From contig NZ_CP053697.2 of assembly GCF_013200955.2 (NCBI RefSeq), positions 1,736,001-1,800,000 on the forward strand: a DNA stretch of 64,000 bases, read 5' to 3'. A program made the position numbers and the translations under genes. This document shows, one piece after another, positions 1-64,000 of this stretch. The notes beneath the pieces are model-generated. The model saw only the letters and a list, made by a program, of their open reading frames with translations. It was not told the DNA's origin and did not search any database. Every line of letters starts with the position of its first letter. Positions within the stretch are counted from its first letter, which is position 1. The DNA comes from Pseudomonas campi (GTDB lineage: Bacteria > Pseudomonadota > Gammaproteobacteria > Pseudomonadales > Pseudomonadaceae).

Positions 1-855
1 GCGGCGTATTTCCTGCCGGTGTACCTGGTCACCTTTATCGTCGGTGGTTTCTGGGAGGTGCTGTTCGCTTCCATCCGCCGTCACGAGGTCAACGAAGGTT
101 TCTTCGTCACCTCTGTGCTGTTTGCCCTGACCCTGCCGCCGGATATTCCGCTGTGGCAGGTGGCCCTGGGCATCAGCTTCGGCGTGGTGATCGGCAAGGA
201 AGTGTTTGGCGGTACCGGCAAGAACTTCCTCAACCCGGCCCTGGTCGGGCGTGCCTTCCTGTTCTTCGCCTATCCGGCGCAGATGTCCGGTGATGCGGTA
301 TGGACCGCGGTAGACGGCTATGCCGGCGCCACCGCACTGTCCGTTGCTGCTGCTGGCGGCATCGAGCAGGTAACCGCGAATGGCCTGAGCTGGTGGAATG
401 CCTTCGTCGGCTTCGAGCCCGGCTCGATGGGCGAGACCAGCACGCTGGCGATCTTCATCGGTGGTGCGGTGCTGCTGATCAGCAAGATCGCTTCCTGGCG
501 CATCGTCAGTGGCGTGATGCTGGGCATGATCGCCATGAGCTACCTGTTCAACGCCATCGGCTCGGACAGCAACTCAATGTTCTCGATGCCCTGGCACTGG
601 CACCTGGTGGTGGGTGGCTTCGCCTTCGGCATGATCTTCATGGCCACCGACCCGGTGTCGGCCTCCATGACCAATACCGGCAAGTGGCTGTTCGGCGCGC
701 TGATCGGGGTAATGGTGGTGCTGATCCGTGTGGTCAACCCGGCCTTCCCGGAAGGCATGATGCTGGCGATCCTGTTCGCCAACCTCTGTGCTCCGCTGAT
801 CGACCACTTCGTCGTACAGGCCAACATCAAGCGGAGGATTGCGCGCAATGGCTAA
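1..855 (+). CDS. nqrB: Na+-NQR subunit B (5' truncated by window edge)
   Basis: C-terminal 284 residues of NqrB, the membrane subunit of the Na+-translocating NADH:quinone oxidoreductase. It carries a covalently bound FMN and takes part in quinone reduction and sodium transport. The reading frame is open from base 1 without a start, so nqrA and the nqrB start lie outside the window. Several hydrophobic segments are visible. The motif DPVSASMT near base 670 fits the family's FMN-threonine attachment site, the substrate of the ApbE encoded downstream. The stop overlaps the nqrC start by 8 bp, as expected for one polycistronic message. Confidence 0.97.
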
Positions 856-1633
856 GCAAGAATCTACTGCGCGCACCCTTACCGTTGCGCTGCTGGTGTG
901 CCTGGTGTGCTCGGTGTTTGTCGCCGGCGCAGCCGTGGCGCTGAAGCCGACCCAGGTGGAAAACCGCCAGCTGGACAAACAACGCAGCATCCTGGCGATT
1001 GCCGGTTTGGGTGCGGCCGACATGTCGGCCAAGCAGATCAAGGCGCTGTACGCCGAACGCATCAAGGCGCGGGTGGTTGACCTGCAGACTGGTGCCTTCA
1101 GCGACGCTCAGGATGCGGCCAGCTTCGACCCGCTCAAGGCGGCCAAGGATCCGGCATTGTCCGATGCGCTCCAAGGCGAGCAGGACATCGCTTCGATCAA
1201 GCGCCGCGAGCGTTTCTCCACCGTGTATATGGTGGAAACCGACGGTAAGCTCGACACCCTCATCCTGCCGGTGCGTGGTTATGGCCTGTGGTCGACCCTG
1301 TACGGCTTCATGGCGCTCAAGGGCGATCTGAACACCGTGGTCGGCTTCGGCTTCTACCAGCACGGCGAGACCCCGGGTCTCGGTGGCGAGGTGGACAATC
1401 CGAAGTGGAAGGCCCTCTGGCAAGGCAAGACTCTGTTCGATGAGCAGGGCGCACTGGCCGTGGAAATCATCAAGGGCAGCGTCGATCCGCAGTCCGCCAA
1501 GGCCACGCACCAGGTCGATGGCCTGGCGGGTGCGACCTTGACCAGTCAGGGCGTCAACAACCTGCTGCATTTCTGGCTGGGTGAGAGCGGCTTCGGTCCG
1601 TTCCTGACCAAACTGCACAAAGGGGAGGCATAA
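848..1633 (+). CDS. nqrC: Na+-NQR subunit C
   Basis: NqrC, 261 residues, the periplasm-facing flavoprotein subunit of Na+-NQR. One N-terminal membrane helix (about residues 11-31) is followed by a soluble FMN-binding domain. The motif GLAGAT ends at Thr230, which matches the family's (S/A)GAT site where FMN is joined by a phosphoester bond. The ATG at 848 was preferred over an in-frame TTG three codons upstream because it fits the usual NqrC N-terminus and overlaps the nqrB stop. The next subunit starts 2 bases after the stop. Confidence 0.97.
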
Positions 1634-1635
1634 GC

Positions 1636-2304
1636 ATGTCGCAACCCACGATCAAGAGCGTGTTGCTCGACCCGATCTTTCACAACAACCCCATCGGCCT
1701 GCAGATTCTCGGGATCTGCTCGGCGCTGGCGGTCACCTCCAACCTCAAGACCGCACTGGTGATGTCGATTGCGCTGACCCTGGTGACCGGGTTCTCCAAC
1801 CTGTTCATCTCGATGATTCGCAGCCAGATCCCCAGCTCGATCCGCATGATCGTGCAGATGGTGATCATCGCCTCGCTGGTGATCGTGGTCGATCAGGTGC
1901 TCAAGGCCTATGCCTTCAGCCTGGCCAAGCAGCTGTCGGTGTTCGTCGGCCTGATCATCACCAACTGCATCGTCATGGGACGTGCCGAGGCGTTTGCCAT
2001 GCAGAACCCGCCGCTGCTGTCGTTCTTCGACGGTATCGGCAACGGCCTGGGCTACAGCGCCATGCTGATTGTGCTGGGCATCGTTCGCGAACTGTTCGGT
2101 GCCGGCAAACTGCTCGGCTACAGCATTCTGCCGACGGTCAGTGACGGTGGCTGGTACCAGCCCAATGGCATGCTGCTGCTGCCGCCTTCGGCATTCTTCC
2201 TGATCGGCCTGATCATCTGGGCGCTGCGCAGCTGGAAGCCGGAACAGAAAGAAGCCCCGTCCTTCCGCATGGCGCCGCAGGTTTCGGATAAGGAGGCCTA
2301 CTGA
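1636..2304 (+). CDS. nqrD: Na+-NQR subunit D
   Basis: NqrD, 222 residues, an integral membrane subunit with about six hydrophobic helices and homologous to NqrE. The segment [13 protein letters not shown] carries the conserved Cys that, with the corresponding Cys residues of NqrE, holds the intramembrane iron-sulfur centre known from Na+-NQR structures. The last base of its TGA stop is the first base of the nqrE ATG, so the two subunits are translationally coupled. It belongs to the same operon as nqrC and nqrF. Confidence 0.97.
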
Positions 2305-2912
2305 TGGAGCATTACCTCAGCCTGTTCGTTAAGGCGGTGTTCATCGAGAACATGGCCCTGGCCTTCTTCCTCGGCATGTGCACCTTCATCGCCATCTCCA
2401 AGAAGGTGGAAACCGCCATCGGCCTGGGTGTTGCAGTCATTGTGGTGCAGGCCATCACCGTGCCGGCCAACAACCTGCTGTACACCTACCTGCTCAAGGA
2501 AGGCGCCCTGGCCTGGGCCGGCCTGCCGGACGTCGACCTGAGCTTCCTCGGCCTGCTCAGCTACATCGGGGTGATCGCTGCCATCGTGCAGATCCTCGAG
2601 ATGCTCCTGGATAAGTACGTGCCCTCGCTGTACAACGCGCTCGGTGTGTTCCTGCCGTTGATCACGGTGAACTGCGCCATCATGGCCGGTTCGCTGTTCA
2701 TGGTGGAGCGCGACTACAACCTGGCCGAGAGCGTGACCTACGGCATCGGCTCCGGCTTCTCCTGGGCCCTGGCCATTGCGCTGCTGGCTGGCATCCGCGA
2801 GAAGCTCAAGTACAGCGATGTACCGGATGGCCTGCAGGGCCTGGGCATCACCTTCATCACCATCGGTCTGATGTCGTTGGGCTTTATGTCCTTCGGCGGC
2901 ATTCAGCTCTAA
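2304..2912 (+). CDS. nqrE: Na+-NQR subunit E
   Basis: NqrE, 202 residues, a membrane subunit related to NqrD and arranged in inverted topology. [17 protein letters not shown] is the typical conserved stretch with the Cys that helps bind the membrane iron centre. Its hydrophobic helices cover nearly the whole chain and its length is normal for the family. A good ribosome binding site (AAGGAG) lies between its stop and nqrF. Confidence 0.97.
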
Positions 2913-2922
2913 GGAGAACCAG

Positions 2923-4146
2923 ATGGGTTTTGAAATCTCTCTGGCCATCGGCATGTTCACCGCCATCGTCCTGGCACTGGTGGTGATCATCCTGGCTGCG
3001 CGCGCCAAGCTGGTCTCCAGCGGCGACGTCAACATCGTCATCAATGGCGAGAAAACCATCACCGTTCCGGCCGGCGGCAAGCTGTTGCAGACCCTGGCGG
3101 CGAACAATGTGTTCCTGTCCTCGGCCTGTGGTGGCGGCGGTACCTGTGCCCAGTGCAAGTGCGTGGTCGAGTCGGGCGGTGGCGAAATGCTGCCGACCGA
3201 GGAGTCGCACTTCACCAAGCGCGAGGCCAAGGCTGGCTGGCGCCTGTCGTGCCAGACTCCGGTCAAGCAGGACATGCACATCGAAGTCTCGGAAGAAGTG
3301 TTCGGCGTGAAGAAGTGGGAATGTACGGTGGAGTCCAACCCCAACGTCGCCACCTTCATCAAGGAACTGACCCTGCGTCTGCCGGACGGCGAGAGCGTCG
3401 ACTTCCGCGCCGGTGGCTACGTGCAGCTGGAGTGTCCGCCGCACGAGGTGCACTACAAGGACTTCGACATCCAGCCCGAGTACCGTGGCGACTGGGACAA
3501 GTTCAACCAGTGGAAGTACGTGTCCAAGGTCGACGAGACGGTGATCCGTGCCTACTCCATGGCCAACTACCCGGACGAGAAGGGCCTGGTCAAGTTCAAC
3601 ATCCGTATCGCCTCGCCGCCACCGGGCAAGGATCATCTGCCACCAGGCCAGATGTCGTCTTGGGTGTTCAACCTCAAGCCGGGCGACAAGGTCACCGTGT
3701 ACGGCCCGTTCGGCGAATTCTTCGCCAAGGAAACCGATGCCGAGATGATCTTCATCGGTGGCGGTGCTGGTATGGCGCCAATGCGTTCGCACATCTTCGA
3801 CCAGCTCAAGCGCCTCGGTTCCAAGCGCAAGATCAGCTTCTGGTACGGTGCGCGCTCGCTGCGCGAAGCCTTCTATGTCGAGGAATACGACAAGCTGCAG
3901 GCGGAAAACCCGAACTTCCAGTGGCATCTGGCGCTGTCCGATCCCCAGCCGGAAGACAACTGGACTGGCCTCAAGGGCTTCATCCACAACGTGCTGTTCG
4001 AACAGTACCTGAAGGAGCATCCGGCGCCGGAAGACTGCGAGTTCTACATGTGCGGCCCGCCCATGATGAACGCCGCGGTGATCAAGATGCTGCTGGATCT
4101 GGGCGTCGAGCGCGAGAACATTCTGCTGGACGATTTTGGTGGTTAA
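2923..4146 (+). CDS. nqrF: Na+-NQR subunit F, NADH dehydrogenase module
   Basis: NqrF, 407 residues, the NADH-oxidising subunit. Order of parts: one N-terminal membrane helix (about residues 5-26), a plant-type [2Fe-2S] ferredoxin domain with C69-x5-C75-x2-C78 and C110, an FAD domain with RAYSMANYP, and an NADH-binding domain with [12 protein letters not shown] and the C-terminal CGPPMM. The four cysteines have the same spacing as in Vibrio NqrF. Electrons pass from NADH through FAD and 2Fe-2S to the membrane subunits. The 3' end overlaps the apbE start. Confidence 0.98.
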
Positions 4147-5149
4147 ACCTTCGTTGTTCGCCCTGCTGGCCAGCTTTCTGCTGGCCGGTTGTGGCGAGAA
4201 GATCGAGGAGTTCGGCGGCCCGACCATGGGCAGTCACTACTCGCTGAAATACCTGGCGGGTGAGGGGAGTCCCGAACCCGCTGCTCTCAAGGCCGAGGTA
4301 GAGGCTTTGCTGGCGCAAGTCGACCAGCAGATGTCCACCTGGCGCAGTGATTCCGAGCTTTCCGAATTCAATCGCCTACCGGCCGGCAGCTGCCGCGTCA
4401 TGCCCGATGCGGTGCTGGCGTTGGTGCGTAGCGGCGAGCAGTTGTCCCGTGACAGCGATGGCGCTTTCGATCTGACTGTGTCGCCCTTGCTCGAACTCTG
4501 GGGTTTCGGCCCGCAGTCGCGCGGCGAGCGGGTGCCCACGGCCGACGAGATTGCTGCGGTGCAGGCCAGTGTGGGTCACCGGCACCTGCGTATCGAGGGG
4601 CAGCAGCTGTGCAAGTCTGCTGCCGTACACCTGGACTTCAACAGTATTGCGGCTGGCTACACAGTCGATCTGGTCGCGGCACGCCTGGCCGAGCGGGCTG
4701 TGTCCAGCTATCTGCTGGATGTCACCGGCGAGATCCGCGCGGCCGGGCACAAACCCGATGGCTCGCCCTGGCGCATTGCCATCGAGGCGCCGCGCGATGA
4801 TCAGCAGGTTGCGCAGAAGGTGCTGAGCCTGGATGGCCTCGGCGTTTCCACCTCCGGCGATTACCGCAATTATTTCGAGCGTGATGGCCAGCGCTACTCG
4901 CATACCCTCGATCCGCAGACGGGCGCGCCGATCACCCATCGCCTGGCGGCGGTGAGCGTGGTTGATCCATCGACCTTGCGCGCCGATGGGCTGTCTACTC
5001 TATTGATGGTACTGGGGCCGGAGCGCGGCTTTGCCTATGCCGAGCAGGCAGGCATCGCGGCGTTCTTCGTCACTCGTACCGACAAGGGCTTCGCCACACG
5101 GGCGACGCCTGCCTTCGAGCGCCGTTTTGGCGAAGGAGTGAAACCATGA
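4139..5149 (+). CDS. apbE: FAD:protein FMN transferase (lipoprotein)
   Basis: ApbE family flavin transferase, about 336 residues, which attaches FMN to Thr of NqrB and NqrC. The N-terminus is a lipoprotein signal ending in a lipobox (LLAGC), so the enzyme is probably anchored on the outer face of the inner membrane. Family motifs seen: [10 protein letters not shown] after the lipobox, [26 protein letters not shown] and [11 protein letters not shown]. The start is GTG at 4139; a TTG one codon upstream is also possible. The gene overlaps nqrF and nqrM, which places it in the nqr operon with its substrates. Confidence 0.94.
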
Positions 5150-5379
5150 CCTGGTTACTGGTGTTTGTCGTCATGCTGCTGGTGGTGCTGGGCATGGCCG
5201 TAGGCGTGATCATGGGGCGCAAGCCGATTGCCGGCTCCTGTGGCGGCATCGCGGCCCTGGGTATCGAGAAAGAGTGCTCGATCTGTGGCGGCAGCCGCGA
5301 GAAGTGTGAAGAAGTGAATCGCGACAAGTCGGACGATGTAGTGGATACAAAGCTCGCCTACGACGCGACCAAGCGCTAA
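5146..5379 (+). CDS. nqrM: Na+-NQR maturation protein NqrM
   Basis: Small membrane protein, 77 residues, of the NqrM (DUF539) family, required for assembly of Na+-NQR and thought to deliver iron to the NqrD/NqrE site. One N-terminal helix (residues 3-22) is followed by a cysteine-rich tail with GSCGG, CSICGG and a further KC, the four Cys typical of the family. It overlaps the apbE stop by 4 bp and ends the nqr operon as seen here. Confidence 0.93.
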   Translation: MTWLLVFVVMLLVVLGMAVGVIMGRKPIAGSCGGIAALGIEKECSICGGSREKCEEVNRDKSDDVVDTKLAYDATKR

Positions 5380-5455
5380 TGTGCAGCGCAAATCGGCATG
5401 GCTAAGCTGTGTCGTTGATCAAGAGTGCCGTGGCCATGGGGTGCCACGCTACCTT

Positions 5456-5476
5456 CAGGGCGCCGCTGGCGCCCTG
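5456..5476 (+). other. Hairpin in the sthA leader
   Basis: Perfect 9-bp inverted repeat with a 3-base loop, ending about 20 bases before the sthA start codon and just upstream of its AAGGAG ribosome site. A weaker 6-bp stem lies directly upstream (about 5429-5448). No T-run follows, so it is not a convincing Rho-independent terminator for nqrM. It could be an RNA stability or processing structure between the nqr operon and sthA. Confidence 0.45.
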
Positions 5477-5498
5477 AGCAGTTCTGAAAGGAGTAAGC

Positions 5499-6893
5499 AT
5501 GGCGGTCTACAACTACGATGTGGTGGTGTTGGGTTCCGGCCCGGCGGGTGAAGGCGCGGCAATGAACGCAGCCAAGGCCGGGCGCAAGGTGGCGGTGGTC
5601 GACAACCGCCCGCTGGTCGGCGGCAACTGCACCCACCTCGGCACCATCCCGTCCAAGGCCCTGCGCCACTCGGTGCGGCAGATCATGCAGTACAACACCA
5701 ACCCGCTGTTCCGCCAGATCGGCGAGCCGCGCTGGTTCTCCTTCCCCGACGTGCTGAAAAGCGCCGAGCGGGTGATCTCCAAACAGGTCGCCTCGCGTAC
5801 CGGTTATTACGCGCGCAACCGTACCGACGTGTTTTTCGGTACGGCCAGTTTCGCCGACGAGCAGACGGTTGAAGTGGTCTGCCCGAGTGGCGTGGTGGAG
5901 AAACTGGTCGCCAAGCAGATCGTCATCGCCACCGGCTCGCGCCCCTATCGCCCGGCGGACGTGGACTTCCATCACCCGCGTATCTACGACAGCGACACCA
6001 TCCTCAGCCTCACCCACACGCCGCGCCGCATCATCATCTACGGCGCCGGGGTGATTGGCTCCGAGTACGCCTCGATCTTCAGTGGCCTGGGTGTGCTGGT
6101 CGACCTGATCGACAACCGCGATCAGTTGCTTAGCTTCCTCGATGACGAGATTTCCGACGCCCTCAGCTACCACCTGCGCACCAACAACGTACTGATTCGT
6201 CACAATGAGGAGTACGAGCGGGTCGAGGGGCTGGAGCATGGGGTGATCCTGCACCTCAAGTCCGGCAAGAAGATCAAGGCCGACGCCTTCCTCTGGTGCA
6301 ACGGCCGTACCGGTAACACCGACAAGCTGGGCCTGGAGAACATCGGCATCAAGGTCAACGGCCGTGGCCAGATCGAGGTGGATCAGTTCTACCGTACCGA
6401 AATCAGCAATATCTTCGCCGCTGGCGACGTGATCGGCTGGCCGAGCCTGGCCAGCGCCGCCTATGACCAGGGCCGTTCGGCTGCTGGCAGCGCGGTGGAG
6501 AATGACAGCTGGCGCTTCGTCGACGACGTGCCGACCGGCATCTACACCATTCCCGAGATCAGCTCGATCGGCAAGAACGAGAAGGAGCTGACCCAGGCCA
6601 AGATTCCCTACGAAGTGGGCAAGGCCTTCTTCAAGGGCATGGCGCGGGCGCAGATTTCCCACGAGCCGGTGGGTATGCTGAAGATCCTGTTCCACCGCGA
6701 AACCCTGGAAATCCTCGGCGTGCACTGCTTCGGCTATCAGGCCTCGGAGATCGTCCACATCGGTCAGGCGATCATGAACCAGAAGGGTGAGGCGAACAGC
6801 ATCAAGTACTTCGTCAACACCACCTTCAACTACCCGACCATGGCCGAAGCCTATCGGGTGGCGGCGTTCGACGGTCTCAACCGGCTTTTTTGA
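5499..6893 (+). CDS. sthA: Soluble pyridine nucleotide transhydrogenase
   Basis: SthA, 464 residues, a cytosolic flavoprotein that exchanges hydride between NADPH and NAD+ to balance the two pools. FAD-binding motif GSGPAGEGA at residues 12-20; the disulfide-region motif is [15 protein letters not shown], with a single Cys44 and Thr in place of the second redox Cys, which distinguishes SthA from dihydrolipoamide dehydrogenase and glutathione reductase. The second nucleotide-binding loop is GAGVIG at 182-187. Strong AAGGAG ribosome site, then a terminator 110 bases after the stop. Its position after the nqr operon groups NADH and NADPH metabolism. Confidence 0.97.
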
Positions 6894-7001
6894 GCGACTC
6901 CGACCGGTGGCCTGAGCCGGTCGGGGTAGATCCCTTCAGCGATTCCCGCGGGTGGCGCTGGCCGAACCGGGAGAGCTTCTGACCAGGCGTGACGCATAAA
7001 C

Positions 7002-7028
7002 AAAAACCGGCCCAAGGGCCGGTTTTTT
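7002..7028 (+). terminator. Rho-independent terminator after sthA
   Basis: Stem of 9 bp (AACCGGCCC / GGGCCGGTT) with a 2-base loop, followed by a run of six T and preceded by an A-run. It ends the sthA transcript. The rest of 6894-7205 holds only palindromic repeats. Confidence 0.9.
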
Positions 7029-7043
7029 GTTGCGCTGTTTTCT

Positions 7044-7130
7044 CCCCTCTCCCGCTTGCGGGAGAGGGGCCGGGGGAGAGGGGCCTCTAACTCGCCCTCT
7101 CCCTAACCCTCTCCCATAAATGGGAGAGGG
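7044..7130. repeat. CCCTCTCCC-type palindrome cluster
   Basis: Two perfect inverted repeats. The first is a 12-bp stem (7044-7055 with 7058-7069). The second is a 10-bp stem (7107-7116 with 7121-7130, loop TAAA). Both are built on the same CCCCTCTCCC core, and further partial copies lie between them. The same hairpin family recurs at 60172-60274. It is noncoding and probably a REP-like dispersed element. Confidence 0.85.
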
Positions 7131-7151
7131 ACATATACCGAGCGCAGTCCG

Positions 7152-7208
7152 TAGCCCGGATGCAATCCGGGATGGTAGGCGGCTCCGCCCCGGATTGCAT
7201 CCGGGCTA
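7152..7208. repeat. REP-like 20-bp inverted repeat
   Basis: Perfect 20-bp inverted repeat (arms 7152-7171 and 7189-7208, core TAGCCCGGATGCAATCCGGG) around a 17-base loop. The same arm, extended to 24 bp, occurs at 60096-60156. The right arm contains the TAG stop codon of the GDPD gene, so the gene's 3' end is made of repeat sequence. Confidence 0.9.
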
Positions 7209-7925
7209 GCGTTTCAGCGTATTGACCGCCAGCCCAGGGAAGTCGGTGATGATGCTGTCCACGCCGAAGTCGGCCAGGCGGCGCATCAGCGCGGCATCGT
7301 TGACCGTCCATACGGTCACGTGCAACCCGGCTTTCTGTGCCTTGGCCAGGCGCTCCGGGGTGCACAGCGTCCAGTTCAGCGCGAGCATCGAGCAGCCATG
7401 GTGGGCCGCGACCTTGAGCGGGTCGAGCCAGTTGTATTCGGCTACCAGCCCGCGCGACAGTTCCGGGGCCAGGCGCTTGAGTGCCCGCAGCACTTCGCGC
7501 GAGCTGCTGGTCACGGTGATGCGTTCGCTGATGGCGAAGCGCTCGGCCAGGGCCTGGATCGCCAGTACCGTGCGTGCTGCACGTACCCGCGAGGCGCTTT
7601 TGACTTCCAGTTGCCAGTGCTCGAAGTCGCACTGCTCGAACAGCTGCTCCAGGGTCGGGATCGGGCAGGGGGTCTTCCAGCCCGGACCACCCTGGCGCGC
7701 GTCGTAGCCGAGCAGTTCGGCGGCGTCGTGCTCGACCACCTTGCCGCGGCGGCCGGTGGTGCGCTTCAGGGTCGGGTCGTGAATCACCATCAGCTGGCCA
7801 TCGCGCGACAGGTGCAAGTCCAGTTCGCAGCGTTTCACCCCGTGCCCGAGGCAACGCTGGAAGCTGGCGAGGGTGTTTTCCGGTGCTTCGCCCTTGGCGC
7901 CGCGGTGGCCGTAGATAAGGGTCAC
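7206..7925 (-). CDS. Glycerophosphodiester phosphodiesterase
   Basis: GDPD family enzyme, 239 residues, predicted to hydrolyse glycerophosphodiesters to glycerol-3-phosphate and an alcohol. The TIM-barrel metal and catalytic residues are visible: H7-R8, E15-N16, E34-L-D36 and H49-D50. No signal peptide is seen, so it is probably cytoplasmic (UgpQ-like). Starts at ATG 7925, 2 bases after the upstream gene's stop, so the two are probably co-transcribed with the PilZ gene. Its stop codon lies inside a REP-like palindrome. Confidence 0.92.
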   Translation of the reverse strand: MTLIYGHRGAKGEAPENTLASFQRCLGHGVKRCELDLHLSRDGQLMVIHDPTLKRTTGRRGKVVEHDAAELLGYDARQGGPGWKTPCPIPTLEQLFEQCDFEHWQLEVKSASRVRAARTVLAIQALAERFAISERITVTSSSREVLRALKRLAPELSRGLVAEYNWLDPLKVAAHHGCSMLALNWTLCTPERLAKAQKAGLHVTVWTVNDAALMRRLADFGVDSIITDFPGLAVNTLKR

Positions 7926-7927
7926 TG

Positions 7928-8233
7928 TTATTCCTTGGGAAGGGGATGGCGGGGCTGGTGATGAGTCACGCTGTTGACCACGTGATCGTATTCGAAATAC
8001 ACGCTGAACTCGCGGTAGTCCCAGCGTGTGATCGGCGGTTGGCCGACTGGCGCGTGCTCCTCGTCAGCCAGGCCGAAACGCTCCAGTACCGCGCGCTGCG
8101 ACTGGCCACGCTGGGGCAGTTCGATAGCGCTCGGGCCTTGCTGGCCAAGCGGGATTTCAATGGTTTCGGCGGCGGCTGGCAAAGCCAGACTGAAGGTAAA
8201 CAGACCAATGAGGCGGAGCAGGTGTGGCCTCAT
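7928..8233 (-). CDS. Small secreted hypothetical protein
   Basis: About 101 residues with a clear N-terminal signal peptide (cleavage near ALPAAAE), so probably periplasmic. The mature part is about 80 residues and ends in a conserved-looking stretch with RWDYREFSVYFEYDHVVNSV. I do not recognise a characterised family. It sits between GDPD and PilZ genes, overlapping the PilZ stop by 4 bp, which suggests one transcript. The ATG at 8233 was chosen over a longer upstream frame because only this start gives a proper signal sequence. Confidence 0.8.
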   Translation of the reverse strand: MRPHLLRLIGLFTFSLALPAAAETIEIPLGQQGPSAIELPQRGQSQRAVLERFGLADEEHAPVGQPPITRWDYREFSVYFEYDHVVNSVTHHQPRHPLPKE

Positions 8234-8805
8234 CGGGGCAGCTCGCGGGCCAGGCGGCGCTGTTGCGCCTGTTTCTGCAGAATGTGCCGGGCCAGCAGCT
8301 GGCGCTGGGCATCGGTCAGGGCCTCGAACTCGGTGCCGATTTCGAACTGACCATCGTCGCGGGTCCGGCAATGCATGACCTGGGCTCGCAGCAGCAGGCC
8401 GAGGGCTTGCGGCATCAGCACCATCTTGATCGCCAGGTGGCTGCCCGCTGCGACGGCCTGCGGGTGCAGAAAACTCAGCCCACCTTCCGACAGCGAAACC
8501 TGCCGGGGCGCGCCGATATCGCGCAGCAGACTCTGTGCCAGGGCCTGGCCGAGCAGGTCGATGCGCTTGTTCATCACTTTCAGGTAGTTGGCCAGGGTGC
8601 GATCGCGTTCGCTGATATGCCGCAGCAGGTGCTGCGATTCGAAGTCCATCAGGTGCAGATCGCTGAGCAGATTGAACAGCGGTGACGGGTCATGCAGGGT
8701 ATCGGTGGCCTGCGCTGCAGGCCCGGACAGCAGGCTGAAATCCAGTGCGATCGTGTCATCGATACGGTAGTATTCGCGGCGATCATCAGCGTCTTGATAC
8801 GACAT
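8230..8805 (-). CDS. PilZ-domain protein (putative c-di-GMP receptor)
   Basis: 191 residues. The N-terminus carries DRREYYRIDD and about 100 residues later comes QVSLSEGGLSF. These match the two parts of a PilZ c-di-GMP site, RxxxR and (D/N)xSxxG, but the central helical insertion is longer than in a plain PilZ domain. The Ser in place of Asp/Asn in the second motif leaves ligand binding open. First gene of a leftward group with the small secreted protein and GDPD, and divergent from lolC. Confidence 0.8.
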   Translation of the reverse strand: MSYQDADDRREYYRIDDTIALDFSLLSGPAAQATDTLHDPSPLFNLLSDLHLMDFESQHLLRHISERDRTLANYLKVMNKRIDLLGQALAQSLLRDIGAPRQVSLSEGGLSFLHPQAVAAGSHLAIKMVLMPQALGLLLRAQVMHCRTRDDGQFEIGTEFEALTDAQRQLLARHILQKQAQQRRLARELPR

Positions 8806-8898
8806 GGCGAACCCATGGCAGCAGTGGTGGTCTGAGTGTAAAGCTGCTCGCCAAGCCCCGCCACAAGGACGTTCCTTCTTTCGCCAGCGAACCCATAC

Positions 8899-10155
8899 AT
8901 GTTCAGACCCTTGCCGTTCTTTATCGGCTTGCGTTACACGCGGGCCAAACGTCGTAATCTTTTTGTTTCCTTCATCTCCCTCACTTCAATCATTGGTCTC
9001 GCCCTGGGCGTACTGGTGATGATCGTCGTGCTGTCGGTGATGAATGGCTTCGACCGCGAGATGCGTGACCGCGTGCTGGGCATGGTGCCGCATGCCACGC
9101 TCGAGAGCGGCCAGCCCCTGCCGGACTGGCAGCGGATCGCCACCCAGGTGGCCGAGAACCCGCAGGTGCTGGCGACGGCGCCCTTCACCCAGATGCAAGG
9201 CCTGCTGACCAATAAGGGGCAGGTGCAGAAGGTACTGATCAACGCCATTGACCCGCGCGAAGAGCACAAGGTCTCGATCATCGGCAACTTCTTCCTCAAA
9301 GACCAAGGCTCGCTGGCAGCCCTGAAACCCGGTGAGTTCGGCATCACCATTGGTGATCTGGCGGCGAAGAAGCTCGGTCTGGCGCTTGGCGACAAGGTCA
9401 CTTTCGTTGCCCCCGAGGTCGCGGTCACTCCGGCCGGCATGTTCCCACGCATGAAACGCTTCACCGTGGTCGGCATCTTCCATGTCGGCGCCGGTGAGAT
9501 CGATGGCCATGTGGCCATGGCGCATGTCCAGGATGCCGGTCGCCTGCTGCGCTTGAAGCCGGGCGAGGTGCAGGGCATCCGTCTCAAGCTGCGCGACCTG
9601 TTCGAGGCGCCGCGGGTGGCCTGGGAGTTGTCCCAGTCCCTGCGCGAGGAGAACTTCTATGCGCGCGACTGGACCGCAACCCACGGCAATCTGTATCAGG
9701 CGATTCGCATGGAGAAGGCCATGATCGGCCTGCTGCTGTTGCTGATCGTTGCGGTCGCTGCCTTCAACATCGTCTCCACCCTGGTCATGGTGGTCACCGA
9801 CAAACAGTCGGATATCGCCATTCTGCGCACCCTTGGCGCCACGCCGCGGCAGATCATGCTGACCTTCATGGTGCAGGGCACCGTGATCGGCGTGGTCGGC
9901 ACCCTGGTCGGTGGTGTACTGGGTGTGCTCGCCGCGCTCAATGTCAGTGCGGCGATCAAGTGGCTGGAGGGCGTGCTGGGCATGCAGTTCCTCAATGCCG
10001 AGGTGTATTTCATCGACTATCTGCCCTCGCAGGTGCAGGTCGAGGACGTGGTGCTGGTGTGCGCCGCGGCGTTGCTTCTGAGTTTCTTTGCCACCCTTTA
10101 CCCGGCTCGGCGTGCGGCGCGCACCCAGCCCGCGGAGGCTTTGCGTTATGAGTGA
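8899..10155 (+). CDS. lolC: Lipoprotein-releasing ABC permease (LolC/E family)
   Basis: 418 residues. Inner-membrane permease of the LolCDE exporter that lifts outer-membrane lipoproteins off the inner membrane to LolA. It has one helix near residues 20-45, a large periplasmic domain (about 50-270) and three C-terminal helices in the FtsX-like domain. The N-terminus ([13 protein letters not shown]) and the C-terminal [18 protein letters not shown] are hallmarks of the family. Overlaps lolD by 8 bp. A homologous permease follows lolD; assigning C or E rests on gene order. Confidence 0.94.
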
Positions 10156-10831
10156 TAAGGCAGTCCTGAGTTGCCGCAACCTGGGCAAGAGTTATGAGGA
10201 AGGGCCGCAGACGGTCGACGTGCTGACCAACGTTGCGCTGGAGCTGTTGCCGGGGGAGCGCGTGGCCATCGTCGGCAGTTCCGGTTCTGGCAAAAGCACC
10301 CTGCTGAACATGCTTGGCGGTCTGGATACCCCGAGCCAGGGCAGCGTCTGGCTGGCAGGCGAGGAGCTGTCCGCGCTGAACGAGAAGGCGCGCGGCCTGC
10401 TGCGCAACCGGGCGCTGGGCTTCGTCTATCAGTTCCACCATCTGCTGCCGGAGTTCACTGCGCTGGAGAACGTGTGCATGCCGCTGCTGATTGGCAAGAC
10501 GCCGATCGCCGAGGCCCGTCAGCGCGCCACGGCGCTGCTGGAGCGGGTCGGCCTGGGCCATCGCCTGAGCCACAAGCCGGCCGAGCTGTCCGGTGGCGAG
10601 CGTCAGCGCGTGGCGATCGCCCGTGCCCTGGTCAATCGTCCGGCGCTGGTTTTGCTCGACGAGCCTACTGGCAACCTCGACCAGCACACCGCCCACGGCA
10701 TCCAGGAGCTGATGCGCGAACTCAGCGCCTCGTCGCAGACCGCCTTCCTGGTGGTGACCCACGACCTGCAGCTGGCCCAGCAGATGGACCGGGTGCTGCG
10801 TCTGGAAGACGGTAAGCTGGTGGCCGCCTGA
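10148..10831 (+). CDS. lolD: Lipoprotein-releasing ABC ATPase
   Basis: LolD, 227 residues, the ATPase of LolCDE. Walker [10 protein letters not shown] at residues 43-51, signature LSGGERQ from 147, Walker B LVLLDE at 167-172 followed by PTGNLD. The ATG at 10148 was chosen because it overlaps the lolC stop and matches the family length. It is flanked by two permease genes in one tight operon. Confidence 0.97.
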
Positions 10832-10832
10832 T

Positions 10833-12077
10833 ATGTTCCGGCCTATCGCACTCTTCATCGGTACCCGTTACACCCGCGCCAAGCGGCGCAATCACTACAT
10901 CTCCTTCATCTCGCTGACCTCGATGATCGGTCTCGGTCTCGGCGTGCTGGCGATGATAGTCGTACTCTCGGTGATGAACGGTTTCCAGAAGGAAATGAGC
11001 ACGCGCATCCTCGGTATGGTGCCGCACGCCACCCTCAGCGCCGAGCAGCCGCTGGCTGACTGGAATGCCGTGGCCGAGGTGGCCAAGCGCAACCCGCAGG
11101 TTACCGGTGCGGCGCCTTTTGCCGAGCTGGAGGGGATGTTCTCCTACCGCGGCATCATGCAGCCGATCCAGATCAACGGCGTCGATCCGGCCCAGGAACA
11201 GCAGGTCTCGATCATCGGCCAGCATATGGTCCAGGGGCGCCTGGACGACCTGCGTCCCGGCGAGTTCGGCGTGATCATCGGCGAGGTGACGGCGCGGCGC
11301 TTCCGCCTCAATGTCGGTGACAAACTGACCCTGATCGTGCCCGAAGTGAGCAGTGCGGCCGGTGGCATCACGCCGCGCATGCAGCGCCTTAATGTGGTCG
11401 GCGTGTTCAAGGTGGGCGCCGAGCTGGATGGCAGCCTGGCGCTGATCAGCATCGCCGATGCCTCGAGCATCCAGCGCTTCGCCCCGCAACAGGTGCAGAG
11501 CGTGCGTGTCGCGCTCAAGGACCTGTACCAGGCGCCGCAGGTTTCCGCTGCCATCGCCGCCAGCCTGGGCACGGGCTACAAGGCCAATGACTGGACCCAC
11601 ACCCAGGGCAGCCTGTTCAGTGCGATGAAGATGGAGAAGACCATGATCGGTCTGCTCCTGCTGCTGATCATCGCGGTCGCCGCGTTCAATATCATCGCCA
11701 CCCTGGTCATGGTGGTGGCCGACAAGCGATCCGATATCGCCATCCTGCGCACCCTCGGCGCCACGCCGTGGCAGATCATGAGCACCTTCATGGTTCAGGG
11801 CACGGTGATTGGCAGCATCGGCACGCTGATTGGCGGTGTGCTGGGGGTGGTTGTCGCCCTCAACGTGAGTGGCTGGGTGGCTTGGCTGGAGCGGGTCAGT
11901 GGCACCCATATCCTCAGTTCGGATGTTTACTACATCAACAATCTGCCCTCCGATCTGCAGGCCGGTGATGTCCTGCTGATCTGTGGTGCGGCGTTGCTGA
12001 TGAGCTTCCTGGCCACCCTGTACCCGGCCTGGCGCGCTTCCCGCACCCAACCGGCGGAAGCGCTGCGTTACGATTGA
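10833..12077 (+). CDS. lolE: Lipoprotein-releasing ABC permease (second LolC/E copy)
   Basis: 414 residues, clearly homologous to the first permease along its whole length ([13 protein letters not shown] at the start, [18 protein letters not shown] at the end). Same topology: one helix, a periplasmic domain, three helices. Starts 1 base after the lolD stop. Two different permeases flanking LolD fit a LolCDE heterocomplex rather than the single-permease LolF type. Followed by a bidirectional terminator. Confidence 0.94.
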   Translation: MFRPIALFIGTRYTRAKRRNHYISFISLTSMIGLGLGVLAMIVVLSVMNGFQKEMSTRILGMVPHATLSAEQPLADWNAVAEVAKRNPQVTGAAPFAELEGMFSYRGIMQPIQINGVDPAQEQQVSIIGQHMVQGRLDDLRPGEFGVIIGEVTARRFRLNVGDKLTLIVPEVSSAAGGITPRMQRLNVVGVFKVGAELDGSLALISIADASSIQRFAPQQVQSVRVALKDLYQAPQVSAAIAASLGTGYKANDWTHTQGSLFSAMKMEKTMIGLLLLLIIAVAAFNIIATLVMVVADKRSDIAILRTLGATPWQIMSTFMVQGTVIGSIGTLIGGVLGVVVALNVSGWVAWLERVSGTHILSSDVYYINNLPSDLQAGDVLLICGAALLMSFLATLYPAWRASRTQPAEALRYD

Positions 12078-12097
12078 AGTGCAGATGTGAGCCATAG

Positions 12098-12126
12098 AAA
12101 ACGCCGCTATCAGCGGCGTTTTTTTA
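12098..12126. terminator. Bidirectional terminator lolE / DUF2062 gene
   Basis: Stem AACGCCGCT / AGCGGCGTT with a 3-base loop, T-run on the + strand and A-run on the other side, so it can stop transcripts from both converging genes. The leftward gene's TAA stop lies in the T-run. Confidence 0.88.
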
Positions 12127-12657
12127 TTCTGGCGTGGCCTGTTGCAGGCGCCGTTCCTGGCGCTTGCGCCAGTTGTGCCGTACCCACCAGCGCCAGTAGA
12201 GCATGGTCAGGTTGTAGGCCAGTACGGCAAAGGTCAGCCCGGCAATCAGCGAGCCAAGCAGGAATGGCTGCCAGAGTAGGGCCAGTTCCCCGGTGATCCA
12301 CGCCCAGGTCAGTTCGTCGGGCAGCAGCATCGGCGGAATACCCATGATCCAGGCCCCCAGCTTGTAGGTGCAGTAGAACACCGGCGGCATGGTGATCGGG
12401 TTGGTCAGCCAGACCAGACCCACGGAGATTGGCAGGTTGGCCCGCAGCGGTACGGCAAAGCTGGCAGCAATCAGCATCTGCATGGGCAGTGGCACAAAAG
12501 CACAGAACAAACCAACGGCCATGGCCCGCGCCACCGAATGACGGTTGAGGTGCCAGAGGTTGGGGTCGTGCAGCAGGGCGCCGAGGAAGCGCAGTGATTT
12601 GTTGGTCCGGATGCTCTCCGGATCGGGCATGTAGCGCTTGAATAAACGACGCGGCAT
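12124..12657 (-). CDS. DUF2062 membrane protein
   Basis: 177 residues, DUF2062 family. Three or four hydrophobic segments are seen, including the conserved block with NLPISVGLVWLTNPITMPP, typical of the family. The N-terminus is basic (MPRRLFKRYMPDPESIR). The function is unknown. It is transcribed alone, converging on lolE and divergent from comEC. Confidence 0.87.
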   Translation of the reverse strand: MPRRLFKRYMPDPESIRTNKSLRFLGALLHDPNLWHLNRHSVARAMAVGLFCAFVPLPMQMLIAASFAVPLRANLPISVGLVWLTNPITMPPVFYCTYKLGAWIMGIPPMLLPDELTWAWITGELALLWQPFLLGSLIAGLTFAVLAYNLTMLYWRWWVRHNWRKRQERRLQQATPE

Positions 12658-12779
12658 GAAAACTCTCGGGTGGCTGAAGCGCGGCTATTATGCACCGATT
12701 GTCGGTGACTGGCTTGTGACAGGCCGGTAACGCGAGATAAGCGGTGCCCCAGGATGGTGGCGCCCACTGGGAGAACGGA

Positions 12780-15005
12780 ATGCGCACAGGGATGTTGGCG
12801 CTGGCCGCCGGATTGGCCAGCCTGACCGTATTGCCGGCGTTGCCGCCGACCTGGCTGCTATGGCTGGTGCTGCCGGTCGGGCTGATGCTGTTGCCCTATC
12901 GCAGCTATCCGCTGGCTTTGTTCCTCTTCGGTTTGGGCTGGGCCTGCGTTTCTGCACAGTGGGCGCTGGGCGAGCGTCTGCCTGCCGAACTGGATGGGCA
13001 AACCCTGTGGCTGGAAGGGCAGGTGGTCGGCCTGCCGGAGCAGCGCGCGGGTGTGGTGCGCTTCCATCTCGTTGATGCGGTGGCGCGGCGCCATGCCTTG
13101 CCGGACAAGCTGCGCCTGGCCTGGTATGACGGCCCCACACTGCAGGCCGGCGAGCGCTGGCGTCTGGCGGTGCGTCTCAAACGCCCGCAGGGGCTGGTCA
13201 ATCCACAGGGCTTCGACTACGAAGCCTGGCTGCTGGCGCAGCGGATCGGTGCGACGGGCACGGTCAAACAGGGTGAGTTGCTGGCTCCGGCGAGCGGCAT
13301 GACTGCCTGGCGCGATAGGCTGCGTCAGCGTCTGCTGCATGTCGATGCCCAGGGGCGGGCCGGGGCGCTGGCTGCCCTGGTGCTGGGCGATGACTCGGGT
13401 CTGACGCTGGCGGACTGGCGTCTGCTGCAGGACACCGGCACCGTGCACCTGTTGGTGATCTCCGGCCAGCATGTGGCGTTGCTGGCGGCCTTGCTCTATG
13501 GCCTGGTCGCCGGTTTGGCACGCCTTGGCTTTTGGCCGCGCTGCCTGCCCTGGTTGCCGGCGGCTTGCACCTTGGCCTTTGTCGGCGCCCTGGCTTATGG
13601 CCTGCTGGCGGGCTTCGAGGTGCCGGTGCGGCGGGCCTGCGTGATGATCGCAGTGGTGCTGCTCTGGCGCTTGCGCTTTCGTCATCTGGGCGTGTGGACG
13701 CCATTGCTGCTGGCCTGGATCGCCGTGCTGCTGATCGAGCCGTTGGCGGTGCTGCAGGCGGGTTTCTGGTTGTCGTTCGGCGCGGTGGCACTGTTGGCCC
13801 TGGTCTTCAGCGGGCGCCTCGGCGCCTGGCCCTGGTGGCTGGTGTGGTGGCGCGCGCAGTGGACGCTAGCCCTCGGCCTGTTGCCGCTGTTTCTTGCTCT
13901 GAGCCTGCCGATCAGTGCCAGCGGGCCATTGGCCAACCTGTTCGCGGTGCCCTGGGTGAGCTTTCTGGTGGTGCCGCTGGCTTTGCTGGGCACCCTGTTG
14001 TTGCCAGTGCCTGGGGTGGGCGAGGGGCTGTTGTGGCTGGCCGGTGGCCTGCTCGAACTGTTGTTCCAGCTGCTGGGACTGTTGGCCGCGGCGCTGCCGG
14101 CCTGGCTGCCCATGCAGTTGCCCGTCTGGGCCTGGGTGCTGGTCAGCCTCGGCGTCTGCCTGCTTCTGTTACCGGCGGGTGTGCCGTTACGGATCCTGGG
14201 GCTGCCGTTGCTCTTGCCGCTGCTGTTTCCACCGCAGCAGCTGCCGGCACAGGGGCAGGCGCAAGTCTGGCAGCTGGATGTGGGGCAGGGCCTGGCAGTG
14301 CTGGTGCGTACCCGCGAGCATGCCTTGTTGTATGACGCCGGGCCGCGCTACGGCGATTTTGACCTGGGCGAGCGGGTGGTCGTGCCATCCCTGCGTGCCC
14401 TGGGGGTTAGCAGGCTGGATGTCATGCTGCTCAGTCACGCCGACAGCGACCACGCCGGGGGTGCGCTGGCCGTGCAGCAACGCTTGCCGGTGGCGCGGGT
14501 GCTGAGCGGCGAGGCGACTGTGTTGCCGCAGCAACTGGCGGCTGAGTCCTGCGTGGATGGCGCCAGTTGGCTGTGGGATGGCGTGCGCTTCACCACCTGG
14601 CGCTGGGCGCAGGCGGCGGAGGGTAATCAGGCGTCCTGCGTACTCAAGGTCGAAGCGGCGGGGGAGAACCTGCTGCTCACTGGCGATATCGATATGGCGG
14701 CCGAGCGTGCGCTGTTGGCCGAGGGGCGCGAGTTGCGCGCGGACTGGCTGCAGATTCCCCATCACGGCAGTCGCACTTCGTCCTCGGCGGCGTTTATCGA
14801 GGCGGTAGCACCCTCTGCGGCGCTGCTGTCGCGGGGCAACAACAATCCTTTCGGCCACCCCCATCCGCTGGTCGTGGCGAGCTACCGAGCGCGCGGGATC
14901 ACGCTCTACGACAACGTGGCCACAGGTGCCCTGCGTATTCGCCTGGGCGCGCGCGAGGCACCCTATGGCTGGCGCGAACGCCGGGTCTTCTGGCGGGAAA
15001 AATGA
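12780..15005 (+). CDS. comEC: ComEC/Rec2 DNA-uptake channel protein
   Basis: 741 residues. The N-terminal part (DUF4131 region, helices) is followed by the competence-domain membrane channel with many helices (about 230-490). The C-terminal metallo-beta-lactamase-like domain starts at LDVGQGLAVLV and has LLSHADSDHAGG (HxDxDH) near residue 550, LLTGDID and PHHGSRTSS. The protein carries single-stranded DNA across the inner membrane during transformation, and the C-terminal domain is proposed to degrade the other strand. ATG at 12780 was chosen over an in-frame GTG upstream. All metal-binding residues of the nuclease-like domain are present, so it looks intact. Confidence 0.94.
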   Translation: MRTGMLALAAGLASLTVLPALPPTWLLWLVLPVGLMLLPYRSYPLALFLFGLGWACVSAQWALGERLPAELDGQTLWLEGQVVGLPEQRAGVVRFHLVDAVARRHALPDKLRLAWYDGPTLQAGERWRLAVRLKRPQGLVNPQGFDYEAWLLAQRIGATGTVKQGELLAPASGMTAWRDRLRQRLLHVDAQGRAGALAALVLGDDSGLTLADWRLLQDTGTVHLLVISGQHVALLAALLYGLVAGLARLGFWPRCLPWLPAACTLAFVGALAYGLLAGFEVPVRRACVMIAVVLLWRLRFRHLGVWTPLLLAWIAVLLIEPLAVLQAGFWLSFGAVALLALVFSGRLGAWPWWLVWWRAQWTLALGLLPLFLALSLPISASGPLANLFAVPWVSFLVVPLALLGTLLLPVPGVGEGLLWLAGGLLELLFQLLGLLAAALPAWLPMQLPVWAWVLVSLGVCLLLLPAGVPLRILGLPLLLPLLFPPQQLPAQGQAQVWQLDVGQGLAVLVRTREHALLYDAGPRYGDFDLGERVVVPSLRALGVSRLDVMLLSHADSDHAGGALAVQQRLPVARVLSGEATVLPQQLAAESCVDGASWLWDGVRFTTWRWAQAAEGNQASCVLKVEAAGENLLLTGDIDMAAERALLAEGRELRADWLQIPHHGSRTSSSAAFIEAVAPSAALLSRGNNNPFGHPHPLVVASYRARGITLYDNVATGALRIRLGAREAPYGWRERRVFWREK

Positions 15006-15077
15006 GAACCGGGGAGGTCTGTTCGGCGACATCCCTATGCTAGAGTGGCGCCACTTTTCCGAGGGGGATGCACTACC

Positions 15078-15752
15078 GTGTGGGAACTGGTCAAAGCAGG
15101 CGGCTGGATGATGCTGCCGATCATTCTGTGTTCCATCGCAGCCGCCGGCATCATTGCCGAACGCCTGTGGACCCTGCGGCCCAGCCGCATCACCCCACCC
15201 CATCTGCTGGGTCAGGTGTGGCGCTGGATCAAGGACAAGAAGCTCAACAACGACAAACTCAAGGAGCTGCGCGCCGACTCGCCGCTGGGGCAGATCCTCG
15301 CCGCCGGCCTGGCCAACTCCAAGCATGGTCGCGAGATCATGAAGGAGTGCATTCAGGAAGCTGCGGCCCGGGTCATTCATGAGCTGGAGCGCTACCTCAA
15401 TGCCCTCGGCACCATTGCCGGCATCGCGCCGTTGCTGGGCCTGCTGGGTACCGTACTGGGCATGATCGATATCTTCAGCGCCTTCATCGGCGCCAATATG
15501 GCCAATGCCGCTGTGCTGGCCGGCGGTATTTCCAAGGCGTTGATCACCACCGCAGCGGGTCTGATGGTGGCGATCCCGGCACTGTTCTTCCACCGTTTCC
15601 TGCAGCGTCGGGTCGACGAGCTGGTGGTGGGCATGGAACAGGAAGCGATCAAGCTGGTGGAAGTGGTGCAGGGCGATCGTGAGGTCGACCTGACCGAGGC
15701 GCCTGCTGTGGCGACCAAGGCGGAAACCCGCAAAGAGGGCAAGAAGGCGTGA
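15078..15752 (+). CDS. ExbB/TolQ-family proton-channel protein
   Basis: 224 residues, MotA/TolQ/ExbB family. One helix near the N-terminus (residues 9-27) and two after residue 110, with the conserved GLLGTVLGMIDIFSAF and a following AGGISKALITTAAGLMVAIPA block. Begins with GTG (VWELVKAGGW). It overlaps the ExbD-like gene by 4 bp; the pair forms a proton-driven motor module that energises an unknown envelope process. Its linkage to comEC and lpxK is typical of Pseudomonas and differs from the tol-pal and tonB-exbBD loci. Confidence 0.88.
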   Translation: MWELVKAGGWMMLPIILCSIAAAGIIAERLWTLRPSRITPPHLLGQVWRWIKDKKLNNDKLKELRADSPLGQILAAGLANSKHGREIMKECIQEAAARVIHELERYLNALGTIAGIAPLLGLLGTVLGMIDIFSAFIGANMANAAVLAGGISKALITTAAGLMVAIPALFFHRFLQRRVDELVVGMEQEAIKLVEVVQGDREVDLTEAPAVATKAETRKEGKKA

Positions 15753-16180
15753 AGTTCCGGCGCAAACCGCGGGAAAACGTCGAGATCAACCTGGCTTCGT
15801 TGATCGACGTGGTGTTCATCCTGCTGCTGTTCTTCGTGGTCACCACCACCTTCACCCGCGAGACCCAGCTCAAGGTCGATCTGCCGGAAGCGGCCAGCGG
15901 CACGCCGCCGGAAGAAACCGCACTGAAGCAGATGGAAGTCTTGATCAGTGCCGAAGGCAGCTACTCGCTGAATGGCCAGGCCCTGCTGAAAAGCGACCTG
16001 GAAAGCCTGATGGCGGCCCTGGGCAAGGAATCCGCGGGTGACAACAGCCTGCCGCTGGTGATCAGCGCCGATGCGCAGACACCGCACCAGGCGGTGATCA
16101 CTGCCATGGATGCCGCCGGCAAGCTGGGCTTTGCCCACCTGCGCATCACCACGGTCGAGGCCGAAGCGGCCAAGCCCTGA
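15749..16180 (+). CDS. ExbD/TolR-family protein
   Basis: 143 residues, begins GTG. A short basic cytoplasmic start, one membrane helix ([17 protein letters not shown]) with the conserved Asp that carries protons (in [13 protein letters not shown]), then a periplasmic domain. Partner of the preceding ExbB-like protein. Its TGA overlaps the lpxK ATG by one base. Confidence 0.9.
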
Positions 16181-17184
16181 TGGCGCTCTCCGACCGCCTG
16201 CTCGATGCCTGGTACCGCGGCCATCCGCTGCTGACCCTGCTGCGCCCGCTGGAGTGGTTGTACCGGCGGGTGGTGCAGGGCAAGCGCCAGGCGTTCGTTG
16301 CCGGGCGTGGCGAGATCTATCGCGCACCGGTGCCGGTCATAGTCGTCGGCAATATCACCGTCGGCGGTACCGGCAAGACCCCCCTGATTCTCTGGTTGAT
16401 CGAGCACTGCCGCCGTCGTGACCTGCGCGTCGGCGTGGTCAGTCGTGGCTACGGCGCCCAGCCGCCGCAGCTGCCCTGGCGGGTACGCGCCGAGCATTCG
16501 GCGGCCGAGGCAGGTGACGAACCGCTGCTGCTGGTGCAGCGCAGCGGTGTGCCGCTGGTGATCGATCCGCAGCGCTCGCGCGCCGTGCAGGCGCTGCTGG
16601 AGCAGGAAGCGCTGGACCTGATCCTGTGCGACGACGGTCTGCAGCACTACCGTCTGGCCCGCGACCTGGAGCTGGTGCTGATCGACGCCGCCCGTGGCCT
16701 GGGCAATCGCCGCTGCCTGCCTGCCGGGCCGCTGCGCGAGCCGGTCGAACGCCTGACTGAGGTGGATGCCGTGCTGTTCAATGGCGCCAGCGCCGACAGC
16801 GCGCAGGGTTATGCCTTCCGTCTGCAGCCGACGGCCCTGGTCAACCTGCGCAGTGGCGCGCGCGCCGCGCTCGATCACTTCCCGCCTGGCCAGGCCGTGC
16901 ATGCGGTGGCCGGCATCGGCAATCCGCAGCGTTTCTTCAACACCCTCGAGGCGTTAAACTGGCGGCCAATCGCGCATGCTTTCGCCGACCACGCCAGTTA
17001 CAGCCCGCAGCTGCTGAGCTTCAGCCCGCCACTGCCGCTGCTGATGACCGAGAAGGACGCGGTGAAATGCCGGGCCTTTGCCGCCGATGACTGGTGGTAC
17101 CTGGCGGTGGATGCCGTGCCGTCGGAGGCGTTCGTCGCCTGGCTGGATGGCGAGCTGAGCCGCCTGGTGCCGCTCAAGCGCTGA
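16180..17184 (+). CDS. lpxK: Tetraacyldisaccharide 4'-kinase
   Basis: LpxK, 334 residues, which phosphorylates the 4' position of the lipid A disaccharide precursor at the inner membrane. A P-loop [12 protein letters not shown] lies at about residues 57-68, after an N-terminal hydrophobic region. [16 protein letters not shown] is the family's second conserved block. Its position before kdsB groups lipid A and KDO activation. Confidence 0.95.
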
Positions 17185-17222
17185 CTCTTTCTGCTGTTTT
17201 CACTCTTTCCAAGGACATCCCC

Positions 17223-17408
17223 ATGGATCCCAAACTGCTCGATATCCTGGCCTGCCCGGTCTGCAAGGGCCCGCTGCAACTGAGCGAAGACAAGACCGAG
17301 CTGATCAGCAAGGGCGCCGGTCTGGCCTACCCGATTCGCGACGGCATCCCGGTGATGCTGGAAAGCGAGGCACGCACCCTCAACGTCGACGAACGCCTGG
17401 ACAAGTAA
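17223..17408 (+). CDS. Trm112/YcaR-like zinc-ribbon protein
   Basis: 61 residues, UPF0434/Trm112 family. Starts with [18 protein letters not shown], a Cys-x2-Cys knuckle, and continues with [13 protein letters not shown], the family signature. The E. coli homologue YcaR lies next to kdsB as well. Its role is unclear; Trm112 proteins activate methyltransferases in other organisms. The stop directly abuts the kdsB start. Confidence 0.9.
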
Positions 17409-18173
17409 ATGACTGCCGCCTTTATCGTTGTCATCCCCGCGCGTTTCTCCTCCAGCCGCCTGCCGGGCAAGCCGCTGCAGGACATTGCCGGCAAACCGAT
17501 GGTCCAGCATGTCTGGGAACAGGCCAAGAAAAGCAGCGCGGCGCGGGTGGTCGTGGCCACCGACGATGCACGCATCTTCGAGGTGTGCCAGGGCTTTGGT
17601 GCCGAGGTGCTGATGACTGATGCCGCGCACAATTCTGGCACCGACCGTCTGGCCGAAGTGGCGACCCAGCTGGGTCTGGCTTCTGATGCCATCGTGGTCA
17701 ACGTGCAGGGCGACGAGCCGCTGATTCCGCCGAGCATCATCGATCAGGTGGCTGCCAACCTGGCCGCCAATCCGCAGGCTGGCATCGCCACCCTGGCCGA
17801 GCCGATCGAGGATGTGCAGGCGCTGTTCAATCCCAACGTGGTCAAGGTGGTCAGCGACAAGAGCGGCCTGGCCCTGACCTTTAGCCGTGCGCCGCTGGCC
17901 TGGGCCCGCGATGCCTTCGCCAAGAGCCGCGACGAGCTGCCGGCTGGGGTGCCCTATCGTCGCCATATCGGCATCTACGCCTACCGCGCCGGCTTCCTGC
18001 ATGACTTCGTGGCCTGGGGCCCGTGCTGGCTGGAAGACACCGAGTGCCTGGAACAGCTGCGCGCCCTGTGGCACGGCGTGCGTATCCATGTTGCCGATGC
18101 CTTGGAAGCACCGCCGGCCGGGGTCGATACCCCGGAAGACCTGGAGCGGGTACGCCGTTTGCTGGGGGCCTGA
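17409..18173 (+). CDS. kdsB: CMP-KDO synthetase
   Basis: KdsB, 254 residues, 3-deoxy-manno-octulosonate cytidylyltransferase, which makes CMP-KDO for lipid A inner core synthesis. The nucleotide-binding motif [15 protein letters not shown] (residues 9-23), NVQGDEPLI and [13 protein letters not shown] are all present. Starts immediately after the Trm112-like gene and overlaps the phosphatase ATG by one base. Confidence 0.97.
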
Positions 18174-18637
18174 TGAAGGTTCTGTTCGTCTGCCTGGGCA
18201 ACATCTGCCGCTCACCGACTGCCGAGGGCGTGCTGCGTCAGCGCCTGCAGGCGGCCGGTCTGGGCGAGCGGGTGCAGGTGGACTCCGCCGGCACCGGTGA
18301 CTGGCATGTCGGCAAGGCGCCGGACCAGCGCACTCGGCTGGCGGCGCAGCGCCGTGGCTATGACCTGGCGCCGCTGCGCGCACGCCAGGTGGCGGTCGAG
18401 GACTTCCAGCGCTTCGACCTGATCCTGGCGATGGACCACAGCAATCTCAAGCATCTGCAGGCACTGCGCCCAGGCGTTGCGGCGGCCGAGCTGGACTTGT
18501 TCCTGCGCCGCTACCAGCTGGCCCTGGATGAAGTGCCGGACCCTTATTACGGCGGTGACGACGGCTTCGAACAGGTGCTCGACCTGATCGAGCAGGCCAG
18601 CGATGCCCTGCTCAATGAAATCAGGGGGCGCCTGTGA
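18173..18637 (+). CDS. Low-molecular-weight protein tyrosine phosphatase
   Basis: 154 residues. The phosphate-binding loop CLGNICRS gives C7-x5-R13 at the N-terminus, with general acid D123 in DPYYGG. Complete LMW-PTP by these residues. A role in exopolysaccharide or envelope regulation would be an inference; it is encoded between kdsB and murB with overlapping ends rather than beside a tyrosine kinase. Confidence 0.92.
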   Translation: MKVLFVCLGNICRSPTAEGVLRQRLQAAGLGERVQVDSAGTGDWHVGKAPDQRTRLAAQRRGYDLAPLRARQVAVEDFQRFDLILAMDHSNLKHLQALRPGVAAAELDLFLRRYQLALDEVPDPYYGGDDGFEQVLDLIEQASDALLNEIRGRL

Positions 18638-19653
18638 GCCTGTCGTTGCATGAAAATCTCTCGCTCAAGCCTTTCAACACCTTCGGCGTCGATGTACCGG
18701 CACGCCTGTTCGCCGAAGCCAGCAATGACCGGCAGGTGCGCGAGGCGCTGACCCTGGCCGCGCAACGCGAGCTGCCGCTGCTGGTGATCGGCGGCGGTAG
18801 CAACCTGTTGCTGACCGGCGCTGTCGAGGCCCTGGTGCTGCGCATGGCCAGTCGCGGCCTGCGCATCCTCAGCGATGACGGCGAGCGTGTGCTGGTCGAG
18901 GCCGAGGCCGGTGAGCCCTGGCATCCCTTCGTGCAGTGGAGCCTGGCGCAGGGCCTGGCCGGCCTGGAAAACCTCAGCCTGATCCCCGGCACGGTCGGTG
19001 CGGCGCCGATGCAGAACATCGGTGCCTACGGCGTGGAGATCAAGGATGTGTTCGCCGGCCTCACCGCCCTGGATCGCCAGACTGGCGAGCTGCGCGAGTT
19101 CGCTCTGGAGGAGTGCGCCTTCGCCTACCGTGACAGCCTGTTCAAGCAGCAGCCGGGGCGCTGGCTGATCCTGCGGGTGCGTTTTGCGCTCAGTCGCCAG
19201 ACCACGCTGCACCTGGATTACGGCCCGGTGCGCCAGCGCCTGCAGGCCGAAGGCATCGAGCAGCCGACGGCCAGCGATGTCAGTCGCGCCATCTGCGCCA
19301 TCCGCAGCGAGAAACTGCCGGACCCGGCGCTGCTGGGCAATGCCGGCAGCTTCTTCAAGAACCCGCTGGTACCTACTGAGCTGGCCGAGCGGATCCGCAC
19401 CGAGCAGGCCGATCTGGTCAGCTACCCGGCGGCTGATGGTCAGGTCAAACTGGCGGCCGGCTGGCTGATCGAGCGGGCAGGCTGGAAGGGCTTTCGTGAG
19501 GGTGATGCCGGCGTGCATCGCCTGCAGGCGCTGGTGCTGGTCAACTATGGCGCAGCCAGCGGCGCGCAGTTGCTGGCCCTGGCGCGGCGTATCCAGGCGG
19601 ATATCCTGGCGCGTTTTGGCGTAGAGCTGGAAATCGAGCCGAACATCCTTTGA
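18634..19653 (+). CDS. murB: UDP-N-acetylenolpyruvoylglucosamine reductase
   Basis: MurB, 339 residues, the FAD- and NADPH-dependent enzyme that makes UDP-MurNAc for peptidoglycan. FAD site GGGSNLLL near residue 53, IPGTVGAAPMQNIGAYG, and the catalytic-serine loop GNAGSFFKNP near residue 238. The length and the extra central segment fit the E. coli type I enzyme. The start GTG overlaps the phosphatase stop by 4 bp. A bidirectional terminator follows. Confidence 0.96.
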   Translation: MSLSLHENLSLKPFNTFGVDVPARLFAEASNDRQVREALTLAAQRELPLLVIGGGSNLLLTGAVEALVLRMASRGLRILSDDGERVLVEAEAGEPWHPFVQWSLAQGLAGLENLSLIPGTVGAAPMQNIGAYGVEIKDVFAGLTALDRQTGELREFALEECAFAYRDSLFKQQPGRWLILRVRFALSRQTTLHLDYGPVRQRLQAEGIEQPTASDVSRAICAIRSEKLPDPALLGNAGSFFKNPLVPTELAERIRTEQADLVSYPAADGQVKLAAGWLIERAGWKGFREGDAGVHRLQALVLVNYGAASGAQLLALARRIQADILARFGVELEIEPNIL

Positions 19654-19741
19654 ATTAAGCCTGCGTCTGTCGGAGTCGCTTCAGTCACGAGTTTCGCGAA
19701 TTAGTTCGCTCCGACAACATCACTCACTTTATTCCGGACAT

Positions 19742-19772
19742 AAAAAAGCCCCGCACCAGGCGGGGCTTTTTA
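19742..19772. terminator. Bidirectional terminator murB / acnB
   Basis: Stem AGCCCCGC / GCGGGGCT with a 5-base loop, T-run after and A-run before, placed between the converging murB and acnB genes. Confidence 0.9.
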
Positions 19773-19785
19773 TTGCAGCTAACGC

Positions 19786-22395
19786 TTAGACCTGAATAGC
19801 AGGGATCTTGGCGTTGGCAGCGGCTTCGCGGAACTCGGCGATCTGATCGAAGCTCAGGTAGCGGTAAACGTCGGCAGCCATGCTGTCGATGTCAGCCGCG
19901 TACGCCATGTACTCCTCGACGGTCGGCAGTTTGCCGGTGATCGAGGCCACCGCTGCCAGTTCGGCAGAGGCCAGGTACACGTTGGTCGCGTCACCCAGGC
20001 GGTTCGGGAAGTTACGGGTCGAAGTGGAAACCACGGTCGAACCGGTCTGTACGCGTGCCTGGTTACCCATGCACAGCGAGCAGCCCGGCATTTCCATGCG
20101 TGCGCCAGCCTTGCCGTAGATGCCGTAGTAGCCTTCTTCGGTCAGCTGGTGGGCGTCCATCTTGGTTGGCGGTGCCAGCCACAGACGGGTTGGCAGGCCA
20201 CCTTTGACCTTGTCCAGCAGTTTGCCGGCGGCGCGGAAGTGACCGATGTTGGTCATGCACGAACCGATGAACACTTCGTCGATCTTCTCACCGGCGACGG
20301 TGGACAGCAGACGGGCGTCGTCCGGGTCGTTCGGCGCGCAGAGCACAGGCTCTTTGACGTCGGCCAGGTCGATCTCGATGATCTCGGCGTATTCGGCGTC
20401 CTTGTCGGCTTCCAGCAGTTGCGGGTTGGCCAGCCAGGCTTCCATGGCTTTGGCACGACGTTCCAGGGTACGGGCATCGCCGTAACCTTCGCCGATCATC
20501 CAGCGCAGCATGGTGATGTTGGAGCGCAGGTACTCGGCGATGGCCTTTTCCGGCAGCTTGATGGTGCAACCTGCAGCGGAACGTTCGGCCGAGGCGTCGG
20601 ACAGCTCGAAAGCCTGTTCAACGGTCAGCTCGTCCAGACCTTCGATCTCGAGGATGCGGCCGGAGAAGGCGTTGATCTTGCCCTTCTTCTCGACGGTCAG
20701 CAGGCCAGCCTTGATTGCGTAGTAAGGGATGGCATGGACCAGGTCACGCAGGGTAATGCCCGGTTGCAGCTTGCCCTTGAAGCGCACCAGTACCGACTCC
20801 GGCATGTCCAGCGGCATCACACCGGTGGCAGCGGCGAAGGCGACCAGGCCGGAACCGGCCGGGAAGGAGATGCCCATCGGGAAGCGGGTGTGCGAGTCGC
20901 CACCGGTACCGACGGTGTCCGGCAGCAGCATGCGGTTCAGCCAGCTGTGGATGATGCCGTCGCCCGGACGCAGGGACACGCCGCCGCGGGTCATGATGAA
21001 GTCCGGCAGGGTGTGGTGGGTGGTGACGTCGATCGGCTTCGGATAGGCCGCGGTGTGGCAGAAGGACTGCATCACCAGGTCAGCGGAGAAGCCCAGGCAC
21101 GCCAGGTCTTTCAGCTCGTCGCGGGTCATCGGGCCAGTGGTGTCCTGGGAGCCGACGGTGGTCATCTTCGGTTCGCAGTAGGTGCCCGGACGGACGCCTT
21201 TGCCTTCCGCCAGACCGCAGGCGCGGCCAACCATCTTCTGCGCCAGGGTGAAGCCCTTGCCGCTATCAACCGGGGATTCCGGCTTCTTGAACAGGGTGGA
21301 CGGAGCCAGACCCAGCTCGGCGCGGGCTTTCTCGGTCAGGCCACGGCCGACGATCAGCGGAATACGGCCGCCGGCGCGAACTTCGTCGAGCAGTACGTCA
21401 GTCTTCAGCTGGAAGCTGGTGACCAGCTCGTCGCTGCCATGGCGGCGCACTTCGCCTTTGATCGGGTACACGTCGATGACGTCGCCCATGGCCAGGTTGC
21501 TGCAATCGAATTCGATCGGCAGGGCACCGGCGTCTTCCATGGTGTTGTAGAAGATCGGAGCGATCTTGGTGCCGAAGCAGAAACCGCCAGCGCGCTTGTT
21601 CGGCACGTTGGGGATGTCGTCGCCGAAGAACCACAGTACCGAGTTGGTAGCGGATTTACGGGAAGAACCGGTACCGACCACGTCACCGACGTAGGCAACT
21701 GGGAAGCCTTTGGCTTTCAGGGCTTCCATCTGCTTGATCGGACCAACGGTGCCCGGAGCGTCCGGGTTGATGCCGTCGCGGGCCATTTTCAGCATGGCCA
21801 GGGCGTGCAGCGGGATGTCCGGGCGGGACCAGGCGTCCGGAGCCGGCGACAGGTCGTCGGTGTTGGTTTCGCCGGTGACCTTGAACACGGTCAGGGTGAC
21901 TTTTTCCGGAACGGCAGGGCGGTTCTGGAACCACTCGCCTTCGGCCCAGGAGGCCAGCACGGCTTTGGCGTTGGCATTGCCGGCCTTGGCTTTTTCGGCG
22001 ACGTCGTGGAAGGCGTCGAACATCAGCAGGGTGTGCTTCAGTTGCTCGGCGGCAACGGCGGACAGCTCGGCGTCGTCCAGCAGCTCAACCATGGTGGTGA
22101 TGTTGTAGCCACCTTGCATAGTGCCCAGCAGCTCGACGGCGCGGGTCTTGCTCAGCAGCGGGGAGCTGACTTCGCCCTTGGCCAGGGCAGAGAGGAAACC
22201 GGCCTTGACGTAGGCAGCTTCGTCCACGCCAGCAGGTACGCGGTTGGTGATCAGGTCGACCAGGAAGGCTTCTTCGCCGGCCGGAGGATTCTTCAGCAGC
22301 TCGACCAGGCCTGCGGTTTGTTCGGCGTTTAGCGGCTGGGGCACGATACCCTGAGCGGCACGCTCTGCTACGTGGTTGCGATAGGCTTCAAGCAC
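19786..22395 (-). CDS. acnB: Aconitate hydratase B
   Basis: AcnB, 869 residues, interconverts citrate and isocitrate in the TCA cycle. An N-terminal HEAT-like domain precedes the aconitase domains. The [4Fe-4S] ligands are C713 (in GSCMTNIGH), C772 and C775 (in CSLCMGNQ), each three residues later than in the E. coli enzyme. I chose the GTG at 22395 (reading [16 protein letters not shown]), which gives the family's usual N-terminus and has AGGG 8 bases upstream; an ATG 15 bases earlier is possible. It is transcribed leftward from a likely promoter at 22685-22713. Confidence 0.96.
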
Positions 22396-22513
22396 AGTTT
22401 TTACCCTCATCAGTGGTTGCGAGGTGGCTCGCAACGCTCATCCAGAAAACCATCGCACACTGCGCTTCAGCGCTTTTTGAGCGCCTTGGCCGGTGTGTCG
22501 ATAGCCTCATACA

Positions 22514-22653
22514 AGAAGCTGTTTTCAAAGTTTTACGCCGCAGGAACAAGGGCGATGAGGGCTGGCGCAGGTCGTGAGGAGGGCTCGCAAACCTGGCGCC
22601 AACGTCGTTCCTGGCGGATTAACTGTGCTCGTGACGCTTTGAAAACAGCTTCT
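22514..22653. repeat. 140-base inverted-repeat element in the acnB leader
   Basis: Perfect 17-bp inverted repeat (22514-22530 and 22637-22653, core AGAAGCTGTTTTCAAAG). The interior has further imperfect complementarity (GCGCAGGT facing ACCTGGCGC, and GCAGGAAC facing its complement). It lies between the predicted acnB promoter and the acnB start, so it would fold in the 5' untranslated RNA. It could be a dispersed MITE-like repeat or a leader regulator. Confidence 0.8.
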
Positions 22654-22684
22654 GACGGACATCGACGCCTAAAATGGCGGTCCG

Positions 22685-22713
22685 ATTCTACTGGAACAAG
22701 ACGTTAAAGTTAA
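22685..22713 (-). promoter_or_regulatory. Predicted acnB promoter
   Basis: On the minus strand: -35 TTAACT (22713-22708), 17-base spacer, -10 TAGAAT (22690-22685). Transcription would start near 22678 and give a leader of about 280 bases. The remaining bases to 22857 show nothing else I can name. Confidence 0.6.
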
Positions 22714-22857
22714 GCGCAAAGCCCGATGCGACTGGCCTGCTGACCTGCGACCAAGGTCTGGCTGCACAAGTCGATAAACGTCTGGCCGGTCAGGGTGACC
22801 CACTCAGGCTAAGCGGCTAATATGACCTGCCTGTTTCAGCGTCCAACTCTACTCGTC

Positions 22858-23334
22858 ATGTCCAATCAGCGCATCAAGACGCCCTGCGTCGGCCTCTGTT
22901 CCACGGTTTACGGTGACCTCGTGTGCCGCGGCTGCAAGCGCTTCCATCATGAGGTGGTGAACTGGAACCTGTACGCCGAGGATGAGAAACGCGCCGTCTG
23001 GCGCCGCCTGGAGATCCTTCTGGTGCAGGTGATGCAGGGCAAGCTGGAGGTTTTCGATCCCCAGCGCCTGCGCGCGCAGCTGGAACAGCATCAGGTGCGC
23101 TTCGTTCCGGATCAGTCGGTCTACTGCTGGGCCTATCAGCTGATTGCCCGGGGCTCGCGGGTGATCAACCGGCTGGATGCCTATGGCGTGGTGCTGATGC
23201 CGGAATTTCGTGACTGGGCGCTGCCAGAGCTGCGCGAGGCCATCGATCGGGAGTTCTTTCTGCTTTCCGAGGCGCATTACGAGCGCTACATCGCCCCCAG
23301 GTTTCTCCTCGAAGGCATGGAAATCCGCGTCTGA
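22858..23334 (+). CDS. DUF1289 cysteine-cluster protein
   Basis: 158 residues. The N-terminus has TPCVGLCSTVYGDLVCRGCKR, a four-cysteine cluster that defines DUF1289 (small Fe-S-type domain), followed by HHEVVNWNLY. The remaining 110 residues are an extension without a domain I recognise. ATG at 22858 was chosen just before the Cys cluster. It is encoded divergently from acnB; function unknown. Confidence 0.85.
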   Translation: MSNQRIKTPCVGLCSTVYGDLVCRGCKRFHHEVVNWNLYAEDEKRAVWRRLEILLVQVMQGKLEVFDPQRLRAQLEQHQVRFVPDQSVYCWAYQLIARGSRVINRLDAYGVVLMPEFRDWALPELREAIDREFFLLSEAHYERYIAPRFLLEGMEIRV

Positions 23335-23350
23335 TCGATCCGATTGCATG

Positions 23351-23377
23351 AAAAAGCCGCCCGAGGGCGGCTTTTTT
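23351..23377. terminator. Bidirectional terminator DUF1289 / usp
   Basis: Stem AAAAAGCCGCCC / GGGCGGCTTTTT with a 2-base loop and T-run, between converging genes. Confidence 0.92.
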
Positions 23378-23402
23378 GTCACAGCAGTCTTTGAGCTGGC
23401 TC

Positions 23403-24266
23403 CTAGTGCTGGGCGACCAGCTCTTCCAGGTGGGCGATGATTTCGTCCGGCTTGAGTACCAGCACATCGCTTTCCAGGGTATCCAGCACCACTTCCGCAG
23501 TATTGCCGATCAGGGCGCCCGATAGGCCGGTGCGCGCCACGGTGCCGATCACTGTGACCACTGCCTTGAGCTTCTCGGCGGTGTAGGGGATCAGTACGTC
23601 GGCTGGGCCTTCCTCGACATGCAGGCGGTCATTGCTCACGTCGAACTCGGCCTGGAAGGCCTTGCACTGCTCGCGGTAGCGCGCTTCGATGGTTTCCTTG
23701 AGCTGGAAGGTCGGGTCGGCGGCCGAGAGCATGGGCGAGGGGTGTGCGCTGATCACATGCAGCGTACCTTTGGCCAGGGTGGCGATGTCGTAGCCGTGGC
23801 TGACAATGCCCGAATGCAGGGTGCGGTGTGCGGCATCGCTGTTGCCCACGTCCACTGCGGCGAGGATGATGCCGCCGGTCCAGGGAGTGTCGGTCTTGAC
23901 CATCAGTACCGGGCCGGGGCAGTAGCGCAGCAGTTTCCAGTCGTCCGGGGTGAGGATGGCTTTTTTCAGCGGGTTGTCCGGGAAGTGCTGCTTGATCACC
24001 AGGCCGCAGCCTTCGGCCTGCTGCACGGTGATGATGGTCTGGTAGCTGTTTTCGTGCCAGGCCTGCTGGCTGCTGACGCTGTAGCCTTCCTTGAGCAGGC
24101 TGGCCTGGATGTTTTCGAGATGGGCTGCATGCTCCTGCTTCTTGTCGCAGATCAGCAGGTGCAGGTGGGATTGCGTGACCCCGGCAATCAGTTTGGCGCG
24201 TTTCAGTGCCAGGCACTCGGCCTGTTGTGGATCCATGACTACCAGAATGCTGCGAATAGCTTGCAT
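23403..24266 (-). CDS. Tandem universal stress protein (UspE-like)
   Basis: 287 residues made of two Usp domains (about 4-135 and 150-280). The second carries GTVARTGLSGALIGNTAE, a G-x2-G-x9-G(S/T/N)-like nucleotide loop; the first lacks it. Cytosolic stress protein for survival under energy or oxygen limitation in related species. ATG 24266 was chosen because it starts the first beta strand (MQAIRSILVVMD). The upstream region has a good Anr/FNR site, consistent with the Anr-controlled usp genes known in P. aeruginosa. Confidence 0.88.
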   Translation of the reverse strand: MQAIRSILVVMDPQQAECLALKRAKLIAGVTQSHLHLLICDKKQEHAAHLENIQASLLKEGYSVSSQQAWHENSYQTIITVQQAEGCGLVIKQHFPDNPLKKAILTPDDWKLLRYCPGPVLMVKTDTPWTGGIILAAVDVGNSDAAHRTLHSGIVSHGYDIATLAKGTLHVISAHPSPMLSAADPTFQLKETIEARYREQCKAFQAEFDVSNDRLHVEEGPADVLIPYTAEKLKAVVTVIGTVARTGLSGALIGNTAEVVLDTLESDVLVLKPDEIIAHLEELVAQH

Positions 24267-24304
24267 GAGCGTCTCCCTGAACATGAATGCTTATCTCTGA
24301 CGTC

Positions 24305-24346
24305 ACTATAGTCGCGTGATGCGCCTGCGGTCTTGACCCGCGTCAC
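24305..24346 (-). promoter_or_regulatory. Anr/FNR-type site and -10 box of the usp gene
   Basis: TTGAC-CCGC-GTCAC at 24333-24346 matches TTGAY-N4-RTCAA at 9 of 10 positions. On the minus strand a -10 TATAGT lies at 24310-24305. With a start near 24298 the site centre (24339.5) is at about -41.5, the classical position for FNR-type activators. Confidence 0.6.
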
Positions 24347-24376
24347 GACATCGCTGGCTCTGGGCGCCGCCGCTCG

Positions 24377-24421
24377 TATAATGGCGCGCCCTTGGCAAGC
24401 CTGCCAGAGTTGCAGGCTTGC
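24377..24421 (+). promoter_or_regulatory. -10 box and 10-bp palindrome upstream of miaE
   Basis: A consensus TATAAT at 24377-24382 lies 12 bases before a perfect 10-bp inverted repeat (GCAAGCCTGC at 24395-24404 and GCAGGCTTGC at 24412-24421, 7-base loop). The palindrome would sit at the 5' end of the transcript. No good -35 box was seen. The remaining leader up to 24519 is unremarkable. Confidence 0.45.
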
Positions 24422-24519
24422 GTAGTGGAATTGCCGGTGATGACTGAAAAACCAATCCTTCCTGTTGACCTGATTTCTGCCTGGCCATTCGCTGGCGTGG
24501 TGGTGGAGGGCGTTGCGCC

Positions 24520-25128
24520 ATGATTTTTCCCGAGATTCATGACTTTCTCGGCTGTGTTACGCCGGATGCCTGGGTGCGTGCGGCGCTGGCTGATCAGGAG
24601 ATCCTGCTGATCGATCACAAGAACTGCGAGTTCAAGGCGGCTTCCACGGCGCTCAGCCTGATGGCCAAGTACAGCTCCCATGTCGATTTGCTCAACGCCA
24701 TGTCGCGCCTGGCGCGCGAGGAGTTGGTGCATCACGAGCAGGTGCTGCGCATCATGAAGCGGCGCAAGATCGGCCTGCGCCCGGTTTCGGCGGCACGCTA
24801 TGCCTCAGGCCTGCGCGCCTTGGTGCGCACCCATGAGCCGCACAAGCTGGTGGATACCCTGGTGGTGGGGGCGTTTATCGAGGCGCGCTCCTGTGAGCGG
24901 TTTGCGGCCCTGGTGCCGCATCTCGATGAAGAGCTGGGCAAGTTCTATGGCGGTTTGCTGAAGTCCGAGGCGCGGCACTTTCAGGGCTATCTGAAGCTGG
25001 CCTATCAGTACGGCGAGGAGGCGGATGTGACTCGTACGGTGGAGCGGGTGAGGGCGGCTGAGTGCGAACTGATCGAGTCGCCGGATAGCGAGTTCCGTTT
25101 TCACAGCGGAGTACCGCTCGACTGCTAG
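24520..25128 (+). CDS. miaE: tRNA-(ms2io6A)-hydroxylase
   Basis: MiaE, 202 residues, a ferritin-like di-iron monooxygenase that hydroxylates the isopentenyl group of ms2i6A37 in tRNA. Carboxylate/histidine ligands of the two iron sites are visible: EFKAAS, REELVHHEQ (ExxH), FIEARSCERF and SEARHFQGY (ExxH). Length is normal. It is encoded divergently from usp and ends at a terminator shared with rne. Confidence 0.93.
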   Translation: MIFPEIHDFLGCVTPDAWVRAALADQEILLIDHKNCEFKAASTALSLMAKYSSHVDLLNAMSRLAREELVHHEQVLRIMKRRKIGLRPVSAARYASGLRALVRTHEPHKLVDTLVVGAFIEARSCERFAALVPHLDEELGKFYGGLLKSEARHFQGYLKLAYQYGEEADVTRTVERVRAAECELIESPDSEFRFHSGVPLDC

Positions 25129-25174
25129 GTTCTGATCTGTCTTGAGGTCGGCCTGCAGGCTGAATCGCAGGCAT

Positions 25175-25205
25175 AAAAAAGCCGGACACTAGGTCCGGCT
25201 TTTTA
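25175..25205. terminator. Bidirectional terminator miaE / rne
   Basis: Stem GCCGGAC / GTCCGGC with a 5-base loop, six A before and five T after, between the converging miaE and rne genes. Confidence 0.9.
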
Positions 25206-25216
25206 TTGCCTCAGTT

Positions 25217-28200
25217 TCAGGCTTGCGGCTTGGCTTCTTCCGCGTCCTGTTGCTGAGCGGTCTCGACGAGCAGGGCCGGAACTTCTTCCGCTGCTGCCTC
25301 GGTCTCGCTTTGCTCAATGGCCGGAGTTTGCGCCACGGCAGCTTCGGCAGGTGCCTCGGCTTCGACGGGGGCGGCTTCAGCCACTTCGGCTACCGGTGTC
25401 TCAACCGCGACTGGTGCTTGCGGCGCAGCGGCGGCTTCGGCAGCCAGGCGCTCGGCTTCGCGCTGACGACGACGCACTTCACGCGGGTCGTTCGGCGCGC
25501 GGCCACCGCTGACAACCGGGGCGGCTGCCTCGACAATCACTTCGGCAGCGGCAGGGGCCGCTTCTTCAGTGCTGACGTTGACCGGTGCAGCTTCAGCAAC
25601 CACCGGGGCGGCTTCCACGACAGCGATTTCTACCGCAGCAACTTCGGCCGGGGCTTCGGTCTGGAAGGGGGCTTCAACCACCACGGCCGGTGCTTCCACT
25701 GCTACGGCAGTTTCAACGACGGCTTCGGCGGTCTCAGTAGCTTCGTTGCGGCTGTCGCTGACCGGAGCGCTTTCCACGACTTCGTTCGGTTGCTCGCTGG
25801 TCGGTGCAGCTTCTGCGCTGATCAGTGCGGTGCCGGCAACGGCAGCGGTCACGACGACGGCGCCTTCAGTGCCTTCTTCTTCGGCACCTTCTTCGCTGCC
25901 TTCGATCAGGTTGCCATCAGCATCACGCTGACGCTCGCGACGGTTGCTGCGACGACGCTGACCGCGGGAGCGACGACGCGGACGATCGCCACCTTCACCA
26001 CCTTCCTGGCCATCATCGAGCTGCTCGCCGTTTTCCAGTACTTCTTCTTCGGCTACGGCAGCGGCCTGTTCGGCACGCGGCTGACGCTCTTCACGCGGCG
26101 GGCGCGGTTGGCGCTCTTCACGTGGCTTGCGCTCGGCGCGTTCTTCGTTGCGCGGTTGCTCGCTACGGACTTCGTCAGTGGCGGTGGCATCCAGCGGTTC
26201 GCGCAGTTCGCGTGGGCGACGCTCTTCGCGCGGCTCACGGGCTTCGCGTGGCGGACGCTCGCGGCGTGGCTCCTGGCCCTCGCGGGCTTCGCGCGGCTGA
26301 CGCTCTTCACGGGGCTCGCGTGGCTCGCGGACTTCACGAGCTTCACGGGGCTGGCGCTCTTCGCGTGGCTCACGCGGTTCACGGGCTTCGCGCGGCTGGC
26401 GTTCTTCACGCGGCTTACGCTCTTCGTCACGGCTGCCGCGGTTGCCACGGTTGCCGTCGCGACGGTTCTGCGGACGGCCACCACGACGCTGTTCATCGCT
26501 GCGTGGTTTACGTTCGGCCGGCTTCTCTTCGGCTGCCGGGGCGGCGGCCTCTTCCTTGCTGGCGAACAGGCTGACCAGCGACTTGACCAGGCCCTTGAAC
26601 AGGCTCGGTTCCGCGGTCGCTGCGGCTGGGGCCAGCGGGGCCGGCGCTGCAGCCGGGGTCGGAGCAGCAGCGCGTGGCGGAGTGGTTTTCAGCGCAGCTT
26701 CCTGACGCACCAGGGTGCGGGTGGCGGCTGCCGGCTGGACGTCTTCGACTTCGGCCGGGGTCATCTCGTAGCTGGATTGACCGGTCATCACTTCCGGGCT
26801 GTCATCGCGCAGACGCTGCACTTCGAAGTGCGGGGTCTCCAGATGATCGTTCGGCAGGATGATGATGCGTGCGCGGGTGCGCAGCTCGATCTTGGTGATG
26901 CTGTTGCGCTTCTCGTTGAGCAGGAAGGCGGCAACCGGGATCGGCACCTGGGCGCGGACTTCGGCGGTACGGTCCTTCAGGGCTTCTTCTTCGATCAGGC
27001 GCAGGATTGCCAGCGACAGCGATTCGACGTCGCGGATGATGCCTTGGCCGTTGCAGCGCGGGCAGACGATGCCGCTGCTTTCACCCAGGGACGGGCGCAG
27101 GCGCTGACGGGACATTTCCAGCAGGCCGAAGCGCGAGATGCGACCGACTTGCACGCGGGCGCGGTCGGCTTCCAGGGCTTCGCGGACTTTCTCTTCCACG
27201 GCGCGCTGGTTCTTGGCCGGGGTCATGTCGATGAAGTCGATCACGATCAGGCCGCCGATGTCACGCAGGCGCAGCTGGCGGGCGATTTCTTCAGCCGCTT
27301 CCAGGTTGGTCTGCAGGGCGGTTTCTTCGATGTCGCCGCCTTTGGTCGCACGCGCCGAGTTGATGTCGATGGACACCAGGGCTTCGGTCGGGTCGATGAC
27401 GATGGAGCCGCCGGACGGCAGTTTCACTTCGCGCTGGAAGGCGGTTTCGATCTGGCTTTCGATCTGGAAGCGGTTGAACAGCGGCACGCTGTCTTCGTAC
27501 AGCTTGATCTTGCTGGCGTACTGCGGCATGACCTGCTGGATAAAGGACAGGGCTTCTTCCTGGGCTTCGACGCTATCGACCAGGACTTCGCCGATGTCCT
27601 GGCGCAGGTAGTCGCGGATAGCGCGGATGATCACGTTGGATTCCTGATAGATCAGGAACGGCGCGGCGCGATCCAGCGAGGCTTCCTTGATCGCGGTCCA
27701 CAGTTGCACCAAGTAATCGAGGTCGAGCTGCAGTTCGTCGCTGGAGCGGCCGAGGCCGGCGGTGCGCACGATCAGGCCCATGTCGCCCGGGGCGTCGAGG
27801 CCGTTCAGCGCTTCACGCAGTTCGTTGCGCTCTTCGCCTTCGATGCGGCGGGAGATGCCGCCTGCACGTGGGTTGTTCGGCATCAGCACCAGATAACGAC
27901 CGGCCAGGCTGATGAAGGTGGTGAGGGCGGCGCCTTTGTTGCCGCGCTCTTCCTTCTCGACCTGGACGATGACTTCCTGGCCTTCCTTGAGGACTTCCTT
28001 GATGTTGACGCGACCGCCTTCCGGGGACTTGCTGAAGTACTCGCGGGAGATTTCTTTCAGCGGCAGGAAGCCGTGGCGCTCGGCGCCGAAGTCGACAAAA
28101 GCCGCTTCGAGGCTGGGCTCGACGCGGGTAATGCGGCCTTTATAGATGTTGGCCTTTTTCTGCTCACGGGCGCCGGACTCGATGTCCAGGTCGTAGAGTT

Positions 28201-28267
28201 TCTGGCCGTCTACCAGGGCTACACGCAACTCTTCGGGCTGAGTGGCGTTGATCAGCATTCTTTTCAT
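25217..28267 (-). CDS. rne: Ribonuclease E
   Basis: RNase E, 1016 residues, the endonuclease and scaffold of the RNA degradosome. The catalytic half has an S1 domain (about 38-120), the DNase I-like region with [13 protein letters not shown] and IVIDFIDM, and the Zn-link C402-PR-C405. The C-terminal half from about residue 520 is low-complexity: an Arg/Glu/Pro-rich repeat block (around 600-730), an [18 protein letters not shown] patch, then an Ala/Val/Glu/Pro-rich tail. ATG 28267 ([15 protein letters not shown]) is the standard start; an upstream in-frame extension was rejected. Confidence 0.97.
26090..26440 (-). repeat. Tandem-like Arg/Glu/Pro repeats inside rne
   Basis: Coding repeats for units such as [12 protein letters not shown] recur at least six times with small variations and give strongly repetitive DNA. 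In RNase E this arginine-rich part is an RNA-binding segment of the degradosome scaffold. Because the units are near identical, copy number may vary between strains. Confidence 0.8.
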
Positions 28268-28769
28268 GTTGTACCAATGGTTTCCGGAGCTGCCGGAAAC
28301 GGCGGTTGGCACACACGACTCTCACGGTCGGTGTCAGGGCGCGTCAGGAATGGGCGTAAATCATTCCAGTGTCTAGCAACCGTTGGCCTGTGGCGTTTGG
28401 GTTGCGACGACGCTCCTGCTTGCTGTGGTGACAGAAGCACTCAGTCAGGGGAGGAATCAACCAGTCGCTGCGGACGATAGTGAAGCGTCTTGATAAAGCT
28501 TGTTGCTACGCAGTCCGACGGTTGTGCATCTCCACCCTACACGTATCGCTAAAATCGGGTGCCGCTCGCAGAATCCGCAGCGGGTTAGCATTTTCCGCAA
28601 GCTCCCAAAGGGAAGGCTTGCGCGTCTATGGCTCAAGGCGTTATTTCCGGGATCTTCGCGCTCTTGTGCGGCGAAAGCCCCGTCGGACGGCCTCACGTCC
28701 TGAATGGGTTGCGCTCGGCAGGGATGGCAGTGTGGCGATCATCCGCTGACCGGGCCGCTTTTGGCGGCG
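28268..28769 (-). promoter_or_regulatory. Long 5' leader of rne
   Basis: About 500 bases without a credible gene separate the predicted rne start of transcription from its start codon. A hairpin GCCGC-CAAAA-GCGGC lies at its beginning (about 28755-28769). In E. coli the 361-base rne leader mediates feedback control by RNase E itself; the same use here is inferred from position and length, not from a shared sequence. Confidence 0.6.
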
Positions 28770-28775
28770 CTCCCG

Positions 28776-28804
28776 AGCATATCAGCAATGATTAAGTGCT
28801 TCAA
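28776..28804 (-). promoter_or_regulatory. Predicted rne promoter
   Basis: On the minus strand: -35 TTGAAG (28804-28799), 17-base spacer, -10 TATGCT (28781-28776), start near 28769. Its -35 box is about 17 bases from the -10 of the divergent rluC promoter, so the two polymerases should compete. Confidence 0.65.
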
Positions 28805-28820
28805 TTCAATAAAAAATTGT

Positions 28821-28826
28821 TATGAT
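28821..28826 (+). promoter_or_regulatory. -10 box directly before rluC
   Basis: TATGAT at 28821-28826 follows an AT-rich tract. The start of transcription would be at about 28833, one base before the ATG, giving a leaderless or nearly leaderless mRNA. No clear -35 box is seen. Confidence 0.4.
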
Positions 28827-28833
28827 CGCGGGC

Positions 28834-29787
28834 ATGACTACTCCTGCCTCTCCAACCTCCGGCGTCCAGCTGCTTGAGGTTGCGCCGGATCATGCCGGCC
28901 AACGAATCGATAATTTCCTGCTCGCCCGCCTCAAAGGTGTGCCGAAGACGCTTATCTACCGCATTCTGCGCAAAGGCGAAGTGCGGGTTAATAAAGGTCG
29001 GATCAAGCCCGAATACAAGTTGCAGGCTGGCGATATCGTGCGGGTTCCACCGCTGCGTTTGCCTGAGCGTGACGAGCCAGTGCCGCTTGCTCAGGGGTTG
29101 CTTGAGCGCCTGGAGGCGGCCATCGTCTATGAGGACAAGGCGCTGATCGTGCTGAATAAGCCGACCGGGATTGCCGTGCATGGTGGTAGTGGCCTGAATT
29201 ACGGGGTCATCGAAGCTTTTCGTCAGTTGCGCCCGGACGCCAAGGATATTGAGCTGGTCCATCGCCTGGATCGCGACACCTCTGGTCTGCTGATGATTGC
29301 CAAGAAGCGCAGCATGTTGCGTCACCTGCACGAGGCCTTGCGTGGTGATGGTGTCGACAAGCGCTACATGGCGCTGGTGCGTGGCAGTTGGCCGACGGCA
29401 AAGAAGAAGATCAGCGCGCCGCTGCTGAAGAGCAACTTGCGTTCGGGTGAACGCATGGTCGAGGTCAATCCTGAGGGTAAGGAGGCTTTGACCGTATTCC
29501 GCGTGCTGCGCCGCTTCGGCGAGTTCGCCACGCTGGTCGAGGCCAGTCCAATTACCGGGCGCACCCACCAGATTCGCGTGCATGCCCAGTATGCCGGGCA
29601 TTCGATTGCTGGTGACCCCAAGTACGGCGACGACGACTTTTCCCACGAAGTGCGCGACCTGGGTGGCAAGCGCCTGTTCCTGCATGCCTATGCACTGAAG
29701 ATCACCCTGCCGGAAGGGCAGGTGCTTGAGGTGGAGGCGCCCGTCGATGAAATGTGGGTGCGTACCCTGGAGCGGCTCGGTGCGTGA
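28834..29787 (+). CDS. rluC: 23S rRNA pseudouridine synthase C
   Basis: RluC, 317 residues, modifies U955, U2504 and U2580 of 23S rRNA (E. coli numbering). An N-terminal S4 RNA-binding domain ([20 protein letters not shown]) precedes the RluA-type catalytic domain with [10 protein letters not shown], catalytic Asp146, and [11 protein letters not shown] 28834 fits the family start; the in-frame ATG at 28822 overlaps the -10 box. It is divergent from rne, as in other pseudomonads. Confidence 0.95.
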
Positions 29788-30475
29788 CTATCGGCTGTTG
29801 ATCTTCGATTGGGACGGCACGCTGGTGGATTCCATCGGTCGTATCGTGGCGGCCATGCGTCTGGCGGCCGAGCAGTGCGGCTTGCCGCAGCTTGATGATG
29901 CGGCGATCAAGGGCATTATCGGCTTGGGTTTGCCCGAGGCTATTCGCAGTCTGTATCCGCAGCTTGAGGATTACGCCTTGGTCGAGCGCTTTCGCGCTGC
30001 TTACAGCGATCAATATCTGCTGCTGGAGAGTGAGCCTTCGGCGCTGTTTCCTGGCGTAGCCGAGTCGCTTGAGGCGTTTCGTGCGCAGGGCTATCGCCTG
30101 GCGGTGGCGACTGGCAAGAGTCGCCATGGCCTGCAGCGGGTGCTGCAGGGGCGTGGCTGGCTGGATTATTTCGATGTCACTCGCTGCGCCGACGAGACGG
30201 CCAGCAAGCCGCATCCGCTGATGCTGCAGGAAATCCTCACCCATTGCCGCATGGCGCCCGAGCAGGCGCTGATGGTGGGGGATTCGGTATTCGATCTGCA
30301 GATGGCCAGCAATGCCGGTATCGATTCGGTGGCGGTGGGTTTCGGCGCGCAGCCGCTGGACAGTTTGCGGGTTCACGGGCCGCGCCTGGCAATCAATGAG
30401 TTTTCCGAGTTGCGCACCTGGTTGGGTGCGCACATACATGAAAAGACGCTTGGGGTGGGTGAATATGTCGGATGA
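29780..30475 (+). CDS. HAD-superfamily phosphatase (Gph-like)
   Basis: 231 residues from a GTG start that overlaps the rluC stop by 8 bp. HAD motif I is D10-W-D12-G-T, motif II/III region [10 protein letters not shown] and KPHP, motif [13 protein letters not shown]. It resembles phosphoglycolate phosphatase-like enzymes with a cap domain between residues 16 and 80. The substrate is unknown. It overlaps the next gene by 11 bp. Confidence 0.9.
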
Positions 30476-31445
30476 ATGGAAAGCATCGGCCGCCGCTGGT
30501 GGTGACGATAAAAGCTGGAAGTTGCTGGAGAAAACCCTGCTGGCCGGTGTGCAGGAGCAGCGTCGTGCGCGGCGCTGGGGGATTTTCTTCAAGGCACTGA
30601 CCTTTATTTACCTGTTCGGTGCGCTGGCACTGTTTATTCCCAAGCTGGATCTGCAGCAGAGTGCGGGGGTTGGCAAGGAACACACCGCGCTGATCGAGGT
30701 GCGCGGGATGATCATGGCGGATGAGGAGGCCAGTGCCGACAATGTGGTCAGCAGTCTGCGTGCCGCCTTCGAGGATACAAAGACCAAGGGCATCGTGCTG
30801 CGCATCAACAGTCCGGGCGGTAGTCCGGTGCAGTCCGGCTATATCTACGACGAGATCAAGCGCCTGCGTGGCGAGTATCCGGATACCAAGGTGTATGCGG
30901 TGATCAGCGATCTGGGGGCTTCCGGCGCCTATTACATTGCCAGTGCTGCCGATCAGATCTATGCCGACAAGGCCAGTCTGGTGGGCTCCATTGGCGTTAC
31001 GGCGGCCACTTTCGGTTTTGTCGGGGTAATGGAGAAGGTTGGTGTGGATCGTCGCGTCTATACCTCGGGTGAGCACAAGGCTTTCCTCGATCCGTTCCAG
31101 CCGCAGAAGGCCGAGGAAACCCAGTTCTGGCAGGGTGTGCTGGAAACCACGCACAAGCAGTTTATCGAGAGCGTGAAGAAGGGTCGTGGTGAGCGCCTGA
31201 AAACAGCGGAGCATCCGGAGCTGTTCTCCGGGTTGATCTGGTCGGGTGAGCAGGCGCTTGAGCTGGGGCTGGTCGACGCGCTGGGTAGCAGTAGTTTCGT
31301 CGCGCGCGAAGTGATCAAAGCGAAAGACCTGGTCGATTACACCCGTGAGGAGACTCCGTTCGATCGCTTTGCCAAGAAGCTGGGTGCCAGCGTGGCGGAG
31401 CGTCTGGCCATCGTAATGGGCTTCCAGGGGGCGTCTCTGCGCTGA
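30465..31445 (+). CDS. sppA: Signal peptide peptidase SppA-type protease
   Basis: 326 residues, short SppA (36K type). One N-terminal membrane helix (about 39-59), then the crotonase-like protease domain. The catalytic pair is visible: Ser153 in DLGASGAYYIA and Lys205 in GEHKAFLDPF, the same 52-residue spacing as S147/K199 in Bacillus SppA. It degrades cleaved signal peptides or membrane fragments on the periplasmic side. Last gene of the rluC-HAD-sppA operon, followed by a terminator. Confidence 0.93.
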   Translation: MSDEWKASAAAGGDDKSWKLLEKTLLAGVQEQRRARRWGIFFKALTFIYLFGALALFIPKLDLQQSAGVGKEHTALIEVRGMIMADEEASADNVVSSLRAAFEDTKTKGIVLRINSPGGSPVQSGYIYDEIKRLRGEYPDTKVYAVISDLGASGAYYIASAADQIYADKASLVGSIGVTAATFGFVGVMEKVGVDRRVYTSGEHKAFLDPFQPQKAEETQFWQGVLETTHKQFIESVKKGRGERLKTAEHPELFSGLIWSGEQALELGLVDALGSSSFVAREVIKAKDLVDYTREETPFDRFAKKLGASVAERLAIVMGFQGASLR

Positions 31446-31463
31446 GCTGTTGCTGTCGAAGAG

Positions 31464-31485
31464 GCCCGGCTTGCCGGGCTTTTTC
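31464..31485 (+). terminator. Terminator after sppA
   Basis: Stem GCCCGGC / GCCGGGC with a TT loop followed by five T, 20 bases after the sppA stop and just before the converging maf gene. Confidence 0.85.
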
Positions 31486-31495
31486 ATTTATGGGC

Positions 31496-32074
31496 TCAGG
31501 GAATGCTCAGGCCTTCGTTGTGCAGCATGCTGACCAGGCGGATCAGTGGCAGGCCGACCAGGCTGGTGGTGTCCGTGCCTTCGGTGGTGCGAAACAGGCT
31601 GACGCCGAGTCCTTCGGCCTTGAAGCTGCCGGCACAGTCGTAGGGTTGCTCGGCTTGCAGGTAGCGGGTGATCTGCGCTTCGTCGAGTGAGCGAAAATGT
31701 ACGGTGAAAGGTACGGCGTCGACCTGGCAGTGTCCCGTGCTGCTGTTGAGCAGGGCCAGGCTGGTGAGGAAAGTAACGCTGTTGCCGCTGGCTGCCAGTA
31801 GTTGATGCTTGGCGCGGGCAAAGTCATGGGGCTTGCCGATGATGTGCTCGCCCAGTACGGCGACCTGATCCGAACCGATGATCAGGTGGTGCGGGTATTG
31901 CCCGCTCAGGGCGCGCGCCTTGGCTTCGGCGAGGCGGCGTACCAGTGCTGTGGCGCTTTCGCCGGGTGTCGGCGTTTCGTCGATGTCTGGGCTGCTCCAT
32001 ATAAAAGGATGGCGCAGGCGGGTCAATAATTCGCGGCGGTAAGCTGAGCTTGAGGCGAGTACCAGGGGTAGCAT
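31496..32074 (-). CDS. Maf-family nucleotide pyrophosphatase (YceF type)
   Basis: 192 residues. LASSSAYRRELL at the N-terminus is the Maf substrate-binding motif, followed by DIDETP, EAKA and IIGSDQV with the catalytic Asp. The YceF subgroup hydrolyses m7GTP and limits misincorporation of modified nucleotides. It is encoded next to but divergent from yceD, as in E. coli. About 100 bases separate the two starts. Confidence 0.93.
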   Translation of the reverse strand: MLPLVLASSSAYRRELLTRLRHPFIWSSPDIDETPTPGESATALVRRLAEAKARALSGQYPHHLIIGSDQVAVLGEHIIGKPHDFARAKHQLLAASGNSVTFLTSLALLNSSTGHCQVDAVPFTVHFRSLDEAQITRYLQAEQPYDCAGSFKAEGLGVSLFRTTEGTDTTSLVGLPLIRLVSMLHNEGLSIP

Positions 32075-32139
32075 GGGCTTCTCCTGAAAAAAGCGAATTT
32101 TAGCCAGTGCGCTGCCTGGCGCACAGGGCTGAATTTCCT

Positions 32140-32168
32140 TTGACAGGGTGGGGGTGCGTCCCTAGAAT
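32140..32168 (+). promoter_or_regulatory. Near-consensus sigma70 promoter of yceD-rpmF-plsX
   Basis: TTGACA at 32140-32145, spacer 17, TAGAAT at 32163-32168. Transcription is expected near 32175, three bases before the yceD ATG at 32178, so the message should be leaderless or nearly so. Confidence 0.85.
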
Positions 32169-32177
32169 GTCGCGCCT

Positions 32178-32705
32178 ATGTTGAATGGACCGATTCCACC
32201 CCACGTTGATCCGCGCAAACTCGCTGATCGCGGCGTTACCCTCGAAGGGTCGATGCCGCTGGCAAGTTTCGAGCGTCTCTGCGACCCGCTGGTCGATAAC
32301 GCCGGTATGGTGCACGCGAAGCTAGCCTTCGTGCGTGGTGAGCGACGTGCTGTGAGTATTCACAGTGAGCTCAAGGTTGAGGTCAAGATGATTTGCCAGC
32401 GTTGTCTGGAACTGGTCGTCCTGCCGATCCAAAGCGAGTGTGATTACGCGGTGGTGAAGGAAGGTGCGGATACCCAGTCGCTGCCTCAGGGCTATGACGC
32501 GCTTGAAGTGGGTGAGGATCCTCTGGATCTGCTGGCGTTGGTCGAAGATGAGCTGTTGCTCGCTCTGCCCATCATTCCGGCCCATGCTCATGAAGATTGC
32601 CAGCAGCCGGCCGGTCTCGAAGAGCCCGAGTCGAGCGAGGACGAGGTACCGCGGTCCAACCCGTTCAGTGTTTTGGCGCAGTTAAAGCGTGACCCAAACG
32701 TTTAG
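32178..32705 (+). CDS. yceD: YceD, 23S rRNA accumulation protein
   Basis: 175 residues, DUF177/YceD family, needed for normal 23S rRNA levels in E. coli and plants. The conserved motif MICQRCLE (Cys-x2-Cys) near residue 72 and an acidic C-terminal half are typical. The start is fixed by the promoter and by family alignment of the N-terminus. Next gene is rpmF, 13 bases on, with an AGGAG site. Confidence 0.93.
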   Translation: MLNGPIPPHVDPRKLADRGVTLEGSMPLASFERLCDPLVDNAGMVHAKLAFVRGERRAVSIHSELKVEVKMICQRCLELVVLPIQSECDYAVVKEGADTQSLPQGYDALEVGEDPLDLLALVEDELLLALPIIPAHAHEDCQQPAGLEEPESSEDEVPRSNPFSVLAQLKRDPNV

Positions 32706-32718
32706 GAGTTAATCAGTT

Positions 32719-32901
32719 ATGGCTGTTCAGCAGAACAAAAAATCCCGCTCTGCCCGCGACATGCGTCGTTCCCACGATGCTCTCGAGGCCAGCACTCTGT
32801 CCGTCGAGAAGAGCACCGGTGAAGTTCACCTGCGCCACCACGTATCTCCGGAAGGCGTATACCGTGGTCGCAAAGTGATCGACAAGGGCGCTGACGAGTA
32901 A
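32719..32901 (+). CDS. rpmF: 50S ribosomal protein L32
   Basis: 60 residues: [19 protein letters not shown] at the start and a C-terminal [15 protein letters not shown]. It has no zinc-binding cysteines, as in E. coli L32. Located between yceD and plsX, an arrangement that ties ribosome synthesis to fatty-acid synthesis. Confidence 0.98.
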
Positions 32902-32904
32902 TCC

Positions 32905-33915
32905 TTGTCCGCTCCGCTGATCGCGATTGATGCAATGGGTGGGGACTTCGGTCCCCACTGCATTGTTCCAGCCAGCATCGCCTGTCTGGTTGAGTTTCCC
33001 TCGTTACATCTGGTCCTCGTCGGCCAAGCCCCCATTCTTGAAGAACTGATCGCCCGGCATCCTGCTGTGGATCGCGCACGCCTGCACGTCGAACATGCCA
33101 GCGAAGTGATCGGCATGGACGAGCGTCCTTCCCAGGCGCTGCGTGGCAAGCCCGATGCTTCCATGCGTGTGGCGCTGGAACTGGTGCGCAGTGGGCGCGC
33201 GCAGGCCTGCGTCAGTGCCGGTAATACCGGGGCCTTGATGGCGCTGTCGCGCTACGTGCTGAAAACCCTGCCGGGCATTGATCGCCCGGCGATGGTCAGC
33301 CCGGTGCCGACCGCTACGGGCAGCTGTCAGTTGCTCGATCTGGGGGCGAACGTCGATTGCAGTGCCGAGCACCTCTACCAGTTTGCCGTAATGGGCTCGG
33401 TAGCGGCCGAAGCATTGGGCGTCGCCAATCCTCGAGTGGCGCTGCTGAACGTCGGTACCGAAGAGGTGAAGGGCAACCAGCAGGTCAAGCTGGCGGCGAG
33501 TCTGTTGCAGCAGGCTCATGGCTTGAATTACACCGGTTTTATCGAGGGTGACGGCCTCTATCGTGGTGAGGCGGATGTGGTGGTGTGCGACGGTTTCGTC
33601 GGCAACATCCTGCTCAAGTCCAGCGAAGGTCTGGCAGCCATGATCTCGGCGCGGATCGAGAACCTGTTTACCGCCAATATCGCTGCGCGACTGGTGGGCA
33701 GCATGGCCTTGCCGCTGCTGCGCCGCTTGCAGGGCGATTTGACGCCGGCGCGGCACAACGGTGCGAGCTTTCTCGGTCTGCAGGGGATTGTGGTGAAAAG
33801 CCATGGCGCTGCGGGGGTAGAGGGCTTCCAGAGTGCCATTCGTCGCGCCTTGATCGAAGTCCGCGAGAACCTGCCACAGCGCCTGCATGGGCGTCTCGAA
33901 GATCTGTTGCTCTAG
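32905..33915 (+). CDS. plsX: Phosphate acyltransferase PlsX
   Basis: 336 residues from a TTG start (reading [17 protein letters not shown]). PlsX converts acyl-ACP to acyl-phosphate for phospholipid synthesis. Conserved DAMGGD near the N-terminus, [10 protein letters not shown] and [13 protein letters not shown] are seen. Starts 3 bases after the rpmF stop. A strong terminator-like hairpin follows, before fabD. Confidence 0.96.
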
Positions 33916-33947
33916 CCGATTCCACGGCGCGCATTCGAACATCTGAG

Positions 33948-33982
33948 AAAACCTGCGGTCTGGTCTGTGACCGCAGGTTTTT
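33948..33982 (+). terminator. Terminator between plsX and fabD
   Basis: 12-bp stem AAACCTGCGGTC / GACCGCAGGTTT with an 8-base loop and five T. It separates yceD-rpmF-plsX from fabD-fabG, so fabD should have its own promoter or depend on readthrough. Confidence 0.88.
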
Positions 33983-34066
33983 CCGTGTCATCCAATCTGC
34001 AGTCCTGTGCCTGGCTCTGCCGGGTATGCAATCCCCCAAACGATCAGTAAATAAGGGAAAGTTTTG

Positions 34067-35005
34067 ATGTCTACCTCCCTCGCATTTGTCTTTCCTGGCC
34101 AAGGCTCGCAGTCGCTCGGCATGCTGGCCGAGATTGGCGCACAGCGGTCGCTGATCCGCGATGCGTTCAACGAGGCAGCCGATGCCCTCGGTTATGACCT
34201 GTGGGCACTGACCCAGCAAGGGCCGGAAGAGCGACTCAACCAGACCGACAAGACCCAGCCGGCCATCCTGGCGGCTTCCATTGCCCTGTGGCGTCTGTGG
34301 CAGGCTGAAGGTGGCGCGCAGCCCGCTTTCGTCGCCGGGCATAGCCTGGGTGAGTATTCGGCGCTGGTGGCGGCTGGCAGCATCGGCTTTGCCGAGGCGC
34401 TCAAGCTGGTCGAGCTGCGTGGCCAGCTGATGCAGCAGGCCGTGCCGGCCGGGCAGGGCGGCATGGCGGCGATTCTCGGTCTGGACGATGCCGATGTGCT
34501 GGCGGCCTGCGCCGAAGCAGCCAATGGTGAAGTGGTCAGTGCGGTGAACTTCAACGCTCCCGGTCAGGTGGTGATTGCCGGTGGCGCGGCCGCTGTCGAG
34601 CGTGCCATCGAAGCTTGCAAGGCGCGTGGCGCCAAGCGTGCCATGCCGCTGCCGGTCAGCGTGCCGTCGCACTGTGCGCTGATGCGCCCGGCGGCAGAGA
34701 AATTCGCCGAGGCGGTCGCCGCCCTGAACTGGCAGGCGCCGCAGATTGCCCTGGTGCAGAACGTCACGGCGGCGGTGCCGGCCGATCTGGATAGCCTCAA
34801 GCGTGATCTGCTGGCGCAGCTCTACAGTCCGGTCCGCTGGGTGGAAACTATCGTGCTGCTGGCTGAGCAAGGCGTCACCGACCTGGTCGAGTGTGGCCCC
34901 GGCAAGGTCCTTGCAGGCTTGAACAAGCGTTGCGTCAAAGGCATCAATACTCACAATCTGGAAACCCCGGACGCTTTCGCAGCGGTTCGCGCGGCGCTGG
35001 TTTGA
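34067..35005 (+). CDS. fabD: Malonyl-CoA:ACP transacylase
   Basis: FabD, 312 residues, loads malonyl groups onto acyl carrier protein. FPGQGSQ at the N-terminus, nucleophile Ser93 in GHSLGEYSA, and VSVPSHCALM with the catalytic His. ATG at 34067 was preferred over the TTG directly before it. First enzyme gene of the fab cluster. Confidence 0.97.
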   Translation: MSTSLAFVFPGQGSQSLGMLAEIGAQRSLIRDAFNEAADALGYDLWALTQQGPEERLNQTDKTQPAILAASIALWRLWQAEGGAQPAFVAGHSLGEYSALVAAGSIGFAEALKLVELRGQLMQQAVPAGQGGMAAILGLDDADVLAACAEAANGEVVSAVNFNAPGQVVIAGGAAAVERAIEACKARGAKRAMPLPVSVPSHCALMRPAAEKFAEAVAALNWQAPQIALVQNVTAAVPADLDSLKRDLLAQLYSPVRWVETIVLLAEQGVTDLVECGPGKVLAGLNKRCVKGINTHNLETPDAFAAVRAALV

Positions 35006-35025
35006 TTAAGCAAGGAGAGACCTCT

Positions 35026-35769
35026 ATGAGTCTGCAAGGCAAGGTTGCATTGGTAACGGGCGCGAGCCGTGGCATCGGCCAGGCTATCGCTTTCGAGCTG
35101 GGTCGCCAGGGCGCCGTGGTCGTCGGTACCGCCACCTCCGCTGCGGGTGCCGAGCGTATTGGTGAAGCGTTCAAGGCCGAGGGTATTCAGGGCGCTGGCC
35201 TGGTTCTGGATGTCGGTAGCGATGAGTCGGTAGCCGCTGTTCTCGAGCAGATCCAGAAGGATTTCGGTGCCGTGGCCATTCTGGTCAACAATGCCGGCAT
35301 CACCCGCGACAACCTGATGCTGCGGATGAAGGATGACGAATGGTTCGATGTCATCAACACCAACCTCAACAGCCTGTTCCGCCTGTCCAAGGCCGTGCTG
35401 CGCGGCATGACCAAGGCCCGCTGGGGGCGCATCATCAGCATCGGCTCGGTGGTCGGTGCCATGGGCAATGCCGGGCAGGTCAACTACGCTGCTGCCAAGG
35501 CTGGTCTGGAAGGTTTTGGTCGCGCCCTGGCGCGTGAGGTGGGTTCGCGTGCTATCACCGTCAACTCGGTGGCGCCGGGCTTTATCGATACCGATATGAC
35601 TCGAGAGCTGCCGGAAGCCCAGCGCGAAGCGTTGTTGACCCAGATTCCCCTGGGCCGTCTGGGCCAGGCCGAGGAAATCGCCAAGGTGGTCGGTTTCCTC
35701 GCCTCCGACGGCGCAGCCTATGTCACTGGCGCCACTGTGCCGGTGAATGGCGGCATGTACATGAGCTGA
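35026..35769 (+). CDS. fabG: 3-oxoacyl-ACP reductase
   Basis: FabG, 247 residues, NADPH-dependent short-chain dehydrogenase. Cofactor loop TGASRGIG, NNAGITRDNL, and catalytic Tyr154/Lys158 in YAAAKAG. The C-terminus ends VTGATVPVNGGMYMS, as is normal for FabG. AGGAGA ribosome site upstream. Confidence 0.97.
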   Translation: MSLQGKVALVTGASRGIGQAIAFELGRQGAVVVGTATSAAGAERIGEAFKAEGIQGAGLVLDVGSDESVAAVLEQIQKDFGAVAILVNNAGITRDNLMLRMKDDEWFDVINTNLNSLFRLSKAVLRGMTKARWGRIISIGSVVGAMGNAGQVNYAAAKAGLEGFGRALAREVGSRAITVNSVAPGFIDTDMTRELPEAQREALLTQIPLGRLGQAEEIAKVVGFLASDGAAYVTGATVPVNGGMYMS

Positions 35770-35882
35770 ATGTGACTCGGCGCTTCAGGAAATTGTCATA
35801 AAAGCTGTCTAAAGTCCGTTACAAAAGTGCAATCAGCGGCAGACAGCGCTGTGAACTGTTCTGGAAGGGCTTGGCGTTTGGC

Positions 35883-35910
35883 TTGAAAGTTAGAAAACCC
35901 TTTCTATACA
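35883..35910 (+). promoter_or_regulatory. acpP promoter
   Basis: TTGAAA (35883-35888), 16-base spacer, TATACA (35905-35910), in the 189-base gap between fabG and acpP. A dedicated strong promoter fits the very high cellular level of ACP. Confidence 0.7.
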
Positions 35911-35958
35911 CTGCGGCTCAGCTGCACGGATCTTTTTCCATAGGAGTGAAAACTAGAC

Positions 35959-36192
35959 ATGAGCACCATCGAAGAACGCGTCAAGAAAATCGTCGCCGAG
36001 CAACTGGGCGTTAAAGAAGACGAAGTCACCAACAGTGCTTCCTTCGTCGAAGACCTGGGTGCCGACTCCCTTGACACCGTTGAGCTGGTGATGGCTCTGG
36101 AAGAGGAATTCGAGACTGAAATCCCGGACGAGCAAGCTGAGAAAATCACCACCGTTCAGGAAGCCATCGACTACATCAACGCCCACGGCTGA
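35959..36192 (+). CDS. acpP: Acyl carrier protein
   Basis: 77 residues, strongly acidic. The 4'-phosphopantetheine site is Ser37 in [10 protein letters not shown]. It carries acyl chains for fatty acid, lipid A and other syntheses. Flanked by its own promoter and a downstream hairpin with T-run. Confidence 0.98.
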
Positions 36193-36222
36193 TTGATCGT
36201 AATCGACGGTTTTCGGACCAGG

Positions 36223-36260
36223 AAAAGCCGCACTGCCCCTCACGAGGCGTGCGGTTTTTC
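36223..36260 (+). terminator. Terminator/attenuator after acpP
   Basis: Outer stem CCGCAC / GTGCGG with inner GCC / GGC pairing, followed by five T. It would give a short monocistronic acpP message, with partial readthrough into fabF. Confidence 0.8.
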
Positions 36261-36304
36261 TTTAATGGGCCGCTTAGTGGCAAACAGAACAAGAGGATTT
36301 CGCA

Positions 36305-37548
<1,244 letters not shown>

Positions 37549-37549
<1 letters not shown>

Positions 37550-38364
37550 TGCTGAGCTGGGTCGACGGCCAGCCGGCCACGCAGCTTTCCATCCTTGATC
37601 GCGGCCTGGCCTATGGCGATGGTCTGTTCGAGACCATCGCCGTGCAGCGCGGCCAGCCGCGCTTGCTGGCGCGGCACCTGGCGCGCTTGCAGCAGGGCGC
37701 GCAACGCCTGTCCCTGGCGCTTGATCTGCAAGTCGTGCAGGCCGAGTTACTGGCCTTCTGTGCCGAGCTGGGCGAAGGCGTGGCCAAGTTGATCGTCACC
37801 CGTGGCGAAGGCTTGCGCGGTTATGCGCCGCCGCAACCAACCCGGCCCTGCCGTGTTCTGTTGGGTAATCCCGCGCCGGTCTATCCGCCTGTGCATGCCG
37901 AGCAGGGCGTGTGCCTGTTCCCCTGTGTCACCCGCCTGGCCGAGCAGCCGCTGCTGGCAGGTCTCAAGCACCTCAATCGCCTCGAGCAGGTTTTGGCCCG
38001 TGCCGAATGGCAGGACCCGGCCTATGCCGAGGGCTTGATGTGCGACAGCTCGGGGCGGGTGATCGAAGGTGTCTACAGCAACCTGTTCCTGTGCCGGGAT
38101 GGTCAATTGCTGACGGCCGATCTATCGCGCTGCGGCGTGGCGGGGGTGATGCGTGCCGAGGTGCTGGCCCAGGCCGAAGCGCTCGGGATAGTCGTGCACA
38201 TCCGCGATATCAGCCGCGCAGAACTGCTCGCCGCCGATGAGGTGTTTCTCTGCAACAGCCTCTACGGCATCTGGCCGGTGCGCGAATTGCAGGGCCACGA
38301 CTGGCCGGTAGGCCCGCTCACCCGTAAACTGCAGGCCATTATCCGCAGTCTTCTGGATTCCTGA
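37549..38364 (+). CDS. pabC: 4-amino-4-deoxychorismate lyase
   Basis: PabC, 271 residues, fold-type IV PLP enzyme that releases p-aminobenzoate and pyruvate in folate synthesis. The PLP lysine is Lys140 in LKHLNRLEQV; DRGLAYGDGLFETI at the N-terminus is the family signature. Its position between fabF and mltG is the usual one in gammaproteobacteria. Confidence 0.95.
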
Positions 38365-38367
38365 TTC

Positions 38368-39405
38368 GTGATTCGCAAGTTTTTGCTGCTGCTCGCCGCA
38401 GGTGTGCTGCTGCTCGTGTTGTCTTTGGCACTGGCGGCCTGGCGTATGCATTCGGTGTTGCAGCAACCGCTGCAGCTAAGTGAGGAACGCCTGCTGATTG
38501 TTGAGCCCGGTGCTACGCCTGGCGGCCTGCTCAATCAGCTGGAGGGCGAAGGCGTGCTGGATGGCGCCTTCTGGTTGCGCCTGTACTGGCGCTTCAACCT
38601 GACCGGGCAGCCGCTGCACAGCGGCGAATACCGCCTGCTGCCAGCCCAGACTGCCCAGGACCTGCTCGGCATCTGGCAGCGTGGCGAGGTGGTGCAATAC
38701 AGCCTGACCCTTGTCGAAGGCTGGAGCTTTCGCCAGGTACGCGCGGCCCTGCACAAGCAGGTTGCCCTGAAGCAGACCCTGGCCGGGCTCGACGATGCCG
38801 CCTTGATGACCAGGCTCGGTCAGCCGGGTGCCAACCCCGAGGGGCGCTTCTTCCCGGATACCTATCGCTATGTGCGCGGCATGAGCGACTTCGATCTGCT
38901 CAAGCAGGCCCATGCTCGCCTGACCGAGGTGCTGGAAGAGGAGTGGCAGCAGCGCGCCGAGGGTCTGCCCTATCGCAAGCCTTACGATGCGTTGATCATG
39001 GCTTCCATGGTGGAGAAGGAGACCGGTGTGCCGGCCGAGCGTGGCCAGATCGCCGGTGTGTTCGTCCGCCGTCTGCGTATGGGCATGCGCCTGCAGACCG
39101 ATCCGACAGTGATCTTCGGCCTCGGCGAGCGTTATAACGGCAACCTCACGCGCGCCCATCTGCGTGAGCCGACGCCGTATAACACCTACACCATCGATGG
39201 CATGCCACCGACGCCGATTGCCCTGGTCGGCCGCGAGGCGATCCATGCTGCATTGCACCCGGTGGCGGGCAAGAGCCTGTATTTCGTCGCGCGCGGCGAC
39301 GGCAGCCATGTATTCTCCGACTCCCTGGAGCAGCACAACCGCGCGGTGAGCGAGTATCAGCTCAAGCGTCGTGCCGACTACCGTTCCAGTCCAGCACCCC
39401 AATAA
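38368..39405 (+). CDS. mltG: Endolytic murein transglycosylase
   Basis: MltG, 345 residues, YceG family. GTG start, one N-terminal membrane helix (about 4-26), then a LysM-like and catalytic domain in the periplasm. Catalytic Glu216 in MVEKETGVP. It cuts nascent glycan strands and so sets strand length. It begins 3 bases after pabC. Confidence 0.95.
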   Translation: MIRKFLLLLAAGVLLLVLSLALAAWRMHSVLQQPLQLSEERLLIVEPGATPGGLLNQLEGEGVLDGAFWLRLYWRFNLTGQPLHSGEYRLLPAQTAQDLLGIWQRGEVVQYSLTLVEGWSFRQVRAALHKQVALKQTLAGLDDAALMTRLGQPGANPEGRFFPDTYRYVRGMSDFDLLKQAHARLTEVLEEEWQQRAEGLPYRKPYDALIMASMVEKETGVPAERGQIAGVFVRRLRMGMRLQTDPTVIFGLGERYNGNLTRAHLREPTPYNTYTIDGMPPTPIALVGREAIHAALHPVAGKSLYFVARGDGSHVFSDSLEQHNRAVSEYQLKRRADYRSSPAPQ

Positions 39406-41026
<1,621 letters not shown>

Positions 41027-41060
41027 AATCGAAAATTGGATAGTCTGCTAGGAATGTCGC

Positions 41061-41417
41061 ATGAGCTTGCCACCCAATCTTGGCCCGCGTAACGGAATCC
41101 TGTCCCTGACTATCAAGGACAAGTCCGTGCTCTACGCCGCCTATATGCCGTTCATCAAGAATGGCGGCTTGTTCATTCCCACTGCCAAGAGCTACAAGCT
41201 CGGTGATGAAGTGTTCATGTTGCTCAATCTGATGGACGAACCGGAGAAGATCCCGGTCGCCGGCAAGGTCGTCTGGATCACCCCGAAAGGTGCCCAGGGC
41301 AACCGCGCCGCTGGCGTTGGTGTGCAGTTCAACGATGGCGACAACACCGCGCGGAACAAGATCGAGACCTACCTGGCCGGTGCGCTGAAATCGGATCGTC
41401 CGACTCACACCATGTAA
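41061..41417 (+). CDS. pilZ: Type IV pilus assembly protein PilZ
   Basis: 118 residues, the founding PilZ protein required for type IV pilus biogenesis in Pseudomonas. It has the PilZ beta-barrel pattern (AGKVVWITPKG, AAGVGVQFND) but lacks the RxxxR c-di-GMP motif, as is known for this protein, which instead binds the PilB motor and FimX. Transcribed after holB. Confidence 0.94.
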   Translation: MSLPPNLGPRNGILSLTIKDKSVLYAAYMPFIKNGGLFIPTAKSYKLGDEVFMLLNLMDEPEKIPVAGKVVWITPKGAQGNRAAGVGVQFNDGDNTARNKIETYLAGALKSDRPTHTM

Positions 41418-41472
41418 TTCGTCCCAAGTGACTCTGCGCCACCTGTGAAGGTGGCGTTTTCGTTTAAGTGGT

Positions 41473-42261
41473 ATGCCCATGCTGATCGACTCCCATTGCC
41501 ACCTCGACCGCCTCGACCTGGCTCTCCATAACGGTTCCCTGGATGCCGCCCTCGACGCGGCGCGCGCTCGTGGCGTGGCGCATTTCCTCTGCATCGGTGT
41601 GAGTGCTGCCAACGCCGCGGCAGTCAAAGGCCTGGCCGAGCAGTACGCCGATGTCGATTGCTCGGTGGGGGTGCATCCGCTGGATCTGCAGCCGGGCGCC
41701 GCTCCGGTACTGGACTGGCTGCTGGCCGAGTTGAACCATCCGCATGTGGTGGCCATCGGCGAAACCGGCCTGGATTATCACTACGAACCGGAAGCGGCGG
41801 AGCTGCAGCAGCAGTCCTTCCGCCTGCACCTGGACGCCGCGCGAATCACCGGCAAACCAGTGATCGTGCATACCCGCGAGGCGCGTGCCGATACCCTGGC
41901 CCTGCTGCGCGAAGCCGCCTTGCCCCAGGCCGGCGTGCTGCACTGTTTCACCGAAGACTGGGACATGGCCAAGGCCGCGCTGGATCTAGGCTTCTATATT
42001 TCCCTGTCCGGCATCGTCACCTTCCGCAATGCCGACGCCCTGCGTGAAGTGGCGCGCAAGGTGCCGGCCGATCGCCTGCTGGTAGAAACCGACTCGCCTT
42101 ACCTGGCGCCGATTCCCTACCGCGGCAAGGCCAACCTGCCGCAGTACGTGCGTGAGGTGGCGGAGTTCCTGGCGCTGGTGCGCGGCGAGCGTTTCGAGGA
42201 TCTGGCCGCGCAGACCACGGCCAACTTCAAGCGTTTGTTTCCGCTGGCCCGCGTAGCCTGA
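41473..42261 (+). CDS. TatD-family metal-dependent DNase
   Basis: 262 residues. DSHCHLD near the N-terminus, GETGLDYHY, VIVHTREA and ETDSPYLAP contain the metal-binding His, Glu and Asp of the TatD TIM barrel. Likely a 3'-5' exonuclease of the YcfH/TatD group. A second in-frame ATG lies two codons downstream of the chosen start. Last gene of the holB-pilZ-tatD group. Confidence 0.93.
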   Translation: MPMLIDSHCHLDRLDLALHNGSLDAALDAARARGVAHFLCIGVSAANAAAVKGLAEQYADVDCSVGVHPLDLQPGAAPVLDWLLAELNHPHVVAIGETGLDYHYEPEAAELQQQSFRLHLDAARITGKPVIVHTREARADTLALLREAALPQAGVLHCFTEDWDMAKAALDLGFYISLSGIVTFRNADALREVARKVPADRLLVETDSPYLAPIPYRGKANLPQYVREVAEFLALVRGERFEDLAAQTTANFKRLFPLARVA

Positions 42262-42321
42262 GATATTGCCCGTAAGGAGTGAGCCCGCCGTTTTCGACGG
42301 AGCGCTGTCGCGCCGCAAACT

Positions 42322-42388
42322 CTGTAGGAGCCAGCTTGCTGGCGATGCTTTTGAGCTGCCCAGATCGCCAGCAAGCTGGCTCCTACAG
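42322..42388. repeat. REP-like 25-bp perfect palindrome (GTAGGAGCCAGC family)
   Basis: Perfect 25-bp inverted repeat (arms 42322-42346 and 42364-42388, outer end CTGTAGGAGCCAGC) with a 17-base loop. A damaged copy lies at 54115-54193. It resembles the dispersed palindromes of pseudomonads that end in TCCTACA. Confidence 0.9.
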
Positions 42389-42407
42389 GTCTCCGTGCAG
42401 ATTTAAT

Positions 42408-42421
42408 TTTTACATGTAAAA
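42408..42421. promoter_or_regulatory. 14-bp palindrome, operator-like
   Basis: TTTTACATGTAAAA is perfectly symmetric and lies in an AT-rich patch about 70 bases beyond the 3' end of the RgsA candidate. No gene start lies near. It may be a protein-binding site or chance; I cannot name a cognate regulator. Confidence 0.35.
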
Positions 42422-42489
42422 CAAAGAGTTATTTTTAGTTTGATGAGAGTGAGCCCGCTAGCGGATGGATGATCTTGCCAAATCGCAGG

Positions 42490-42611
42490 CAAAAAAAACC
42501 CGGATTCTGGGGGATGAATCCGGGTTAAGACCATTAGGAGTAAATCAAGATACGCGGTCCACGGTACCTTGACTGGCGGGGCACTTGGGGGGATATGCCG
42601 CACACCAGTAA
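42490..42611 (-). ncRNA. rgsA: Candidate RgsA (P16) small RNA
   Basis: The leftward transcript would start near 42611, downstream of a sigmaS-like -10 (CAATACTTGA, from 42624), and end at a strong terminator: an 11-bp perfect stem (42497-42507 with 42516-42526, 8-base loop), followed on the minus strand by eight T. The length is about 120 bases. From memory, P. aeruginosa RgsA is an RpoS- and Gac-dependent RNA of this size encoded next to tatD. The identity rests on position, length and terminator, not on an alignment. Confidence 0.65.
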
Positions 42612-42701
42612 GCTCAAGTATTGGTCATGTTTCCCCATCGTCCAGGCAGGTTGCCGCGGTTTTTTAAACAGATTTGGAATACCGCGATGGCTGCTGAGCA
42701 C

Positions 42702-43835
42702 TCAGCCATGTGCCATCTGGCCCAGTAGCGCCAACGTCTGCTCGATCACAGCAAAATCCGTGTAGAAATGTGGCGAAAGGCGCACACCTTTACCCCGTTG
42801 CGCGCAAATCACCTGCTTCTCCCGCAGCTGGGTAAACAGCTGTTGGTTATCCCAGCCGGCCAGGCTGAAGGTGATGATGCCGGCCCGGCGTGCCGCCTCC
42901 AGCGGGCTGTGCAGGCTGGCGCCGGGTAGGCGTTGCAGGCCCTCCTGCAAGTACTGCATGCGTTCTTCCAGCAGCGCGCCGACCTTGCTCATGCCGACCT
43001 CTTCCAGTAGCGACAGGCTTGCTTCCAGGGCCATGGCGCCGAGCATGTTCGGGCTGCCGCATTCGAAGCGGCGGGCGCTGCGGGCCGGTTGCCAGTCGGT
43101 GCGGTCGTAATCGCCGGCATGTTCCAGCATGTGCCAGCCGTATTCATGCAGGGTCAGTTGCTCGCGCAGATCGCTGCGGCAATAGAACACGCCCAGGCCT
43201 TCCGGGCCGAGCAGCCACTTGTGCCCGTCGGCCATGGCGAAGGCGCAGCCGCTGGCCTGTACATCGAAGGGCAGGGCGCCGAGTTGCTGGATGGCATCGA
43301 CGCAGAACAGCACGCCCTTGCCCGCGCAACCGGCACCGAGGCGTTCGAGATCCAGGCGCAGGCCGCTGGCATATTGCACCGCGCTGATCGACAGCAGTCG
43401 CGTGCGCGGCCCACAGGCGGCCAGCAGATCCGCTTCTGGATCGCGGCCTTGTAGGCTGACCTGAACCACTTCGACTCCGCGTGGCTTGAGTGCCTCCCAG
43501 GCGATGCGATTGGACGGAAACTCCTCGTCGCTGATGACGACCTGGTCGCCGGGGCGCCAGTCTAGGCCGAAGGCGACGAACGACAGGGCCTCCGAAGTAT
43601 TCTTGACCAGGGCGATGTCGGCGCGGCTCGGTGCATTGAGCAGACGCTGCAGGCGTTCACGCAGGCGCTGTTCGACTTTCAGCCACTGCGGGTAGTCGCG
43701 GGCGCCGAGCCGGGTGTTCTGCTCGGCAAACTGGCGCACGGCCTCTGCGGCGCGCTTCGGCCAGGGAGCCACGGCGGCATGGTTGAGATAGAACAGGCCG
43801 GGTTCCTGGGGAAACTCATCGGAAAACACTGACAT
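42702..43835 (-). CDS. Class V PLP-dependent aminotransferase
   Basis: 377 residues. The PLP lysine is in ADGHKWLLGPEG, with NTSEALSF near residue 79 and FCVDAIQQLGALP for cofactor binding. It is related to cysteine desulfurase/isopenicillin epimerase-like class V enzymes; the substrate is unknown. ATG 43835 was chosen over an upstream frame because MSVFSDEFPQEPGLFYLNHAA fits the family. It is divergent from the TetR gene, which may regulate it. Confidence 0.88.
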   Translation of the reverse strand: MSVFSDEFPQEPGLFYLNHAAVAPWPKRAAEAVRQFAEQNTRLGARDYPQWLKVEQRLRERLQRLLNAPSRADIALVKNTSEALSFVAFGLDWRPGDQVVISDEEFPSNRIAWEALKPRGVEVVQVSLQGRDPEADLLAACGPRTRLLSISAVQYASGLRLDLERLGAGCAGKGVLFCVDAIQQLGALPFDVQASGCAFAMADGHKWLLGPEGLGVFYCRSDLREQLTLHEYGWHMLEHAGDYDRTDWQPARSARRFECGSPNMLGAMALEASLSLLEEVGMSKVGALLEERMQYLQEGLQRLPGASLHSPLEAARRAGIITFSLAGWDNQQLFTQLREKQVICAQRGKGVRLSPHFYTDFAVIEQTLALLGQMAHG

Positions 43836-43909
43836 GGGCGATGATCCGTGCAATTTGACGTTGAACAGGCATAATATCGCGCCTTGATTTTTCATCCTGT
43901 AGTCACTTT

Positions 43910-44548
43910 ATGAACAAAGAACCTCGCAAAGTCCGTGAATTCCGCCGTCGCGAACAGGAAATTCTCGATACCGCGCTGAAGCTCTTCCTCGAGCAGGGTG
44001 AAGACAGCGTAACCGTCGAGATGATCGCCGACGCGGTGGGCATCGGCAAAGGCACCATCTACAAGCACTTCAAGTCGAAGGCGGAGGTCTACCTGCGCCT
44101 GATGCTCGACTACGAGCGCGACCTCAACGAGCTGCTGCACTCGGCCGATGTCGACCGCGACAAGGAAGCCCTGTCGCGTGCCTACTTCGAGTTCCGCATG
44201 CGTGACCCGCAACGCTACCGTCTGTTCGACCGCCTGGAAGAGAAGGTGGTCAAGGGCAATCAGGTACCGGAGATGGTCGAGCAGCTGCACAAGATCCGTG
44301 CCTCCAACTTCGAGCGCCTGACCCTGCTGATCAAGGGTCGCATCGCCGAAGGCAAGCTCGAAGACGTGCCGCCGTACTTCCACTACTGTGCAGCCTGGGC
44401 CCTGGTGCACGGCGCCGTGGCGCTGTACCACTCGCCGTTCTGGAGCAACGTGCTGGAAGACCAGGACGGCTTCTTCCAGTTCCTCATGGATATCGGCGTG
44501 CGCATGGGCAACAAGCGCAAACGCGACGGCGAAGCGCCGGCGGTCTGA
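43910..44548 (+). CDS. TetR-family transcriptional regulator
   Basis: 212 residues. HTH of the TetR family at about 15-60 (ILDTALKLFLEQG, VTVEMIADAVGIGKGTIYKHFKSK), then a helical ligand domain. The basic start and end are compatible with DNA binding. It is divergent from the aminotransferase by 74 bases, so it may control that gene. No ligand can be inferred. Confidence 0.92.
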   Translation: MNKEPRKVREFRRREQEILDTALKLFLEQGEDSVTVEMIADAVGIGKGTIYKHFKSKAEVYLRLMLDYERDLNELLHSADVDRDKEALSRAYFEFRMRDPQRYRLFDRLEEKVVKGNQVPEMVEQLHKIRASNFERLTLLIKGRIAEGKLEDVPPYFHYCAAWALVHGAVALYHSPFWSNVLEDQDGFFQFLMDIGVRMGNKRKRDGEAPAV

Positions 44549-44629
44549 TGCTATTCAGCCCGCCTATGATGCGTTCTTTGCAGTCGACGGCGGGCATATA
44601 CTCCGGCTCATACCCAGTCGGAGTTGCCC

Positions 44630-45598
44630 ATGATCGTTGACCGCCAGGGCAGACGCTTTCGTAATCTGCGCATTAGCCTGACCGCCGCCTGCAACTATGC
44701 CTGCACCTACTGCGTGCCGGACGGCAAGCGTCTGGTCGCGGCCCAGGACGAGTTGTCCGCCGAGGCCATGGTGCGCGGTGTTGCCTACCTGATCGAAGCT
44801 GCCGGCATCGAGCGTCTGCGCATTACCGGTGGCGAGCCGCTGGTCAGTCCCAAGCTCGACCTGTTCCTGCGTGAAGTCAGCCAACTCGGCCTCAGCGACA
44901 TCAGTCTGACCAGCAATGGCCAGTTGCTCAGTCGCAAGCTGCCGCTGCTGCTGGAAAGCGGCATGCGCCGGCTGAATATCTCCCTGGATACCCTCGACCC
45001 CGATGCGTTCAAGCGCATTGCCCGTGGCGGCGATCTGGCCAGCGTGCTGCAGGGCCTGGAAGAGGCGCGCGCGGCGGGCATGCAGATCAAGATCAACATG
45101 GTGCCGCTGCGCGGGCAGAACCACGAGCAGGTCTTGCCGATGCTCGATTACTGCCTGGAGCGCGGCTTCGAGCTGCGTTTCATCGAACTGATGCGCATGG
45201 GCCATCTGGCCCGTGATGGCAATGCGTTCCTGCAGCAGTTCTATGGCATGGACGAGTTGCTGCTGCGCATCGGCGAGCAGCATGAGTTCGTCCAGGCCGA
45301 CGCGCCGCTGGATGCCACCGCCTTGCGCTACCAGATTCCCGGGCAGGGCTACTTCGGCGTCATCGCCAACGAAAGCGTGCCGTTCTGCCGCACTTGCTCG
45401 CGCCTGCGCCTGTCGTCCACCGGCTGGCTGCACGGCTGCCTGTCGTCGAGCAACCGCCACTATGTCGGTGACCTGCTCGACAAGCCGCGTCACCAGGCCT
45501 TGCCGGCGCTACAGCGGCTGCTGGTGCGGGCGCTGGGCGACAAACAGGACATTGCCTTTGCGGGCGGTGTTACCGTGATGAAAATTATCGGCGGCTGA
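44630..45598 (+). CDS. moaA: GTP 3',8-cyclase, MoaA family
   Basis: 322 residues, radical SAM enzyme of the first step of molybdenum cofactor synthesis. N-terminal cluster C21-x3-C25-x2-C28, and the second MoaA-specific cluster CRTC followed by 13 residues and another Cys (CX2CX13C). The C-terminal Gly-Gly required for activity is present. ATG 44630, not the TTG two codons upstream, has GGAG at a good distance. It stands alone without moaBCDE, so it may be one of two moaA paralogues. Confidence 0.93.
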   Translation: MIVDRQGRRFRNLRISLTAACNYACTYCVPDGKRLVAAQDELSAEAMVRGVAYLIEAAGIERLRITGGEPLVSPKLDLFLREVSQLGLSDISLTSNGQLLSRKLPLLLESGMRRLNISLDTLDPDAFKRIARGGDLASVLQGLEEARAAGMQIKINMVPLRGQNHEQVLPMLDYCLERGFELRFIELMRMGHLARDGNAFLQQFYGMDELLLRIGEQHEFVQADAPLDATALRYQIPGQGYFGVIANESVPFCRTCSRLRLSSTGWLHGCLSSSNRHYVGDLLDKPRHQALPALQRLLVRALGDKQDIAFAGGVTVMKIIGG

Positions 45599-45628
45599 TG
45601 ATCTGCTGCGCGTCGGCCATGCGTCGTT

Positions 45629-45686
45629 GAAAACACGCTCGGAAAGCTCATTTACTGCAGTAAACTCCGCTTCCTCGCGTCTTTTC
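45629..45686. repeat. Imperfect hairpin around a 14-bp palindrome
   Basis: A perfect palindrome TTTACTGCAGTAAA (45651-45664) is flanked by partially complementary arms (GAAAA...CGC...GGAAAGC facing GCTTCC...GCG...TTTTC). It fills most of the 140-base gap between moaA and the radical SAM gene. No T-run follows, so it is more likely a dispersed repeat than a terminator. Confidence 0.65.
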
Positions 45687-45738
45687 GCCTAGCCTGGCTC
45701 TAGCTCGCGAGATCATCAATTATTCGTGTATCTCAAAA

Positions 45739-46632
45739 ATGTCTGCCGAATTTCCCATCGCCTATATCGAACCGGTCTTCCGTCCGCCGAGCGAAGCCCA
45801 CTCGCTGATCCTGCCGGTGACTAACGGCTGCTCGTGGAACCACTGCACCTTCTGCGAGATGTATACCCAGCCGCAGAAGAAATTCCGCGCCCGCGACGAA
45901 GCCGAAGTGCTGGAAGAGATCCGTCGTGCCGGTCAGCAGCTGATCGTCCAGCGCGTGTTTCTCGCCGACGGCGATGCCCTGGTGCTGCCGACGCGGCGCC
46001 TGCTGAGCATCCTCACCGCCATCCGCGAGCACATGCCCGAGGTGACGCGGGTTTCCAGCTACTGCCTGCCGCGCAACCTGCGCAAAAAGTCGGTGAGTGA
46101 GCTCAAGGAGCTGGCTGACGCCGGGTTGAAGATGGCCTATGTCGGGTGCGAGTCCGGCGACGATGAGGTGCTGGCGCGGGTCAACAAGGGCGAGACCTAC
46201 GAGTCCAGCCTGAGTGCTCTGGAAAAGCTCGGCGAGGCGGGCATCACCCGCTCGGTGATGATCCTCAATGGCCTCGGTGGCACCGCGCTCAGCGCCCAGC
46301 ACGCCGACAATTCGGCACGCCTGATGAACGCGGCCCAGCCCGAGTTTCTCTCGACTCTGGTGGTCAGCTTCCCCACTGGTGAGGCGCGTTTTCGCGAAGG
46401 TTTTGCCGACTTCGAGCCGCTCGGCCAGCATGAGCTGTTCGTCGAAGTCGAGCGCCTGCTGCAGGGGCTGGAGCTGCGTGACACGGTATTCCGCAGCGAC
46501 CACGCCTCCAATTACCTGGTACTCAAGGGCAATCTGGGCGCCGACAAGGCCCGCCTGCTGGCCCAGGTGCGTCAGGCCATCGAGCAGCCTCAACAAGCCC
46601 GGTTGCGCCAGGAGTGGCAACGCGGCCTGTGA
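45739..46632 (+). CDS. Radical SAM protein with CX4CX2C cluster motif
   Basis: 297 residues. The Fe-S motif is NGCSWNHCTFCEMY, with C31, C36 and C39: four residues separate the first two cysteines, instead of the usual three. Downstream AYVGCESGDDEVLARVNKG and SVMILNGLGGT are typical of the radical SAM barrel of B12-associated/Elp3-like enzymes. No B12 or other accessory domain is present. The reaction is unknown. Confidence 0.88.
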   Translation: MSAEFPIAYIEPVFRPPSEAHSLILPVTNGCSWNHCTFCEMYTQPQKKFRARDEAEVLEEIRRAGQQLIVQRVFLADGDALVLPTRRLLSILTAIREHMPEVTRVSSYCLPRNLRKKSVSELKELADAGLKMAYVGCESGDDEVLARVNKGETYESSLSALEKLGEAGITRSVMILNGLGGTALSAQHADNSARLMNAAQPEFLSTLVVSFPTGEARFREGFADFEPLGQHELFVEVERLLQGLELRDTVFRSDHASNYLVLKGNLGADKARLLAQVRQAIEQPQQARLRQEWQRGL

Positions 46633-46714
46633 GTGATTGGCTGCTGAGCTGGCGCGGAAGCTGCAGTGGTCGTCTATCCGCCGGTTTTCCGTCACCGGCT
46701 CGGGAGGATTTGCG

Positions 46715-47320
46715 ATGCGAAGCTTGATTCTGCTGCTGGCCCTGTTCGGCCTTACCGGCTGCATGAAGGTCAGCGATATGGCCGCCGGTACCGAGTACCA
46801 CCTGCGCGATGCCGGGGTGCTGGAACACAGCGACACCCGCCGCGCCAACACCTGGCGTCTGCAGGCCGATTCGTTCGTGTTCATCGCCCAGAGCCATTTC
46901 GTGCCGCCGGGCAAGGCCTATCCGCGGCCCAATGTGGTGGCCGAGGAGGCCTTCAAGGCCTTCGTCGAGTACTTCCCGCTGGTGCGCCGTGCCGCTCAGC
47001 CGCGGGGCCTGGAAGAGGCGATGAACGACGCCCGCAGCGCCGGCGCCCATTACCTGCTGTACACCCGCTTTGCCGGCGCCGATGACCGTATCGGCACCGT
47101 GGTGGAGTTGGAAGATCAAGAAGCCCTGGATCGTCTGGGGATCGATAGCGGCGTGATCCAACTGATGCTGATCGAGACCAATACCCGCTACCTGGTGGAT
47201 ACCGCCAGTATCCGCAATCGTGGCGGTTTCCTGACGTTCTATGACAACCAGCCCGAAGACATGCTGCGGCAGCCTTTCGAGCAGTATGCTCGTAGCCTGC
47301 TCGGTGTGAGTGAGCAATAA
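46715..47320 (+). CDS. DUF4823 lipoprotein
   Basis: 201 residues. Signal peptide with lipobox LTGC (Cys16), so a lipid-anchored envelope protein. The mature domain (AGAHYLLYTRFAGADDRIGTVVELEDQ) matches the DUF4823 pattern seen in pseudomonads. ATG 46715 has GGGAGG upstream. It probably follows the radical SAM gene in the same transcript; function unknown. Confidence 0.82.
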   Translation: MRSLILLLALFGLTGCMKVSDMAAGTEYHLRDAGVLEHSDTRRANTWRLQADSFVFIAQSHFVPPGKAYPRPNVVAEEAFKAFVEYFPLVRRAAQPRGLEEAMNDARSAGAHYLLYTRFAGADDRIGTVVELEDQEALDRLGIDSGVIQLMLIETNTRYLVDTASIRNRGGFLTFYDNQPEDMLRQPFEQYARSLLGVSEQ

Positions 47321-47366
47321 GCGCTGGCCGCTGCATACTGCATAACGGGGCGACGAGGAGTACGTG

Positions 47367-47933
47367 ATGAGTGATCCGGGCAAGGCCGGCGACCTGCTGG
47401 CGCAGATTCCCAAGGGCGAAGGCAAGAGCCTGCCGCCGGTGCACCTGTGGAATCCGGATTTCTGCGGCGACATCGACATGCGCATCGCCCGCGATGGCAC
47501 CTGGTTCTACCTGGGCACGCCGATCGGCCGCAAGCCGATGGTCAAGCTGTTCTCCACCATCATTCGCCGCGACGGCGACGATTACTTCCTGATCACCCCG
47601 GTGGAGAAGGTCGGCATCAAGGTCGACGATGCACCGTTCGTGGCCGTGACCCTGCAGGTCGAAGGCGAGGGCGAGCAGCAGGTGCTGCGCTTCACCAGCA
47701 ATGTCGACGACGAGATCGAGGCCGGTGCCGAGCACCCGCTGCGGGTCGAGATAGACCCCGCGACCGAGGAGCCGGCGCCTTACCTGCACGTGCGCACCAA
47801 CCTGGAAGCACTGGTGCACCGCAACGTGTTCTATCAGCTGGTCGAACTGGCCGTGCCCCGTCAGATCGACGGGCAGACCTGGCTGGGCGTCTGGAGCGGC
47901 GGTGAGTTCTTCCCCATCGGCCCACAGCCCTGA
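47367..47933 (+). CDS. DUF1285 protein
   Basis: 188 residues, small soluble protein. LPPVHLWNPDFCGDIDMRI and DGTWFYLGTPIGRKPMVKLF are the conserved blocks of the DUF1285 family. Function unknown. GAGGAG ribosome site before ATG 47367; the GTG directly before it is a less likely start. A terminator follows. Confidence 0.87.
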   Translation: MSDPGKAGDLLAQIPKGEGKSLPPVHLWNPDFCGDIDMRIARDGTWFYLGTPIGRKPMVKLFSTIIRRDGDDYFLITPVEKVGIKVDDAPFVAVTLQVEGEGEQQVLRFTSNVDDEIEAGAEHPLRVEIDPATEEPAPYLHVRTNLEALVHRNVFYQLVELAVPRQIDGQTWLGVWSGGEFFPIGPQP

Positions 47934-47949
47934 AGGCCGCCCCGCAAGC

Positions 47950-47978
47950 AAAAAAACGCGGCATGGCCGCGTTTTTTG
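47950..47978. terminator. Bidirectional terminator
   Basis: Stem ACGCGGC / GCCGCGT with a 3-base loop, flanked by six A and six T, between the DUF1285 gene and the converging CARDB-like gene. Confidence 0.9.
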
Positions 47979-47997
47979 TTTGTGGCATCCAGTGCGC

Positions 47998-49023
47998 TCA
48001 GCGCTTGCCGGGGATGCGGATTCGCTTGCCGGTTTCGATCGGCGCTCTACCGAAACCTACGCTCTCCCGATCATGGCCGATACGGATGCTGAACGGTCGT
48101 AGCACCTCGAATTCGCAATGCTCGACCTGGGTGAAGTGGTGTACCTGCAGTTGGCTCTGGTCAATCCTGGCGACCTGGTCGAAGCGGCGGCGAATCTGGA
48201 ACTGCTGTGCGCCACGGCTGCGCTGAATGTAGGCCTGCGGCTCGCTGGCTGGCTGCACGGTAGGCGCGGGAAGTGGGCGAATAAAATCCTGCTCGGCGGT
48301 CAGGGTTAGCCAGGTGCTGTTGCCGGGGGCCAGGGATGGCACCTTGCCGAGCGCCTGAATCGAACCCACTGCGGTGGGTTGGCCGGCGACCGGATCCTCA
48401 TACACCGTCAGGGTGACCAGCTCTTCCATGGAGGGTGCATCCCCCATGTTCTTGATCCGCACCTGCACATCACGCAGCGAGTCGGGTTTGGCGGCCGTGT
48501 CGATGATCTTCCAGTTCTGATCGGCTGGCGGTGCCGGGTTGTAGATCTCGCCGCTGGAAAAGATGGCCGCTTGCGGCACAGTGCCTTTTTCCCAGGTGAA
48601 GATATTGTTGTTCTCTTCGCTTTCAGTGACCTCGCTGCCACTGTCGACGGTGATACGAAAGGCGTATTTGCTGCCGAAGTCGGCCTTCTTCACCTGTACC
48701 GGCAGTTTTATCGACAGGCCGAGGATGTGCGGGTTGGTGTCCGAGCTGCCGGGATATCCGCTCAGGGCGTCGACGTCGACCGCTACGCTGTAGGCGGTGC
48801 CGCTACTGAGCTTGTCGCCCTTCATGATGTCAAGGCGCACCTTGCACGGAGCGCTGGGACCTGTCGGATTCTTCGTGTCCGCAATGCCTTTCTCTTTATC
48901 GATGAACTTGCAGTTGTTGATAAGGACATAGGCGAACCAGGGTTGTGCCGGGTCATAGCAAGCCTGGCCAGGTTTGGCCTCTTCCATGCCTTTGAAGGTA
49001 ACGGTCAGGTCGGGTTGGCTCAT
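47998..49023 (-). CDS. CARDB-like repeat protein, orphan
   Basis: 341 residues without signal peptide or membrane helix. The first CARDB-type beta-sandwich (about 4-145) ends with SEVTESEENNNIFTWE, the family's E-x-N-E-x-NN signature. A second (about 165-250) contains NMGDAPSMEELVTLTVYE. The last 85 residues are basic and rich in Arg, Gln and His. CARDB domains usually occur in secreted adhesion proteins, so the missing signal is odd. GC in one sampled line is 55% (33 of 60 bases, 48841-48900), lower than nearby genes, which hints at later acquisition. Confidence 0.7.
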   Translation of the reverse strand: MSQPDLTVTFKGMEEAKPGQACYDPAQPWFAYVLINNCKFIDKEKGIADTKNPTGPSAPCKVRLDIMKGDKLSSGTAYSVAVDVDALSGYPGSSDTNPHILGLSIKLPVQVKKADFGSKYAFRITVDSGSEVTESEENNNIFTWEKGTVPQAAIFSSGEIYNPAPPADQNWKIIDTAAKPDSLRDVQVRIKNMGDAPSMEELVTLTVYEDPVAGQPTAVGSIQALGKVPSLAPGNSTWLTLTAEQDFIRPLPAPTVQPASEPQAYIQRSRGAQQFQIRRRFDQVARIDQSQLQVHHFTQVEHCEFEVLRPFSIRIGHDRESVGFGRAPIETGKRIRIPGKR

Positions 49024-49225
49024 GGGTCATTCATCCGTGCTGAAGGGAAAGTCCGTCCGAAGAGCGGAATCAGCCTGCGGGGAGCAGGGCGGTCAGTACG
49101 GCTGAACTACATCTGACGGGGCGCCAGCAGTATTAGCGCAAATTCACGCAGATGCCTGGTCGTTGGCCACGGATATTTCCTGCGCCAGGCATTTCCAGTG
49201 TTGGCTGCTGGGGTCTGTACAGCTG

Positions 49226-49636
49226 TCAGATGTTCTGCGCAATGTGCGGCAGCCTGGCGATCACCTTGATCTCGAAGTCGAAGCCAGACAGCCAGGTCAC
49301 GCCGATAGCGGTCACCGTTGGGTAAGGTGCTTCGCCCCAGAACTCGGCGGCTACTTCCCAGATGGTCTCGAATTTCGAGTCCGGGTCGACCATGAAGATG
49401 GTCGTATCGACCACATCAGCGAAGCTACAGCCTGCTTCGGCCAGGATCGCATTGAGGTTGGCAAAGGTAAGGCGCACCTGCGCGCCCAGGTCCGGCTCGG
49501 GCGAGCCATCCTTGCGGCTGCCGACTTGACCGGACACGAACAGAAAGCCGTTGGAGCGAATCGCCGGCGAGTAGCGATGCAGCTCGTACAGCGCATGGCG
49601 GTCAGGTGGGAATACCACATCACGTCTACAGGTCAT
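49226..49636 (-). CDS. RidA/YjgF-family protein
   Basis: 136 residues. GFLFVSGQVGSRKDG, ANLNAILAEAGCSFADVVDTTIF and YPTVTAIGVTWL follow the RidA fold. The catalytic Arg of true RidA, usually near the C-terminus in the form PxxAR, is not evident (the end reads FEIKVIARLP), so enamine deaminase activity is uncertain. It is divergent from a LysR regulator that may control it. Confidence 0.88.
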   Translation of the reverse strand: MTCRRDVVFPPDRHALYELHRYSPAIRSNGFLFVSGQVGSRKDGSPEPDLGAQVRLTFANLNAILAEAGCSFADVVDTTIFMVDPDSKFETIWEVAAEFWGEAPYPTVTAIGVTWLSGFDFEIKVIARLPHIAQNI

Positions 49637-49775
49637 TGCATGCCTCCATCGCGGCCATTGCGGCCGGTTGTTTACGATGGAGTCACTGTAAGAAGACGGC
49701 CGGCATCGATAAACCAGCAATACTCTCCAGCACTGTTTGTAGAATCCAAACAATCCCGATCAGTCTGGAGCCGCG

Positions 49776-50678
49776 ATGGACCGTTTCGATGCGATGCAGG
49801 CATTCGCCCGCGTAGTGGAAACCGGCAGCTTCACCAAGGCCGCCGACACCCTGCACATGAGCAAGACCAGCGTGACCCAGCTGGTGCAGCAGCTGGAGGC
49901 GCGACTGCGCGTGCGCCTGCTCAACCGCACCACGCGCAAGGTCAACGTCACCGCCGACGGCGCCGCCTACTACGAGCGGGTGATCCGCCTGCTGGCCGAC
50001 ATGGACGATGCCGAAACCAGCCTGTCCGCCGCCTCGGCCGTGCCCAGGGGCAGGCTGCGGGTGGACGTACCCAGCCCGCTGGCCAGCATGATCCTCATCC
50101 CGGCGCTACCGGCCTTTCACCAGCGCTACCCCGAAATCCAGCTCGACCTGGGTGTCAGCGACCGCTACGTCGACCTGATCGGCGACAACGTCGACTGCGT
50201 GGTGCGCGGCGGCACCATCAGCGACCAGTCGCTGGTGGCCAGGCACCTGGGCGATCTGCAGCTAGGCATGTACGCAGCGCCCGGCTACCTGGCGCGCGCC
50301 GCCGTGCCCGCACACCCGAGCGAACTGGCGACGCACCACATCGTCAGCTTCCTCGGCGCGCGCAGCCGCAAGGCCTTTGCCGGCATCATGCAACGCGGCG
50401 AGGAACGTATCGGCCTGCAGGGCCGCCCGGCTCTGGCGGTGGACGACGGCAACGCCTACCTCGCCGCAGGCCTCGCGGGCCTGGGCATCCTCTGGCTACC
50501 GCACTACATGGCCAAGGCCCACCGGGCGAGCGGGGCGCTGGTGCCTTTGCTCGAAGACTGGCAATTGGACCCCATGCCGCTCTATCTGGCTTACCCACCC
50601 AACCGACATGTCAGCGCCAAATTGCGGGTGTTTATCGATTGGGTGGTGGAGCTGATGGCAGAGCATGCGGGGCGCTGA
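49776..50678 (+). CDS. LysR-family transcriptional regulator
   Basis: 300 residues. N-terminal HTH (MQAFARVVETGSFTKAADTL, then SVTQLVQQLEARL), effector domain from about residue 90. It is most like the single-gene LysR regulators that act on a divergent neighbour, here the RidA gene across 139 bases. The gene's high GC (42 of 60 bases in 50041-50100) contrasts with the island that follows. Confidence 0.93.
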   Translation: MDRFDAMQAFARVVETGSFTKAADTLHMSKTSVTQLVQQLEARLRVRLLNRTTRKVNVTADGAAYYERVIRLLADMDDAETSLSAASAVPRGRLRVDVPSPLASMILIPALPAFHQRYPEIQLDLGVSDRYVDLIGDNVDCVVRGGTISDQSLVARHLGDLQLGMYAAPGYLARAAVPAHPSELATHHIVSFLGARSRKAFAGIMQRGEERIGLQGRPALAVDDGNAYLAAGLAGLGILWLPHYMAKAHRASGALVPLLEDWQLDPMPLYLAYPPNRHVSAKLRVFIDWVVELMAEHAGR

Positions 50679-50929
50679 ATGTGAGCTGTGTGCGGCGCGG
50701 ATAGGTGATGCGGCGTTGCTTGGCCAGGTTTAAGGTTTGGTGGGACTGCTTTCAGCCAAAAGCGCCCCATCTGCCTGTTTAATAAATCTGCCCCCTTTTC
50801 CTGTTCTGGGACACTCCTCTTTTCATTCCAGAATCTGGATGTATAGTTATAACTCTCTACATTCTTTCCTTGCTTGAAGAGTAGATATTCAATAAATAGA
50901 TAAGCATAAATAATCTGGGGGTCGGAATT
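50679..50929 (+). promoter_or_regulatory. AT-rich control region of the nuclease/HEPN island
   Basis: GC drops sharply within this stretch. Possible promoter: TTGAAG (50874-50879), 17 bases, TAGATA (50897-50902). A 10-bp palindrome AGTTATAACT lies at 50845-50854 upstream of it. A GGGGG ribosome site precedes the ATG at 50930. The piece AATAAATCTGCCCCC near 50780 recalls ends of dispersed elements, from memory only. The promoter call is weak. Confidence 0.4.
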
Positions 50930-51772
50930 ATGAGTGAACTGGCAGACCGGGTGAGGAGTTGGGTTGGTGAGCAGGGTTATCCGTTAGAAATGTTAGTGGC
51001 GAAGGGATTCCGGGAGGGTGGGTTTGTAGCTAGGCAGTCGGAATATTTTCTCGATCACGAAAGCGGAGATAGTCGGGAAATTGATGTGGTTGCTTCAACT
51101 CAAAAAATGATAGGTAATGTGCTTGTCAGAATTACCGTATGTGTTGAGTGTAAGTCGGCTAAGAAACATCCATGGGTTTTGTTTTCATCTAAAGATACGC
51201 GAATTTCTAGCCCGGCTGCAGTTGTTCAGCGTCCTGCAAACTTGTTAGGGTATGAGTTGCTTAAAAGCATTTCTCATAATAAGTATGCGCATAATACTCC
51301 GTTCTTTAAATTGAGTGGTCGAAACGGGTATGCAATGACTGAGGCGTTTACAAGTGGTAAGGATAATGCATACTCGTCCTGTGTCAGCGTTGCAAAGTGC
51401 GCTAGATCACTGACAACAGGTGCGCTGGAGGTGAGCGAGGAACAGGTGCCTCTTTGTGAGATAGTTTTCCCGGTAATATTTTTACAGGGCGCACTATTTG
51501 AATGTCATCAGGATGATGTTGAATTGGAGGTGGCTGAGGTAGGTAGTGCGACTTTAATCTGGCGAAATCAGATATCTAATGTAGGTCACTCGATAATATC
51601 AATTTATACGGAGAAAACTTTGGGGAAGTTGGTTAGAGAGGCCTCTAGGCTGGCTAGCTTCATCTTTGATCAGGTCGATAGTTTTGAGAGAATAGAGAGG
51701 GATTTTCTGAGTAAATATGAAAATCGCTGGAGTATTAAAAACTCTCGGCTTAGCAAGGATAGGAGAGAATAG
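50930..51772 (+). CDS. PD-(D/E)XK nuclease-like protein
   Basis: 280 residues, no characterised relative recognised. The N-terminal part reads like a restriction-endonuclease fold: E20 in YPLEMLVAKGF, then E50-I-D52 (REIDVVAST), and E73-C-K75 (CVECKSA), the expected order E...D...ExK of the PD-(D/E)XK superfamily. The C-terminal half (about 100-280) has no motif I know. GC is about 40% (23 of 60 bases in 51061-51120) in a chromosome well above 60%, so it is horizontally acquired. It is directly joined to the HEPN gene: its TAG is followed at once by the next GTG. Confidence 0.75.
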   Translation: MSELADRVRSWVGEQGYPLEMLVAKGFREGGFVARQSEYFLDHESGDSREIDVVASTQKMIGNVLVRITVCVECKSAKKHPWVLFSSKDTRISSPAAVVQRPANLLGYELLKSISHNKYAHNTPFFKLSGRNGYAMTEAFTSGKDNAYSSCVSVAKCARSLTTGALEVSEEQVPLCEIVFPVIFLQGALFECHQDDVELEVAEVGSATLIWRNQISNVGHSIISIYTEKTLGKLVREASRLASFIFDQVDSFERIERDFLSKYENRWSIKNSRLSKDRRE

Positions 51773-52795
51773 GTGGAGGTCATTTTTAAGAGCTTCATTA
51801 TGCTTGCCAATGCAAGTGTTAAGGGTTCATTTAAGTACAAGAATTTGTTCCAGATTATTCCGGCTCCAGATGACTTTCCACGAGCACCCTGTTTAGAGGC
51901 TCATCATCCATGTTTGTTAGAGCTGAAGTACGAATTTGAATTCGATCCCGATTTAAAGATGCCAGATGGCGAGTTTGTTCCTGACTGGATACAGCAAAAA
52001 GACCGGGAAGGGAAAATTATTCACGAGATTTCTTCCCTCTTCGGTGTGTACTCATTGTCAAATTTTGTTTTCCCGTCGGGTGGGCATAGCTGGAGTATCA
52101 ATACGGAGGATGGGTCTGATTTGGATTTGCAGTGGCGCCAGCTTTCATATTTTGTTGAGGATGGAAGGCATCAACATAAAATAAGCAAATTTACAGATAC
52201 TGGGTGCCTTCCCATGGAGCAGGTTGAGACGTCCAAGGTTTATAATTTTGGCGCTCGATTTATTGGGGACGACTTTTCCATTCCTGACTTTCTGCCGGGA
52301 ATTTTAGACTCCTATTACATTCTTGAGCAGGATGATAGGGATGCTATTTTAAGAGCGGCAAGCATCTTTAATAGCGCTATAAAAATTAAAACGATATCAT
52401 CCTCTATATCATTTGCTACATTCGTATCTTCAATCGAGTCCCTTGTGGACTATCAATATAGAGGGAGTAAGGTTGAGAGTTGTAAGGAATGCAATACGCC
52501 CAGATACTCTGTGACTAGAAAGTTTACCGACTTTCTTAAGCGTTACAGTTCGGATTCTAATGAGCTAGTAAAGTTTTACAAAAGTGCATACGGTCATCGC
52601 TCAAAGATTCTTCATGCTGGAGCCCTTTTTCTAGGTGAGCACATTCCTTTGAGTTGGGCAGAAAGCGACTGGAGTGCATATCACATGCGCTCTGGGATTG
52701 AGCGTATATGCAGAATAGCCTTCGCTAACTGGTTGCTTGAGCGGGCTCAGATGAGAAGGTGTGCAGAATTTTGTGTGCCTGGGGCAGAATACTAA
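51773..52795 (+). CDS. HEPN-motif protein paired with the nuclease gene
   Basis: 340 residues from GTG, with AGGAGA 6 bases upstream inside the end of the previous gene (ATG at codon 10 is the alternative). The N-terminal 180 residues are unrecognised. The C-terminal part has a Cys-x2-Cys (C237, C240, SCKECNTPRYSV) and then AYGHRSKILHAG, giving R276-x4-H281, the catalytic RX4-6H motif of HEPN ribonucleases, in the arrangement of ApeA-like HEPN proteins. Same low GC as the partner. Probable RNase effector or toxin; function inferred. Confidence 0.72.
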   Translation: MEVIFKSFIMLANASVKGSFKYKNLFQIIPAPDDFPRAPCLEAHHPCLLELKYEFEFDPDLKMPDGEFVPDWIQQKDREGKIIHEISSLFGVYSLSNFVFPSGGHSWSINTEDGSDLDLQWRQLSYFVEDGRHQHKISKFTDTGCLPMEQVETSKVYNFGARFIGDDFSIPDFLPGILDSYYILEQDDRDAILRAASIFNSAIKIKTISSSISFATFVSSIESLVDYQYRGSKVESCKECNTPRYSVTRKFTDFLKRYSSDSNELVKFYKSAYGHRSKILHAGALFLGEHIPLSWAESDWSAYHMRSGIERICRIAFANWLLERAQMRRCAEFCVPGAEY

Positions 52796-52837
52796 AGGAA
52801 AAGCACAACTTTCATGCATCTCTGAGTGACTGCTTTT

Positions 52838-53023
52838 GGCCGATTTTGTTGAAAAAGTCGCTTTGCCAAAACGGCCCCAGTCGTGACCGATGAAAACGCC
52901 TTTTCCGCGCGTCGCTACGTGAAATCTGAGCCCGCAAATCTCTGCCGACTTTTAATATTTCAGTGTCAGGCGTTAACTTTTCCGCTGCGGTAACCAGGGC
53001 CGACTTTTTCAACAGAGTCGGCC
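52838..53023. mobile_element. MITE-like element, 186 bp
   Basis: Terminal inverted repeats of 23 bp (52838-52860 and 53001-53023) match at 21 positions, with the core TGTTGAAAAAGTCG. There is no coding capacity inside and no clear target-site duplication. It fills most of the 300-base gap after the HEPN gene and could be a MITE or the collapsed remains of an insertion sequence. Confidence 0.65.
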
Positions 53024-53095
53024 GACTCCTGCCCCTCGATTTTGGCTCCTTGAGCCTCTCGACAACCTCTGCGCAAATCGAGAAGCGGACAACCG

Positions 53096-53461
53096 CTAAG
53101 TATTCTGCGCGATATGCCAGAGCACGCCGCTCGGGTCGAACAGTACGAATTCCCGCATCCCCCAGGGTTGATCGACAAGGTCGCCCATGCGCACGGCAAA
53201 GCGTTCGGCCAGGCCCGATTCGCTCAGGTGGCGGTGCCAGGCGTCGACATCTTCTACCAGCAGGTGCATAACGAAGTTCTCCGCCTGTTCGCGCACATAG
53301 AAGTTCTGCAGCAGGAAGCTGCAGTTGCTGAGGCGCATATAGGCCAGGTTGTCGTCGCTCCAGGCCATGCTGAAGCCCAGGGCCTGGTAGAAGTCCTGGG
53401 AGCGGGCGAAGTCTCTGGCGGGCACCAGGGTCTTGAGTTCCACGCTGTTGAGGTTGCTCAT
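53096..53461 (-). CDS. VOC-family (glyoxalase/bleomycin-resistance) protein
   Basis: 121 residues, one vicinal-oxygen-chelate domain with two beta-alpha-beta-beta-beta units. Candidate ligands are E8, H65 (NFVMHLLVED) and the FDPSGVLWHI end. Substrate and activity unknown; many such proteins bind small hydrophobic or thiol compounds. Starts 18 bases after the COQ4-like gene, so probably the same transcript. Confidence 0.85.
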   Translation of the reverse strand: MSNLNSVELKTLVPARDFARSQDFYQALGFSMAWSDDNLAYMRLSNCSFLLQNFYVREQAENFVMHLLVEDVDAWHRHLSESGLAERFAVRMGDLVDQPWGMREFVLFDPSGVLWHIAQNT

Positions 53462-53479
53462 CGGCGGTCTTCCTTGCGG

Positions 53480-54097
53480 TCAGTACAGGTCGTTGCGTTT
53501 GGCTGGCTTGATCACCTGGAAGAAGCTGTAGCCCAGACCGATATCGGTCACCACGCGGGTGCAGACGGCGGGGATGGCGATCAGCGCGTGGATCAGCATG
53601 GCCGTGGCCGCGTAGGCGCCGAATTCGATAGCGCGCAGGGGCAGCGGCAGAGGATCGCGGCGGCTCTCCAGCAGCTCCTGGCGCAGGGCGGGCAGGTCGG
53701 GCCAGTGCTCGCTGTCGATCTGCGTGCGCATGCCTTGCGGGTAGAGGTTGCGGCTGCGGCAGCCGCGGCGGAAGGCGCGCCACATGCGTTTGGGTTCGAG
53801 CACCAGGCCGGTGGAGAGGGCGATCAGGTTCATGGTGCCGAGCAGTGGTGAATGGAACATCGAGCCGGTGCCCAGTTCCCAGGCGCTGACTTCGCCCTCG
53901 CCGATGCGCCCGGTGCTGTAGCCGGTCGCGACGTGGTGCAGGTCGTGGTACTTGAGGTAGCGGTGGCGGGTTTCGATATTCGGCAGCGGCACCAGCAGGC
54001 AGCCGGTGTAGACCGGCACGGTGCAGGCTTGGCGGTCGGCGGTGTCGGCAAAGCCGCAGCGGCGGTAGAAGGCCGCCAGTTCTTCCTTGAGCGTCAT
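53480..54097 (-). CDS. COQ4-like protein
   Basis: 205 residues. It contains H51-D-L-H-H55 followed by 11 residues and E67, the HDxxH-x11-E zinc motif that defines COQ4. COQ4 acts in coenzyme Q synthesis in eukaryotes, where C1 modification of the ring has been assigned to it. The C-terminal part has a hydrophobic segment (AATAMLIHALIAIPAV). ATG 54097 was chosen; the upstream in-frame extension runs into the palindrome. No ubi gene is near, so the bacterial role is open. Confidence 0.75.
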   Translation of the reverse strand: MTLKEELAAFYRRCGFADTADRQACTVPVYTGCLLVPLPNIETRHRYLKYHDLHHVATGYSTGRIGEGEVSAWELGTGSMFHSPLLGTMNLIALSTGLVLEPKRMWRAFRRGCRSRNLYPQGMRTQIDSEHWPDLPALRQELLESRRDPLPLPLRAIEFGAYAATAMLIHALIAIPAVCTRVVTDIGLGYSFFQVIKPAKRNDLY

Positions 54098-54114
54098 GGG
54101 TTCTTCCTTGTGTT

Positions 54115-54193
54115 TGTAGGAGCCAGGGGGACGCCTAGTCCTTGCTGGCGATCTTGGCAAGTCAAAAGCATCGCCAGCAAGCTGGCTCCTACA
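54115..54193. repeat. Damaged copy of the GTAGGAGCCAGC palindrome
   Basis: The right arm (54170-54193) is intact. The left arm is split into TGTAGGAGCCAG (54115-54126) and CTTGCTGGCGAT (54141-54152) by 14 extra bases (54127-54140). The intact relative is at 42322-42388. It lies between the bat operon and the COQ4-like gene. Confidence 0.85.
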
Positions 54194-54219
54194 GGGTTAG
54201 CGGGCAATCCCCGAGGGGG

Positions 54220-55857
54220 TTAGCGGGGGTAGAGCGGCGGTAGCGGGCTGGGTTCCTGCTGGCTGCTTGGGGCTTCCAGGGCTGGCAGGCTGCGGATGGC
54301 CTTCCACAGGCTTTCGCCTTGCCAGTGCTGGCCGCTCTCGCTGTACAGCGCGCCGTTGAGGCCATCCAGCGCATCGGACAGCGGCACGAAGCGGGCGGCC
54401 ATATCGGCCAGGGTTTCCGGTTGCTGGCGCGCCCAGGCGTCGAGGGCCTGGCGGGTGGCCTGGCTGTCGTTGGCCAGGCAGGCGCGCTTGAGGTCGTCGA
54501 GCAGGGTGCGTGGGCTGGGGCCGGTTTGCGCCGTCGGCAGGATCGCCGGTTGGCGCCGAGCGCGCCACCACAGGCCGAAGCCGAGCAGGGTGGTGCAGGC
54601 GAGCAGGGCGCTGCTCAGTTGCCAGAGCCACAGCAGCGGCACCTCGCCAACCCCGAGGGGCGCCGGGCTGTCGACCGGAGTGTCCACTTCCAGGGCCGGG
54701 TTGATCGCGACTTCCAGGGTGCGGGCCGGCAGGCTGGTGCGTTCCAGGCGGTCCTCGTGGGTGTTCCACCACACCACCTCGACGGGCGCCAGGTCGATCC
54801 GTCCGCTGCGGCTGGCGACCAGGGCTTCGCGCTCCTCGCGGCTGCCGATCATGCCGCGTTCGCCGCTCTCGTTATTCAGCAATGGCTGGTCCGGATAGCG
54901 GCGCAGGCCGTCGCTCTGGCTGGGGGGGAGCGGCGGCAACTGGGCGCTGGACAGGCCCTCGGCGCGCAGCATGATGTTGCGCGTCAGTGAGTCGCCAGCG
55001 CGCACCTTGTTCGGCTCCGGGCTCCAGGCTTCGGCCAGGCTGAGGGCGCGGGCGGGCAGCCACGGCGCATCCTTGGGATAGCTGGCGGGCTTGGCCTTGA
55101 CCGTCAGCGGGATTTCCGGCGATTTCACCCGGGTCTGCCGGCCGGGGCGCGGGCCGAAGGGGTTGAAGTCGCCATCGGCGGAACGGTCCACCGGCGTGGC
55201 GCTGAACAGCTGCGCGGGGATGCTCAGCTCGCCGCTTTTCTGCGGGAAGATCGCATAACGCACTTCGATCACGCCGTGGCGCACGCCATTGATGGTCTTC
55301 TCGTAGGTGCGCGGCTCACCCAGCTGCTCGACCAGGGCGTCGGCGACCTGCAACTGGGTCAGGCTGCTGTCGTCATACAGCGATACCGAGTGGTAGATGC
55401 GCAGGGTCAGTACCGCCTGGGCCTGCACGTAGACGCTTTCCTGATCCAGGCTGGAGTCGATGAAGATCGGCGCCAGCTTGCCGCCACTGTCGCTGCCGTC
55501 GGCCTTGAGGATTTGCAGGGTGATGGCCTGGCTGCTGGCATCGCCCATCTGCAACGGTGGAATCACCACATAGCCGCTTTGCTTGGGCAGCAGGGTGACG
55601 ATCCAGCGGGTGGTGGCCTGGGTCTTGCCATCGAAGGTGGCCAGGCGGTTTTCCTGGCGCGTGCTGATGACCTCGAACAATGGCTCCAGCGGCGCCAGGT
55701 CGGGTTTGCCAAACACCGTGACATCATCCGATTCGAGGATCAGGTCGAGGCTTTCCCCCTCGCTCAGGCGGGCGCGGTCGACCGTGGCGGTCAGGCTGGC
55801 GGCGCTGGCCTGCAGGGCGAAGAGGCTGAGAAAGAGGACGCAAAGCAGGCGGCTCAT
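54220..55857 (-). CDS. batD: BatD-like oxygen-tolerance protein
   Basis: 545 residues. Signal peptide at residues 1-20, then a long periplasmic region with beta-rich BatD repeats (LTATVDRARLSEGESLDLILE, STRQENRLATFDG), a membrane helix near residue 405, and a cytoplasmic tail. Last gene of the MoxR/Bat operon; overlaps the VWA-TPR gene by 4 bp. In other bacteria Bat proteins affect aerotolerance or envelope stress. Confidence 0.88.
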   Translation of the reverse strand: MSRLLCVLFLSLFALQASAASLTATVDRARLSEGESLDLILESDDVTVFGKPDLAPLEPLFEVISTRQENRLATFDGKTQATTRWIVTLLPKQSGYVVIPPLQMGDASSQAITLQILKADGSDSGGKLAPIFIDSSLDQESVYVQAQAVLTLRIYHSVSLYDDSSLTQLQVADALVEQLGEPRTYEKTINGVRHGVIEVRYAIFPQKSGELSIPAQLFSATPVDRSADGDFNPFGPRPGRQTRVKSPEIPLTVKAKPASYPKDAPWLPARALSLAEAWSPEPNKVRAGDSLTRNIMLRAEGLSSAQLPPLPPSQSDGLRRYPDQPLLNNESGERGMIGSREEREALVASRSGRIDLAPVEVVWWNTHEDRLERTSLPARTLEVAINPALEVDTPVDSPAPLGVGEVPLLWLWQLSSALLACTTLLGFGLWWRARRQPAILPTAQTGPSPRTLLDDLKRACLANDSQATRQALDAWARQQPETLADMAARFVPLSDALDGLNGALYSESGQHWQGESLWKAIRSLPALEAPSSQQEPSPLPPLYPR

Positions 55858-57638
55858 CGAGACTGTTCCTGACGCTGTTGCTGTTCATAGAGAAATTTAC
55901 GCCGCAGCAGCTCGCCGGGTTCGTCCGGGATCTGCCGCAGCCATTGTTCCAGGGCATCGCGCTGCTCGTCGCCGAGGGCCTGGCCGCTGCCGCCCTGGGC
56001 CTCGGCTGCATCACCGTCCTGCGCGGCCTGGGCCTGGTTTTCACTGCTGCCTTCGTCGGGCTTCTGCGCCGAGCCTTCACTCTGTTGCTCGCCCGGCTTG
56101 GCGGGTTTTTCGGCAGTCGGCTGCTCGGCAGCGTCTTCTCCGCTCGGCTGCGACTGTGGTTCGCCGGAGGAGGGTTGCTGCTGGCCAGGGCTGCCCGACT
56201 GCGGCTGTTCGTTGCCTGGCTGCTGCGGCTCACCCTCTTGCCCGGATTGCTGCTGTTGTTGCTGTTGCTGTTTTTGCTGCTGCAGCAATTGCTCGACCAG
56301 GGTCTTGTTCTGCTGCGCGGCATGCAGGTCCGGCTGTTGCTCCAGGGCCTGTTCATAGGCATCGAGGGCCGCTTCCAGTTCGTTGCTCCGAGCCAGGGCA
56401 TTGCCGCGGTTGTAGTGGGCGCTGGCGCTGTCGCTCTGGGCGAAGCGCTCGGCCGCGGCGGGGTAGTCGCCGGCGCGATAGAGGGCTTCGCCCTGCCACT
56501 GCGGATCGGCAAAACGCTCGGCGGCTTCCTTGGGTTTCTCCGCCTGCAGCAGGCGCTGGCCTTGCTGGTCCGGGCGCAGCCACAGGTCGCGGAATTCGAA
56601 GGCGTAGCTGGGCTGTGGCAGGGCCAGCAGCAGCGGCAAGCAGAACAGCCAGCCACGGCGTCCGGCACAGGCGGCCAGCAACAGCAGCGGCAGCAACAGC
56701 CAGTGGCCCTGGTCGGCCCAGGTGGTCAGCTGGGTTGGTTCGCCGTCTTCGCGCAGGCTCTGCGGGCCGTCGAACAGGCCGAGGCCGCGCAGGTCGCGGT
56801 CATCCAGGCTGGCCTGGCGATACTGACCGCCCAGCTCGCTGGCGAAGCGTTTGAGGCCGGCGGCATCCAGGCGCGGCACCAGGATCGCGCCCTGGGCATC
56901 CTTGAGGAAGCTGCCGTCTTCGCCGAGGATCGGCGCGCCCTGCGGCGTACCGATGCCGAGGATGCGCAGCTGCGCGCTGCGCTTGCCCAGCACGCGCTGA
57001 ATGCCGCTGCGCTCGTCCGGGCTCAGTTCGCTGGTGATCAGCAGCAGGCGGCCGCGGCCCTGGGCGCCCTGTTCGAGCAGGCTGATGGCCTTGCTCATGG
57101 CCACGTCGGCGCGTCGCCCCGGCTCCGGCATGATCGACGGCTTGAGTGCATCCAGCAGGTTGCTGGCGGTGGCCAGGTCATCGGACAGCGGCACCAGGGT
57201 ATGCGCGCTGCCGGCATACACCAGGATCGCGGTCTGCGCATCCTGGCGCGCGTGCAGCAGGTCGAGCAGCTTGCGCTTGGCCTGGCTCAGGCGGTCTGGC
57301 GCGGCATCGCCGGCGAGCATCGCCGGGGTCAGTTCGAGCATCACCACCAGCGGGTCGGCGCGTTTCTGGCTGGCCTGCTCCATGCGCTGCCAGCTGGGGC
57401 CGAGCAGGGCCAGGATGGCCAGCAGCCAGCCCAGGCCAAGGGCGATCCACGGCAGGCGATTCTGCCGCGTGCGCCCGCCGGTGAGCAGGGCGCTCTGGAA
57501 CAGCGCCGGCAGCAGCAGTTGCCAGCGCCCGCTGCGCCGCTCGCGGTGCCACAGCTGCCAGAGCAGCCAGGCGCACAGGGGCAGCAGAACCAGGCTCCAG
57601 GGGCGCAGCCAGTGTGGCCAGAGTGCGGCGAAATCCAT
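55854..57638 (-). CDS. batB: VWA-TPR fusion protein (BatB/BatC-like)
   Basis: 594 residues. Two N-terminal helices (about 12-30 and 63-80), then a VWA domain whose MIDAS position reads E102-L-T104-P-A106 instead of DxSxS, so metal binding is probably lost. A second pair of hydrophobic segments follows near 330-365, then a TPR unit (about 395-460) and a Gln/Pro/Glu-rich tail with a run of eight Gln. The BatB and BatC functions appear fused. Overlaps neighbours by 1 and 4 bp. Confidence 0.87.
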   Translation of the reverse strand: MDFAALWPHWLRPWSLVLLPLCAWLLWQLWHRERRSGRWQLLLPALFQSALLTGGRTRQNRLPWIALGLGWLLAILALLGPSWQRMEQASQKRADPLVVMLELTPAMLAGDAAPDRLSQAKRKLLDLLHARQDAQTAILVYAGSAHTLVPLSDDLATASNLLDALKPSIMPEPGRRADVAMSKAISLLEQGAQGRGRLLLITSELSPDERSGIQRVLGKRSAQLRILGIGTPQGAPILGEDGSFLKDAQGAILVPRLDAAGLKRFASELGGQYRQASLDDRDLRGLGLFDGPQSLREDGEPTQLTTWADQGHWLLLPLLLLAACAGRRGWLFCLPLLLALPQPSYAFEFRDLWLRPDQQGQRLLQAEKPKEAAERFADPQWQGEALYRAGDYPAAAERFAQSDSASAHYNRGNALARSNELEAALDAYEQALEQQPDLHAAQQNKTLVEQLLQQQKQQQQQQQQSGQEGEPQQPGNEQPQSGSPGQQQPSSGEPQSQPSGEDAAEQPTAEKPAKPGEQQSEGSAQKPDEGSSENQAQAAQDGDAAEAQGGSGQALGDEQRDALEQWLRQIPDEPGELLRRKFLYEQQQRQEQSR

Positions 57639-58657
57639 CAGCTGTTTCTCCGCAGGCGCTGGCTGAGGGTCTGCAGGCTGTGCGGCCACAATTCATGGGC
57701 CACCAGCAGCAGGCTGAGCAGCAGCGCCGCGCCGAGCGACCAGCCGTACAGCGCCAGGGCAGGGCGCGCGCGGGTCGGCAGTTGGGCGGCCGGTTCCAGG
57801 TGGTCGAGGGCGGCCTCGATATCCTGCAATTCCTCGCTGGTGCGCGCGCGGAAGTAGCTGCCGCCGGTCTGTTCGGCGATGTCGATGAGGGTCGCTTCGT
57901 CCAGGTCGATACCGGGGCTGAGGCCGAGCATGCCCATGATCCCGCTTTGCTCGGGGTCGGCACCGACACCGATGGTGTAGATCTTCACCCTTTCCTCGGC
58001 GGCCAGGCGCGCGGCGGTACGTGGCTCGATCTCGCCGCCGTTGTTGGCGCCGTCGGTGATCAGCACCAGCACGCGGCTGTCGGCCGGGCGCTGGCGCAGG
58101 CGTTTGACCGCCAGGCCGATGGCGTCGCCGATGGCGGTCTGCGGGCCGGCGATATTGATCAGCGCCTCATCCAGCCAGACCCGCACGGTGTGGCGGTCGA
58201 AGGTCAGCGGCGATTGCAGGTAGGCACGGCTGCCGAACAGGATCAGGCCGACGCGATCGCCCTGGCGATCTTCGATAAAGTCGCCGAACAGCTGCTTGAC
58301 CAGCTCCAGGCGCGAGACTTCCTCGCCGTCCCACTGCATGTCGCGCTGTTCCATGGAGCCGGACACGTCCACCGCCAGCAGCAGGTCGCGGCCGCTGGCC
58401 GGCAAGGGCAGCGGCTCGCCGACCCATTCCGGGCGTGCCGTGGCGAGCAGCAGCAACAGCCAGAGCAGGGCGAACGGTGCCTGCTGACGCCAGGCTGGCA
58501 GGCTGGCACGGGCGCGGCGGCCGCTGAGGCCTTCCAGCTCGTGGAGGAAGCTGATCTTCAGCGCCGCTTCGCCGCTGTCCGCCACCGGCAGCAGCAGGCG
58601 CAGCAGCCAGGGCAGCGGGGCGAGGAGAAAGGCCCAGGGCCAGGCGAACTCAAACAT
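57638..58657 (-). CDS. batA: VWA-domain protein BatA
   Basis: 339 residues. N-terminal helices (about 8-25, 60-75), a VWA domain with an intact MIDAS D97-V-S99-G-S101, and a C-terminal helix (about 310-330) that anchors it in the inner membrane. It likely works with the preceding MoxR ATPase and the degenerate VWA protein. ATG 58657 overlaps the DUF4381 stop by 8 bp. Confidence 0.9.
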   Translation of the reverse strand: MFEFAWPWAFLLAPLPWLLRLLLPVADSGEAALKISFLHELEGLSGRRARASLPAWRQQAPFALLWLLLLLATARPEWVGEPLPLPASGRDLLLAVDVSGSMEQRDMQWDGEEVSRLELVKQLFGDFIEDRQGDRVGLILFGSRAYLQSPLTFDRHTVRVWLDEALINIAGPQTAIGDAIGLAVKRLRQRPADSRVLVLITDGANNGGEIEPRTAARLAAEERVKIYTIGVGADPEQSGIMGMLGLSPGIDLDEATLIDIAEQTGGSYFRARTSEELQDIEAALDHLEPAAQLPTRARPALALYGWSLGAALLLSLLLVAHELWPHSLQTLSQRLRRNS

Positions 58658-59140
58658 GCTTGCGAATCCAGGTGTCGACGGCCTGGCTGAGGCCGGCGAT
58701 TGCCTTGTCATCCAGGGTGCAGCCGGCGCGGTAACCACCTTCCACCAGCACCATGTAGCGCGTCAGTCCGGCGGCCGGGCAGCGACTGTCGAGGAAGGCC
58801 AGCCAGGCGCGGCCGCTCAGGGTGTGGCTGTGATCCTGCGGGTAGTGGGCACGGCACAGGCGCTTGAGCAGGGCATTCAATTGCTGCAGCCAGGGGCCGG
58901 CAGGCACGCCGTCGTAGGGTTTGCTCAGGCGCTCCAGCTCGGCCAGGGCGGCCAGGCGCAGCGGGTCGAGCTGTATTTCGGTCTGTTTCGCCTGTTTCTT
59001 CTTGGGCAGGTAGCGGCGCAGGTACCACAGGCCCCAGAGCAACAGCGGCAGCAACACGACGAGCAGCCACCAGCCGGGCGCCGGCGGCCACCAGGCCACA
59101 GGCGGCGGGGCGATGGTCGGTTGCAGCTGGTCGAGCGGGT

Positions 59141-59144
<4 letters not shown>
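58650..59144 (-). CDS. DUF4381 membrane protein
   Basis: 164 residues. One helix near residues 25-43 (APGWWLLVVLLPLLLWGLW), a basic stretch (RRYLPKKKQAKQTE), then a helical domain. DUF4381 is found in MoxR-Bat operons. The ATG overlaps the DUF58 stop by 4 bp. Confidence 0.87.
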
Positions 59145-60085
<941 letters not shown>

Positions 60086-60095
60086 GGGGTTAGCG

Positions 60096-60156
60096 CGTAG
60101 CCCGGATGCAATCCGGGAACGAAGTGTGGAAATTCCCGGATTGCATCCGGGCTACG
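60096..60156. repeat. REP-like 24-bp palindrome between moxR and DUF58
   Basis: Perfect 24-bp inverted repeat (arms 60096-60119 and 60133-60156) with 13 bases between. Twenty bases of each arm are identical to the repeat at 7152-7208. It starts 10 bases upstream of the DUF58 start codon, so it would lie in the operon's mRNA. Confidence 0.9.
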
Positions 60157-60171
60157 GGGCGATGTTGCGCG

Positions 60172-60274
60172 CTCTCCCCGTCTCTTTTTATCAAGAGCGG
60201 GGAGAGGGCTGGGGAGAGGGCAGTTGGGCTAATTGCCCTCTCCCCCGGCCCCTCTCCCATGAATGGGAGAGGGG
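60172..60274. repeat. CCCTCTCCC-type palindrome cluster, second copy
   Basis: A 9-bp stem (60172-60180 with 60198-60206) and a 12-bp stem (60249-60260 with 60263-60274) on the same CCCCTCTCCC core as 7044-7130. Together with the 24-bp palindrome it repeats the composite arrangement at 7044-7208 in opposite order. Confidence 0.85.
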
Positions 60275-60298
60275 AGAAAAGAATCGCGGCGCGCTGCA

Positions 60299-61258
<960 letters not shown>

Positions 61259-61400
61259 CGAAAATCTTCCTGGAAAGGGACTGACGGGTAGCCGAACACA
61301 CCCGATCGGGGTGGTAACTCTACTGCATTGCGCGGCGATCTGGCATAGCCGCGGTGGTGCAGTGCCGGCCAGTTCCGTTTTCGCGTGGAAAGGTCGCGGC

Positions 61401-62258
61401 TCAAGCAGACCCTGGCAGGTCGACTAAGTTCTCTGGCGTTGCCGGCGTGCTGTGCGGCAAGGCGCTGATGCAGCGCAGCGTGCTGTTGGCGCGCGCCGGT
61501 CCACGGATATCCGGGGCGCCGAACAGGCGCACGCTGAGGTAATAGGCGAACGCCAGCGGCCAGGCCATGCCGGCCTCGCGCAGCATGCGCATGAATAGCC
61601 GGTCGGCCTCGTGCTTGGCCAGCGGGGCGACGTTGAGGTACTGGTACAGCGCGTCATGCACCAGGCTGGCGGGGTGGGCCAGCGGCCAGAACACCTGGCT
61701 TTCCTGCACCTGGCCCTGCTGCAGGCGCTGGATGCGATGGAGCTTTTCCCACCAGTCGGGAATGCCGAGGATGGCCACCCAGTAGAACGGCACCTTGGGC
61801 GTGCAGCCGTCCCAGGCGTAGGTGTTGCTGCACGTGAAGTCATAGCGGACTTCGCCGTGTTCCAGGTCGACCCGCGAAGGGCCTGGATTGACGATCAGCA
61901 GGCCGTCGTGGATCACCAGCCACTCGCTATAGAAGAAGCGCCCGGCCAGGCAGGGCTCATGGCGCAGCAGGGGATAGTCGATGTAGTTGAGCCAGGGGCC
62001 GGCATGATCGCGGCAGTGGAAACCCCACTTGGCCACCCCGGCCTGGCGCGCGGCTTCGGCGCGGCGCAGGCGTTCGCTGCGGCCGATCCAGCGCGGCAGC
62101 AAGACGCCCAGGTAGACCAGCACGCCACAGGCCAGCAGCAGGGGGATCAGCTGCGGCGCCAGCCACCAGGCCAGGGCCAGCAACAACAGGCCGATGGCGC
62201 TGACCAGCAGGTTGCCGAAGTTGCGCACGAGGGAGCGCGTGAGGGGACGGTACTGCAT
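61401..62258 (-). CDS. DUF1353 membrane protein
   Basis: 285 residues. Two helices at the N-terminus (about 20-60), then a domain with PASLVHDALYQYLNVAPLAKHEADRLF, the DUF1353 signature known also from phage proteins. Function unknown. It precedes moxR on the same strand by 142 bases but is probably a separate unit. ATG 62258 fits the hydrophobic start. Confidence 0.8.
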   Translation of the reverse strand: MQYRPLTRSLVRNFGNLLVSAIGLLLLALAWWLAPQLIPLLLACGVLVYLGVLLPRWIGRSERLRRAEAARQAGVAKWGFHCRDHAGPWLNYIDYPLLRHEPCLAGRFFYSEWLVIHDGLLIVNPGPSRVDLEHGEVRYDFTCSNTYAWDGCTPKVPFYWVAILGIPDWWEKLHRIQRLQQGQVQESQVFWPLAHPASLVHDALYQYLNVAPLAKHEADRLFMRMLREAGMAWPLAFAYYLSVRLFGAPDIRGPARANSTLRCISALPHSTPATPENLVDLPGSA

Positions 62259-62599
62259 GGTTTCCCTACCAGACTGCGAGGAAGCCGGCACCTTAGCAGC
62301 TCAGTTGTGACGCGTGTAGGCGCGCGTTGTGCTGGTTCAGCTGATTAGTCAAAAGCTTCGCGAGCAGAGCTCGCTCCTACAAAGGCCAGCCTTGGCCTGC
62401 ATGGCGATGAACGAATATGTCGCAGGGCTGCAAGCGTGGTTTCACACGCACTCGCTAAGCTTGCCGTGACCTATGGGTCGCTGTGCGCACTGCTGAGTTT
62501 CCATCATGGCCTAGACTTGCCTGGAGCCGGCGGTGCAGCTCTCCTGCCTGGAAGCACGCGCGGCGCCTCCACGAATAACAAGTCCAGCGGAGCATCACC
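62259..62599. other. Intergenic region before gdhB with half a REP-like palindrome
   Basis: 341 bases between divergent genes. At 62356-62380 there is TTCGCGAGCAGAGCTCGC followed by TCCTACA, half of another palindrome type ending in TCCTACA. Nothing else was recognised; a GGAG ribosome site lies 8 bases before the gdhB ATG. No promoter hexamers are convincing. Confidence 0.55.
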
Positions 62600-64000
62600 A
62601 TGGCGTTTTTCACTGCGGCCAGCAAAGCCGACTTCCAGCACCAACTGCAAGCGGCCCTGGCCCAGCACGTCAGCGATCAGGCGTTGCCACAAGTGGCGCT
62701 GTTCGCCGAGCAATTCTTCGGCATCGTCGCCCTCGACGAACTCACCCAACGCCGCCTCGGCGATCTGGCCGGCTGCACTCTGTCGTCCTGGCGCCTGCTT
62801 GAGCGCTTCGACGCGGCCAAGCCGCTGGTGCGGGTGTACAACCCGGATTACGAGAAACACGGCTGGCAGTCCACCCACACCGCGGTGGAAGTGCTGCACG
62901 TCGATCTGCCCTTTCTGGTCGACTCGGTACGGATGGAACTGAACCGCCGCGGCTACAGCATTCATACCCTGCAGAACAGCGTGTTCAGCGTGCGCCGTGA
63001 GAAGAACGGCGTACTGCAGGAACTGCTCGCCAAGGGCAGCAGTGCCAAGGGCGTGCAGCAAGAAGCGCTGATGTACCTGGAAATCGACCGCTGCGCCAAT
63101 GTTGGCGAGCTGCGCACCCTGGAAAAGGCCCTGCAGGAAGTGCTGGAAGAAGTGCGCCTGGCCGTGGCCGATTTTGCGCCGATGAAGGCCCGTGCCGAAG
63201 AACTGCTGGCCTGGCTGGACAAGGCCAAGCTCAAGGTCGACGGCGCCGAGCTGGCCGAGATCAAGGTGTTCCTCGGCTGGCTGCTGGATAACCACTTCAC
63301 CTTCCTCGGCTACGAAGAATTCACCGTGGCCGAAGAGAAGGATGGCGGCCATCTGCTGTATGACGAAAAATCCCTGCTCGGCTTGTCGCGCGGCCTGCGC
63401 AAGGGCCTGAAGAAGGACGAGTTGCATATCGAGAAGGAGGCCGTGGAGTACCTGCGCGAGCCGCGTCTGCTGTCCTTCGCCAAGGCCGCTACGCCGAGCC
63501 GCGTGCATCGCCCGGCTTATCCGGACTTCGTCTCGATCCGCGAGCTGGATGCCAAGGGCAAGGTGATCAAGGAATGCCGCTTCATGGGCCTGTACACCTC
63601 GTCGGTGTACGCCGAAAGCGTCAGCCGCATTCCTTATATCCGCCACAAGGTGGCGGAAATCTCCGAACGTTCCGGTTTCGACCGCAAGGCGCACCTGGGC
63701 AAGGAGCTGGAGCAGGTTCTGGAAGTGCTGCCGCGCGACGACCTGTTCCAGACCCCGGTCGATGAGCTGTTCAACACCGCCATCGCCATCGTGCAGATCC
63801 AGGAACGCAACAAGCTGCGCCTGTTCATTCGCCGCGACCCCTACGGTCGTTTCGCCTACTGCCTGGCCTATGTGCCGCGCGACGTGTACTCCACCGAGAC
63901 GCGGGTGAAGATCCAGCAGATCCTCATGGAGCGCCTGGGCGCCAGTGACTGCGAGTTCTGGACCTACTTCTCCGAGTCGGTACTGGCGCGGGTGCAGTTC
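62600..64000 (+). CDS. gdhB: NAD-specific glutamate dehydrogenase, large type (3' truncated by window edge)
   Basis: 467 codons open to the end of the window, from ATG 62600 (reading MAFFTAASKADFQHQL). The segment has the N-terminal ACT-like regulatory domains of the roughly 1,600-residue, 180-kDa NAD-dependent glutamate dehydrogenase (HVDLPFLVDSVRMELNRRGY, FLGWLLDNHFTFLGYEEF). It oxidises glutamate to 2-oxoglutarate and ammonium. The catalytic domain lies outside the window. Confidence 0.93.
   Translation, partial: MAFFTAASKADFQHQLQAALAQHVSDQALPQVALFAEQFFGIVALDELTQRRLGDLAGCTLSSWRLLERFDAAKPLVRVYNPDYEKHGWQSTHTAVEVLHVDLPFLVDSVRMELNRRGYSIHTLQNSVFSVRREKNGVLQELLAKGSSAKGVQQEALMYLEIDRCANVGELRTLEKALQEVLEEVRLAVADFAPMKARAEELLAWLDKAKLKVDGAELAEIKVFLGWLLDNHFTFLGYEEFTVAEEKDGGHLLYDEKSLLGLSRGLRKGLKKDELHIEKEAVEYLREPRLLSFAKAATPSRVHRPAYPDFVSIRELDAKGKVIKECRFMGLYTSSVYAESVSRIPYIRHKVAEISERSGFDRKAHLGKELEQVLEVLPRDDLFQTPVDELFNTAIAIVQIQERNKLRLFIRRDPYGRFAYCLAYVPRDVYSTETRVKIQQILMERLGASDCEFWTYFSESVLARVQF

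Follow-up and report, generated by a model that had tools for sequence, protein, structure and literature searches.

A conserved structured element in the acnB leader of Pseudomonas campi and its relatives carries two exposed segments antisense to the acnB translation start

RNAs that sequester a Shine-Dalgarno sequence include, as a general kind, translational riboswitches and autogenous leaders. The iron-responsive element is a hairpin with a CAGUGN loop and a bulged C. The enzyme encoded by acnB sets the flux into the TCA cycle. The available passages of PMC2851614 attribute the response of acnB to iron in P. aeruginosa to the PrrF sRNAs; there, acnB is described as lower in low iron and as de-repressed on deletion of prrF; according to the available passages of PMC6237836, the acnB transcript is higher in an hfq mutant. 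No acnB leader RNA of Pseudomonas was described in the literature searched, which was covered by title and by passages and was mostly non-subscription; this holds for the available parts of PMC2851614, PMC6321483, PMC7821165, PMC4448311, PMC6237836, PMC2864571, PMC3733652, and PMC2267715. The string 'aconit' is absent from the main text of PMC2864571 as available, and the motifs of that paper were compared through their Rfam entries.

The window is the whole stretch of DNA that was analysed, 64,000 nt of the P. campi genome, and all coordinates are those of the window. A sequence-only reading had noted within the acnB 5′ leader an inverted repeat with perfect 17-bp arms. The arms are indeed perfect, AGAAGCTGTTTTCAAAG lying at 22514–22530 and its reverse complement at 22637–22653; the extended arms are 24 nt long, 88% complementary, and spaced by 92 nt. 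A 158-nt stretch of the leader folded better than its dinucleotide shuffles (z of −5.15 for the minus and −5.42 for the plus strand), and none of 200 shuffles folded as well on either strand, both strands folding about equally well. No Rfam family matched the region 22300–22900 (E up to 5), the sole hit (sR32, 11.6 bits vs a cut-off of 40) being at chance level. The features are as follows.

22685–22713, minus strand: conserved sigma-70-like putative promoter, TTAACT / TAGAAT, with a small hairpin after it, at 22667–22678.
22514–22653, minus strand: acnB leader element, a structured RNA of 140 nt by its arms, folds, and conservation.
22637–22653, minus strand: 5′ strand of P1, AGAAGCTGTTTTCAAAG, nearly invariant in the alignments.
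22622–22629, minus strand: segment A, AGCACAGT, a bulge left unpaired on the 5′ side and antisense to the start region of acnB, exact in 109/110 genus loci.
22605–22617, minus strand: 5′ strand of P2, with compensatory changes.
22562–22603, minus strand: P3 hairpin, with compensatory changes.
22554–22561, minus strand: segment B, CCCTCATC, mostly unpaired and antisense to the acnB Shine-Dalgarno, exact in 98/110 genus loci.
22538–22549, minus strand: 3′ strand of P2, with compensatory changes.
22531–22537, minus strand: 3′ strand of the internal loop, CGTAAAA, in which CGT is paired to the ACG of the opposite (5′) strand.
22514–22530, minus strand: 3′ strand of P1, CTTTGAAAACAGCTTCT, with one position alternating between A and G opposite U (U-A in 18 and U·G in 18 of 36 representatives).
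22412–22513, minus strand: linker from the element to the Shine-Dalgarno, with a significant anti-Shine-Dalgarno match in 2/156 leaders.
22404–22411, minus strand: GATGAGGG, the Shine-Dalgarno region of acnB, to which both segment B and the PrrF core are complementary, in 110/110 genus loci.
22391–22398, minus strand: ACTGTGCT around the acnB GTG start (22395–22393), complementary to segment A, in 110/110 genus loci.
19786–22395, minus strand: acnB, bifunctional aconitate hydratase 2 / 2-methylisocitrate dehydratase, with an inferred GTG start, from family scans and GTG conservation.

The identity of acnB was given by NCBIfam TIGR00117 (1528 bits), both family scans having been run with a start 9 nt upstream of this GTG. 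The GUG at 22395–22393 was taken as the start because it is present in all 161 family loci examined; it stays an inference, since the Shine-Dalgarno contains an ATG, which is in frame with acnB in 95 and out of frame in 15 of the 110 genus loci. Genera are denoted below by g-numbers, g1 being the home genus. It may be noted that the GTG (in the region 22384–22395 of the window) is universal in the 161 loci, though g13 and some g6 loci alter the bases just before it.

The promoter-like site at 22713–22685 on the minus strand, also part of the sequence-only reading, was recovered (one site vs 0.1 expected in shuffles). It lies on the far side of the element from acnB; together with the small hairpin and the translation start, it forms the further conserved islands in the leader. 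The divergent neighbour of acnB encodes a DUF1289 protein. The element is upstream of acnB on its strand in 110/110 loci and downstream of the conserved promoter-like site, a position that would suit a leader sequestering a ribosome-binding site if transcription starts at that site. A leader-peptide attenuator was considered and rejected: an ATG stands just before the arm in 84/110 loci, but the lengths and ends of the reading frames are scattered.

When the 158-nt stretch was used in BLASTN, 147 of 149 genus genomes matched, the own genome included, mostly at one place each. Some genomes gave two matches, the second ones being known in part. The loci analysed within the genus come from 110 of the 147 matching genomes (30 from the BLASTN output and 80 fetched), and L110–L112 were left out of the leader alignment and of the representatives. 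In all 110 oriented loci, the element is upstream of acnB and on the same strand, its 3′ end being 49–123 nt from the GUG; a structured element in the acnB leader, as the sequence-only reading had it, is thereby borne out on the acnB strand and at a conserved place. In both element-negative genus genomes, the AcnB search was also without a match. One locus (L049, G120) lacks about 70 nt of the linker, leaving 49 nt between element and GTG, and retains both segments, the Shine-Dalgarno, and the start.

A covariance model built from 36 representatives matched 161 of 198 family genomes, in 17 of 19 genera (for 17 element-negative family genomes, the genus is that of the tally). The matches in g7 were weak (E of 7e-5 to 1e-3). 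In the own genome, the model found one strong site, and the next site (E 0.033) belongs to another hairpin family. Because of its palindromic make-up, the element is matched by the model on the opposite strand too (40.7 vs 122.9 bits). In G232, the element is present but split by an insertion. Insertions inside the element interior were seen at this locus (L207, in g15) and at L110, with the P1 arms and the CCCTC segment intact, and the two loci are natural tests of which parts of the element are needed.

An order-wide search with the model matched 14 of 293 genomes, 13 of them in the same family. The remaining match, in G574, is a copy of a different repeat, 13 kb from the acnB of that genome; thus, no acnB-leader element outside the family was found among the 293 order genomes sampled. 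AcnB was sought in 12 genomes, namely G574 and 11 that lack a proper match to the element. Among the latter, it was without a match in G069, G133, G185, G225, and G262, and five g5 genomes and one g3 genome have acnB with another leader that lacks the element. Among the matches listed by a public pattern scan were Pseudomonas, Stutzerimonas, and one Pseudomonadales MAG.

The leaders of g5 (L328–L332) and g3 (L333) contain GATGAGGG without the element. In g5, GATGAGGG was found in 5/5 and ACTGTGCT in 3/5 loci; the g3 leader reads ACCGTGCT. As g5 keeps GATGAGGG in this setting, the Shine-Dalgarno is conserved independently of the element and has another cause of conservation too, plausibly PrrF. 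Several g5 leaders look alike by eye (TTAGGGCTGTGT..AGGCG..GCAACC..CAGTTACCCAGGTTGCC), and their parts CAGTTA and TTACCC are, also by eye, complementary to the acnB start region; these leaders possibly hold an analogous element.

The covariation analysis that had been proposed for acnB leaders bore out P2 and P3, while the 17 bp of P1 are nearly invariant and therefore uninformative. Changes on both sides were observed for 7/12 pairs of P2 and 9/12 pairs of P3 among the 36 representatives. The covariation score was reached by 0/500 shuffles and the number of pairs changed on both sides by 2/500, and slid controls were lower. On a tree of 88 sequences, compensatory double changes numbered 49 for P2 (4–6 for slid controls) and 120 for P3 (5–13); 90 loci were searched, and the tree was based on 88 rows, each from a different source, of an alignment in which matches on the other strand were also present. 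The alignment made with the covariance model is biased toward the model's own structure. RNAalifold, run on alignment A2, did not predict P2; the support for this stem consists of counts on a hand assignment, because P2 was assigned manually before the model was built. The internal loop, CGUC(ACG)AGCACAGU / CGUAAAA, is conserved within the genus to the same degree as P1. Read on the acnB-sense strand, G·U cells exceeded A·C cells (168 vs 84 overall, 65 vs 5 in P1), so the acnB-sense RNA is favoured; P2 alone showed the reverse (A·C 49, G·U 27), contrary to this strand argument.

The main point, overlooked by the sequence-only reading, is that the element has two exposed segments antisense to the acnB translation start. 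Segment A, AGCACAGU, is antisense to ACUGUGCU, over the GUG start, and segment B, CCCUCAUC, to GAUGAGGG, the Shine-Dalgarno. At the DNA level, CCCTCATC and GATGAGGG are reverse complements of each other, as are AGCACAGT and ACTGTGCT; GATGAGGG, ACTGTGCTTGAAGCC, and GTG are each found in 110/110 genus loci. In the window, segment A is 223 nt from the start and segment B is 142 nt from the Shine-Dalgarno. Since the order is A, B, Shine-Dalgarno, start, the two helices would be nested one inside the other and would form a pseudoknot with P1/P2. By itself, each long-range helix has about −12 kcal/mol. The mean unpaired probability was 0.47 each for the Shine-Dalgarno and the start when the linker and start were folded alone, and 0.35 and 0.28, respectively, in whole-leader folds; in these predicted folds, both sites are moderately accessible without the pseudoknot.

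To count the matches, the 161 loci were reduced to 156 distinct interiors of 17 genera, and a match was scored when longer than in shuffles at p ≤ 0.05. The Shine-Dalgarno was matched in 115/156 interiors, compared with 11/156 for a coding-sequence control, and the match of the bulge to the start was present in 132/156. With mononucleotide shuffles, the anti-Shine-Dalgarno match was found in 116/156 interiors and in 2/156 linkers. In g1, the anti-Shine-Dalgarno match was significant in 98/105 and the anti-start match in 100/105. Outside g1, the figures were only 17/51 and 32/51, at least one of the two being significant in 39/51 leaders by row count. The anti-Shine-Dalgarno match was absent from g7 (0/4), g18 (0/6), g11 (0/3), g10 (0/3), g17 (0/2), and g19 (0/1), and was sparse in g15 (1/9), g9 (2/6), g13 (2/4), and g16 (1/2); CCCTC is mostly retained in g15, g9, and g17. 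The anti-start match fails in g7, in g19, in 5/6 of g18, in 5/6 of g6, and in 3/4 of g13. Both matches are gone, and P1 is kept, in g7 and in g18 except L193. Conserved complementarity to the Shine-Dalgarno and start, with co-variation, is hence strong in g1 and partial elsewhere.

Because related sequences are not independent, more weight was given to relocation and co-variation of the segments. Covariation is not visible within g1, as the g1 start region never varies. The octamer of segment B has left the junction for the P3 loop in four g1 loci (L086, L096, L108, L109). The P3 loop of g6 holds CCTCATC(A), and that of g9 and g15 the shorter forms CCCTCA or CCCTC (L190 has ACCCTCAT). In g13, the Shine-Dalgarno AAAGAGGG occurs with a matching CCCTCTTT in L161 and L171. 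In g16, L170 has the Shine-Dalgarno GATGAGGT, one G being lost, with ACCTCATC, one C being lost. In g6, the start region ATTGTGCT of L182 faces AGCATAAT. When partners were swapped in hand-picked duplexes, the own partner was the best for 5/6 anti-Shine-Dalgarno and 5/6 anti-start windows. The exception was L155 of g6, which paired better with the canonical start (−9.1) than with its own (−7.4), and whose anti-Shine-Dalgarno window paired better with the g16 Shine-Dalgarno.

The core of PrrF, CCTCATCAG, is complementary to the acnB Shine-Dalgarno, and CCTCATC is common to this core and segment B. The 21-nt core was identical in 28/30 copies from the relatives sample and the own genome. At E ≤ 0.1, PrrF was matched in 28/28 genomes representing 18 genera, 25 of the matches being over the family cut-off; the cores were viewed in one copy per genome, and the core was placed imperfectly in several of these 28 loci (e.g., L397, L403, L407, L408). 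Among the g13 genomes, G160 and G187 have an unaltered PrrF core, and the core of G176 retains CTCATCAGG. The Shine-Dalgarno and the cis segment of g13 have thus changed together while the PrrF seed stayed, which argues that the segment tracks the Shine-Dalgarno and not PrrF. With the core alone, the Shine-Dalgarno (−24.1) was among the best sites, tying with sites in the coding sequence (−24.3, −24.1). In a scan of whole PrrF in 30-nt windows, the energy minimum fell inside the element (−28.8 at −220 vs −23.7 at −20), and this goes against placing PrrF at the Shine-Dalgarno. The earlier suggestion of PrrF acting through a structured leader is plausible in its outcome, as the core fits the Shine-Dalgarno and the available passages of PMC2851614 describe PrrF control; the place of action is probably not the hairpin, although the whole-PrrF scan points there.

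The likely role of the element, in our view, is translational control in cis: by forming a pseudoknot, it would sequester the ribosome site of acnB, beside PrrF. The evidence is computational throughout and comprises the fold, the conservation of the element, the covariation in P2 and P3, the complementarity, and, in some lineages, relocation and co-variation of the segments. Loops exposed by the element are antisense to the ribosome-binding site and start codon of acnB itself, and it is therefore probably a built-in translation lock. The leader would be transcribed from the conserved promoter. P1, the conserved asymmetric internal loop, P2, and P3 would fold into a domain exposing the two segments. 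Segment A (AGCACAGU) would then pair over the GUG and segment B (CCCUCAUC) with the Shine-Dalgarno, and the two nested long-range helices, pseudoknotted with P1/P2, would close the ribosome site, with repression as the presumed effect. A signal read by the invariant P1/internal loop, from a protein such as apo-AcnB or from a small molecule, might shift the balance between the locked and open states. PrrF would act in trans and add repression that depends on iron, its target probably being this same Shine-Dalgarno. More tentatively, and as a possibility that we would not call probable, the element may represent a riboswitch of a new class or an autogenous sensor of aconitase, in which P1 and the internal loop bind citrate, isocitrate, 2-methylisocitrate, or apo-AcnB and gate the double pseudoknot that covers the Shine-Dalgarno and start of acnB, so that a cis sensor and the iron-responsive PrrF would act on one ribosome site.

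The strong conservation of P1 can be read otherwise. P1 is the most conserved part, in sequence as well, even in g7, which lacks the internal loop and the antisense matches, and the conservation of both its strands points to recognition beyond pairing alone. The element might thus be mainly a module for mRNA stability or processing, its long stem being a site for RNase III, another nuclease, or an RNA-binding protein, and the antisense segments being secondary. Such a module leaves unexplained why 115 and 132 of 156 leaders have the antisense matches, vs 11/156 for the control, and why the segments relocate and co-vary, and we regard it as unlikely. A role tied to PrrF itself, in which the anti-Shine-Dalgarno segment mimics or competes with PrrF by shielding its target or acting as a PrrF-like decoy and does not block the ribosome, would fit the CCTCATC shared with the PrrF core, the wide occurrence of PrrF, and the PrrF control of acnB in P. 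aeruginosa described in the available passages of PMC2851614. We find this quite unlikely: the Shine-Dalgarno and cis segment of g13 changed jointly while 2/3 of the PrrF cores viewed did not, segment A is not PrrF-like, and in g5 and g3 PrrF and GATGAGGG are present in the absence of the element. That the perfect inverted arms adjoin a promoter-like site and that both strands fold could also suggest a DNA element, either paired operator sites or a cruciform site. The compensatory changes of P2 and P3, the G·U bias of P1, the fixed orientation to acnB, and the antisense pairing to the start speak against it, and we hold it to be extremely improbable.

A passenger repeat that had landed in the leader was the other suggestion of the sequence-only reading, and it is contradicted by the presence of the element in the acnB leaders of relatives and by the lack of a second strong copy in the own genome. 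A genome-wide search for the arms with up to 2 mismatches gave 2 occurrences in 4.44 Mb, both being these arms. A dispersed hairpin repeat of about 125 nt was found elsewhere, with a copy in the window at 45596–45719 (minus strand) and others at L114, L365–L368, L375, and L380. Its core reads AGCGTCGCGAGCGAAG...GTTTAC..GTAAATGAGCA...AACGCAGC...GAGCGCAGTAGCT, the outer arms being variable and complementary. A model of this repeat gave at least 132 hits in the own genome (147 candidates scored) and 0–70 in 15 other genus genomes; four loci tested had no Rfam match. Possibly this repeat belongs to a stem-loop family that has already been published, for example Ppu-9, whose length is given as 124 nt in the available passages of PMC2267715. 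One copy of the repeat shares 16/17 nt, AAGCGTCACGAGC(G/A)CAG, with the internal loop of the element, and nine A4 repeat copies agree in the shared motif partly by selection, as they were picked by that motif. The shared motif, in the 5′ internal-loop sequence, suggests a possible homology between the acnB element and this family, but the match of the reciprocal model was only marginal. The element might then be a domesticated copy of the repeat with no regulatory role. We judge this very improbable, as the element stands at one locus across a bacterial family while copies of the repeat vary from 0 to at least 132 per genus genome, and the repeat model found the acnB element at 1/59 loci searched, with an E of 0.028.

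If the element acts as the cis-acting lock that we favour, a family-conserved RNA antisense to a PrrF-targeted ribosome site would be a second layer of acnB control. It would offer a concrete candidate RNA for how aconitase levels are sensed, in bacteria that are easily handled, and a test case for possible competition between a cis and a trans regulator over shared nucleotides.

An iron-responsive element was considered and rejected, an IRE-like pattern being present in just 2/161 interiors. Like the Pseudomonas motifs of Weinberg 2010 (gabT, gyrA, rmf, icd, Pseudomon-Rho, and others; available parts of PMC2864571), the element is a candidate structured RNA of restricted distribution. It shares post-transcriptional control of acnB, and a possible protein ligand, with the apo-AcnB autoregulation of E. 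coli; according to the available passages of PMC7821165, the E. coli site is a 3′UTR stem-loop near an RNase E site, whereas the present element lies in the 5′ leader. With PrrF (RF00444), it has in common that the PrrF core and segment B are complementary to one acnB Shine-Dalgarno; PrrF, in contrast, acts in trans from another locus, and segment B of g13 has followed the Shine-Dalgarno. A leader that sequesters the ribosome site is a known kind. Like translational riboswitches and autogenous leaders, the acnB element has a structured 5′ leader, conserved unpaired segments facing the ribosome site, and a sensor-like invariant core. Unlike them, it belongs here to one bacterial family, is without an Rfam match, and has two separate long-range helices, one for the Shine-Dalgarno and one for the start codon. 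In Rfam and in the literature searched, as far as its available parts go, the element family, the double long-range pairing, and the overlap of the cis segment with an sRNA target are without precedent.
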